DNA from: Aphelocoma coerulescens
Taxonomy: Eukaryota > Chordata > Aves > Passeriformes > Corvidae
Direction: 5' to 3'
Assembly: GCF_041296385.1 (NCBI RefSeq)
Contig: NW_027184078.1
Location: forward strand, 620,001-684,000
Length of the DNA: 64,000 nt
Part shown: piece after piece, positions 1-64,000 of the stretch
Layout of the letters: every line of letters begins with the position of its first letter
Numbering within the stretch: position 1 is the first letter of the stretch
Translations under genes and position numbers: made by a program
Notes under the pieces: generated by a model
The model's database searches: none
What the model was told of the DNA's origin: nothing
The model's input: the letters and a program-made list of their open reading frames with translations, nothing else

Positions 1-206
1 ACTTCCCAAGATCACGTCCAACAGGCTCAAGCAGGGCTCCTCTGCTACCAGGAAGACGCGCAAAGAGGACCGAGGGCACCATCTGCCCCTCCGCCTTCCG
101 CTCCCGGACCTGTCTCGCCCAGGCCCACGTGGCCCACAGTCCTCTTCGGCCCTTCATGCAGGCGTCCACAGCTCGCAGGGCTTTTTGCCGCTTTGCTTTT
201 TCTTAC

Positions 207-6557
<6,351 letters not shown>

Positions 6558-7851
6558 TCTAGCAGTGCTGTGCGGGTTTGCACACTGAATGCCACCCGGG
6601 GGAAAAACCAAGACTCCTCTCGGGGTGCAGGCCGTCTGCTGAGAACGCCTCAGTCACGAGGGTCCTCCTGCAGCGAGCGAGCCAAAGAGCTGCTCTGGAC
6701 AAGGAGGCCTCGCGCGCGCCGGGACAACGTCGCGCTGACAGCACTGTGATGCGGCCCGGCTCCCTTGACGTCACAATAGCAGCCGCTCTGGCTCTGTTGG
6801 CGTAGTTACGCCCGGCAACCGAAATCTTCTGTACAGCTGACGCAAAAGAAAAGCCTGGGAAGATCTCCTCAGTCATAAAGCAGGAGAAAAAATCCTTACC
6901 GTCCATAAGCCAGTGCTCAAGGCATCCCGGGGTAACTTCGAAAATGCACCGATCCAGCAGGCCCCCAAGAAATCCAAGCAAAAGTGGCTTTTCCTCCCCA
7001 AGGCTTTGACTAAAAGCAAGTGTGCTTGTTCCTGCTGGCATCTTTGTTGCTTCTGAAAGCCCTAACTGCTTTGATGACATTTAGGGGACAAAAGAAGCCA
7101 AGGAAATCAGTTTCCAGGAGTACTGCAGTGCGCAGTTGCCTCTTGAGCACGTAGGTGCATGCTGACCTTTGCTCGGACTCACTTTGGAGCCTGACCTCCC
7201 TTTCTGGCAGGGAGGTGTTGGCTTGTCTCCTGACACAAAGCTCCTCTCTTCCTGCTTGCTCTTTCTTTGGCACCTTAACGTCGGACAACATGCAGAAGAG
7301 CTGCGCGCTGATTCTCGGGCTGCCACAGTTTTGTTGTGTTGCAGCTCTGGCAGCAGCCTGCGGCTACCGCTCTGCGGTGGCCTGCAGGTGCCGAGCCCAA
7401 AGAAGGCCCGTTTCAAGCAGTCAAAAGCTGCAGCCTCACAGATGTTTGCCCAGGCTCCATGCTCCCTGTAAGATTCCTTGCAGACATTTGGATAGACACA
7501 TCCCAAAGAAAATGAGATGCAGTCATTCCCTTCTCTGTCAAAAGCTCCAGTTAAAGGCAGGAGCCAGCTTGAAAGAGGAGAGCAAGTACTGAGTGGAAGA
7601 GGGAAATGAGTGCATGCAACTCCTCTGGAAACCAACTCTGCTTGCCCGTGCACGAATGACTCCGGGCTTAGCTCGCTTTTCTGGTGACTCAGCACAGACA
7701 CGTCCTGTCTGCTGGGGGACAACTGCTGCAGTGTCTTTGAGGAGCTTCACACTGGGCTCTTCACACGTCGGATGCTGCGGGTGCCATTTGAAAATCGATG
7801 CAATGGCTGAAAGGCCCAGCTGCACCTTGAAATTCTGTTGCTGAAGAACTG
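6558..7851. other. Upstream flank of PAK-like kinase A, no gene recognised
   Basis: Sequence between the first coding exon of kinase A and the ERV1 insertion. It should hold the promoter and 5' UTR of the kinase, but no TATA box or CpG island stands out. Open frames here (for example around 7081-7722 on the minus strand) show no known domain and no splice support. Confidence 0.5.
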
Positions 7852-7855
7852 CAGT
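7852..7855. repeat. ERV1 target-site duplication, left copy (CAGT)
   Basis: CAGT directly precedes the 5' LTR and is repeated at 17124-17127 right after the 3' LTR. Four-base duplications are typical of gammaretrovirus-like integrases. Confidence 0.75.
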
Positions 7856-8349
7856 TGTTACAAAAAGGATAGGATATTGGATTTTAGAAGTAGTAAGGCT
7901 AAGGCTCTGCTAGGCTATAAGGCCTCAGGTGTAGAAATAGTTCTCTGGGGAAACAGGAATGGAATGTACTGGGTGGGGAGGTTAGGAATAGTGAATTAGC
8001 TGGGCATGGTGAACCTGTCTAAAAGTAAATTGTTCTGGGTTGATATATGTTGCATGCAAGGGGGATTTCAGCGGTAGGAGCTCGTTGAGCATTATCTAAG
8101 ACTAGACAACCATGAAGATATATGGCTTAGGGTATGATTATCAATTGTTAATCCTTGTGATGTATGTTTTACTTTGAAGATTAAATCTTGTATGTGTGCC
8201 AATGTTTGAAACTGTATAAAGAGCTGAGTGAAACGATAGGCCTTTGGGAAGCCTGATTTGGGACACTAGTCCCCAGGTCCCCGGGCCCTGAATAAAGCAC
8301 CGCATAAACTGACTCTCTATTGGTTTGTGTTTGTGGTCGGTGGGCAACA
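7856..8349 (+). repeat. ERV1 5' LTR
   Basis: Starts TGTTACAAAAAGG and ends GGGCAACA, matching the copy at 16630-17123. A TATA-like TATAAAG lies near 8215 and the polyadenylation signal AATAAA near 8290, followed by a short U5. It supplies promoter and R-region functions for the provirus. Confidence 0.95.
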
Positions 8350-8355
8350 GTTTTC

Positions 8356-8373
8356 TGGCGACCCAGATGGGAC
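8356..8373 (+). promoter_or_regulatory. ERV1 primer binding site, tRNA-Arg (CCG) type
   Basis: TGGCGACCCAGATGGGAC is the complement of the 3' end of vertebrate tRNA-Arg(CCG), CCA included, as I recall that tRNA. It sits six bases past the LTR, where reverse transcription would start. Confidence 0.8.
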
Positions 8374-8757
8374 TCCGGGGGTCGTAGGGGCGGTTCGCGG
8401 GGTGATCTGCTCCGTGCCGGCACCAGGTGATTTCTGGGGAGACATCAGCCCGTGCCCGACCCCGCGTCCGACGGACAACCGTGAGGTAAGCCCACAAGGT
8501 GCTTTATTCCTTTTAAACCGGTGGTGGTAGCCTGCCCGGTAAGACGAGTCTCTACTCGCAGGGTTGGGGCATTGGTTTGGATTATAAAGCCTAGGCGCTG
8601 GCCGTCAGACAGAGCGAAAGCTTTGCAGAGCCAGCCCTTGCTTCTCGCGGCGACGAGATAAGCAAGGAGGGAATTGGATATTGTGGTAATTAGTATTGGT
8701 ATTAGTCTGTGTGTTACTAGGTGTGTGTGTGTTATTGTGTGGTTGCATACCTCTGGA

Positions 8758-10467
8758 ATGATGCCGTTGCGGGTGTTTCGGGCTTTGTCAAGTTCAGATA
8801 AGGATATTCCGGAGGAATCTCCCCTCGGGTGTTTGCTAAGTCATTGGAAGGAGGGTAAATTGGGACGGGAGTTGCGGAAAAGAGAATTGATTGATTATTG
8901 TAATAAGGTATGGCCTGAATATGAAACTGGGGGGATGCAGTGGCCGTGGAATGGCACTATTAATTCTGAAATTATAACCCCCATGATGCGGTACCTACGG
9001 GAAAATGAGAAGTGGGATGAGATACCCTATTTGGATTTGTTCTATCAGCTAATAGGAAAAAAGGATTGGCAGAGGAAATGTGGAATGATGGTGTTAGAAA
9101 CGGAACCAGAAGAATGTGCGGGTTGTAAAGAGCGAAGGGTACGGTTCTCTGAGCCTGAGGAGGATGTGTCTTTGTTGGTATCACCATCCGACCCAATCAA
9201 CCTCCCCCTCCCGGACTCAGATTCTTCGGAAGAGGAATCTGACTCCGAGGAAGGAGAGAGGGAACGATCCCGAACTCCCGAGCCCAGGGAGAGAGGGAGG
9301 GAACAATCCCGAACTCCGCTCTCCCAGCGTACTCGCAGAGGGCATCTGGACAGGGGAAAAAGCGCTTCTCGAGCACATCTAATGGCCCCATTGCGAGAAG
9401 CAGTTGGACCAACAGGGGATCGGGTCAGAGTGAAAGTTCCGTTTTCCCCCAATGATTTAATAATTTGGAAGCAATCTGCAGGAGCTTATAGAGAAAATCC
9501 TGAAAAGGTGGCTCAGGTGGTGAAAATGGTAATAAAGACACAGAATCCGGACTGGAATGACCTACAGGTGTTGCTAGACTCGATAATGGATTCTACGGAA
9601 AAGGAGATGGTATTTAAAGCTATGTCTAATCGGGCAAGGGACATGATTCAGTTGCAAGCACCAGCACTACAAGGAATAGGGAATGTGAATGAAATAGTAC
9701 CAAGAGAAGATCCAGAATGGAACCCTAATTTGGCAGAAGAGTATCATAGGTTGCAGGTTTATCAGGAGCTGTTGGTGGAAGGAATTCAGAGGGGAATCCC
9801 AAAGACTTTAAATTGGTCTAAGTTGTATGCGGTAAGACAAGATAAGGCAGAGTCACCATCTGCGTTCTTGGAGAGGCTGAAAGAAATAGCACGGAGGTAT
9901 ACAGACTTAGACGTGGAATCGGAGGCAGGAAAACTACAAATGGCCTTGATATTTATGGGACAGTCACAGGAGGATATTAGGAGGAAGCTACAAAAGCTAG
10001 AAGGGAATGACACTCGGGACTTGGAGAAAATGCTTGAAGTAGCGTGGAAAGTGTATAATATTAGAGAGAAAGAGGCAGTGAAGAAGCAACAAGCAAGCAT
10101 GTTGGCAGTGTTACAACAGGCAAGTCAGATGAATGTGAGAGGCCAGGGGAGGGGACGAGGCAGAGGAAACGGGGGCATGGGAAGAGGTGGTTTCGGAGGT
10201 TTTGTGAATCAGAATGTAGGGAACCAGATGATGCGTAGGGGTAGAGGTAAATTGGGGCCCAATCAGTGCGCCCGATGCTTCGCCGAAGGTCATTGGAAGA
10301 ATGAGTGCCCCCTCAATTTGGGGATGGGGACACCGATGAGTAACTTTCCAGGAAGGAATCCCATAAATCAGGGAATGAACGCGAATGATGGGTTAAACCC
10401 TTTCGCGCCAGGACCACAAGGTGTCACTCAAGCCTTTATGATGGGGAACTATCAAAATCAGAGCTGA
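8758..10467 (+). CDS. gag: ERV1 gag polyprotein
   Basis: Open frame of 569 codons from the first in-frame ATG (an ATG-ATG pair at 8758/8761) to a TGA at 10465. It would be cleaved into matrix, capsid and nucleocapsid. The N-terminus lacks glycine at position 2, so classical myristoylation is not expected. A charged Ser/Glu/Arg-rich linker (about 9190-9370) precedes a gammaretrovirus-like capsid beginning at PFSPNDLIIW. Near the C-terminus a Gly/Arg-rich stretch is followed by one CCHC zinc knuckle (CARCFAEGHWKNEC, about 10268-10309). The frame is also open upstream of the ATG without a conventional start. The stop is followed in the same frame by protease-RT. Confidence 0.93.
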   Translation: MMPLRVFRALSSSDKDIPEESPLGCLLSHWKEGKLGRELRKRELIDYCNKVWPEYETGGMQWPWNGTINSEIITPMMRYLRENEKWDEIPYLDLFYQLIGKKDWQRKCGMMVLETEPEECAGCKERRVRFSEPEEDVSLLVSPSDPINLPLPDSDSSEEESDSEEGERERSRTPEPRERGREQSRTPLSQRTRRGHLDRGKSASRAHLMAPLREAVGPTGDRVRVKVPFSPNDLIIWKQSAGAYRENPEKVAQVVKMVIKTQNPDWNDLQVLLDSIMDSTEKEMVFKAMSNRARDMIQLQAPALQGIGNVNEIVPREDPEWNPNLAEEYHRLQVYQELLVEGIQRGIPKTLNWSKLYAVRQDKAESPSAFLERLKEIARRYTDLDVESEAGKLQMALIFMGQSQEDIRRKLQKLEGNDTRDLEKMLEVAWKVYNIREKEAVKKQQASMLAVLQQASQMNVRGQGRGRGRGNGGMGRGGFGGFVNQNVGNQMMRRGRGKLGPNQCARCFAEGHWKNECPLNLGMGTPMSNFPGRNPINQGMNANDGLNPFAPGPQGVTQAFMMGNYQNQS

Positions 10468-10485
10468 CTAGATAAAGATCTAAAA
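10465..10485 (+). promoter_or_regulatory. ERV1 gag/pol junction: UGA-CUA readthrough context
   Basis: gag ends in TGA followed at once by CTAG and then the protease frame without a frame change. UGA-CUA is a known leaky stop context in animal RNA viruses. Gammaretroviruses make Gag-Pol by stop suppression, so this single TGA is more likely functional than a lesion. No structural check of the downstream RNA was possible. Confidence 0.6.
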
Positions 10486-12318
10486 GTGGTCCTGGAAGTT
10501 GACGGGGGGCCCAGGGAATTTAGGGTAGATACAGGAGCCACTTTCTCTGCAATCAATGAACAAATAGGACCGTTAAGTGATTCAGTTGTGAAAGTAGTAG
10601 GGGTGTCGGGGGAGGTGGTGGAGAGGTCATTCTTGCGGCCACTGGAAATCAAATTTGGAAACAAAGAATTGGATCACCAGTTTTTATATATGCCAAGCAG
10701 CCCGGAATGCTTGTTGGGGCGAGATTTATTATCGGCACTGGATGCAAAAATCATATTCGAGAAAGGGCGTGCTAAACTAGAAATCCCGGAGGGGAATCTG
10801 GCAAAACTTTTTGTGATTAAAGAGACAAAGACAGAGGAGATACCCCAGGAAATAGAGCAGGCAGTAGTCCCGTGGGTATGGGAAACAGGGACCCCGGGCA
10901 GATCCAGGGTAGCCGTTCCTGTAAAAATTGAATTAAAGGAAGGGGCACATCCGGTAAGAGTTCGACAGTACCCTATTAGTTTGGAAGCCAGGAAAGGAAT
11001 TGCCCCAATGATCACGCAATTTATAGCATTAGGGATTTTACAAGAATGCGAATCGGAATTTAATACTCCAATTTTTCTGGTAAGGAAACCAAATGGGAAA
11101 TACAGGTTGGTGCAGGACCTGAGAGCAGTAAATGCAATTGCCAAAGATATACACCCGGTGGTGGCCAATCCATATACATTGTTAACATCGATTTCTGAGA
11201 ATTTTCAGTGGTTCACAGTGATTGATCTAAAAGACGCCTTCTTCTGCATCCCACTGGCCCCCGAGAGTCGATACATTTTCGCCTTTGAATGGGAAAGCCC
11301 AGACACTCACCGCAAGCGACAGTTAACATGGACCAGGTTGCCACAAGGATTTAAGTGTTCACCCACCATTTTTGGAAACCAGCTAGCAAAGGAGTTAGAG
11401 GAATGGAAAACTACCAAGGTAAAAGAGTCTCCTTTTTCTTATGTTGTTTTACAATATGTGGATGACATACTCCTGGGAACAGAGGAGCGGGGACTGTGCT
11501 CAAAGTTAACAATTGAACTATTAAACATGTTGGGTCAGGCAGGATACCGAGTATCCAAGGAAAAAGCGCAGCTGGTGCGACAGAAGGTAATTTATCTGGG
11601 ATGTGAAATATCACAAGGAGTCAGGAGAATAGGGGTGAATCGCATTCAAGCCATCTGTGCAATCCCTGTACCACGAAATAATCAGGAATTAAGATCTTTT
11701 CTAGGAATGGTCGGCTGGTGTCGCCTGTGGATTCCGAATTTCGGACTCATGGCCAAACCACTGTACGAAACAATCAAGGAACCCGAATTCAAGTGGGGTA
11801 AGACACAGCACAAGGCCTTTCAGGAATTAAAGCAAGCACTCAAAGAGGCCCCCGCCCTGGGTCTGCCTGACCTGACAAAAGACTTTCAATTGTATGTGCA
11901 TGAAAGGCAGAGATTAGCTTTAGGAGTACTCACACAGCGATTGGGGTCATGGAAGAGGCCCGTGGGGTACTTCTCGAAACAGCTGGACATGGTGAGCGGA
12001 GGGTGGCCAGGGTGCTTGCGAGCAGTGGCTGCTACGGTAATCCTAATTCAGGAGGCACGGAAGCTGACACTGGGAAAACACATCACGGTATATGTACCTC
12101 ACATGGTCATAGCCGTCTTGGAACAAAAAGGGGGGCATTGGCTCTCCTCCAGCAGAATGATGCAGTACCAGGCTCAGTTGCGGGAACAAGATGATGTTGA
12201 ATTAAAAATAACCAACCATCTCAATCCAGCAGAATTCCTTAGGTCTACCCAAGAGGAAGGAGAACTGGAGCATGACTGCGTGGAGGTGATCGAATGTATG
12301 CCAGCCGTGAAGATCTGA
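10468..12318 (+). pseudogene. pol: ERV1 pol, 5' part: protease and reverse transcriptase (frame broken at 3' end)
   Basis: In frame with gag through the TGA. The protease has the aspartic active site DTGA (about 10530) and a CLLGRD segment. Reverse transcriptase follows, with fingers/palm motifs, LPQGFKCSP, and the catalytic YVDD (about 11456-11467), then thumb and connection. The frame runs into a stop at 12318 while RNase H resumes in another frame from about 12294. A net one-base change there splits the polyprotein. Upstream of it all catalytic residues are present. Confidence 0.9.
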
Positions 12319-13985
12319 AAGATGTCCCGATGGCAGATCCTGATGTGGAGCTGTTCACGGACGGATCCAGTTTTATGGAGCATGGAACCAGGTATGCAGG
12401 GTATGCTGTGGTGACACTCCAAGAAATAGTGGAAGCTAAAGCACTGCCTCCGGAAACTTCAGCGCAAAAAGCAGAAGTATGGGCGTTGGTAAGGGCATTG
12501 GTCCTTAGTAGAGACAGGAAAGTAAACATTTGGACTGATTCAAAGTATGCATTTGGTGTGGTTCACATCCATGGGGCTTTGTGGAAAGAAAGAGGACTTT
12601 TGACCTCTCAAGGCTCACAGATCAAACATAAGGAAGTAATAATCCAGTTGTTGGAAGCTGTACACTTACCTACAGCAGTAGCGATCATGCATGTCCGAGG
12701 TCATCAAGCAGACTCCGGGAAAGAATTTCAGGGGAATCGGATGGCAGATGAAGCTGCGAAAAGGGCAGCCAGATTGGTCTGGACTCAAATGGCTCTGATA
12801 CCGACAAGAGAAAATCCCGCTGCACCTTATTTAGAAGAGAAACCGTGCTACTCTCCGGAGGATGAACGGTTGGCACAATTCACTGGAGCAAGAAGGAATG
12901 TTGTAGGATGGTATGTAACACCGGTCGGACAAGTTATACTGCCAGTAGGATTGATGAAAGTAGTCATGGAAACTGAACATAACAAACTCCACTGTGGTGC
13001 AGAAGCATTCGTAGAATATCTAAAGAAAATAGTACTCTCTAATTCGATGATAACAATGGCCAAAAGAATAAATGCCACCTGCCCGATTTGCATTAAAAAT
13101 AACCCGCTGGTTAGAAGACAGGTCCAAATGGGGAAAATACGTGTAGGGCCACAACCAGGGGATTATTGGCAAATAGATTTTTCCGAGTTACCAAAATCTC
13201 AGGCATACAAGTACTTACTAGTTTATGTGTGCACCTTTTTGGGATGGCCCGAAGCTTTCCCTTGCAGGACGAACCAGGCCAAGGAGGTAGTGAAAACCCT
13301 TCTCAAGGAAATTATTCCAAGGTTTGGGGTTCCTTTAGGAATATCATCAGATAGAGGACCACATTTTACTGCAGGGATCGTGCAGGAAGTTTCTACTATT
13401 CTGGGAATTCAGTGGCACTTACACACCCCCTGGAGACCTCAATCTAGTGGTCAGGTGGAACGAATGAATCAAACTCTGAAAAATCAAATTAAAAAGATTT
13501 GTCAAGAAGCTAAAATACAGTGGCCCCAAGCATTGCCTCTAGCCCTTCTGAGGATTAGGATTAAACCACGAGAAAGGATAGGGGTAAGTCCGTATGAAAT
13601 TTTGTACGGCAAACCATATCATGCTGTAACCTATCAAGGGGACCCACATGTAATCGGGGATCAGATGATTGTAAATTATGTTCTGTCTTTAAATAAGACC
13701 CTTGCAGCACTGAGATCCACGCTGGAGTGGAATCGACCGTTACCTCTGGACACTCCTGCTCACGATATTCACCCAGGAGATCAAGTTTACGTGAAGAACT
13801 GGTCGGTGGAGCCTCTGAAGGAAACATGGGACGGCCCCCATCAAGTGATAATGACAACTTACACCGCCGTCAAGGTCGACGGGATCAACAGCTGGATCCA
13901 TTACACACGGGTCAAAAAGGTCCCCTCCCGATGGTCGGTGGAACCCCTATCTCCCACCAGAATGGTGTTCAAAGCCAAAAATTAA
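12294..13985 (+). pseudogene. pol: ERV1 pol, 3' part: RNase H and integrase
   Basis: Continuation of pol in a shifted frame. RNase H begins at ELFTDGSS, with further acidic motif residues in SAQKAEVWAL and TDSKYA. The integrase has an H-H-C-C zinc-binding domain (ending CPIC near 13080), the DDE core (D in QIDF about 13170, D in SSDRGPHF, E in GQVERMNQ) and a C-terminal DNA-binding domain. It ends in TAA at 13983-13985, overlapping the env ATG by one base. The internal ATG at 12294 is probably not a true start; before the frameshift this was one polyprotein with RT. Confidence 0.9.
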
Positions 13986-16570
13986 TGCTGTCATTGTTAC
14001 TCTTGAGTAAAATAATAATTGTTGAAACCTTTGTTAAAATCACAATACCTGAATCAAGGGTGTGGGTACCAGAGAATTCAAATGTAAATCTTACATGTTT
14101 GTTTGTCGATGATCAGGGAGCTGGATGGGACAGAGTCAGGGCACAATGGAAATGGATCACCAAGAATCAAATTCCAGATAAAGGAGTAGAAACGGTCTGG
14201 GATGAGAAGCAGCAAAAAGGTAGGATTACCCTGCAGATATCCAATATAACAAAGGCCAGAACAGGAAAATACGCTTGTGTAGTTTGGATAAAAGGGAGTT
14301 ATGATTATGGATTCGTAAATCTTGACATTTTAAATATCTCCCAAACAGAACCGGAAAACAAGGTCCAGGTGAATCTCCCAAATGGGAAAGTAGATATGTG
14401 GGACGGACCGCCTCTCAGAATAAAATGTACTCATAAATTTGAGACAGGGTGTCAGAAACAGATTAGAATGAAATGGTGGAAATGGAACACGACACAGGAA
14501 ATGTGGAATCCACAGGTACAAGGGACAAGTTGGTGGACGCAGGGAAATGAGAGCAGAGGATGGTTGAATATAACGAACTCAGAGATTGGTAGATCGGAGG
14601 GTAAATACCTTTGTGTTATCGTTTGTGGTGATAGTGGAGGTTATGGGGTCAGGAAGGTAGAAGTGGTATTACAACAGGAGCGAGGAATCAAGCCTGAACA
14701 GGAAATATATAACGCAAAGGAAGGGCAGGATTTGGTTTTAAGATGTAGGATACCAACCGAAAGCTACACTGAGTATGAATGGTGGTTTGGAGGACAAAGC
14801 TTGGTGGCTCAAGGGAAATATCAAATTAGAAGAAAACCCCAAGAAATAGTGTTAGTAATTAAAGAGGTCCTAGAACAGCAAGATAATGGACAATACTGGT
14901 GTTGGGTTGCTCGAGATGATTGGTGGGCAACCGGGATGATTAGTGTTTATGTTGAAAAAATAAGGGTGACTCGGCAGGTACCAGAGGATGAAATCCAAAC
15001 CAAACCAGAGAATCTGATTGTGGGTTTAATTAGGGATTTTGGGCAAACACAAAATGTATCAGCAATCACTGCATGTCTGCCTTTGCCCCATGCGGCGGGA
15101 GATCCTATACCACCATGGGGAATTATACCAGCTCCAGACATGCCTGCATCTAATCGAACAGTTACCTTAAGTTGTACCCAGGAGATTAGGATCCGAACTA
15201 AATTGGTTAATCGGACAAATGTGATAAGGAAACACTGGAAAACCCCGGGGAACCAAGTAGATTGTTACAAACTTCCGAATGCTGTATTTACCAAAATCGG
15301 AAGATTCCGTGGAATAGGATGGTGTGAATACGATGAGAGACAAACGCGAGAAGTCCCCGCAACTGAACAATATTTTGAAATAATATGCCAGAATGTTACA
15401 AACACAACTACCATGGAACAATGGCAGACAATCTGGGGACCTAGTTTGTTGGAAACTTATAGTTATATAGGAACAGTTCAATGGCGTATTCATTGGAAGG
15501 GACGGAAAAATCAAACTTACTCAAAGACCTATCAAGGACAGGATAGTTGGAGGAAAGATGCACCTAGGATGACCGATTGGAATTGCACTGAGGTCTTCAC
15601 TTGTGACAGCCCAAGTGAGTCTGTGAGTCTACTGCCGGTAAAGGTACTTTTGAGATTTGGCTGTGAATGTAGGGGATATAACCACACGATAAAAGACAAA
15701 AATACAGAAGGAGAGTTAAACTGTAAAACTACATCAATCCGAGCTCCAGGAAATTTAGTTTGGGTAATGGGTCATGGACATTGGACCACTCATATGCCGG
15801 TAGATGGTCCAACTACACAAATTACTTTAGGAGTTCCAACTCTTTGTCCTTTCTGGAAATCGACAAAATCAACGGCCTCAGAAATACAAATAAGACATAA
15901 GCGAGATATAAGTCAGGAAATTGGGGACATAGGGTTAGAAGAAGGGGAAGATTGGCATGAACCTTCTTCAGGAATTAAATTTGGGTGGGTATTAGAATCT
16001 CTCTTTGCACAAATATCATCATATCGAAACAGGGAAATGTTGTACAAATTGTTGGGACAAACAGAAAGGTTAGCGGCTGTGACCAAGAAGGGATTCAAGG
16101 ACTTAAATCTGCAGTTACAAGCTACGTCTAGAATGACAATTCAAAATCGGATGGCTCTAGATATGATATTGTTGAAGGAGCATGGCGTATGTGGATATCT
16201 GCATGGTAGAGACGACCATTGCTGCATTCACATCCCGAATGTTACACAAGAAGTAGAAAAGGATATAAGTCAATTAGAACAGATTGAAGGAAAGGTGAAT
16301 GATATTCAGAAAGAGGCAGAGCACAATTGGGTTGGAGAACTGTTCAGCTCCCTGGGAATTCGGATGTCCGGATGGATATCCTCAATTGTACAATATGGAA
16401 TCATGATTGTTATAATCATTTTAGTTGCCTTAATAGTATATAAGTGTCTTTTAGGAATGATTGTCAAGGAAGGTCAACATACTCGGCGAATAATGAAGGC
16501 GATAATGCGAAGAGAAGTCCTGGCAGAACCAGCCGTTCCACCTCCTGCTTATCGCGAAACAGCGACATGA
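13985..16570 (+). CDS. env: ERV1 env glycoprotein with three N-terminal Ig-like domains
   Basis: Open frame of 861 codons. The ATG overlaps the pol stop (TAATG) and is followed by a hydrophobic signal peptide. The mature surface subunit starts with three Ig-like modules of about 90-100 residues, each with the cysteine / tryptophan / YxC pattern: LTC to GKYACVV, IKC to GKYLCVI, LRC to GQYWCWV. A further cysteine- and N-glycan-rich surface region follows. A furin-type RHKR site lies at about residue 640 (15904). The transmembrane subunit has an immunosuppressive-domain-like helix, a CGYLHGRDDHCC loop, coiled coil, one membrane span (about 16390-16450) and a cytoplasmic tail with PPPAY. An upstream in-frame ATG at 13727 inside pol is less likely because it would bury the signal peptide. 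No disruptions. Confidence 0.9.
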   Translation: MLSLLLLSKIIIVETFVKITIPESRVWVPENSNVNLTCLFVDDQGAGWDRVRAQWKWITKNQIPDKGVETVWDEKQQKGRITLQISNITKARTGKYACVVWIKGSYDYGFVNLDILNISQTEPENKVQVNLPNGKVDMWDGPPLRIKCTHKFETGCQKQIRMKWWKWNTTQEMWNPQVQGTSWWTQGNESRGWLNITNSEIGRSEGKYLCVIVCGDSGGYGVRKVEVVLQQERGIKPEQEIYNAKEGQDLVLRCRIPTESYTEYEWWFGGQSLVAQGKYQIRRKPQEIVLVIKEVLEQQDNGQYWCWVARDDWWATGMISVYVEKIRVTRQVPEDEIQTKPENLIVGLIRDFGQTQNVSAITACLPLPHAAGDPIPPWGIIPAPDMPASNRTVTLSCTQEIRIRTKLVNRTNVIRKHWKTPGNQVDCYKLPNAVFTKIGRFRGIGWCEYDERQTREVPATEQYFEIICQNVTNTTTMEQWQTIWGPSLLETYSYIGTVQWRIHWKGRKNQTYSKTYQGQDSWRKDAPRMTDWNCTEVFTCDSPSESVSLLPVKVLLRFGCECRGYNHTIKDKNTEGELNCKTTSIRAPGNLVWVMGHGHWTTHMPVDGPTTQITLGVPTLCPFWKSTKSTASEIQIRHKRDISQEIGDIGLEEGEDWHEPSSGIKFGWVLESLFAQISSYRNREMLYKLLGQTERLAAVTKKGFKDLNLQLQATSRMTIQNRMALDMILLKEHGVCGYLHGRDDHCCIHIPNVTQEVEKDISQLEQIEGKVNDIQKEAEHNWVGELFSSLGIRMSGWISSIVQYGIMIVIIILVALIVYKCLLGMIVKEGQHTRRIMKAIMRREVLAEPAVPPPAYRETAT

Positions 16571-16613
16571 ATTGTTGAGCATCCTTGCGAACCCAGAAGA
16601 AGCTCGAAGGATG

Positions 16614-16629
16614 CTCAAAAGGGGGGACT
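16614..16629 (+). promoter_or_regulatory. ERV1 polypurine tract
   Basis: Purine run (AAAAGGGGGG) immediately before the 3' LTR, the expected primer for plus-strand DNA synthesis. Confidence 0.85.
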
Positions 16630-17123
16630 TGTTACAAAAAGGATAGGATATTGGATTTTAGAAGTAGTAAGGCTAAGGCTCTGCTAGGCTGTAAGGCCTC
16701 AGGTGTAGAAATAGTTCTCTGGGGAAACAGGAATGGAATGTACTGGGTGGGGAGGTTAGGAATAGTGAATTAGCTGGGCATGGTGAACCTGTCTAAAAGT
16801 AAATTGTTCTGGGTTGATATATGTTGCATGCAAGGGGGATTTCAGCGGTAGGAGCTCGTTGAGCATTATCTAAGACTAGACAACCATGAAGATATATGGC
16901 TTAGGGTATGATTATCAATTGTTAATCCTTGTGATGTATGTTTTACTTTGAAGATTAAATCTTGTATGTGTGCCAATGTTTGAAACTGTATAAAGAGCTG
17001 AGTGAAACGATAGGCCTTTGGGAAGCCTGATTTGGGACACTAGTCCCCAGGTCCCCGGGCCCTGAATAAAGCACCGCATAAACTGACTCTCTATTGGTTT
17101 GTGTTTGTGGTCGGTGGGCAACA
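16630..17123 (+). repeat. ERV1 3' LTR
   Basis: 494-bp copy of the 5' LTR, differing by one visible substitution. AATAAA near 17064 would terminate the proviral transcript. Followed by the CAGT target duplication. Confidence 0.95.
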
Positions 17124-17127
17124 CAGT

Positions 17128-18009
17128 GATTTACCAGGGTAATTCCCCCAATTTGAAAGCATCTCGTTTTCCCCATCTCCTAGACAGCTCACATCAACCA
17201 GCCAGTTGTAGAGCTTACAGAAGGAAGAATGAGGCCTTAGCAGGGAAAGCCAAGTGTAGGCCCTCGGACTCCCTTGGCCCTTCCTGCCCCGGCACCCGCG
17301 GCCGCTCCGGTGCCCTCAGGCCCCGGCTCGAAGCAAAACCACAAAACCCTCTGGAAAGAAAGCCGGACTGGGGGAAAACCCTGCAGGGGGAATTGAATGC
17401 CACGGACAGCGATTGCTGAGAGTTGGAGATTCCAAACACTCCAAGGGGCCGGAGGGAACCGCGCTGCAGCCTCGGGGCCTCCCTGGGGCACTGCGGGGAC
17501 TCCCGAGCAGAGCGACTCTTCCTGCTCCCCAAAATCCGCAGCTTTGGGTCAGCTGAGGAAAGGAGCTGGAAAAAGGGTCTGGAAAGGGGCTGGAGCCCGA
17601 GGGGACCCCTCAGCCTTGGCCTGGAGCAGCCACAGGAAAATGCCCCGGAAACCAAGGAAATCGATGGAAGTAATGAGGAATTTTTGAACTCTTTCCGCTG
17701 CTGTTTCCAGAAGGTCCCGGCCGGGTCCTGCTGGGAGGAGCCGGGGATGGGGTGGGGCCTCAGGGCTTAATTGGGGAGAAAAGTTGAACTGGGGCAAGGA
17801 AACTTTAATGGTGGGGAGAAAATGTGAACGGAGGGGATTTGAATGGGAGGGGATGATTTGAATTGGGCAGAGAAAATGAATTGGGGGAGGAGCCCCCCAG
17901 CCCTCGGCTGTGCCCCGAAGATGCTGCCAGCGGTTCCCCTGCTCCCACCCCCCGGGCTGGGGGCGCGGAGCTGCCGCTGCTCCCCAGGAATGCCACGGGA
18001 TAAAAACTC
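17128..18009. other. Intergenic, no gene recognised
   Basis: Continuation of the host sequence interrupted by ERV1. Open frames exist on both strands but none shows a recognisable domain. GC content rises toward the right. Confidence 0.45.
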
Positions 18010-18735
18010 CACTCAAGCTTTTATGTTCCCAGTCATTCCCAATAAGATCCCACTTGTCCCCAACATGGTCCCAGTTGTTCCCAGACATGTCCTGTATGGT
18101 TCCTTTCACTCTCAGTCCCTCCCAGTAGGAGTAAGGTACAGCCCCAGTCACTTCCAGTATGAACCCAGCCACTCCCAGTCAGTCCCTCTATGTTGCCTTT
18201 TGTCCCATCATGGTCCCAGTTGCTCTAAGCATGATCCCAGTATGAGTCCAGTCACCCCCAGTATGATTCCAGGTAACTTCCCAGTATGAGTCTGGTTAGA
18301 TTCCTGTCACCCCCAGTATGATCCCAGATACTCCCAGCACTATGCCAGTCACTGCAACATGATCCTGTCACTCCCAGTATGATCCTAGTATGACCCCAGT
18401 ATGGACCCGCTGCTCCCAGGATGATCCCAGTTGCCCCCTGCATCTTTCCAATTGTGCCCTTTCACCACCACTGGGGTTCCAGTCACTCCCAGTACAATCC
18501 CAGTCATTCCCAGTATTATGCAAATCACTCCCAGTATATCCCAGCAGCACCCATTGGGCCTCAGTATGTTCCCAGTAGCCCTCAGTGTGGTCCCAATATA
18601 TCCCAGTATAATCCCTGGTGCTCCAAATCTGGCCCTGCCCAGTCCAGATCCTGGTCCCAGTGTATCCTCCTGTCCCATTCTGTCCTAGTCCATCCCATTC
18701 TGTCCCAGTTCATCCCATTCTCTCCCAGTCCTTTC
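18010..18735. repeat. Minisatellite of CCCAGTATGATCCCAGTCACT type
   Basis: Imperfect tandem units of about 10-24 bp built from CCCAGTATGATCC and CCAGTCACTCC, varying along roughly 700 bp. The same family occurs in inverted sense at 29403-29685 and as a related tract at 62320-62585, both in this window. Here it lies just before a class II beta tail exon, in the position of an intron. Confidence 0.85.
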
Positions 18736-18796
18736 CGGTCCCTTCCCGGCAGCCGCCGCCGTTTCCCGGATCCTTCTGCCGTCCACCCCCCCCAAA

Positions 18797-19325
18797 GCTG
18801 CCCCTCCGCCCCCCAAGATGATGACGGGGATCGGGGGCTTCGTGTTGGGCTTTGTCTTCCTGGCGCTGGGGCTCGGCTTCTACCTGCGCAAGCAGGTGAC
18901 GGGAGGGGCCCGGGGGTCGCGTCCCCCCTCCCCCGGAGCTCTGAGGTCCCCCGGGGCCCCCCCGCCCGGTGTCACCCCCTTTGCTCTGCCCACAGAGCTC
19001 CAGAGCCTCCGGCGGCCGCAGCCCCTCCCCGTGGCCTCGGGCCCGGCCGGGACCCCTCGCCCCATCCCCGGCGATGATTTTGGGGGGTCGTGTGTCCCCC
19101 CCAGCCCCGCTGTCACTCTGCCCCTGCCCGGCTGCTCCCAGTGTTCCCAGGAAGGCTTCCCACTTCGCCCCGGTCTCGTTTATTGGGGAACAGTGGGAAG
19201 GGACTTTGGGGGATCCCGCGGCGGGACCGAGAGTGGAGGGGGCAGAACCGGCCCCAGGATGGATCGAGAATGGGGACCCCCGTGTGTCACCCCCCCCGGG
19301 GGGCCCTTGGGAGGCACCTGAACCC
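18797..19325 (+). pseudogene. MHC class II beta 3' fragment (transmembrane exon and tail)
   Basis: The exon-like segment to about 18894 encodes KMMTGIGGFVLGFVFLALG then LGFYLRKQ, the class II beta connecting/transmembrane/cytoplasmic signature, and ends at a GT donor. A CCCACAG acceptor follows near 18993 with AGCTCC. The homologous minus-strand copy at about 61.74 kb reads AGCTCCTGA (stop), whereas here the triplet is AGA, so the usual stop is gone and the frame stays open to about 19478. No signal-peptide, beta-1 or beta-2 exon is present upstream, so this is a remnant rather than a working gene. The region to 19.33 kb is homologous to the minus-strand copy at 61.3-61.85 kb. Confidence 0.75.
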
Positions 19326-19449
19326 AAAATCGGCACCCAGCGAACCCCAAAGGCGCAGAGACCCCCCCCTAAGCCGCCCCACAGCCCCCAACGACCAACC
19401 AAAATCCCCCGCGAGTATCAGATAATCAGAGAAGGCGTTGAACAACCTT

Positions 19450-19495
19450 CAGCCAATCAGAGCGCGCGGCGCTGGTGACTCACCAGTTGCCAGGC
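19450..19495 (-). promoter_or_regulatory. MHC class II-type X/Y promoter module (orphan)
   Basis: On the minus strand: CCTGGCAACTGGTGAGTCAC (X1/X2-like, RFX and CREB/AP1 type), then about 16 bases, then CTGATTGGCT (Y box, NF-Y). Spacing fits the class II SXY enhanceosome. It points left, toward the tail end of the class II fragment rather than to a first exon. Similar modules occur at 56427-56470 and 62417-62460. Confidence 0.55.
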
Positions 19496-19499
19496 AGAC

Positions 19500-19800
19500 C
19501 CGCAGCGCTCAGCGCTCCCCACCCGGACCCCGCCTGCGCCCCCCCCTCGCTCCCAGCGCCCCCCGCCAGGGGAATTTGAGGAGGGGGCGCGTGGGGGGCG
19601 CCCAGGCCGGGCCCAGAGCCCAGCGCTGCCCCAGCCCGACCTCTCCCGGCTCCATCCCGGCTCCATCCCGGCTCCTCCCGCGGGATGCGACCGCGCTGGG
19701 AAAACGGGGGGCCAAGGGTGGGCGCTGGGCCCGGGGGGAGCAGGAGAAAGGATGGGGGAGGAGGAGAAGGAGAAGGAGGCACCTTTTAATGATATTTTAT
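19500..19800 (+). other. GC-rich region shared with the zinc-finger gene 5' flank
   Basis: Homologous to about 56470-56930 (shared CCGCCAGGGGAATTTG block, CAGCGCTGCCCCAGCCCGA block and GGAGGAG tract). It ends at an AT-rich segment with AATAAA on the minus strand near 19795. Probably a duplicated promoter/CpG island; no coding exon seen. Confidence 0.5.
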
Positions 19801-20014
19801 TGAGTCTCATTTTTTAGAGAGCAGGATCAATACTCCCCGGCCGTCAGGGCGAGTCCCTCAGGGCTGCGGGGCCCTGCTGCCGGCTCACCCCGTGCCAGCC
19901 CAGCGCCAGCGCTCAGCGGGGCTTTGGCTTCCCGTGCCCTTTCCCGTATCCCCAGCCCAGCGTCACCACCCCCGTGTCCCCAGGTCGTGCCCCACCCCTG
20001 TCCCCCTCCCCCTT

Positions 20015-20290
20015 TGTCGAGACACGGAGGATGAGAATTTCCCCACCATCCACCCCAAGAGTTCCCCCGAGCCCATTTCCTCTCGTGCTTTCCCTTGGCA
20101 GCAGAGCCCCACCCCTCCTGGCTGCCCCCTCCTGTCAGGGACTTGGAGAGAGCCAGGTCCCCCCTGAGCCTCCTTTCCTCCAGGCTCAGCCCCCTCAGAT
20201 CCCTCAGCTGCCCCTCAGAAGTCCTCCAGAGCCTTCCCCAGCTCCATTCCCATCTCTGGACGTGCTCCAGCCCCTCCATGTCTTTCTTGC
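20015..20290 (-). mobile_element. CR1 LINE 3' fragment
   Basis: Read on the minus strand this matches the conserved 3' part of avian CR1 as I know it: GACATGGAGGGGCTGGAGCA, a GGGGAAGGCTCTGGAGGA-like segment, a GCCTGGAGGAAAGGAGGCT-like segment, and the CTGACAGGAGG block. Truncated at both ends. Confidence 0.75.
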
Positions 20291-20585
20291 AGTTTGAAGC
20301 CCAATCGCTGCCCTGTCGCTGCAGGTGCCAAAACCCCAGGGAGACTCCTTGGAAATGGGGGTAGAGAGGAGCCCTTCAAAGGGAAACGTGTGCAAAACTG
20401 CTCCCAATGGCCGAGCGGGTTTGGTGTGGCTGCGGGAGGAAGAGATGCTCCGGGACTCCGCCTCGGCCCCGGAGCGGAGCGGCCCGTGCTGCCCCGGGGC
20501 GCGCGGGGCTCGGCCGTGGGGCGCGCGGGGGGGAACGGACACACGGGCACCGGACACACGGACACGCGGACAAACGCTCCCAGCG

Positions 20586-20636
20586 CTTCAGCGGCAGCAG
20601 CGGCAGCAGCAGCAGCGGCAGCAGCGGCAGCAGCGA
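20586..20636 (+). repeat. (CAG/CGG)n trinucleotide repeat upstream of the PIM-like gene
   Basis: About 50 bp of interrupted CAGCAG/CGG triplets between the CR1 fragment and the PIM-like start codon, in the probable 5' UTR or promoter. Potentially length-variable. Confidence 0.8.
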
Positions 20637-20769
20637 GTCCACGAACCCTCTGCGTCCCTTCTCCTGCTCCTCCTCTCCCTCTCCCAGTGTCTCGCACCCT
20701 CTCCCGCTCTCCCTTTCGTTCCCCAACCCCCCCGCCCGCGGCCTCCCTCTCCCCAGGCCCGGCCGGGCC

Positions 20770-23252
20770 ATGCCCCCGGCCCGCCCCCGGCCCCGGGCGG
20801 GGCTGCCCCCTCCCCGCCCCCGGGCGTCCCGCCGCGGTCCCGCCTCCGCCCGGCTCTCGCCGTCCTGGCTGTGGCGCTGCTGGGCGGGCATCAGTGCCTG
20901 GCTCCTGGGCACCATCGCCAGCCCCTGGCTCCGGCTGGCCCGACCCCTACCCCGACCCCGACCCCGGCCCCGGCCTCGGCTCCTCCCGGGGCCCGCCGGG
21001 GACACAGGCGGCGCGGCCGCTCCCGCCGCCTCCGCAGCGTCTTCCCCGCTCCGAGCTCCGCCGCTCTTGAGCGCGGCCGCCGGCCCCGAGCCGCCGGTGG
21101 CCCCTCCAAAAGAGCCCCCATGTGGGGATGGCCGGCCCGGGGCGGTTGAGCGGCGCTCGGGGGCCGTTCCTGGCCCCGGGCCGAGCGCTGACGGCCGCGT
21201 CTCGCGGGCACGGAAGGCGCAGCAGGGCCTGAAGGAGCGCTACCGGCTGGGTTCGCTGCTGGGGCGCGGCGGCTTCGGCAGCGTCTTCGCGGCCACGCGG
21301 CTCTCGGACGGCGCCCCGGTGAGTGGCGGGGCCGGCGGCGGGCGCAGGAGGCGGGGGGCAAAGGAGGAGGAGAAGGAGCATGGGGCTGGGCACGGCGGGC
21401 GGCGAGCTCAGCCCGCTGCTCCCCTTGCCTTGCAGGTGGCCATCAAACGGGTGCCGCGGAACCGCATCGGCCATTGGGGCGAGCTGGTGAGTGAGCGAGG
21501 GGCAGCGGGAGAAGCCGGGGCGCGACGGGCGGGGATGAGCCGAGGCCCGGCAGGGTGGAAGCCGCCAGAACACTTCGAGGGAGAGCGGCCGTGGGGCCAG
21601 CGGAGCGCGCAGACCGTCCCCGGCTGGCTGAGGGCTTCCCGAGCCCCGGCACGGCATCAGCTCCGCTGACAGCACCGTGCTCCTCCCACAGCCCGACGGC
21701 ACCCGAGCACCACTGGAGATCGTGCTGCTGGACAAGGTGTCCGCTGGCTTCCCTGGCATCGTCCAGCTCCACGAGTGGCTGGAGCTCCCCAACAACGTGG
21801 TGATGGTGCTGGAGCGCCCGGAGCGGTCTCAGGACCTCCTTCACTTCATTTGGGCACGGGGCTTCCTGTGCGAGGAGGTGGCGCGGCACCTGTTCCGCCA
21901 GGTGCTGGAGGCCGTGCGGCACTGCACCAGCTGCGGGGTCCTGCACCGGGACATCAAACCGGAGAACATCCTGGTTGACCTGGCCACCGGGCAGGCCAAG
22001 CTCATTGACTTTGGCTGTGGCACCTACCTGCAAGCCACAGCCTACACCAGCTTTGCAGGTGAGCCCACGCAGGGGGAGGCTCCTGGTAGCAGCATCTCAC
22101 AGCCCAACATCTCACAGCCCAAAGCCAGCTGTGGCAGGGGGGATTCTCCCTTTTGCTGCCAGTCATGGCAGCCGGAGTCTTCAGCTGAGTTGCTTTTGAG
22201 CGGCGCTGGCTGAAGGGCTATTTTCCAGCCTTGCTGGCAGCCTTCGCCAGCCACTCTGCCCAGGACTGGCGCTGGGGCTGGGGCAGCCAGCGTCACAGAA
22301 ACACCCGTGGGTGGGGGTAGCAGAGAGGGGGGCCCAGAACCTGTGCTCCAGCCCGTTTGATGTGCAGGCGAGACAGGGCTCGGACTGCTCTGCTGCCCGT
22401 GCTTGCCTTGGCTTAAGAATGGTTTCTGGGGCAGTGCAGGCAGGGAGGATGAAAGCGTGGTTTTTCCCCAGCACCAAGTGGGTTTTTCCTTTGCATGGAA
22501 TGCTCGGGCCTTGCCAGGGCTTCCGCTGCCCTCTTGCGACACCAGTGGCTTCTTTTCCAACCCCCAGTTTGTACGCAAGTCCTAGGTGCTGGCAAGAGGG
22601 CAGCGGGTCACGCCGCGTGCCGCTGCTGCGGCCCCTGCATGCCCAGGGATGCTGGGGCGAGGCTCTGGGAGCAGGCAGCGTCCCCCTGAAGAACTCCACC
22701 TCTATTCCATAGGAACACCGTCCTACAGCCCCCCGGAATGGACCCTGTTAGGCTGGTACCACGGCGAGGCAGCGACCGTCTGGTCCCTGGGCATCGTGCT
22801 GCACCAGATGGTCTGCGGGGAGCACCCTTTCAGGAGGGGCTGGCACAGCACCTGGGGCCGGCTCTCGCTCCCACGACGGCTCTCTCCAGGTGGATCCTCG
22901 TCTCTGCAGCACGGGGGGAATAGCAGTGCTGGGAGACAGCAGCGGGCTCAGGAGCATCCTGCACTGGCAGCTGCTGAGGAGGTGGCAATGTCCTGCTCTC
23001 CTGCTCTCCTCCAAAAGAAAGAATTGATGGCAAAGTTTAGGCACAGTCCTGAGCACACGCAGCACGGCCTGGCCATGGCAAGAGTGGGGCAAAGTGGACA
23101 GGAGCCTTTTGCAACTGACTGGCGCTTTCTGCTTTCTCTCCGCAGAGTGCCAGGATCTCATCCGACGGTGTTTATCCGTGCTCTCCTCGGAAAGGCCCTC
23201 ATTAGAAGACCTGTCCTGTGATCCTTGGATGCAGGATATCCATGTGCCATAG
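20770..23252 (+). CDS. PIM1-like serine/threonine kinase (complete)
   Basis: Five coding exons with GT-AG borders: 20770-21318, 21436-21486, 21692-22058, 22713-22889, 23146-23252. They total 1251 nt (416 aa plus stop). The 51/367/177-nt internal exons follow the PIM gene structure. Motifs: glycine loop [14 protein letters not shown] lysine, the PIM hinge signature [18 protein letters not shown] catalytic loop, LIDFGCG, YSPPEW, and the C-terminal CQDLIRRCL...WMQDIHVP. The first exon encodes a roughly 150-residue Pro/Arg/Ala-rich extension before the kinase domain that PIM1 (about 313 aa) lacks, including a Trp-rich hydrophobic segment and an (RP)n run from a CCCCGA-type repeat. PIM kinases are constitutively active survival kinases with no regulatory domain. 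The start is the first ATG that keeps this frame open near the conserved N-terminus. Confidence 0.88.
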
Positions 23253-23539
23253 GAGAAGGGAGAGAGCCACACGCACGCTTTGACCCAGGGAGCCGGTAAG
23301 TTCCAGCTGCACATGCGCCTTGGCAGGAAGCAGCAAAGAAAGGCAGAGATTTTGTCCTGCCTGAATCGCTGCGCAGGGCTCCTCAGCTGGGCACGCGCAG
23401 CCCTGCTGCTGGAGCTGAGCTGCTCTTCCCAGCACTGGTGGCCCCCATGCCAGCTGCTTTTGCTTGTTCTGCTTCAGCGACAGCCGGGGCCCTGGGCAGA
23501 GCACTGACAGCCTGCTCCAGCCCCAGGGAAGAAGGAGCC

Positions 23540-24790
23540 CCTGGAGAAGCTGTGCCAGGTGCGGCTGCTGCTGGAGACATGGAGGGTGACATCAAGGATG
23601 ACAAGCTCTTCCTCCGCTTGGCAAGCTGAAGATGATGGACTTCAATTGTGGCACCTTCTCCAAAGCCAGGCTCCACAGCGAATTTGCAGATGAGTCCACA
23701 TGCAGGGGGATGCTCCCAGATTTGTGCATTGCACAGCCTGGCCGGGAAGCAAAGGTTTCCCCCTTTGCTGGGGCGGATGCAACCAATTCTTCAGTCGGCT
23801 GCCAAGCTGCTTTTTGGCAGGGCTGGGGGGATGGGCTGGGCTGGTTTTGAACTGGGAGTCTGCTCCTGGCCCTGCCAACAGCCCCCAGCACCCACCGTGG
23901 CCCGCGCTGGGGCTGGGGCTGGGGCAGCCAGCCCGACACAAACAAAGCCCCATGGTGGGAGCAGAGGTTGGACACCAGAAGCTGTGCATGGGCTGCTTTG
24001 CTCTGCAGGCAAGAAAGGGCTTGGGCTGCTCCACTGCCCTTGTTGGCTTTGGGCTCAGCATGACTTTTGGGGGCAGTGCAGGGGGAAGGCAGAAAGCGTG
24101 GGCTGCCCTGGCCTGTGGGTGGGTTTTTCCCTCGCATGGCGGGCTTGGGCCTTCCTCAAGGCCCCAGCAGAGAGAAGATTTTCTACCTTTTTCCTTGTTT
24201 TCCCTTTTTGTCTGTAATCTCTTTTCATTGATTTATGGTTTGTTTTTCCAAAGGAAGCATTCTAGGTGCTGTCTGGTCCGGATGGCAAAGTGCTTGGGAG
24301 CAGCTGTGGCGTGGATGGGACGTGCCCTTGGAGAAGGGCTGAGGACACCGTTTGGGAGCAGCTTTTCTTCTGGCGGCGGGAGGCGTGAGGTGGGTGCCCG
24401 TCCTCTTGGCACGGCTGGGATAAGGGCTTTTGGGAGACGGCAGCGAGCGCAGCAGCATCCTGCTCTGGGCAGCTGCTGAGGAGGTGGCTGTGCCACGGCC
24501 GGCTGCAGGCTGGGCACGTGTCCTGCCCTCCTGCTCTCCTGCCAGAGGCAGCAATGCTGGGCAGCTTTGGGCAGCGCTCTGAGCGCGGCCAGCACGGCCT
24601 GGGCACTGCGGGCGGCTGGGACAAGGGGGACGGGAGCCTTCAGCTGACGGGTGCTTTCTGTTTTCTCTCCTTGCAGCCGGGCTCTGTGGATGCTGAGGCT
24701 GCTCTGGGCTCCACCAAGGCTCTGTTGCGGCTCAGCCCCGGGGCCACGAGAAGCCAAAGAAGAAACGCCGTGACCTGCAGCAGAGACGTG
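23540..24790 (+). pseudogene. PIM-like kinase pseudogene fragment
   Basis: A degraded copy of PIM exon 4 (about 23580-23690): DIKDDKLF corresponds to the catalytic loop with its Asn lost, and, in another frame, KMMDFNCGT to the DFG segment. The splice donor is GCAGAT instead of GCAGGT. The following kilobase resembles intron 4 and the downstream flank of the intact gene (shared GGGGCAGCCAGC block, GATGCTGAGGCTGCTCTGGG block). Frameshifts and the missing donor make it non-coding. Probably a tandem duplicate that decayed. Confidence 0.7.
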
Positions 24791-27700
24791 CTTGAGTAGC
24801 TCGGCAGTGCAGCTCAAGTTTGCAGAGCGTGCACCTCCAGGGGAAAATATGACACCCCCCCAATAACAAACTTGTTCAGTAACTTCTGAAATGAAATCAG
24901 TCTGGGATGACCCCCAATGCCATTTTTCAGCTTGCTCAAGCTGAAGCTCAGCTCTTCTCTGAGCAGTTCTCTCCCCCACCTGCCTTTTGCTCCACAAGTG
25001 CTCCCTCTTTCCCCCAGTGAGTTCCCAGCTCACCGCAGTCCCCATTGCACTGTAGCCTTCCTTGATGGCCCTGGCCACGAGGAAGAGTGAGCCCCAGGTT
25101 TAGGGACTCATGCTGTCACTGGCTGAAGAACAGCAATGTCTCAGAGGTCTGGTGAGATTTGGGGGTCATTCAGAGCTGCTCTCCAGGCCTCAGCTCTGCT
25201 CACTGCTGGCTTGCCACTCCCTTTTCCTCGTTCTTCACAGAGCAGGATGAGCTCTGTGAATGCCCTTGACCCTCGCCACCCTTCCCAGCCCAGCCACCCA
25301 GCCCAGTTAGGCTTAAGCTGGAGCTTCTCTGTCTCCTCTGGCACGCCAGTGCAGTCCCCTCTGCGGGGAGCAGCAGCCCCAGAGCACAGCACACAACAGT
25401 GCAGGCCGCAGCCGGAGCAGCTCCCCTGCAGCCGTGGCTTGGCTCTTTGTGGCAACCAAATGCTCCCTGTTTGCAGCTGTCCCTGGAGGATGGCCCCAGG
25501 GCAGAGCCCAGCCGGGCTCCCAGTGCATCCCCTGAAGCTTGGTGCAGCGCTCCCAGAGCTGAGCTTAACGCTGAGCACCCAGAGCTGTGGCTCACAGTCG
25601 GTGTTTGCAAGCGTTGTGTTCTCATCTCCTGCAACCTGTGGGGAAAACGAGCTGTGCGGCCGGGCCAGCACCGCCCCTCTGGGCAGTGACACGGCTGAAG
25701 GTCTTTGCTGTTGCCGAGGAGGCGGCATGGAGCCTTAGCAGGGCCTGGCACCTGTGGAGCCGGATCTCGCCCGCTGTCCGGGACTCGCTGCCCACCAACC
25801 GCCCCCACCCGCCGCGCTCCCTTCTGCAGGGACAGAATGCTCTGGCTGTACCAGGCTTTCCATCACGTCTGTGTACCCATGGCTGTGGAACACACATGGA
25901 GAGGGAAAGTGTCAGTCACGGTGCTGGCACACTCCTTCCTTTCCATACAGGACACGTCCCTGGGCACCCCGTGTGCGGATCTATTCAAAGGAGAGGCATG
26001 GATAGAGATTTCCCACAGAGCTCTGACTCTGGCGGAACTCACCTTGTCAGCCAGCAGCCAGGGCATTTGTTTCCCAGCTCTGTGTCAGTCGGTGCCCAAG
26101 AGCTGAAGGGAGCAGCATTTAGAAGCAGTTTCCAGATTTCTAGGCAGGCAGTGGAGCTGACAAGCATCCGTGCAACTCGCCGTGTTCATCAGGAGGGGCT
26201 GCTGCTTCTTTGGGAATACGGCACAACGGAGACACGAGACTTGGAAAAATCCCAGCTCTCTGTGGATTTGCGCAGGAGGAGGAGCAGCAGAAACACTTTG
26301 TGTCTGCTTGTGGGGACACAAGGTCCAAGGAGCGGGGCTGGCAGAGGGTGACCTGGGCCGCTGGCAGCTCAAGTCCCGTGTGTTGGGTCTGCCTGAGGGA
26401 AAGTTCATGGGCCTTCCAGGGCTGTGCTTTGCATTGGTAGCTGGACGGGTGCTGATAATAGAGCGGTGTTCTGGCTACTGCCCAGCAGCGCTGTCCCTCT
26501 GCCATTCCTTCCCCCATCAGAGGGGATGGGAGTGGGCAGGATCCTGGCAGGGGACACAGCCAGGCCAGTGGACCCAAATCAGCCAAGGGGATGTTCCAAC
26601 CATATGACTCCAGCTCAGATGTATAAAGCAAAGGGAGAGAGGAGGAAGGGCACCTTTTCCCCCAGAAGCTGAAGTTTCCCTGAGGGTTCCAGTTCCAAAC
26701 TGTTGACCCTTTTTGGAGGCGTAAGATTGTCACCTCATAGTCTTCCAGTCACCCTCGAGTTGTAGAATTTTAGAGCAGTCAAATTAATCAAGTTCACATT
26801 TTCTAGATATTGCTGTGTCATTTTCTCGATATCCACGTGAGAGGGGACACAGTGATGGATGGGTTTGCATGGGAGCTCCAGAGCCCCAGAATGGAGAGCC
26901 TGAGTGTCCCAGCAGGATTTGCAGGAGTGTGGGGCAGCTGGAAAGAAGATCGTGGGCAATATTCTCCTGCCTCCATCTTCCAAGGAAACTTTGATTCAGT
27001 CCCTGTCTGCACCATGCCATGGGGCCTCCAGAGGCCCAGGGAGGTGTCTGGGTGGCCCCAGAAGGCACTTGCAGAACCCTGGGGCACCAGGGAAGGGGTA
27101 GGAGCATCCCTGTGGTGCTGGGAGAGACACGCAGAGGGGGCCACCCCTGGTGCCCAGGCAAGAGCTGCATTCAGGCAGCCAAATTCATGCAGGGTCTGCC
27201 CGGGCGCTGCCAAGGACCAGTCCAGTGAGCTCCTGTCCTCTTTCACCTCTTTGTATGTTTTTTGTATTTCTTTGTATTTATTTCTTTGTATTTATCCTTA
27301 TTCTTATCTTTGTATTTGTTGACCCTCAAAATGCCATTAGAAATCATTTTCCCTCAAAATAAATACTGACTTATTTTAGTGTGCTGCTTTGGACAAATTT
27401 GCAGGAAAATATCCTCTGACAGAAGGCAGGTTACAACCAGCCCTCTCCCACCAGGTCTGGGAAAAAAATATTTTCCTCTGAGGAAAGTGAAAGAGAAAAA
27501 GAACCTATTTATTTAACAAACACACAGGAAAAGGATAATAATGCTGAATACTCCTCTCGCTGTGGAGAGAAACCTGGGAAGATTTCAGAGTCCTTCTGTA
27601 GGTGTGCTCTCTCTCCTCCTCCTTGGAGCTGGGTTGGTGTCCTCCAGGGCCTTGGTGGAAAATTCTCCCGGTGTGTTCTGATGTTGAAACAGTCCAGAAG

Positions 27701-28435
27701 AGAAGAAGGTAAAAAGCCCAAGTCCCAGGAAAACAAACTTCAACTCTCCATCTCCCTCTGGAGAAAAGGAGCCGAAAGCGCGCTGGAAAGCAAGCAGGGC
27801 GCTCCCTCCGCTCTTCTCGCTGCTGCAGCAGAACACAGAGGCGTGTGTGTCTGTGTCCTTGAACAATCGCTTTGAAAAGTTCGCTCGGTTTTTTCTCTCT
27901 CCCCCGTCGGGCTCAGTTTAAAGGCACAGAAAGGCACAGGATTGATTTCTGGGCAGAGAGCAGCGATAGGGGATACACATCATAAACTCACCCCCAGACA
28001 GGAATGTACAGAGTTGGAGAGCTCTACAGTCCTGTGTCTTTAGTTCCAAGGGTATGGAAGTGTCGATGGGTCCTTTGGTAATCGCACAGTTCTGGATCGG
28101 TTCCCGCCATGTGGAGCCATTTTTATACAGAAGTCAGTGTATTCACACAGCACAGATTGTTGTGTTTTCCTGTGTATCAATTTCTGTGTAAACCTGCATC
28201 CCGTTGTACAGTTTTATCGATGTATGAATTTCTGTGTAAAGCTGCGTGGCCTTGTAGAGTTTGGTTCAGGCTCTGTGGGTGTTGAGAGAGTTCGATGGAT
28301 GTTTGGCTTTCTCTCCAGATGTGTATCTGTACAGGTATCACCGTGTGACCCATCAGACATTTAACTGTGTGAACCAAAAGGGATCTTTGTATCTTTCCAT
28401 ATGGAGAGCAGAGATGGAACAATCTGCAGGAAGCT
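24791..28435. other. Long intergenic stretch, no gene recognised
   Basis: Several open frames of 100-250 codons occur on both strands (for example 25136-26351) but overlap each other, show no domain, and look like chance frames in GC-rich DNA. An AT-rich TTTGTATTTAT tract lies at about 27240-27330. No LTR pair or RNA gene was recognised. Confidence 0.45.
27240..27330. repeat. TTTGTATTTAT simple tandem repeat
   Basis: Short imperfect array of CTTTGTATTTAT-like units. Confidence 0.7.
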
Positions 28436-29402
28436 TGTAACAGAATGTTGGGGTTTTGGGAGTTCTCCTGGGGTTTTCTTCTGTTAAAGGAATTTTCCCC
28501 ATACATGTTGCCACAGGGACAAATTACTGGGTGCTTAAGAAAAACAAAAGACCTGGCCATAAATGGAGGGGGGCATCTTGCTACTCTTTTTTTCACCTGG
28601 CTGTGTGGGCAGTCAGTCCCTGGCGTTTTGGATGACGGAGAGAGAGGCTGCTTCTTCGGCTGCTTTCCTTCTACCGGAGAGACCCAGGGATTCCCAAGCC
28701 CGCCTTCCCTGCCCCGCTGGGAGCCAGGCTGCGGCCGCCCTGCCGCTGCCATTGCTTCAAGCCTTCGCTGCTCTGTAGCCCGGCTCTCCCTGCCTGCCAA
28801 GACCTCCAGGGGTTCCCACCGCAGCTCCGGAACTTTGATACATCTTGTCTGCCATGCGGGATTTGTGCTCGTCCCTGCCACTCCAGCCTGCCGTTCCAGC
28901 CTGCCATTCCAGCCTGCTGTTCCCGAGGGTCCGGCTGGACACCAGGATCGGCTGCCCAGGGGGTTTTTGAAGCCTTTGTTCCATCCCTTCCCGGGATCCC
29001 AGGCCGTCAGTGCCGCGTGCTCCCCGAGCTCGCTCCGGAGCGCCCCCTGCAGCCGTGGGGGAACCATCGCACCTGCCCTGCTCACCAGGAGCCGCCAGCG
29101 CCCCAGCTGGCTGCGAGCGGAACTGCACCCAAGGGGAAACGGCCTGACAGCTGAGAAGGCTGGGACTCGGTTTGTGATTGTTTGCTGTTACTGCCATAGC
29201 TATTGCTGTTTGTTTGACTGGTTATACACATATAGATATATATTAGTAAAGAACTGTTATTCCTGTTCCTCATATCTTTGCCTATAAAGCTCCTTAATTT
29301 CAAAATTATAATAATTCAGAGGGAAGGGGGTTGCATTTTTTTTTTCTTCCATTTCAGGAGAGACTCCTACCTTCCTTGGCAGACACCTGTCTTTCAAACC
29401 AA
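28436..29402 (+). mobile_element. Probable solo LTR of an avian ERVL-type element
   Basis: Starts TGTAACAGAATGTTGGGG and ends CTTTCAAACCAAGACA. It contains TTAGTAAAGAACTGTTATTC and the TTCAAAATTATAATAATTC block that I recognise from avian ERVL LTRs. No internal retroviral sequence flanks it, so it is a solo LTR. A clean target duplication was not found, so borders are approximate. The long open frame at 28445-29287 lies wholly inside the LTR and is not a gene. Confidence 0.6.
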
Positions 29403-29685
29403 GACACTGGGAGCAACTGGGACCACAGTGGGGGCAAATACAATCATACAGGGAATGACTGGGTTCATACTGGAAGTGACTGGAGCCACACTGGACTCTT
29501 ACTGAGAGTGAAAGCAGCCATGCTGGGTGTGACTGGGAGCCACTGGGACCACGCTGTGGGCAACTGGCATCTTATTGGGAGCAACTAGGACCATACTGAA
29601 AACACAGTGGGAGTGCCTGTAAGCGACCAGGATGATGCTGGGAGTGACCGGGATCATACTGGGGGTGACTGGGAACCACCGCTGA
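29403..29685. repeat. Minisatellite of ACTGGGAGTGACTGGGATCATACTGGG type (inverted family member)
   Basis: Reverse-complement form of the array at 18010-18735: repeated GACTGGGA.CATACTGG units over about 280 bp. It could be a remnant of a class II intron, since the other two arrays flank class II exons. Confidence 0.7.
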
Positions 29686-29945
29686 GGCAGCGGCGGAGCT
29701 CGGAGGCAGCCCCAGCACAGGTGGGAGCCGCGCTCGGTTCTGGCGGGGCTCGGCGCTGGCTGCGGGCGGAGGGGGCGGCAGGGGGCTGGGGCGGGTTCGT
29801 TGTGCCGTGTGGGCGCCGTGTTCGCCCTGGCGTGAGGGCGCTGCGGGAGCGGCTGCCCGCGCTCTCCTTGCCGCTGCTGCCTCGGCAGGAGCCGGTGCCG
29901 GAGCAGCGCTGGCTCGTCCCGGCTGCTGTGGGTAGGACAGAGGTG
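29686..29945 (+). repeat. GC-rich duplicated module, copy 1
   Basis: About 260 bp nearly identical to 40383-40644 (shared GCGGAGCTCGGAGGC, GGTGGGAGCCGCGCTCGGTT, CAGGAGCCGGTGCCGGAGCA). It looks like a CpG-island first exon with a CAG/GTGGGAG donor, not a protein-coding segment. Confidence 0.7.
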
Positions 29946-30255
29946 GCTGCTCTGTCCCTGGGACTGTTCCTTGGAAGGTTCAGACTTCCCGATCTGCCCT
30001 CCAATATGCACATACCCGTTTTGTTTGTTTTAGTAAAACAAAATATATTAGTAACTCCATTGAGTCTTTGTTCTTCTTCTCTAAGTTCAGGAATTTAACA
30101 TGGCCTTGGCTGAGCAGCAGTCCATGGCAATCAGTAACATTTTCTGGAAGTGATAGTTTCTTTCACTCCTTCCTACCTACAGCTCCCTGGCCCTATCTAA
30201 AGCAGATTCACGGGCTTTGTTTGTTTAAGTCACATTCACCTTATTCCTTCCCCCC
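29946..30255 (-). mobile_element. Fragment of the old ERV's LTR (duplicate of about 40.86-41.15 kb)
   Basis: Shares TCAGACTTCCCGATCTGCC, TGAGTCTTTGTTCTTCTTCT and CTTGGCTGAGCAGCAGT with the LTR at 40646-41143, and ends at a CCCCCCT pyrimidine tract (polypurine tract on the minus strand). The TATA/poly(A)-signal part found at 40.70-40.85 kb is deleted here. Confidence 0.6.
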
Positions 30256-30860
30256 TGTAACTGCCGGAGCCCCTCCCCTGCTTGCGCTCGCAGGTGCCAC
30301 CGAATGCGTGTCCCGGGATCGCATCTCCCCGCCCGCAGCCTCCAGCGCCCGCCCTGTCCTGGGCTGGCCCTGGGCTGGCGGCAGCGAGCCCGACAGAAAC
30401 CAATGCCCGCGGGGCCACCGGGGCTGAGAGCCGTGCAAGGGACGCTTTGGTTTGCAGGGGCAGAAGGGCCTGGGCTCCTCCCGTGCCCCGTTTGACTTGG
30501 TTTAGGATTCAATGTTTTGGCCGACGTGGGAGGGGAAAAAGGCGTGGTTTTTCTCCAGCACTGGGCGGGTTTTTGCCTCTCATGGAGCACTTGGACCTTC
30601 TCCGGGCCCCCTCTGCCCTCTTGCCGAACCAGTGGCATTTCCCACCCCACGCAGTTTGTAAACAAGAGTCGGCTGCAGTCGAGAAGGCTCCAGGTGCCTC
30701 CTTCCAGGCTGACTCTGCCGATGCTGAGGCTGCTCTGGGCTCTGCCAGGGCTCTGCTGGGGCTCAGCTCTGGGCAAGGCTGGGCCCGCTCTCCCCTCACA
30801 TTGTTCCGGGCAGCTGAGTCACTGGAGAACAAGGAAGGGACACGTCAAGGGACTTGAGGT
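30256..30860 (+). pseudogene. PIM-like intron/flank-derived fragment
   Basis: Resembles intron 4 and the downstream flank of the PIM-like gene: GACAGAAACCAATGCCCG region, GTGGTTTTTCTCCAGCACTG, and GATGCTGAGGCTGCTCTGGG also found near 24690. No kinase exon was recognised. Probably a residue of another duplicated PIM copy. Confidence 0.5.
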
Positions 30861-30993
30861 TTAACAGAGTTTTTATTCAAAAAACTGCCATAACTACCAG
30901 GCTGTCCTAACCACCATAACTAACTAGCAGTGCTAACTACCGTAACTATCCACTTGTCCTAACTACTATAACAAAAAGCTGTCCCCAGGTGCT

Positions 30994-38387
<7,394 letters not shown>

Positions 38388-38894
38388 TTTGGCCGTGCTG
38401 CACACGTCGCAGACTGTACCCCTGCAAGCACAGAAGGACACCCGGCAGGGGCAGGGCTGGCTGCTGAGAATGCCTCGGGCAGGAGGATCCTCCGGCAACC
38501 AGCGGGCGCCCAGAGCCGCTCTGGACACTGAGGGCTCCGTGCCCACAGCAACGGGAACACGGCGAGGACGCGGCAGCGTTCCCGTGACATCACAGCAGCA
38601 GCTCACGCAAGAACCGCCTGGAAGGTTCTCCTCTGTCACAAAGGAGCACAAAGGATCCTCCCGGGGCACAGCCTGTTGCTCAAAGCATCCAAGAGGAACC
38701 CAGAAAATGCAGCAGACCAGGACAGCCCATAGCCAAGCCTGAACACTGAGGAGGAACGAGGACAGGACCAAACCAAAGGAATCACGACCTTTAGTCACTG
38801 ATGCTGCTGACTAAAACCAGCAAGGATTGTTCCGTCTGGGATTTCTGTTCTAGTTCTAGAAACAAGCAAAGTTCTCCACTCTAAATATACAGAG

Positions 38895-39800
38895 AGCAGG
38901 AACTGAGGAGGAGGCGGGATGAGGAAGGAGGAGAACAGCAGGAGGTGGAGGAGAGAGAAAAAGGAGGAGCAGGAGGAGGAGGAGCAGGATCAGGAATAGA
39001 AGGAGAAGCAGGAGGTTCCAGTGCCCGCTGTGTCCGCAGCACTCCCGGCCCCGGGAGCATCCCCCCCCCGGCATCCTGCAGGTGGCTGGGGAAGGGGAGC
39101 TCGTCCTGAATCTATCAGGGGGTTCCTGAGAGGGTTTTTTATTGGGGAGTGTTTGGAGCTAGCAGATTCCAGAACCGAGCCCCAAATATCTTTTAGTGTT
39201 CTGGGAGAGGTTTTTGTGTGTGTGTATGTTTGGATCTTTCAGGACCCCAAATCTGAGCCCCTTGGGGGGATCATCTCCCCTTACATCAGCCAATACACAG
39301 AGAGGAGAGGCCCTTCCTCTGCCCTCACTGTGGGAAGGGTTTCATCCACAGCTCAACACCAAGGGAGGCACCGCTAAGGGAAGCCCTGCGAGTGCCCCGA
39401 GTGCGGGAAGAGCTTCGTGCGCTGCTCCAGCTCCATCCCCCGTGGGAGGATCGGCGTTGGATGATCCCCAGTGACCCCCGTGGGGCAGAGCCCTGGTGAC
39501 CCCCGTTCCGGGTGATCCCCGCTGGGTGGGGGGAAAGTGTTGGAGAGATTTCTTTGCCTTCTCCTTGTGCTGCTGGGATTTGGTTGGTGATAAATTCCCT
39601 CCCTGTGCCCAGGCTGGGTCTGTTGTGCCCGTGCCGGTGCTCGAGGCGGGATCTCTCCCGCTCCTTCTCTCAGCTCCTGGGCCTTTCCTTGTATTTCCTG
39701 TCCCTGTGCAGTAGCAGAGGGCAGGGACAGAGCGGTTTTGGTGTCTCCCGGCATCCAGGCAGGGCCAGCCCAGCCCTGGGGGTTGTGAGGGGCTTGTGGG
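38895..39800 (+). pseudogene. Zinc-finger gene relic lacking the finger array
   Basis: The 5' part (about 38900-39110, GGAGGAG tract and GGTTCCAGTGCCCGCTGTG) matches 56880-57020. The 3' part (39370-39795, starting GGGAAGCCCTGCGAGTGCCC) is almost identical to 58161-58590. Between them the eight-finger exon is gone except for one damaged finger (CPHCGKGF near 39330, then a frameshift to HQGRHR and stop). A deletion has removed the DNA-binding array. Confidence 0.75.
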
Positions 39801-40179
39801 GGTCCCTCGTTTGCGGGACATCCGCTTGGTTTGGGTTGTTCTTCCCAAGCTGGGCATAAAGGACTTTGGGAGTTTTCTGCCACAAATCTCTCCCCTCGTG
39901 CACTCAGCCAAAGGGGTTTGGGGCGATTTTTCCTTTTTCGGGGAAATCAAAGCCATGCACTGATGCTCCGAATTAGGGGCGGGAGTAGCGAGGCTGCAGG
40001 GCTTCCCAAGGAGCCGGAGGCAGCCAACACGCAGGGCTGGGCAAGTCGGGCCGGGAGCAGCGGAGAGCTTTGTTTCCCTTCTCAGCTGAATGGCGGCTCG
40101 GGCCGGGCCCGTTCCAGGGCTGTTCCTCAGCTGCGGCTTTCCCCTCACGCAGCCCGGGGGGCGCCGGGAGCGCGGGGCG

Positions 40180-40645
40180 AGGCTGGGCCGTGTGCAGAGC
40201 CCGCCCCTCGCTGCGATTGGGCGGTGCTGCCGTCAGTCGTGGTTCTGGCGCGCTGATTGGTCGGAGCGGGGAGCAGCCCGGGCCCGGAGCCGCCGGCAGG
40301 GCGGCCGTGGCGCAGCAGAGGCGCCATTGGCGGAGCGTCTGTGCGGGCCCGGGAGCGGCGGCGGCGGCCGGAGCCCGGTGAGGCGGCGGCGGAGCTCGGA
40401 GGCGGCCCCAGCGCAGGTGGGAGCCGCGCTCGGTTCTGGCGGGGCTCGGGGCTGGCTGCGGGCGGAGAGGGCGGCAGGGGGCTGGGGCGGGTTCGTTGTG
40501 CCGTGTGGGCGCCGTGTTCGCCCTGGCGTGAGGGCGCTGCGGGAGCGGCTGCCCGCGCTCTCCTTGCCGCTGATGCCTCGGCAGGAGCCGGTGCCGGAGC
40601 AGCGCTGGCTCGTCCCGGCTGCTGTGGGTAGGACAGAGGTGGCTG
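40180..40645 (+). promoter_or_regulatory. CpG-island-like region with CCAAT motifs; includes duplicated module copy 2
   Basis: Very GC-rich with two GATTGG (CCAAT) motifs at about 40216 and 40253, followed by a possible non-coding exon ending GCGCAG/GTGGGAG near 40414. From 40383 on it is the second copy of the module at 29686. Probably a duplicated housekeeping-type promoter; no downstream coding exon is visible. Confidence 0.45.
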
Positions 40646-41143
40646 CCCCGTGGGCGGGAGTGTGCGGGAAAGTTCCTGTGGCCAGAGGTTTGTGTGCCCA
40701 GAGGAGCCGGAGGAGTCCTGTAAAAGGAACTTTATTCCTGGACCAAGGGAGAGGCCACGGGGCATTTCCCGTGGGGTCTGTCCAAGTGTTGGAGGACGCA
40801 GCCTCCTTTTTATGCCGATTTCCCCGGCCGCATCTCCGTGTCCCTTTCCCCCGTGGCTGAGGTCCTTGGAAGGTACAGACTTCCCGATCTGCCTGCTGCA
40901 TGTGCCCCTTAATGTGCACCCCCACTTTGTATAACGTCCGATATTCATGGCTCTGTGGAGTCTTTGTTCTTCTTCTGGAAGTTCAGGAATTTCGCAGGAC
41001 CTTGGCTGAGCAGCAGTTCGTGTCAATTAGTAACATCTTCTAAAATTTATGGTTTCTCACGTTACTTCCTTATCTCCAATTCCCTGACCCTATCTCCAAT
41101 GGGATTCACACCATCTGTTTGTAAAGACACGTTAATTTTTTTC
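40646..41143 (-). repeat. 3' LTR of the old minus-strand ERV
   Basis: On the minus strand it has CATAAAAAGG (TATA box, about 40812-40821) and AATAAAG (poly(A) signal, about 40730). It abuts a polypurine tract (CCCCCCTCTTC on the plus strand, about 41150). Related LTR sequence lies at 29946-30255 and about 56140-56320. Borders approximate. Confidence 0.6.
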
Positions 41144-41145
41144 CT

Positions 41146-42665
41146 TTAAATCCCCCCTCTTCTTATTTTCTCAGTACTTCTCTTTACAAAGTTTATAATT
41201 GCCTTAATCTGTTCTTCCTGAGCCTTCTTTGGTTTTGGGATTATTCTCAGTGACCTCATTCTGTGTCCTTTTGTAGCCATTTCTGGGTCAGGAGGCCTGG
41301 CTGCCACCTGCATGCCCTTGATCCCCTGCTGAATGAGCTGCACTGAGCAAGGTGTGGTGCGTGGTAAAAAGATGAGAGTTGCTGTAGCACCTGAGAGGAG
41401 AAATAGCATTCGTTTAACCCATGGTCTGCCAGGGAACCACGAAAACGTGTCCCATTCCCATCCTTTCCACGTTTGGAGCGGTACATGAACTGCTTCCTTC
41501 TTTCCTTTGTTCTCTGTTTCACCACTTTTCCTTGGCCATCTCTTTGCCAAGAGCAGTTTGAGTCATTTAATTTTCCACATCCTCCTGGTCCTTCTGCTAA
41601 AAGAGAATCTGATGCTATCCCAGGGTGAAATGTGGCGTTGCTCATGGGAGTGGATTGGTGGGTGAGAAGGTCAGGAGCTGGAGCTGTGTGCTTGGTCATG
41701 ATTTGGAGGACAGCTTGTAACCTAATGATGCATTGAAATGATCAGTGGGTTCTCTGGCACCTGGTATGAATTTGTTTGAGTTCCCAGGGGCTGCTCCATG
41801 GTGTTGTAGGATTTGTTCTGGTGGCCGTTCATCTTTTCCCCATTTTTGGGTGCTCCCAAAAATGCCAGGGATGCATCAATTGACCTCTTTTCTCTGATTA
41901 AATCATCACATCCTTGGATTCCCAAGTGATTTCGCTGAACTTGTGGCAGCAAAAGCAGCCCAGTGGTCAAACCCACCCTGTAAAACACAGAGAGTGCCAG
42001 GAGATGTTGGAGTGGGGAGAGGGATGATTCTCCCCCGCTTTTTTGAGGGAAGTTCTCCCAACATTCTCGGTTTGCTGTTTTCCTTTGCAGCTTCAGGGAT
42101 TTCTGTTGCAGAGTCAGAGATGCTCAGTGTGGGCTCTGCCTTTAGCGATGCGAATTCCGTCTGTGCAGGGAGGCAGAGCTTGGGGTGAGGGGCAGAGGGA
42201 ATCAGCCCAATTCCTCTGGCATGCAAGGAGAGCCTGGGACATTGTGCACACTTTCCCCCATCAGAGTTCGTTTGCATTTCTAAAGCTCCACTGCTGGCTG
42301 CCTGGAAGGAAGCTTCTCATCCAGGGCAGCCATCAGGTGACTCACATGTGGCCCCCCCAAAACCGGCTTTTTTCCCCCTTTTATTTTTTAAATATTTTAT
42401 TAACTGTTTATGAGGAAAAGGGTCAGTTTTAAAGCTCTTCCAGTTTTGCAGAATGCAACCTACAGGTGAACATTGAAAAACCCATTCCGAAATTCTGCCA
42501 TCACTAACAGCCACGCACACACACAAAAAAGTCCCTAAGCAATAAAGATTTTTTGCTCCTTCTCCTCGGCCTAAAAATTGACTCTCACACTTTTGGCCCA
42601 AACCCAACTGACAATACCAAAGTAGGATCATTAAGAAAAAACATTCTAATGGTGTCATCTTGTCA
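41146..42665 (-). pseudogene. env: Old ERV env remnant
   Basis: A possible signal peptide and start of the surface subunit lie at about 42.55-42.66 kb (hydrophobic FFLMILLWYCQLGLG). A membrane-anchor-like segment followed by a basic tail is at about 41.15-41.50 kb (RMLFLLSGATATLIFLP). The parts are in different frames with stops between. Confidence 0.45.
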
Positions 42666-43706
42666 CTGAAACTGTGGGAAGAACAAAAACTCTCCAACAA
42701 ACGTTTAGTGTTAGCGGTTCAAGGCATTACTTTAATCTGGCCAGGATGTGCAACAGAAATAATTTCATGCACACATAGCCCGGGTATGCAGAGAAAATCA
42801 TTTCATGGCACACAAGTTTTACTCAATTTTTCCTCAACTTGATGCAGTCTAAACCCATAGAAATCCGTTGGTTTAATGTTCATTGGTTCCAAGTTGGGCA
42901 GTTCTTAGTATTTGGTTTCCTATTGGCCCCGGATTGCTTGGCCTCTGATGTTCCTTAGGTCCACACTCCTTGATTTCCTCCTCAGCCTTTTCCAGAGCAG
43001 GGGTCTCCAGCTGTGCCGGGGGCAGTGTCTGAGGTAGCTGCTCCTTGATGTTTGCTGACAAATGTTTTGTTGATGGTCGTTATCTTTCTGGGTATCTTTT
43101 GGGCTATTCCCAGTCTGTTGAGATGTTAAGCTCATCTCTGTTGAGTGGTGTAACATCCCTTAACAAACACTTTGGAATTCCTTTCCCCAAGGCAGAGGCA
43201 AACCAAGCCTGAGTAGAGAAATAAAATTTTAAAACACTTCTGAACTTGGTATATTTTCCAGCAATCGAATCCCGCCCAGCCCAGAGTGTGAGTGTAACTG
43301 AGAGCCAGAGTGGAATTCTCCCGCTGTCTCCCGCAGCAGCTGTGGCGAGTGCAGGCACAGAAAGCTCTGCAGCTCGCCCGGTGCCAGCGAGGATTGGCCC
43401 CCAGTGCCCGGAGATGCCAGAGGAGGTGCCCAGCCAGACAATTTCAGCAGAGGATCTGTGGGCAGCCCCCGGGGCTTGCCCCGCTGTGGAGCCCTGGCTG
43501 CTGCTGCGGCCCCTTCTGTGCAGGGGCAGTGGCGGCCTCGCCTGCTCCTCCTGCAGCCGGGGAGTGCAAATCCGCGGGGCTTCAGAAAGCTTGAGGCGAA
43601 GGTGAGGGGTCCCCCCGTGTTCAGCTGTGCTGGCGGCTGTTTCTGTGCTCGGGGACACTTGGAATGGGCCACGCCCTTGGCCACCAGTGGGGCTTCTTTG
43701 CACTCC

Positions 43707-44165
43707 TCAGGCAGCACCCGATGTCCTGGCTGGATGTTGTGGGCAGCAAAGTCCCAAGGCAGGGTCTGTGCCAGCCGAGCTTCCTGTGGAAGAGATTTCA
43801 CAAGAGACAGGATTCTGGCCACTGACTGCTTGAAACATCCCTGATCTCCACCTCCCACTAGGTCGGGAATTCCCAGGATGAGGAATTGAAAACATGGATT
43901 CCGGGGGAGATAATTGAATGTCTGCCCTGGGTCTGGCTCTTCTTCTTGCCAAAGCCAATGGCAGCAGCCGTACCCGTGGCATCTTGGTTTCCCTCAGCAG
44001 CTTCAGAAGGTGTTTCTTTATTTCCCCATTCATTCTTTCTACCCGACCCGAACTCTGGGGGTGCCAGGGCGTTTGGAGGTCCCACTGAGTTCCTAAAGCA
44101 GCCAGAACGGCCTGAAGGATCTTTCCTGTAAAATGAGTTCCCCTGTCTGAGTCCATTGCTTCCAC
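43707..44165 (-). pseudogene. pol: Old ERV integrase core remnant
   Basis: Contains DSDRGTHFTGK, TPWHPQSSGRVERMN and a downstream RRRARPRADI segment, matching the D/E part of a gammaretrovirus-like DDE integrase core. The frame degenerates toward the C-terminal domain. Confidence 0.8.
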
Positions 44166-44271
44166 AATCCCATCTCTTGGAATTGTTTATTCCAAACATG
44201 CCTTAAGAACCAATGCAGGGATTGCTGAAGCAGTTGGAAATGCTTCTGCCCCGCTGTGAGCTGCCATGCTG

Positions 44272-44640
44272 TTAGCAGAAGATATTGAAGCCTTCCTGCT
44301 CAGGGCATTTCAGTGCCAGGCTCTTCCAGGCACCCCCAGCTCGGCCCTTTGAGCTGAGCATGCGGGCGCTGAGCTGCGCTTTGTCTCCTTCCCTTTCCTT
44401 AAGAGCAGCGTGTCTTGTCACTCTTTTCCCTTCTGCTGCCCTTGCAGACCCATCCCTAAACACCTTTTCTCCCTCAGGCCAGGGAATGTCTGGTAAATCT
44501 CTCCTAGGCCGGCTCTGGAGCTCTGTCACTTGGCTGCAGCCATGGGTTTCTTGCCAGCCCCGTGTCCAGGGCCGTTCAAACAGGAGGCTGGGTTCAACCC
44601 TTGCCCTGTCCTCAACTCTGAATCCTCCTGTTCCATCCAA
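44272..44640 (-). pseudogene. pol: Old ERV RNase H remnant
   Basis: The segment with PDIPWPEGEKVFRDGSARAA resembles the start of retroviral RNase H, with the usual TDGS motif changed to RDGS. Short and interrupted. Confidence 0.55.
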
Positions 44641-45186
44641 CGAGTTTCATTCTGTAAGAACCGAGCGCTGCTCATCCATTTAGAGGCTCCTTTGGTTAAC
44701 AAAGCTTTACCTTGATGCCAGGCTGGAACAATCAGAGACTCTGCTGCTGTCAGTTTTCAGGCCTCAGTTCCCATTAAAGCCGGGGCTGCACAATTCTGCA
44801 GTAAGACAATGAGGCCACTCTCTGGCCACTGGGTTAAACATTTTAGCCCAGGAATTCCTTTGGCATGGCCCTGTTTAACATCCACGTGCAATTCAAATTG
44901 TTTTTCCCTCTCTGGGAGGGCCAGGGCAGGAGGCTCAGTTAATCTGCTTTTGAAGCCTTGACAATTGTGCTTTCCTTCTGGTGTCCATGATGGGGTTTCT
45001 TGCCTGGCAGGAGAGGAGAGTTGTAGGGAGAGATGCCTGGCTCCAGAAGCGCTGCCTTCAGCAGGGACTCAGTAAGAGGCTGTAACCCCTTCCTTGCCTC
45101 CTCCCTTGGAACAGGGTATTGCTTTTAGACACCACTTGTCCTGGTTGCTTCAGAGGAATTTGGAGAGGCTCCATATCTGATTTTCC

Positions 45187-45477
45187 CTATTTCCCTGGGG
45201 CTGCCCACACTTCTGGGTTCCCTTCAGCAGAGGCCTTCGCAGACATTTGACACCAAGGTCCAGCAGCATTAGCCTCTGAATCTCCTTTGACAATATGAAT
45301 TTGCATTCCCACTTCAGCCACCAAATGCCTTCCCAGTAAATTACAATCACAATTAGGAACAAACAGAAATTGATGCATTTCAAACCCATCCCCTACATCT
45401 ACTAATAGTGCTTGAATAAAACACACCTGCTCCTCTTTCCCACTTATTGCTTGAATAATCAAAAAACTTCTTGACAA
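45187..45477 (-). pseudogene. pro: Old ERV protease remnant
   Basis: Resembles the C-terminal half of a retroviral aspartic protease (FLFVPNCDCNLLGRHLVAEV, compare the LLGRDL motif). The DTG active site is not present in this open segment. Confidence 0.6.
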
Positions 45478-45486
45478 TTTCCCCCC

Positions 45487-46390
45487 TTAGGTCTCAGATT
45501 CAGAGTGGATCGAGAGGCTCCTGTGTCCATCAGGAGCGGCCTCGTCTCGATCCAGACGCGCCCTGAATGTTCTCAAGGGCTCTGGTGTGGTGGGTCCCTG
45601 GTCTGCTGGGAGCTCTGCCAGCCCTGACAATCCATGTCCATGTGGGGTGGACTTGCTGGTGCTGAGGGTGCTGCTGTCTGTGCTTGCAGTGTCCTTCTGG
45701 CCTGCAGATGGACCCCTGATTCCTTGCCAGGGGCTGTTTGGGTGGGCTCTGCCGTGCCGAGGAGGGCAATGCCTGTGCCAGGTGCTTGTGGCCGCCGCCG
45801 TCCCCTGGGTGCTGGGGCCCCCTTGGGCCCTGCGGTTCATCCCTGGGGGGCTGTAGAAACTCTGCCATGGCCTTTGCCTTCGCCTTGGCCTTTTGCTCAT
45901 CCCTTCCTGCATTCCCCTGCTGAGCCTTTCTGGCCAAGTGCTCCAGGGGCTTCTTGTGCCTCTCCTGCAGCCCCCTCAGTGCCTGTGGGTGCTCATCCTC
46001 CAACAGCTGCTGAGCTTTCTGCAAAATCATTCGTTTCTCCAGTGACCCAAACAAGATCGATAAAAGAAAATCCTGATCCTTCCACATCCCGCAGCCTCCT
46101 GGGGGCCGGGGGCCACTGCCGGCCCTGCCCGGGGGGTGTTGGGGTCAGGCAGTGCCCGGCACTGGGCCCCGGCTGCCCCACAGCCCCGGCCCGGCCCCAC
46201 AGCTCCCCACAGGCCCCCAGCCCGTGCTGCCCTGTCCTGCTGCTCCCCACCACAGAGAAACACCCTGAGATTCTGAACTTCTTTGTTTCCCTGTCCTGGA
46301 ACGTGGGAAGAAAAGAGATCTGGATCAGCTGTCAAATTGTGAGGATAAGATGCTGCTGAAAAATATCCCATTCCTCACTTTTTTCTCTTC
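45487..46390 (-). pseudogene. gag: Old ERV gag remnant
   Basis: Capsid C-terminal-like sequence (MILQKAQQLLEDEHPQALRG) followed by a Lys/Ala and Pro/Gln-rich nucleocapsid-like region, with stops and frame changes. Interrupted at 46391 by ERV2. Confidence 0.5.
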
Positions 46391-46394
46391 CTCC
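46391..46394. repeat. ERV2 target-site duplication (CTCC), left copy
   Basis: CTCC precedes the left LTR and is repeated at 55891-55894 after the right LTR. The 4-bp size fits a gammaretrovirus-type integrase. Confidence 0.75.
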
Positions 46395-46874
46395 TGTTAT
46401 AAATTAAGACTACGCCAATTAGCAACAATTTATGGTTTATTAATTGTAGCAAGTAGAAAGTGAGCAAATTACAGCGCTGGGTGACCGGGGAGTCTGCGCT
46501 CCACCTCTGTCACGTAAGTATTCTAGCTGTCCCCCCTATTTATATGATTTTACTTCCGTCTTCGTGGATTGCTTGAACCACTCTGCGCATGTGCCACTTG
46601 TTGCTAGGGGGTCGTCTTCTGCCTTCTGGTGGTCGTTGGGGATGAAGGAAGTAGTCTTCCTCTTCTGTCCTCTGTTCGACCTTTTGTTCCTTGTCCATTT
46701 TTAGAAGAAGAAGACACAGTATCTGGCATATCATCTTTTTTTTGTTCTTATATGGAAAAAAGAGCTGAACATGCAGTGTTTGGCATGCCACACTCTCCTG
46801 TTATGCAAGCATCTGTACGGCAATACAGTAGTTGCAGAAGCGATACTTAGCAATACATATCCTGAGTATATTTG

Positions 46875-46911
<37 letters not shown>

Positions 46912-47010
46912 TTAAAAGAAGTGATACTTGGCAATACATATCATAAGTATATTTGATTACATATATTGTTTTAAAGGCATCTTCTTTAATAAACAATACA
47001 ATCTTTCACA
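46395..47010 (-). repeat. ERV2 3' LTR
   Basis: On the plus strand it runs from TGTTATAAATTAAG to ATCTTTCACA; transcribed leftward. Contains a (TA)n microsatellite at about 46876-46908. Confidence 0.93.
46876..46908. repeat. (TA)n microsatellite in the ERV2 3' LTR
   Basis: Uninterrupted TA tract, about 4 bp longer than in the other LTR. Confidence 0.85.
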
Positions 47011-47025
47011 ATCCCCCCTTTTTCT
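47011..47025 (-). promoter_or_regulatory. ERV2 polypurine tract
   Basis: ATCCCCCCTTTTTCT on the plus strand is a purine run directly before the 3' LTR on the coding strand. Confidence 0.85.
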
Positions 47026-47044
47026 CTTTATACTCTATTGTTTA

Positions 47045-49183
47045 TTAAACAATCTCATCTTCAAAAATCTTAATTTTCTTCCAGCAATTTTTACATCTGT
47101 TGTAACAATCACAATGCATTATACCCTTGTTGCAAAAACACTCGTAATTTTCTCGTTCTATATCACATTCACAGTAGTCATTTTCGCTTTTATTTCTTTC
47201 ATTAAGCGCAGCTTCATACCTAGCATTAGTAGTTAAAATAAGCAATTTTGCTACATCAAATCGCTCTCTAATAAAGTGTAAAACATATTTTATGATACAA
47301 GGTCCAAATATCAGGCCCAAAATTAACAAAATTAAAGGTCCGGCCAGAGCAGACAACAAGGTGGTCAGCCATGGTGAAACATCGAACCATCCTTCATACC
47401 AAGATTTTCCTGTTTCGCGATCCTTTTTTCTTTGATCTAGTCTTTTCCTAAGTTCGGCCATAGAATCTTGTACTACTCCTGTGTGATCAGCGAAAGAGCA
47501 ACATTCTTCATTTAAAGCGACACATAGTCCTCCTTCTTTTAAGAACAACAAATCTAATCCCCTTCTGTTCTGTAATACGACCTCAGATAGGGATTTTACA
47601 GAAGCAGCTAAATTTTGGATGGATTGCTCTATTCGCCCTAGATCTTCATCCACAGCTGTCTGCAAAGTTTGTATTTCTTTACTTTTTATTATTGAGGCTA
47701 TGCCTGTGCCTGCTCCTACTCCACCTGTTATTAATAATGTAGCTAAAGTGATGGCCGTAAATGGTTCCCTCTTTTGTCTGCTTAGACTTTTTTCAAAATG
47801 ATGTAGTATCTCTTTAGAAGTATGATACATTAGTCGTGGAACAATGATCACTTGTACACAAAATTGGGATTGATTGAAAACATTTAAGGATAAACACGGA
47901 GTTATCCCAATGTCCGAACAGACCCACTTAGCCCCTTGCGTTGGTATGATCTATTTATTTGTTTTATTTTTATACTCACTAATCCTGGAAGAAGGAATAG
48001 TTTTATCGCATAATGATTTATAACCCTCAGGTACGGTGCCAATACATTTTCCTCTTCCTGTTACTGACTGAACTGTTATTCCTTGTGTATAATTTTGTTG
48101 ATCGTTCCACGGGCATTCCTGTGGATTTGAACCATTAGACCATCGGACGTTATTTGGCCTTCCAATTGCCTCATAGTACGGTGGCCTAATATTGTAGCAC
48201 AACCAGCATTCTTTTGTTAAGTTCGGTTTAGAATGGTTTAGGACTAAGTACGAAGCCTGCATTAAGTTTCAAAGAGGATCTTTAGGACTTACTTCAAATG
48301 GATCATTGAGTTTGCCTTCCACATTGACCCTTTTTGTATCATCTTTAGTACTTATTGTAGAGTTTGACTGCCTAACTGTGATAGTTTCTGGTGGTTTCAC
48401 TATTGGGGTCTTTGTGGGTTTAAGGTCTCGAGGTGGATTCAAAGCTGTATTTGGCCCAACAGGAAGTGGATCATGTGGCACCTTTTCTTTAATTATCTTA
48501 AATATGCTCCCTCTGTCCGCTCCTGGCTCCCAGAACCTAATACCCCAAATTTTTCCTAGTAACCATGTATCATCTTCAGGGTTTTGAATGGATATTTCTA
48601 TCCTCCAACAATGGCTGGGGGGTCCACATGAACTCTGAACAGTCCCATCATATCCATGTTTTGGTTGCTTGCACCCTGGTGGTCCCCAAGTTACCTTTAT
48701 ATTTGTATCTCTGGTTGGCGGGTTCCAGTCTGAAGCGACAGTTTCACAGCCCCAGTATCCGCAATAAAAATGCCCCGGGTAATTGCAATAAGGCCTTCCT
48801 GGATTTGACGCTGGACATAGGTAAAAGGCCTTACATTGTGCTTGTCGCTTGGCAACTTGATTACAGCTTTTCCCATGACAGCCTCCGGCGTCTATGGGTA
48901 TTAAAGAAGATAAATGTACTGAGAAATTCCATCGCCCAGGGCTGTGTCGTGTTTGTACCACAGTACTTTCTTGCAAATTGATTAATTTCCATTGCATTGG
49001 CTCGTGTGGATTTCCTGCCCATATTGGCAAACTAAGCAAGCATAGGGTGTACAGGAAAAAGAGCATTCTTTTTGAATTACTCTCATGGCGACTCAGCTCC
49101 AGTAGTGGGTCTCTCAGGCCTTTTGTGGGTCCTCCTCTGCCTCGCCCGTCGACTGGGTTGCAGCCAGCCACGGGGGTGTTCAT
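47045..49183 (-). pseudogene. env: ERV2 env (two premature stops)
   Basis: Single frame interrupted by TGA at 48269-48271 and TAG at 47951-47953. The first ATG is at 49183; a hydrophobic signal (MLFFLYTLCLLSLP) lies about 46 codons in. The surface subunit has GYWGCET and cysteine/proline-rich regions typical of gammaretroviral SU, and a CWLC (CxxC) motif near 48200. Furin site RQKR (about 47770), fusion peptide-like PFTAITLATLLITGG, ISD-like LQNRRGLDLLFLKEGG and CVALNEECC (CX6CC) mark the transmembrane subunit. After the membrane span (about 47.28-47.38 kb) comes a roughly 77-residue tail whose last part has eight cysteines as CEC, CFC, CDC and CKNC, which is not usual for this group. Confidence 0.9.
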
Positions 49184-49251
49184 CTTCTCGGCAGCAGGGG
49201 TCACTTTAAGCCTATTACACCCTTTTGGGAGCTGTAACTCGGCCGCTTAGT

Positions 49252-49803
49252 CTATTTTTCACTCTTTTTCCTGATATCCCAGGCATCCAAAAAGATTTTT
49301 TTACAATGTATTTTTATAATATGGGACTCTAATTGAGCTTTTAAAGCTGTGACCCAGCAATGAAATTCCCCGTGCAATACTGCTAACTGAGATTGTTCGG
49401 ATGACTCGAACAACCCCTCTTTTTCTTCTAACTCCCTAAACCTAGTGTATCTATATCTTTGAGCTGTCCATTCACATTCACTACACCACCAATTATGAAG
49501 GATTGGTCTCTGGGTATGGACCACTTGAGAGCATCCTCCGCAATAAAAAATTATAGGTGCCCTACACTTAATTTGGTTGCAATGAGGGCAAGGCTCATAC
49601 GCAGGCCCTTGTCCTTGTGAGTCTCTCAAATTTCTTAATACCAAAAGTAATTTGGAATGGTTATATGGTGGTTTTGGTAATTGCGAGCGCACTTCTCTTG
49701 GTAATTGATTTATCAATGGTGTGAAGATTAATGAAATCTTCTTATCTAGCCTACGAAGATCTATTGGAAGATCCCATATATCAGGCTGATTATTTCCAAT
49801 CAT
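49252..49803 (-). CDS. ERV2 accessory ORF2: 183-aa protein with three CxxC pairs
   Basis: Uninterrupted frame from ATG to stop between pol and env. Cysteines at residues 72, 75, 80, 88, 91, 107 and 110 form CPHC, CGGC and CSEC, with nearby histidines, a pattern suggesting one or two zinc-binding modules (zinc-ribbon/RING-like). The N-terminal 70 residues carry no domain I recognise; the C-terminal part is charged. It starts 17 bases after ORF1 ends; open codons run upstream to a TTG at 49824. Simple gammaretroviruses have no gene here. It may be a transactivator, nuclear export factor or restriction antagonist, but its function is unknown. Confidence 0.7.
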   Translation of the reverse strand: MIGNNQPDIWDLPIDLRRLDKKISLIFTPLINQLPREVRSQLPKPPYNHSKLLLVLRNLRDSQGQGPAYEPCPHCNQIKCRAPIIFYCGGCSQVVHTQRPILHNWWCSECEWTAQRYRYTRFRELEEKEGLFESSEQSQLAVLHGEFHCWVTALKAQLESHIIKIHCKKIFLDAWDIRKKSEK

Positions 49804-49820
49804 GTATCTTAAATTTCCTT

Positions 49821-49964
49821 TCAATTACAAATACCCCGTCCGCACTTAACAATTTTCCACAAATAATATACAATTAACGACAGCCCTATAGCAACAGCAA
49901 ATCCTCTTACACACTGAATACCAAAGGGTAATTTTAGAAATTGTTGAAATAGGGTCTCCACCAT
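49821..49964 (-). CDS. ERV2 accessory ORF1: 47-aa single-pass membrane protein
   Basis: ATG three bases after the pol stop (TAG CAA ATG), 47 codons, TGA. Residues about 21-36 form a hydrophobic span (GFAVAIGLSLIVYYLW) followed by a basic, cysteine-containing end. This resembles small viral membrane proteins (viroporin or Vpu-like) in layout only; no sequence relative is recognised. Packing between pol and ORF2 argues for a real gene, but shortness limits confidence. Confidence 0.5.
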   Translation of the reverse strand: MVETLFQQFLKLPFGIQCVRGFAVAIGLSLIVYYLWKIVKCGRGICN

Positions 49965-49967
49965 TTG

Positions 49968-51353
49968 CTAAAATACTTGTCGTTTTAGCACAAGCTTAGT
50001 GTCCCCGGGGGAGCTGGTGATCTTCCACTGAGGAGGTGATACAGGTCCCTTGATCCGGCTTGCGTGAGTCCAGCCACGTTCTGTGGTCCTAACTGCTGTT
50101 TCTGTAGTAAGTAAAACAAGATAAGGTCCTTCCCATTTAGGTTTTAGGGTTTCTTCTTTCCAGACTCGGACTAATACCCAGTCCCCAGGTTCAATGTTAT
50201 GGATCTTCAAGTCCAGTGGAGGTCTTTGCATTATTATTCCACGCTTCCACAAGTCATTACGGTGTTTTGCTATTTGAGAAATATACTCATCAATAACTTG
50301 GTCACGTATCAAAATATTCGTTTGGGGTCTTTCTATTTGATATGGCATTCCATACACCATTTCAAAGGCTGATATTCCTAGATCGGCTCGTGGTCGTGTT
50401 CTCAGTATCAATAATGCCATCGGAAGGCATTTAATCCATGATAATTTGGTTTCAATCATTAATTTTGTCAAGACACTTTTAATTTCATCATTCATTCGTT
50501 CCACTTTTCCAGAGCTCTGAGGATGCCATGGTGTATGGTATTCCCATTTAATCCCCAAGCTTTCAATTAAGCCTTTAATAACTTTTGAGACAAAATGTGT
50601 TCCCCGGTCTGAATCAATTACTTCAATCACACCGTATCGAGGTATTATTTGTTCTAGTAACACTTTTATAACTTGATTAGCAGTTGCCTTACAGGTAGGG
50701 AAGGCTTCTACATAATGTGTCAGGTGATCTACCATAACTAAAAGGTACTTATATCTCCCTATTTTTGGTAATTCAGTAAAATCTATTTGCACATGTGAGA
50801 AAGGTCTATATGCTATAGAACGTCCTCCAAGTGGTTTCTGTCTTACTTTGCATCGATTTACTTTTTGGCAAGTTTCGCAGGATTGTGTTACAGCTTTTGC
50901 CACATTATATATACCTATACAGGCAAATAGTCGCTCGAAATGGTCGACTAATGCCTGTGTTCCCCAATGGGTTTTACTATGTAATTTAGAGAGTATATCA
51001 TATGTCAATCCCTTAGGTACTACTTCTCTACCATCAGGTAATATGTACTTCCCATTTTGTTCTTTAGCCCCCATGAGCTGTAACTTCTCTTTTTCTTTTT
51101 GGTTAAAGCTAAAACTTTTGTTCTTGCTTATTTCACAAACTGTAAGAATGGTGTTATAATTGCCAGCTACCCGTTTTGCTTCCTCATCTGCTGCATTATT
51201 TCCCCTAATTTGGTAATTTAGGCCCCGTTGGTGTCCTTTAATGTGTACTATAGCTATCTTTCGGGGGTTTTTTAATGCCTTTAACACTCGTCGAATTAAT
51301 TCAGGATGTATTAATTTTTTCCTTGTGAATTCATAAACCCTCGTTCTTCCCAA
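49968..51353 (-). pseudogene. pol: ERV2 pol, 3' part: end of RNase H and integrase
   Basis: Begins in the RNase H tail (VHIKGHQRG). The integrase has an HHCC domain (ending CETC), the DDE core (QIDFTELP, DSDRGTHF, GKVERMND) and a C-terminal beta-barrel domain (PGDWVLVRVW, KPKWEGPY). Separated from RT by a one-base frame change in a T-rich run near 51311-51353. Ends at TAG 49968-49970. Confidence 0.9.
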
Positions 51354-52948
51354 ATTTTTCCAAATGTATGCACTATTCCATATGCATATTTTGAATCAGT
51401 ATAGATAGTTCCTTCTTTTTCTCCTAATAGCAATAAAGCTCTCCATAAAGCATATAATTCACAGGCCTGTGCTGACCAGCTAGCACTCAGAGGCCCAGAC
51501 TCTACTACTCGAAACTCTCTATTTTCTTTTCTAACTATTGCATATCCTGAAATTCGCTTCCCTTCTACTACTCTTGATGATCCGTCTATAAATAGAACTT
51601 CTCCCTCGTCTAATTCCTCTTCTTCTAAGTCTGGTCGAATTCTTGTCTGTAGTTCAATAGTTTGAAAACAGTCATGTAGTAGGTTATCTTCCTCTCCTGA
51701 ATATAGAAATTCTGCAGGGTTAACTGCCCCAATGGTCTTCAGCGTTAATCTTGAAGACTCAATTAGTATTCCTTCATACTTTAGTAATCGGCTGTCTGTA
51801 AGCCATTTTTCAGCTTTCTGCTGAAGTACTCCCCTTATATTATGAGGGGCATACAAAATTACTTCCCCGTTAAAAGTGATTCGGTTTGTTTCTTCTAGTA
51901 GCAGAGCAGCAGCAGCTATAATTTGTAAACATGTAGGCCATCCTTTACTAACTGGATCTAACAGCTTAGATAAATAGGCTATTGGTTTCTTCTGTCCTGC
52001 CCATTCTTGGGTTAACACCCCAAACGCTGTTCCTTCATATATATTTACAAACAGATGAAAAGGCCGCTTTAAGTCGGGGAGACTTAGAACTGGAGCTTGG
52101 ATTAAATCTCTTTTTAGATTAGCAAATTTCTCATGGTCTTGGGGGGTCCATTTGGGCAATTTATCCTTAATTAATTGCTCGTATAAAAATTTGACCTTAA
52201 AACTATAATTTTCTATCCATTGTCTGCAATACCCAAATAATCCTAAAGCTTGTCTAATTTGTCTCTTAGTGGTTGGCATTGGTAATTCTAAAACTCCTTT
52301 AATGCGTTCTGGATCTAAGATTTTCTTTCCTCTAAATAAGTAATGGCCCAAATACTTTACTTTTTCTTCCACAAATTGTAATTTCTCTACAGATACACGT
52401 AGTCCTTTCTGAGCTAAAAAGTTCAGGAGTCTGATACTTTCATTTCTTACTTCCTCTTTGTTGGTTCCTGCTATCAGCAAATCATCTACATATTGCAGCA
52501 ATGTATTCCCTGCTTGGACTTGGTATTCTTTTAACAGTTCTTCTAGGGCTTGCCCGAACAGGTTAGGAGACTCTGTAAACCCTTGGGGGAGTACTGCCCA
52601 TCTTAATTGTTGTCTACGACCTGTTTCCGGATCTTCCCACTCGAAAGCAAAAAAGTCTCGACTCTCTTCTGCAAGCGGACAAGCCCAAAAGGCATCTTTC
52701 AAATCAATTACACTATACCAAGAATTATGTGGTCCCAATTTACTCATTAGTGTATATGGATTTGCAACTACAGGAAACCGAGTGACTGTTCTTTTATTAA
52801 TTTCCCTCAGATCATGTACAAGTCTATATTTCCCATTTGGCTTTTTAACTGGTAAAATTGGGGTATTAAAAGGTGACATACAAGGTTTTAAAATCCCTTG
52901 TGACAGTAATCGGTCAATTTCTGGCTTCAGTCCCTTTCGCCCCTCCAA
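51311..52948 (-). pseudogene. pol: ERV2 pol, middle part: reverse transcriptase and RNase H
   Basis: RT begins near EGRKGLKPEIDRLL. Motifs KPNGKYRLVHDLR, VIDLKDAFWACPL, LPQGFTESP, and catalytic QYVDDLL (about 52486-52506). RNase H has LFIDGSS, a catalytic glutamate in ACELYAL, and TDSKYAYG. The frame differs from protease (overlap 52914-52948) and from integrase, each by one base. Confidence 0.92.
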
Positions 52949-53459
52949 AGAGATATGGTTCTTGTTTTATTCTTATTGGTATATGGGGCTCAGAAATTTG
53001 AATCTTTATTGGTGAGATATTTAGCTTACTTATTGTATCAGGAGAGTACCAGACATCGGAATTGATCTGTTTTTGATCTTCAGTTGTCAGGGGGTATGTG
53101 TGTACAGTTAATTTCTGATCTTCTACCTTAATTTCTAATTGTAATTCAACAATTAGATCCCGTCCCAAGAGATTAAATTCAGCCTCAGGGACAAGCAAGA
53201 GTTCACCTATCCCAAATTTGTTCTCTGTTTCAAATATAACATTTTTTATTTTGTTCACTTTGAAGGGTTCTCCTTTTGCTCCAATTACCTGAACCTTTTC
53301 ATGGGACATATGGCATCCTTCAGGTATTTGTGTAATAGTAGATTTTTCAGCCCCTGTGTCTACTAAAAAGGTGAACTCTTGTCGGTGGGGACCCAGTTTT
53401 AATTTTATCAAGGGCTCTTGATGACTCCGGTCCCCTATTATATAGAGCCCCTGACTTCC
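52914..53459 (-). pseudogene. pro: ERV2 protease (pro), in frame with gag through UAG
   Basis: In the gag frame after the UAG. Active site LVDTGAEKS, and EFNLLGRDLI near the C-terminal side, typical of retroviral aspartic protease. It continues into the RT N-terminus, where a frameshift occurs before 52914. Confidence 0.88.
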
Positions 53460-53470
53460 CTATTCTACCT
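53451..53470 (-). promoter_or_regulatory. ERV2 gag/pol readthrough site (UAG-GGA-AGU-CAG type)
   Basis: gag ends in TAG followed by GGAAGTCAGGGG. This nearly repeats the murine leukaemia virus suppression context (UAG GGA GGU CAG), in the same frame as protease, so the stop is probably suppressed part of the time. Confidence 0.75.
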
Positions 53471-54878
53471 TTAACATCTCTTCGTCCCTGATTCTTTCTC
53501 TGCAATTCTTTCTCACATGTCCCTTTTTCCCACAATAGAAACAACCTCCTTGTTCCCTTCTTTCCACTATTGTTCTCGGCGACTTTCTGGGGGTTCTAGG
53601 ACCTCTAAGTTGCCCCTTTCTATCTTCTCTAAGCGCAGCCACCATCATTCTTACTTGTTTCTTACTATCTTCTTCTTCTCGTCTTACATACACTTTCTGT
53701 GCTTCCCTCAACAGCTCATCTAATCCTCTATCTTGCCAGTCCTCTAGTTTCTCAAGCTTACGTCTGATGTCATCCCAAGATTTTGCCACAAAATGTGTTT
53801 TTAAGACTGCTTGCCCCAGAGGACTATCGGGGTTAGCCCCTGAGTATAGCTGGAGGGCTTTCCTCAGTCGCTCCAACCATTCTGTGGGGCTCTCATCTTT
53901 CTTTTGCCTTTCGTTAAAGGCTTTACTAATATTCTGGCCACGAGGTACTGATTCTCTAATTCCCTGAATCACTATATTCCTTAAGTCCTCCATATGAGCT
54001 CTATGTAATGAATTTTGATTGTCCCAGTTTGGTTTCTGAAGTGGCCATTTTGTATCTGCTTGGGGACCTTGTGCATGTTGGGCATCCCAGACTCTCATGC
54101 CTGCCCGCCTAATCATATCTTTTTCTTCTGTTGTAAATAACTGCCCCAAAATTGACTGCATTTCGTCCCAAGTATAAAGACTTGGTCCTAAAAATTGGTC
54201 TACTCTTTCTGCTACCCCCAACGGGTCGTCTAGTAATCTTCCCATTTCTGTCCTCTTAAACTCCCGCAAATCTCCGGAGTTCAGGGGGACAGAAACGTAC
54301 CCGACCCCAGGCTGGGGTCCTCCCATGGGTACTTCTCTTAGGGGATACATTTGGGGTTGTTCCTTTTTACTCCTAGTTCGTCTCCTAACAAATGCAGGTG
54401 ACCCCTGTTCGGAACTAGTGTCTCCCGGTGTTATGGGAGCAGCTGGTGGAATCACCGGTGCTGGAGGTGGAGGGACATATGGAGGGGGAATTAACAAGGT
54501 ATCATCCTGTTCCCTTTCTTTATCTCTTTTCTTTTCATTTAATTCGTTCAATGGGAATAGAGTTGTCTGGGGTTTCTCCAGCCACATCTCAGCATATAAG
54601 CTCTCCTCTGGGTTAAAAGGTCTTTCATCATTAACCCAGAAGTTTAGCTGTTGCCTCACCCATTCTTCATCTGACCCAAAAATGGGCCAAATAACATTTT
54701 TCTGTATTTTCTTCCCTCCCCATATTTTAGTGCAGTAATGAATCATTTTCTTCTGACTTTTCCCTATTGATCCGGGAAAGTGTTTCCAATTATTTAACAT
54801 GAATGAGAGAGGGGTATTCTGAGGCACTATGGGTACCTCCCTCATGGGAGTCGAAGGCTTGCTGCCCTTCGCCCCCAT
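53460..54878 (-). CDS. gag: ERV2 gag polyprotein
   Basis: 472 codons from ATG at 54878, chosen because it gives MGAKGSKP, a matrix N-myristoylation signal; the frame is open upstream without an ATG. Late-domain PPPY within IPPPYVPPPP. The capsid starts near PLNSGDLREF and includes the gamma-type segment KDESPTEWLERLRKALQ. Charged linker, then one CCHC knuckle CFYCGKKGHVRKNC. The frame is intact. Confidence 0.93.
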   Translation of the reverse strand: MGAKGSKPSTPMREVPIVPQNTPLSFMLNNWKHFPGSIGKSQKKMIHYCTKIWGGKKIQKNVIWPIFGSDEEWVRQQLNFWVNDERPFNPEESLYAEMWLEKPQTTLFPLNELNEKKRDKEREQDDTLLIPPPYVPPPPAPVIPPAAPITPGDTSSEQGSPAFVRRRTRSKKEQPQMYPLREVPMGGPQPGVGYVSVPLNSGDLREFKRTEMGRLLDDPLGVAERVDQFLGPSLYTWDEMQSILGQLFTTEEKDMIRRAGMRVWDAQHAQGPQADTKWPLQKPNWDNQNSLHRAHMEDLRNIVIQGIRESVPRGQNISKAFNERQKKDESPTEWLERLRKALQLYSGANPDSPLGQAVLKTHFVAKSWDDIRRKLEKLEDWQDRGLDELLREAQKVYVRREEEDSKKQVRMMVAALREDRKGQLRGPRTPRKSPRTIVERREQGGCFYCGKKGHVRKNCRERIRDEEMLKVE

Positions 54879-55255
54879 CTTCTGGAATACCTTCACACAC
54901 ACACACACTCGCTTCCCCTTGTTCCTAGCCCAGTCCCTCGCGGGAGATGGGAAACGTAGTACTTAAGGGTCCACACTCGCTTGGCTCAGTATGTCGAGCC
55001 TCTCAATTGCTATATTCCAGGAAACCCAATCGCGCCCGAACGGTATCCCTGTGAATTATCTTCACAATATACTTACGCGTCCCGCGTCTTCGTCCGGACT
55101 TCAGTGCACTAAATTTTTATGGGATTATACCGGTTTTCATTTGCTCCACTTTCTAGAATTTATGTTCGTCGGTAAAGGTGAAGGTGGGCAGCTGTTCTCA
55201 AGGCCGAGGAGAAACTCGGGGCGCCTCCCTGGGAGACCGCAGCCCACCGTTCCTT

Positions 55256-55273
55256 ATCCGAGTCACGGCACCA
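55256..55273 (-). promoter_or_regulatory. ERV2 primer binding site, tRNA-His type
   Basis: On the minus strand TGGTGCCGTGACTCGGAT, complementary to the 3' end of tRNA-His, five bases from the 5' LTR. HERV-H elements use the same primer. Confidence 0.85.
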
Positions 55274-55278
55274 TAAAT

Positions 55279-55759
55279 TGTTATAAATTAAGACTACGCC
55301 AATTAGCAACAATTTATGGTTTATTAATTGTAGCAAGTAGAAAGTGAGCAAATTACAGCGCTGGGTGACCGGGGAGTCTGCGCTCCACCTCTGTCACGTA
55401 AGTATTCTAGCTGTCCCCCCTATTTATATGATTTTACTTCCGTCTTCGTGGATTGCTTGAACCACTCTGCGCATGTGCCACTTGTTGCTAGGGGGTCGTC
55501 TTCTGCCTTCTGGTGGTCGTTGGGGATGAAGGAAGTAGTCTTCCTCTTCTGTCCTCTGTTCGACCTTTTGTTCCTTGTCCATTTTTAGAAGAAGAAGACA
55601 CAGTATCTGGCATATCATCTTTTTTTTGTTCTTATATGGAAAAAAGAGCTGAACACGCAGTGTTTGGCATGCCACACTCTCCTGTTATGCAAGCATCTGT
55701 ACGGCAATACAGTAGTTGCAGAAGCGATACTTAGCAATACATATCCTGAGTATATTTGA

Positions 55760-55791
<32 letters not shown>

Positions 55792-55890
55792 TTAAAAGAA
55801 GTGATACTTGGCAATACATATCATAAGTATATTTGATTACATATATTGTTTTAAAGGCATCTTCTTTAATAAACAATACAATCTTTCACA
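55279..55890 (-). repeat. ERV2 5' LTR
   Basis: Copy of the LTR at 46395-47010 with a shorter (TA)n tract. Followed on the right by the CTCC target duplication. Confidence 0.93.
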
Positions 55891-55894
55891 CTCC
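55891..55894. repeat. ERV2 target-site duplication (CTCC), right copy
   Basis: Matches 46391-46394. Confidence 0.75.
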
Positions 55895-56330
55895 TCTTTT
55901 CCATCTTCCTTTTCCTTTCTTCCCACATAGATTCCTCCTGCTGCTGTTTGCCTTAACCATATTCCTGCACACTCCCTTCAACCAATCCCTTCCCAGCACA
56001 CCAACACCATCGGTCCCCTGTTGCTGAGACCCCTTCTCGACTTCCCTTTTTACCCCTGCTGGGTGTCCATGTCCTTAATTACCTCTGGGAGAATGTGCAA
56101 ACTGCCTCAACATTGTCCCCTTTTGATTAGGAAACGATGTCCATGGTTCTGTTCAGGCTTTGTTGTTGTTCTGGAAGTTGAGGAATTGAGCAGGAGCTTG
56201 GCTGAGCAGCAGTGTGTGTCAGTCAGTGCCATTTTGAGGAGCTGCTGGTTTGTGCTGTCACTTGCTTGTGTGCAAGTGCGTGTGGCTGTGTCCGAGCAGA
56301 TTCAGAGCATGTGTTTGTAAGGAGGCGTTG
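55895..56330 (-). mobile_element. 5' remainder of the old ERV (leader/gag start and LTR-like end)
   Basis: Resumes the element interrupted by ERV2. About 56140-56320 shares TCTGGAAGTTGAGGAATT and CTTGGCTGAGCAGCAGTGT-type blocks with the LTR at 40646-41143. Strongly diverged; borders uncertain. Confidence 0.5.
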
Positions 56331-56426
56331 GTGTTGTTGGTTCGCTGGGGGTGCCCGGTTTTCGGGACATCCCCCCTGGAGCAGGGTGTCCCCCCTTGGT
56401 GCAGGCGCGGCCCTCAGGCAGCGCTC

Positions 56427-56470
56427 AGCCAATCAGAAGGCGCGGCGCTGGTGACTCAGCAGTTGCCAGG
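56427..56470 (-). promoter_or_regulatory. MHC class II-type X/Y promoter module (orphan, next to zinc-finger gene)
   Basis: Minus strand: CCTGGCAACTGCTGAGTCAC, then CTGATTGGCT, as at 19450-19495. It points left into ERV remnants. The GC-rich segment on its right leads to the zinc-finger gene, so it may be half of a former bidirectional promoter. Confidence 0.5.
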
Positions 56471-58161
<1,691 letters not shown>

Positions 58162-58590
58162 GGGAAGCCCTGCGAGTGCCCCGAGTGCGGGAAGAGCTTC
58201 GTGCGCTGCTCCAGCTCCATCCCCCGTGGGAGGATCGGCGTTGGATGATCCCCAGTGACCCCCGTGGGGCAGAGCCCTGGTGACCCCCGTTCCGGGTGAT
58301 CCCCGCTGGGTGGGGGGAAGGTGTTGGAGAGATTTCTTTGCCTTCTCCTTGTGCTGCTGGGATTTGGTTGGTGATAAATTCCCTCCCTGTGCCCAGGCTG
58401 GGTCTGTTGTGCCCGTGCCGGTGCTCAGGGCGGGATCTCTCCCGCTCCTTCTCTCAGCTCCTGGGCCTTTCCTTGTATTTCCTGTTCCTGTGCAGTAGCA
58501 GAGGGCAAGGACAGAGCGGTTTTGGTGTCTCCTGGCATCCAGTAAAGGCCAGCCCAGCCCTGGGGGTTGTGAGGGGCTTGTCGGGGTCCT
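58162..58590 (+). repeat. Zinc-finger gene 3' flank, duplicated at 39370-39795
   Basis: About 430 bp nearly identical in both places. It starts with an in-frame half finger beyond the stop codon (CPECGKSFV), a fossil ninth finger. AATTCCC and GATAAA-type sequence follows; no clear poly(A) signal was identified. Confidence 0.75.
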
Positions 58591-60755
58591 CCGTTTTCTT
58601 ATTTAAACCACACGGAAACGCAGGAATTCCGTTCTTTCCAGCTCGCCTGCCGGAAGGTGGAGGGGGACTCCGAGCCTCCGGGCCCCGCCGGGTCAGGGCC
58701 CCTGCACCCCCTCCTTTCCCAACGCCGCAGCACAGACCCTGTGTCACTGCTGGGGGGGAACTGTCCCAGAGCCACAGGCAGCTAAAGCCAGCCATGGAGT
58801 GCCACACAGCTAAACCCATCCGGCGCGGCTCCCTGGCACCGGCGGGTCCCTCTCCTCTCCACGCGGGGCCGGCGGAGCCTCCTGTCTGCAGCCAGCACAC
58901 TCCGCGCTGAACTGAAGAGGACACCACGCAGCCAGCAGCACAAAGGGAGCCAGGCTTTCTCCACCGTAGAGCCCGAACAAGAACACTCTTCAACGTGGCG
59001 GGTTCAGAGTCAGAGAGAAGAGAAAGTGAGTCCTGTGGGACGGAGCTGGAAATGGCGACAGGAGAAAAGAGGGCGGTGCCGCGATTCTCGCGCACAGCTT
59101 AAAAAAACTTCCCGCAGGCCGTGGTAAGAAACTGTAATATCACAAACTGTTTGTCTCTTTGATCCATTTGGAGTACATGGAGGGATGAAAAATTCACCCG
59201 TGGCCCATGAAAATTATGAAAAGTGCCTATGCCAGGCTATATAGAAGTATTGAGAGGCTTTTAGAGACTTCCTGTCACAAAAAAAACCCCCAACCCTTTG
59301 TGTTCAGGCCAAAGTAATTCATCCTTACAAAGATTAATAACCCCATGTGAAGGCCCCTGTCTGGCAGTGTGAAGGAATTGTGAGATTTTTCAGGGCAGAG
59401 ATGTTTTACACCACAGAAGATTTTTTTCTTTCCGGGCGGGTCTGCTGTTGGTGGTACTTTGGGAACCACGTGATGCAGAAGAAAACCCTTTTTTTCCTTA
59501 AGCATAACAAAGAGACTTTTCAAGAACTGCAACAATGACCAAAATCCCAAGTTCTGTTTTCCTTTGTGCGAGTTGGGTAAAAGGAGGGAAGTGCTGGAAG
59601 AGAGGGGAGGTTTGCTTTAATTTCTTGTTATTTCTTTTTTCTTTTAATTCTGTTGGTAATAAACTTTTTCTTTGTACAGCAACTGTTTAGGTTTGAACCT
59701 GTTCTGCCTCGCAGCTCTCTAGTTTTCCTCAATATTTTATTTTCCCCTTATGAAAAATAACAGATTTCATGTGCTTGACGCTCAGCTGCGTCAAACCACG
59801 ACAGGCAGAGCCCTGGTGCCCCCCGTCCGAGTGATCCATGTTTGGATCCAGTGTCCTGGGTTTGCATGGCCAGGCTTGGGAAATAGGGGGCCTCCAGGGG
59901 TGGCTTCCTTGAGCAGCTTCCAGAAGCTTCCCCCGTGTCTGGCTCCTGTTCCGCCCTGCCCCTGAAGGCGAGGGTAACCCAGGGTCTGGTTCATGGCTCC
60001 CCTGGGGCAGATTAGAGTGAAACAACAGTGAAAGATCTGTGTTTATAAATATATCTCTGTAGGGTTTATTTCAGAACAGTTTGGTTGCTGTGTGAAGGGG
60101 GTTTGGAGCCTTTTTGGTTACCATCTCCAGTAATATTAAAAGCATAAAAGTAACACTTAGGAAACGTATAAGGGCAAAGAAAGTATGAGAGTAGAAGGAT
60201 ACACAGTCAGCAGCCCTGGATCAGCAACAAAACTTTTGGTTTTGGTTGTTCCAATGTCGCTGTCCTTGGTGTAAGTGATGGTCCCAGGCTGGATCCCGTG
60301 GGGGCTGGGGAAGCCCCGGAAACTCCCAGTTCCGTGGGTTAATACAGGTTCAGGTTTGGGTGAACACCCAGGTACCTCCCCCGGGGGAGTTTTGCAGTGT
60401 CCGATGTCACACTGGGGATCCCGGGGCACTTTGGGGGCTCTGATGGTTTATGGCCCCTTCTAAGACACGGCCCTGCCCCTCCCGGCAGCGCAGCTGAGCC
60501 AGGCATGGCCCATGCGAAGGGATGGCAACCTCCAGGCCTCTGTGTGCATGTCCCGGGCCTGCCCCGGGCGGGTTCCCAGAGCTGGGCCAGTTGTGTAAGG
60601 GAGGGCGCTGCCCTGCTCCAAAGCCCTGTCCCACCTGGCCGGATCTGCTTCCCATCGGCCTCTGCCCTTCCCTGGCTCCAGGCCCGGCTCATACCCTCCG
60701 GGCTGGGTGTTCCCCCCCTGTGCCCCCGGGCGCTCCCTGTGCCCACGGCCAGCAA
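58591..60755. other. Intergenic, no gene recognised; possible LTR-like stretch
   Basis: About 59270-59730 is AT-rich with GGTAATAAAC (poly(A)-like) and could be part of an unrecognised LTR or retroelement 3' end; no internal or partner copy was seen. About 60000-60440 contains frames without known domains. Confidence 0.4.
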
Positions 60756-60759
60756 AGGC

Positions 60760-61440
60760 CCCGCTGCTGCTGCCGGTGGCCAATGGTTTGAGCCACTAAC
60801 CCGGAACATTTCAGTCCCTCACAGCTCTGCACCCCAAAAGCCTCACAGCGACTCCATCCCATTGCAAACGGCTCAATTCCACTTCAAAACAGCTCCATCC
60901 CACCTCCAAATATTGGGGTATCCCCTGTGCCCAAATTGCTCCCAGTTGTAGATATTCCTGTCCATGAACTTCACCCAGTTGTCATCAAGGAAGTGCCAGT
61001 GGGCTTTTCCCCAGGAATGGAACACACCTGTGTGGGAGACAGGTCAGGGGGTGCCCCCCTCCAGCAGCCCCCAGCACCCCACAGCAGGTTGGGAGCTCAA
61101 GGGATCCCCCTGGACACCCCTTTCCCACCCCTCTCTGCCCCACGGCCACCTCAGCACCAGCTGCTGGGTGGGAAGGAACCTGCCATGAGACCCCCAGGGA
61201 GGGACAGGGGTTTGGGGACCTCCCCCCGCGAGGTTCTGCCCCCCCCCCCGAGAGCCCCAGGGAGCAGCTGAAGAGATCAAGTGATGGGGACAGGAAGGGA
61301 CTCTCATGGGAAGTCCTTTCCCGCTGTCCCCCCAGCCCTTATCCCCCTCTCAGACACCTTTCCCATCGTCCCCACGGCCCTCCCCACTCACCTGAGAGCG
61401 CCTCGCCCGCAGCCGGGGGCTCCCAGCACCCAGAGCGGGG
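60760..61440 (-). pseudogene. MHC class II beta pseudogene 2 (exon 1 remnant and exon 2)
   Basis: Minus strand. A signal-peptide remnant (VLGAPGCGRG then a donor, about 61391-61420) is followed by a strongly altered beta-1 exon starting after CACACAG at 61027: WGKAHWHFLDDNWVKF then RNIYNWEQF, matching the class II beta-1 N-terminal strand pattern. Stops and frame loss follow by about 60870. No beta-2 or transmembrane exon to the left. Abuts the tail of pseudogene 1. Confidence 0.65.
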
Positions 61441-62319
61441 TGACACAGGGGGGGGACACGGGATTCCCCATTGCAGATCCATCCCAGGGCCGGTTTTGCT
61501 CCCCTGATCTCGGCTCCCCTGCGGGGTTCCCCAGAGTCCCTCCCCAGTGCCTCCTAATAAGCGGGACTGGGGTGAACTGGGAAGCCTTACTGGGAACACT
61601 GGGAGCAGCCGGGCGGGGGCAGAGTGACAGCGGGGCTGGGGGGGACACACGACCCCCCCAAAATCAGCGCGGGGATGGAGCGGGGGGTCCCGGCCGGGCC
61701 CGAGGCCACGGGGAGGGGCTGCGGCTGCCGGCGGCTCAGGAGCTCTGTGGGCAGAGCAAAGGGGGTGACACCGGGCGGGGGGTCCCGGGGGGGCACACAC
61801 GCTCTGGGGGAGTGGGGATGCGATCCCCGGGACCCCCCGGCACCTTCTCAAGCAAATGAAAGCTGAGCCCCCGCGCCAGGAAGATGAAGCCCAACGTGAA
61901 GTCCCCGATCCTCGTCAGAATCTTGCTGCGGGCGGTGTCCACTGGCATCTCTGGGGGGTCCACAGGGGTCAGGACCTCTCAAAAAAAACCCCAGAGAGCC
62001 ATCAAGACCCCCCAAACCCCTCTTTTTTTGGTCCCAGATCTCTCCAGAACACCGTTAAAACTTCCAGCACATGCCAAACCCACTCTCATCCCCTCCAGGA
62101 CTCCACAAGCCCCATCCCAGTTGCTCCCTGCCTTCCAAGGATCCCCCAAACCGTCTCCCAGCCCCTTTGCCAAGGCTAAAAATAAGGGTGGCTCTTCATG
62201 GAATGCTCAACGCCGAAAAACAGGACAAGAGATCGGCCTAGAAGCATAGAAAGCTTTGGGTTGGGAGTGTTCTGAGAGAAGTGAGCTGCCCTCGTGAGAG
62301 GGGAGTGGATTGAGAGCAC

Positions 62320-62585
62320 TGGGGAGGCACTGGGAGGGCACTGGGAGCGACTGGGAATGGAGCGCGCGGCACTGGGAGGCCGAGTCCAGCACGGGGCACT
62401 CGGCGCTGCGGGTCTGCCTGGCAACTGATGAGTCATCAGAGAGACGCGCTCTGATTGGCTGAGGGGCGTCAGCGCCACGCAGGGCTGGGATGGACACGCG
62501 CGGGGGCACTGGGAGAGACTGGGATGGACTGGGAGAGACTGGGAAAGACTGGGAGGGACTGGGAGGGCTCAGGGGAACCTGGAAG
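62320..62585. repeat. ACTGGGAGAGACTGGGATGG-type tandem repeat
   Basis: Short G-rich tandem units on both sides of the X/Y module, between the beta-1 and transmembrane exons of pseudogene 1. Related to the arrays at 18.0 and 29.4 kb. Confidence 0.65.
62417..62460 (+). promoter_or_regulatory. MHC class II-type X/Y promoter module (orphan, inside pseudogene 1)
   Basis: CCTGGCAACTGATGAGTCAT (X1/X2), about 14 bases, CTGATTGGCT (Y). It points right, opposite to the surrounding pseudogene, and lies where its beta-2 exon should be. Confidence 0.55.
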
Positions 62586-63730
62586 GACAAGAGGCCCCGG
62601 GGATGGGCACCAAGGGGGCTGAGGGGCTCCAGGCTCATCCCCAGGGCAGGGCCCGAGGGGACTCGCTCTGCCCGACGTTCTGCACCTCTGCGGGCCGCGA
62701 GCAACGGGGCAACGATGTCGCGGTGGTGCCGGCAGAGCCTGTCCGCCAGAGCCCGTTTGTACCCCAGTCTGGCTGGATGGCTGTTCCAGCACTGCGCCTG
62801 TTTCTCCCCACACGGGCTGTCCCCCACAAACAGCCCCACATCGCTGGCGAGTGCAGTTGCTGCTCCCGCTGTCAGATGCTCCTCTGCACCAACCTCACCC
62901 GCTCGGTGCCCTTAATGAAGTGACACTCGGACTTCATCATCCCCTGGAACACCCCTGTGTGTGCGGGACACAGCTCAGGGGGTGCCCCCCTGCAGCCCCC
63001 AGCACGCCCAGAGCTCCGGGAGCCACCCCGGATCCCCACTCCGCACCCCCTGTGCCCCACGGCCGCCACGGGACCCTCCTGCCCATGCTCTGACTTCCTC
63101 TTTTCCACCCTTCTCCCTATTTCACATCCCCTCTCCCACCATTTCCAGCCGCTCCCCAGAGGAGTTTTGGAGTCCCATTCCCCCCTTTTCACCCTTTCCA
63201 CGCTTTTTCCCCACAATCGCCCAATCCCCAGCCCTCTCCCGCTCAGTTTTTGGGTCCCATCCTCCACTTTTCCCCACTTTCCCACCCCCTCCCACCCGTT
63301 TCTCCCCCACTCTTCAGCCCCCTCCTGCTCTTCCTTTGAGGGTCCCCTCCACCTCTCACTCATTTTAGGGGTCCCATCACCCCTTTTTCCCCTTCTCCCC
63401 CCCTTTCCCATCGCGTCCCCCCCCCCCCGCTCACCCGAGAGCTCCACGCCTGCAGCCGGGGGGGCTCCCAGCACCACCAGTGCCACCAGTACAGCCCCAG
63501 CTGCCACCACTCACCCCATGGCCAGCACTGGCCACGATTTTGATTGGCTGAGGGCCCTGCAGTAGGGTTTTTTGGGAGGGGGAACCTCGGGGTGCGGGGC
63601 AGGTGGGAGCTCAGTTGTGCCCAGAAATGTGTCCTCAGGGACGCGGGATCTCAGGGGTGCCCATGGCCTGGGGTGACGCTGGCCCGGTGCCAGGCACCCA
63701 CCAAAGCCACTCTGTCCCTGCCCCCCGCAG

Positions 63731-63831
63731 CCACACAGGGGAGAGAAAATGGAACCGAGGGTTCCCGGGTGGGGATAAGGACCAGGAGAGATCCCTCAGC
63801 AAACACCGGAACAGGCACAAGAAGATCTAAT
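63731..63831 (+). pseudogene. Possible zinc-finger exon remnant
   Basis: After a CCCCGCAG acceptor-like site the frame reads SHTGERKWNRGFP ... SLSKHRNRHKKI and a stop, resembling a linker and the last finger's histidine half. Too short to be sure. Confidence 0.3.
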
Positions 63832-64000
63832 TAGAGATATTAATTATATTGATGACACTGAAAAAATAACAGCAGGAGAATGAGAAGGAAAAGAAGACCC
63901 TTAAAAACACCCTCCCCCAACCCCTCCCTCCTTCCCAGGGGCTGTGGGGGCATCTCTGCATCCGGCACCTCCATCTTTGGAGCCGCCAGGGATTGGCTCT

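What the first reader, a model, noticed from the sequence alone, without database searches (positions are those of the whole stretch)
49252..49964. Two packed extra genes between pol and env in a gammaretrovirus-like provirus
The pol stop, three bases, a 47-codon ORF with one membrane span, 17 bases, then a 183-codon ORF with CPHC/CGGC/CSEC. Both are uninterrupted although pol and env around them carry four lesions. Simple gammaretroviruses have no genes here; this layout recalls complex retroviruses. I recognise no relatives.
Basis: partly seen in the sequence, partly recalled or inferred. Interest (0 to 1): 0.9.

Follow-up and report, generated by a model that had tools for sequence, protein, structure and literature searches.

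The report
Swapped accessory genes in bird retroviruses
A provirus in what is likely a bird genome carries two conserved extra genes between pol and env, one of them with a relative in the same place in a different class of retrovirus in that genome, and they likely make proteins that handle the host cell, so retroviruses taken to be simple would prove to be complex.

Summary
A young gammaretrovirus-type provirus (minus strand, 46395-55890) has ORF1 (47 codons) and ORF2 (183 codons) between pol and env. The same pair sits at 13 places in this genome. Both show purifying selection between diverged copies (ORF2 p 4.7e-9; ORF1 p 1.6e-4). ORF2 is exchanged apart from its direct neighbours: against one sister group it differs six to twelve times more at silent sites than the pol end and env start beside it. 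ORF2 is homologous to an ORF in the same slot of a class II (alpha-type envelope) ERV of this genome, with identical spacing of seven cysteines. The next gamma-type lineage (60-63% in integrase) fills the slot with another conserved Cys-rich gene of 216 codons whose arginine-rich end lies over the env start. No confident Pfam or PDB match was found for either protein. My reading: real viral accessory genes in a swappable pol-env slot, likely made from a spliced mRNA, ORF2 likely acting on a host target. Function, splicing and zinc binding are inferred. The host was not identified; bird is inferred from named relatives. Ten literature searches listed no paper recognisably describing these genes.

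The parts
49821..49964 (-). ORF1, 47 codons, one predicted membrane span, same frame as pol, 3 bases after the pol stop
   Evidence: 13 copies, 11 without a stop; L001 vs L013 9 silent to 3 replacement changes, p 1.6e-4
49252..49803 (-). ORF2, 183 codons, Cys-rich core (residues 72-110) predicted to bind zinc
49474..49590 (-). Cys cluster of ORF2, residues 72-110, spacing C-2-C-4-C-7-C-2-C-15-C-2-C, same spacing in the class II relative L074
49968..51353 (-). 3' part of pol (integrase, MLV-type C-terminal domain) and its stop
   Evidence: relatives P0002, P0003 and P0004 end within a few residues of the same place and P0008 slightly later
50101..50124 (-). best-scoring splice-acceptor-like site upstream of ORF1; the next ATG is that of ORF1, the second that of ORF2
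   Evidence: rank 111 of 4693 AG sites scored on this strand; found in 12 of 13 copies; it lies inside pol coding sequence, so its conservation is not independent evidence
49083..49205 (-). other-frame open stretch over the env start with an arginine-rich motif, matching the C-terminal end of the gene in the slot of the next lineage
   Evidence: found in 12 of 13 copies (in L007 the open stretch begins only inside it)
48269..49183 (-). 5' part of env, from its ATG to the first of two in-frame stops
47045..48262 (-). rest of env (second in-frame stop at 47951-47953), gamma-type transmembrane subunit
51311..54908 (-). gag, pro and the 5' part of pol; pro follows the gag stop in the same frame; two frame changes in pro/pol
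55279..55890 (-). 5' LTR, followed by a primer site read (recalled) as tRNA-His at 55256-55273
46395..47010 (-). 3' LTR, preceded by a purine-rich tract; target duplication GGAG on both sides

Best explanation
Between pol and env this gammaretrovirus-type provirus has two conserved viral genes, ORF1 and ORF2, that would be translated from one spliced mRNA, and ORF2, a predicted zinc-binding protein with a relative in a class II retrovirus, likely acts on a host target such as a defence factor rather than on viral RNA. Shown here: the pair is present at 13 places, ORF1 and ORF2 show purifying selection between diverged copies, ORF2 is exchanged between backbones whose pol end and env start are nearly alike, and a homologue lies in the same slot of a class II ERV. 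Inferred: splicing from the leader to the site at 50101, ORF1 as first and ORF2 as second reading frame of that mRNA (the arrangement of HIV vpu-env, recalled), ORF1 as a small membrane protein, ORF2 as a soluble zinc-binding adaptor. The host-target step is inferred from the gene occurring in two retrovirus classes and being replaced without its direct neighbours, which a protein tied to one virus's own RNA element would tolerate badly. Confidence that these are real viral genes: about 0.93; that ORF2 acts on a host target: about 0.45.
For: 13 copies with integrase end, ORF1, ORF2 and env start in order. ORF2 L001 vs L010: 53.8 silent and 68.2 replacement changes, dN/dS 0.22, p 4.7e-9 (3.4e-4 with transition weight 5); residues 1-110 p 2.4e-9. 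ORF1 L001 vs L013 p 1.6e-4, 0.0024 with weight 5. Exchange: L001 vs L010 dS 0.137 in the integrase end, 0.10 in ORF1, 0.858 in ORF2, 0.07 in the env start; Fisher 5e-11 and 2e-15, with identity falling and recovering near the gene's edges. Class II homologue L074: 34% over 77 residues, 0 of 1000 shuffles reach it, also 0 of 1000 with cysteines fixed; identical Cys spacing; the reciprocal search returns the window's ORF2 at E 2.3e-5. Its element is class II by Pfam: Integrase_Zn and Avian_gp85. The slot gene of the next gamma lineage shows a similar pattern: middle 0.70-0.73 identical while integrase is 0.87-0.93 and env 0.94-1.00.
Against: No RNA data: no spliced transcript or protein has been seen. 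The ORF2 model is unusable (pLDDT 42.8), so zinc binding rests on the Cys pattern and a weak profile match to a ribosomal protein, eL43 (E 0.087; its zinc ribbon is recalled). Within the close group ORF2 is not distinguishable from neutral (5 silent, 12 replacement, p 0.25), and residues 111-183 only reach p 0.062. The donor that I favour in the leader (about 55076) fell below the cut-off of my table, which lists only 55247. The start contexts of both ORFs are weak (my reading). Window ORF2 against the other class II ORFs directly is borderline: 6, 3 and 1 of 500 Cys-fixed shuffles reach the score for L079, L080, L081; the L010 type does better (0 of 500 for each). The exchange in L010 was not confined to ORF2: its 5' LTR has 53 mismatches in 518 columns to the window's and differs from its own 3' LTR, which weakens the argument that ORF2 changed alone. 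The arginine-rich end of the next lineage's gene would fit an RNA-binding regulator as well.
Confidence: 0.5

Rival explanations
1. ORF2 and the gene X of the next lineage are regulators of the virus's own RNA (Rev- or Tat-like): a Cys-rich domain with, in X, an arginine-rich RNA-binding stretch encoded over the env start.
For: X ends in a nearly invariant CCREDGTPRG..PSRRARQR stretch in the relatives that reach that far. The same kind of stretch is open in the other frame over env in 12 of 13 copies of the window lineage. The enlarged ORF2-family profile resembles X weakly (hhalign probability 22%; 0 of 200 column shuffles reach the score, but the best Cys-fixed shuffle all but ties, 30.07 vs 30.11).
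Against: In the window lineage the arginine-rich frame is not joined to ORF2: a TAA stands directly before the open stretch and ORF2 is in another frame. Env in the overlapping frame can explain its conservation: between L063 and L064 the overlap has 3.2 silent and 23.8 replacement changes in the X frame (dN/dS 2.4), and there the motif has changed to GRRHRQR and GRRQRQR. ORF2 occurs in two retrovirus classes.
Confidence: 0.3
2. ORF2 is a virion or assembly component (a packaged zinc protein) rather than a regulator or host antagonist.
For: Only the Cys-rich core and its occurrence in two retrovirus classes; nothing specific.
Against: The gag-env deletion copies lack the N-terminal half of ORF2 and the stretch that remains carries stops although gag and env there stay alike, so those copies were amplified without an intact ORF2 of their own; help in trans cannot be excluded.
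Confidence: 0.12
3. The region is a passenger: a stretch captured once, kept open by the youth of the copies, with no function.
For: The window copy is young (LTRs one substitution apart), and the close group alone shows no clear selection (p 0.25).
Against: Strong silent excess between diverged copies and a homologue in a class II element in the same slot.
Confidence: 0.04

Closest known systems
Simple gammaretroviruses (MLV type)
   Same: Gag p30, MLV-type integrase C-terminal domain, TLV_coat envelope, gag and pro in one frame with a stop between; 4-base target duplication
   Different: Two conserved genes between pol and env; [quoted passage not shown]
Lentiviruses, the region between pol and env (vif, vpr, vpx, tat, rev, vpu; recalled)
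   Same: Accessory genes in the same slot; a small membrane-protein ORF and a Cys-rich ORF; first reading frame followed by a second in the predicted mRNA
   Different: Not compared directly by alignment; no PDB sequence match of ORF2 names a lentiviral protein; different retrovirus class
Class II ERVs with alpha-type envelope of this genome (L074, L079-L082)
   Same: ORF in the same slot; for L074 homology to ORF2 with identical Cys spacing
   Different: Class II integrase and Avian_gp85 envelope by Pfam for L074 and L079-L081; the ORF overlaps the pol end; ORF1 was not found there (one search gives only the 13 gamma-type places)
Gene X of the next gamma-type lineage (L046 and relatives P0122-P0135)
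   Same: Same slot, Cys-rich, purifying selection, diverged middle in like surroundings
   Different: Homology to ORF2 unproven; has an arginine-rich end; no ORF1
Crocodilian ERVs with captured host genes (PMC4299795, passages seen)
   Same: An extra ORF in an ERV, in one case without loss of a viral domain, with purifying selection reported
   Different: Those are host genes (KIT ligand, nectin3); none of the ORF2 matches that I read is a host gene (L001-L030 and L074 of the 57 rows)

Membership tests
Gammaretrovirus-like (class I) provirus | MLV-type Gag p30, integrase C-terminal domain and TLV_coat envelope | tested here: met
   PF02093 2.1e-29, PF18697 6.3e-12, PF00429 1.2e-73
Gammaretrovirus-like (class I) provirus | gag and pro/pol in one frame, separated by a stop | tested here: met
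   pro follows the gag stop in the same frame
Gammaretrovirus-like (class I) provirus | 4-base target duplication | tested here: met
   GGAG on both sides
Gammaretrovirus-like (class I) provirus | no genes beyond gag, pro, pol, env (simple genome) | tested here: not met
   two conserved ORFs between pol and env
Complex retrovirus with accessory genes | conserved viral gene outside gag, pro, pol, env | tested here: met
   ORF2 p 4.7e-9, ORF1 p 1.6e-4 for silent excess
Complex retrovirus with accessory genes | expression from an extra spliced mRNA | not testable with these tools
   acceptor-like site at 50101 only; no RNA data
Complex retrovirus with accessory genes | protein acts on host or on viral RNA | not testable with these tools
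   no function assay
ORF2 family shared with class II ERVs | sequence homology over the Cys core | tested here: met
   L074: E 9e-11 pairwise, 0 of 1000 shuffles; for L079-L081 directly from the window borderline
ORF2 family shared with class II ERVs | same slot, after pol and before env | tested here: met
Gene X family | sequence homology of ORF2 to X | tested here: inconclusive
   hhalign none with the first profile; hmmsearch: L008, L003 and L002 at 8.9, 8.3 and 8.2 bits just above the best of 400 shuffles (8.1), window ORF2 at 6.6 below two of them; enlarged profile weak
Gene X family | C-terminal arginine-rich stretch in the same reading frame as the Cys core | tested here: not met
   present in the window only in another frame behind a stop
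Rev-like RNA export protein (for X) | arginine-rich motif | tested here: inconclusive
   RRARQR nearly invariant in A2 but altered in L063 and L064, and the stretch overlaps env; likeness to HIV Rev is recalled
Rev-like RNA export protein (for X) | binds a viral RNA element and promotes export | not testable with these tools
   none
Known Pfam, PHROGs or PDB family | significant profile or sequence match of ORF1 or ORF2 | tested here: not met
   ORF1 and ORF2 in Pfam and PHROGs, only weak matches below cut-off; ORF2 in PDB; ORF1 was not searched in PDB
Known fold (for X) | structural match | tested here: inconclusive

The most novel reading that the evidence does not exclude
Birds carry complex retroviruses of both the gamma and the alpha type: they share a pol-env slot filled by a trading stock of Cys-rich, zinc-binding accessory proteins of undescribed kind, exchanged across retrovirus classes, an independent counterpart of the lentiviral vif-to-vpu region.
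Probability: 0.55. Interest if true: 0.9.

Novelty: new variant of a known kind. Interest (0 to 1): 0.82.

Why it matters
Gamma-type retroviruses serve as the textbook simple retroviruses. Conserved accessory genes there, one with a relative in a class II element and moved between backbones, would mean that accessory genes arose or spread outside lentiviruses, deltaretroviruses and spumaviruses, and that birds, whose antiretroviral defences are less explored, have driven viral counter-genes of their own. The families are unnamed, have recent copies in one genome, and can be tested directly.

Tried and rejected
Rejected: ORF1 as a cut-off tail of pol. Relatives P0002, P0003 and P0004 end within a few residues of the window's pol, P0008 slightly later, and none of these four reads on into ORF1; a fifth, the zebra finch gene model P0042, runs from integrase into a stretch like the arginine-rich end of X. 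Rejected: chance ORF2. Rejected: insert in one copy. Not shown: ORF2 as a member of the X family. Led nowhere: viral-contig scans with ORF2 and integrase (no relatives; the tool says that records near the window's genome may be left out), PDB and PHROGs searches, AF2 of ORF2 with two sequences, structure look-ups of X (no listed fold stands out). The PDB hit of the arginine-rich end (9vfj_D, E 2.4e-4, named as a photosystem chain, matched over 30 residues) was set aside as a likely match of basic residues, without a further test. A tblastn of ORF1 and ORF2 against the window found no internal duplication.

Rows left out: the dN/dS tables use 8 of the 13 loci (L001-L004, L008-L010, L013); the others are near-duplicates; codons that are stops in either row were skipped. 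Alignment A3 used 8 rows: the window, P0001, L002-L004, L008, L010, L013; L005-L007, L011 and L012 were left out as near-duplicates and L009 for its stop. Alignment A2 left out P0122 (98% identical to its first row). The gag pieces were tested on 11 of the 17 deletion loci. Of 82 matches I read L074 and four fetched regions (L079-L082); L075-L078 were cut out by the tool and not analysed further. Of the 57 rows I read L001-L030 and L074; the others were not fetched. In one search only 92 of 10462 candidates were scored, so the counts are lower bounds.

Literature: ten searches listed no paper whose title or abstract start describes these genes; passages were seen in PMC4299795, PMC3265301, PMC9967133, PMC2717909 and PMC10820513. 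A 2012 mBio survey of avian ERVs (recalled) and PMC3925403 on turkey LPDV are not held, so either may hold a prior description.

Full report
What is there. The provirus lies on the minus strand, 5' LTR 55279-55890 and 3' LTR 46395-47010, with target duplication GGAG, a primer site I read as tRNA-His (recalled), gag, pro/pol, ORF1, ORF2 and env. The LTRs differ by one substitution and a 4-base repeat-length change. Pro follows the gag stop in the same frame, which is ordinary for this class; pro/pol has two frame changes and env two in-frame stops.

Chance. No simulated sequence of 5000 reached 183 codons; 1642 of 5000 reached 47. ORF2 is therefore real by length, ORF1 not by length.

Copies. 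A genome search with ORF2 gave 57 matches. Thirteen places carry integrase end, ORF1, ORF2 and env start in order, and a search with ORF1 gives the same 13 places and no other, 11 of them without a stop. ORF2 runs uninterrupted from its ATG at 10 of 13; L008 has lost the ATG, L009 has one stop, L013 breaks off near residue 110. A further 17 loci (L014-L030) match ORF2 mainly from residue 88 on, in front of env, all with stops; the 11 of these that I tested have gag directly before it, so they are gag-env deletion copies. The only relative at E 1 or better in a set of 5.8 billion public proteins is P0001, 183 residues, 12 differences, no gap.

Selection. Between the L001 and L010 types ORF2 shows dN/dS 0.22 with 53.8 silent and 68.2 replacement changes (p 4.7e-9; 3.4e-4 if transitions are weighted five to one). 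Residues 1-110 carry the signal (p 2.4e-9); residues 111-183 do not reach significance (p 0.062). L010 against L013: p 9e-11. ORF1, L001 against L013: 9 silent, 3 replacement, p 1.6e-4 (0.0024 with the weight). Within the close group ORF2 is not distinguishable from neutral: 5 silent and 12 replacement for L001 against L002, p 0.25. Selection here means selection on the viruses before and between insertions, not on the host.

Exchange. L001 and L010 differ at silent sites by 0.137 in the integrase end, 0.10 in ORF1, 0.07 in the env start, but 0.858 in ORF2 (Fisher 5e-11 against integrase, 2e-15 against env). In 100-base windows identity is 0.92-0.98 up to ORF1, 0.69-0.84 over most of ORF2 and 0.93-0.99 from env on. 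The plain reading is that old ORF2 alleles are moved by recombination. The exchange was not confined to ORF2: L010's 3' LTR has 20 mismatches in 642 columns to the window's 5' LTR, but its 5' LTR has 53 in 518, and its two LTRs have 51 mismatches in 528 columns besides gaps, so that copy is a mosaic in other ways too. One close copy, L002, has identical LTRs (651 of 651), so the group was active recently.

A relative in another retrovirus class. The weakest of the 57 ORF2 matches (E 7.8e-4) led to L074. There a class II pol (Integrase_Zn) is followed at once by an ORF of 167 codons and then by an alpha-type envelope (Avian_gp85, E 4.9e-19). The ORF is 34% identical to ORF2 over 77 residues, with the same cysteine spacing 2-4-7-2-15-2; none of 1000 shuffles reach its score, nor any of 1000 with cysteines fixed. 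Searching back with it gives 82 matches, among them the window's own ORF2 (E 2.3e-5) and many at about 28-50% identity. The four regions that I fetched (L079-L082) have such an ORF between pol and env, in L082 with a stop inside; Pfam pieces of L079, L080 and L081 are class II with Avian_gp85, L082 was not run. Direct similarity of the window's ORF2 to L079, L080 and L081 is borderline (6, 3 and 1 of 500 Cys-fixed shuffles reach it); the L010 type is clear (0 of 500 each).

The next gamma-type lineage. The next integrase group (60-63% identical, dozens of copies among the 92 scored) has a gene in the slot too, X, 216 codons, whose ATG overlaps the pol stop. X has 14 public relatives at 42-98% identity, unnamed and without a Pfam domain. 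In its genome search, by my count of the rows, 74 matches span all of it at 94-100%, 63 of them without a stop. Before the env overlap it shows dN/dS 0.30 for L046 against L061 and 0.12 for L063 against L064; inside the overlap the second pair shows 2.4 in the X frame, so env may be what holds that stretch. Its middle is more diverged than its surroundings (0.70-0.73 identical while integrase is 0.87-0.93 and env 0.94-1.00). It has a conserved Cys cluster and, in the 14-row alignment, a nearly invariant arginine-rich end over the env start in another frame; in L063 and L064 that motif has changed. The same kind of stretch is open over env in 12 of 13 copies of the window's lineage but is not joined to ORF2. 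A possible history is that ORF1 and ORF2 replaced most of an X gene in an ancestor and left its dual-coded end; this is inference. An AF2 model of X is fair (best pLDDT 78.5) and has no clear structural match. Whether X and ORF2 are distant kin is open. With the first profiles hhalign found nothing; hmmsearch put three close copies just above the best of 400 shuffles and the window's ORF2 below two of them, and in the reverse search L064 above the best of 360. With the enlarged ORF2 family hhalign gives 22% probability, and the best of 200 Cys-fixed column shuffles nearly equals it.

How it likely works. The best acceptor-like site before ORF1 (50101, rank 111 of 4693) is found in 12 of 13 copies; in 11 of these 12 the next ATG is that of ORF1, and L008 lacks the ORF2 ATG. 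A second acceptor-like site lies 20 bases before the env ATG, with CAG in 12 of 13 copies and altered in the window copy; it was not scored. I infer one spliced mRNA for ORF1 plus ORF2 and another for env. ORF1 would be a small membrane protein, ORF2 a soluble zinc-binding protein. Because its kind occurs in two retrovirus classes and changes without its direct neighbours, I favour a host target; the rival is a regulator of viral RNA, for which the arginine-rich end of X speaks. None of this has been shown by experiment.

Known or new. [quoted passage not shown] Ten searches listed no paper that recognisably describes these genes; two likely papers are not held. Accessory genes as such are a known kind, so I file this as a new variant.

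Noticed in passing
window 47045-47230 (minus strand): The env transmembrane protein continues past the membrane span into a Cys-rich tail of about 50 residues, unlike the short tail recalled for MLV.
   Followed up: no
window 46540-46791 and 55424-55675 (minus strand): Both LTRs hold a sense ORF of 83 codons (GTG start) that runs up to the TATA-like site and is rich in charged residues; it may be chance.
   Followed up: no
L014-L030: Copies with gag next to the last part of ORF2 and env, lacking pol and ORF1 (gag tested on 11 of 17); a likely non-autonomous group.
   Followed up: partly
L046 lineage, e.g. G000 contigs C55, C100, C561: Dozens of near-identical copies with open pol and X, many on short contigs; a recent burst or an amplified chromosome region.
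   Followed up: no
L066 and L067 (L010 provirus): 5' and 3' LTR about 83% alike in the longest match, so this provirus is chimeric.
   Followed up: partly
window 43707-45477 (minus strand): Fragments that read like an older retroviral integrase and protease beside the young provirus (read by eye from the ORF list).
   Followed up: no
window 57181-58161 (plus strand): A C2H2 zinc-finger ORF with 84-base repeats next to the provirus.
   Followed up: no
L079-L082: Class II ERVs whose slot ORF overlaps the end of pol in another frame (and, in L080 and L082, the start of env).
   Followed up: partly
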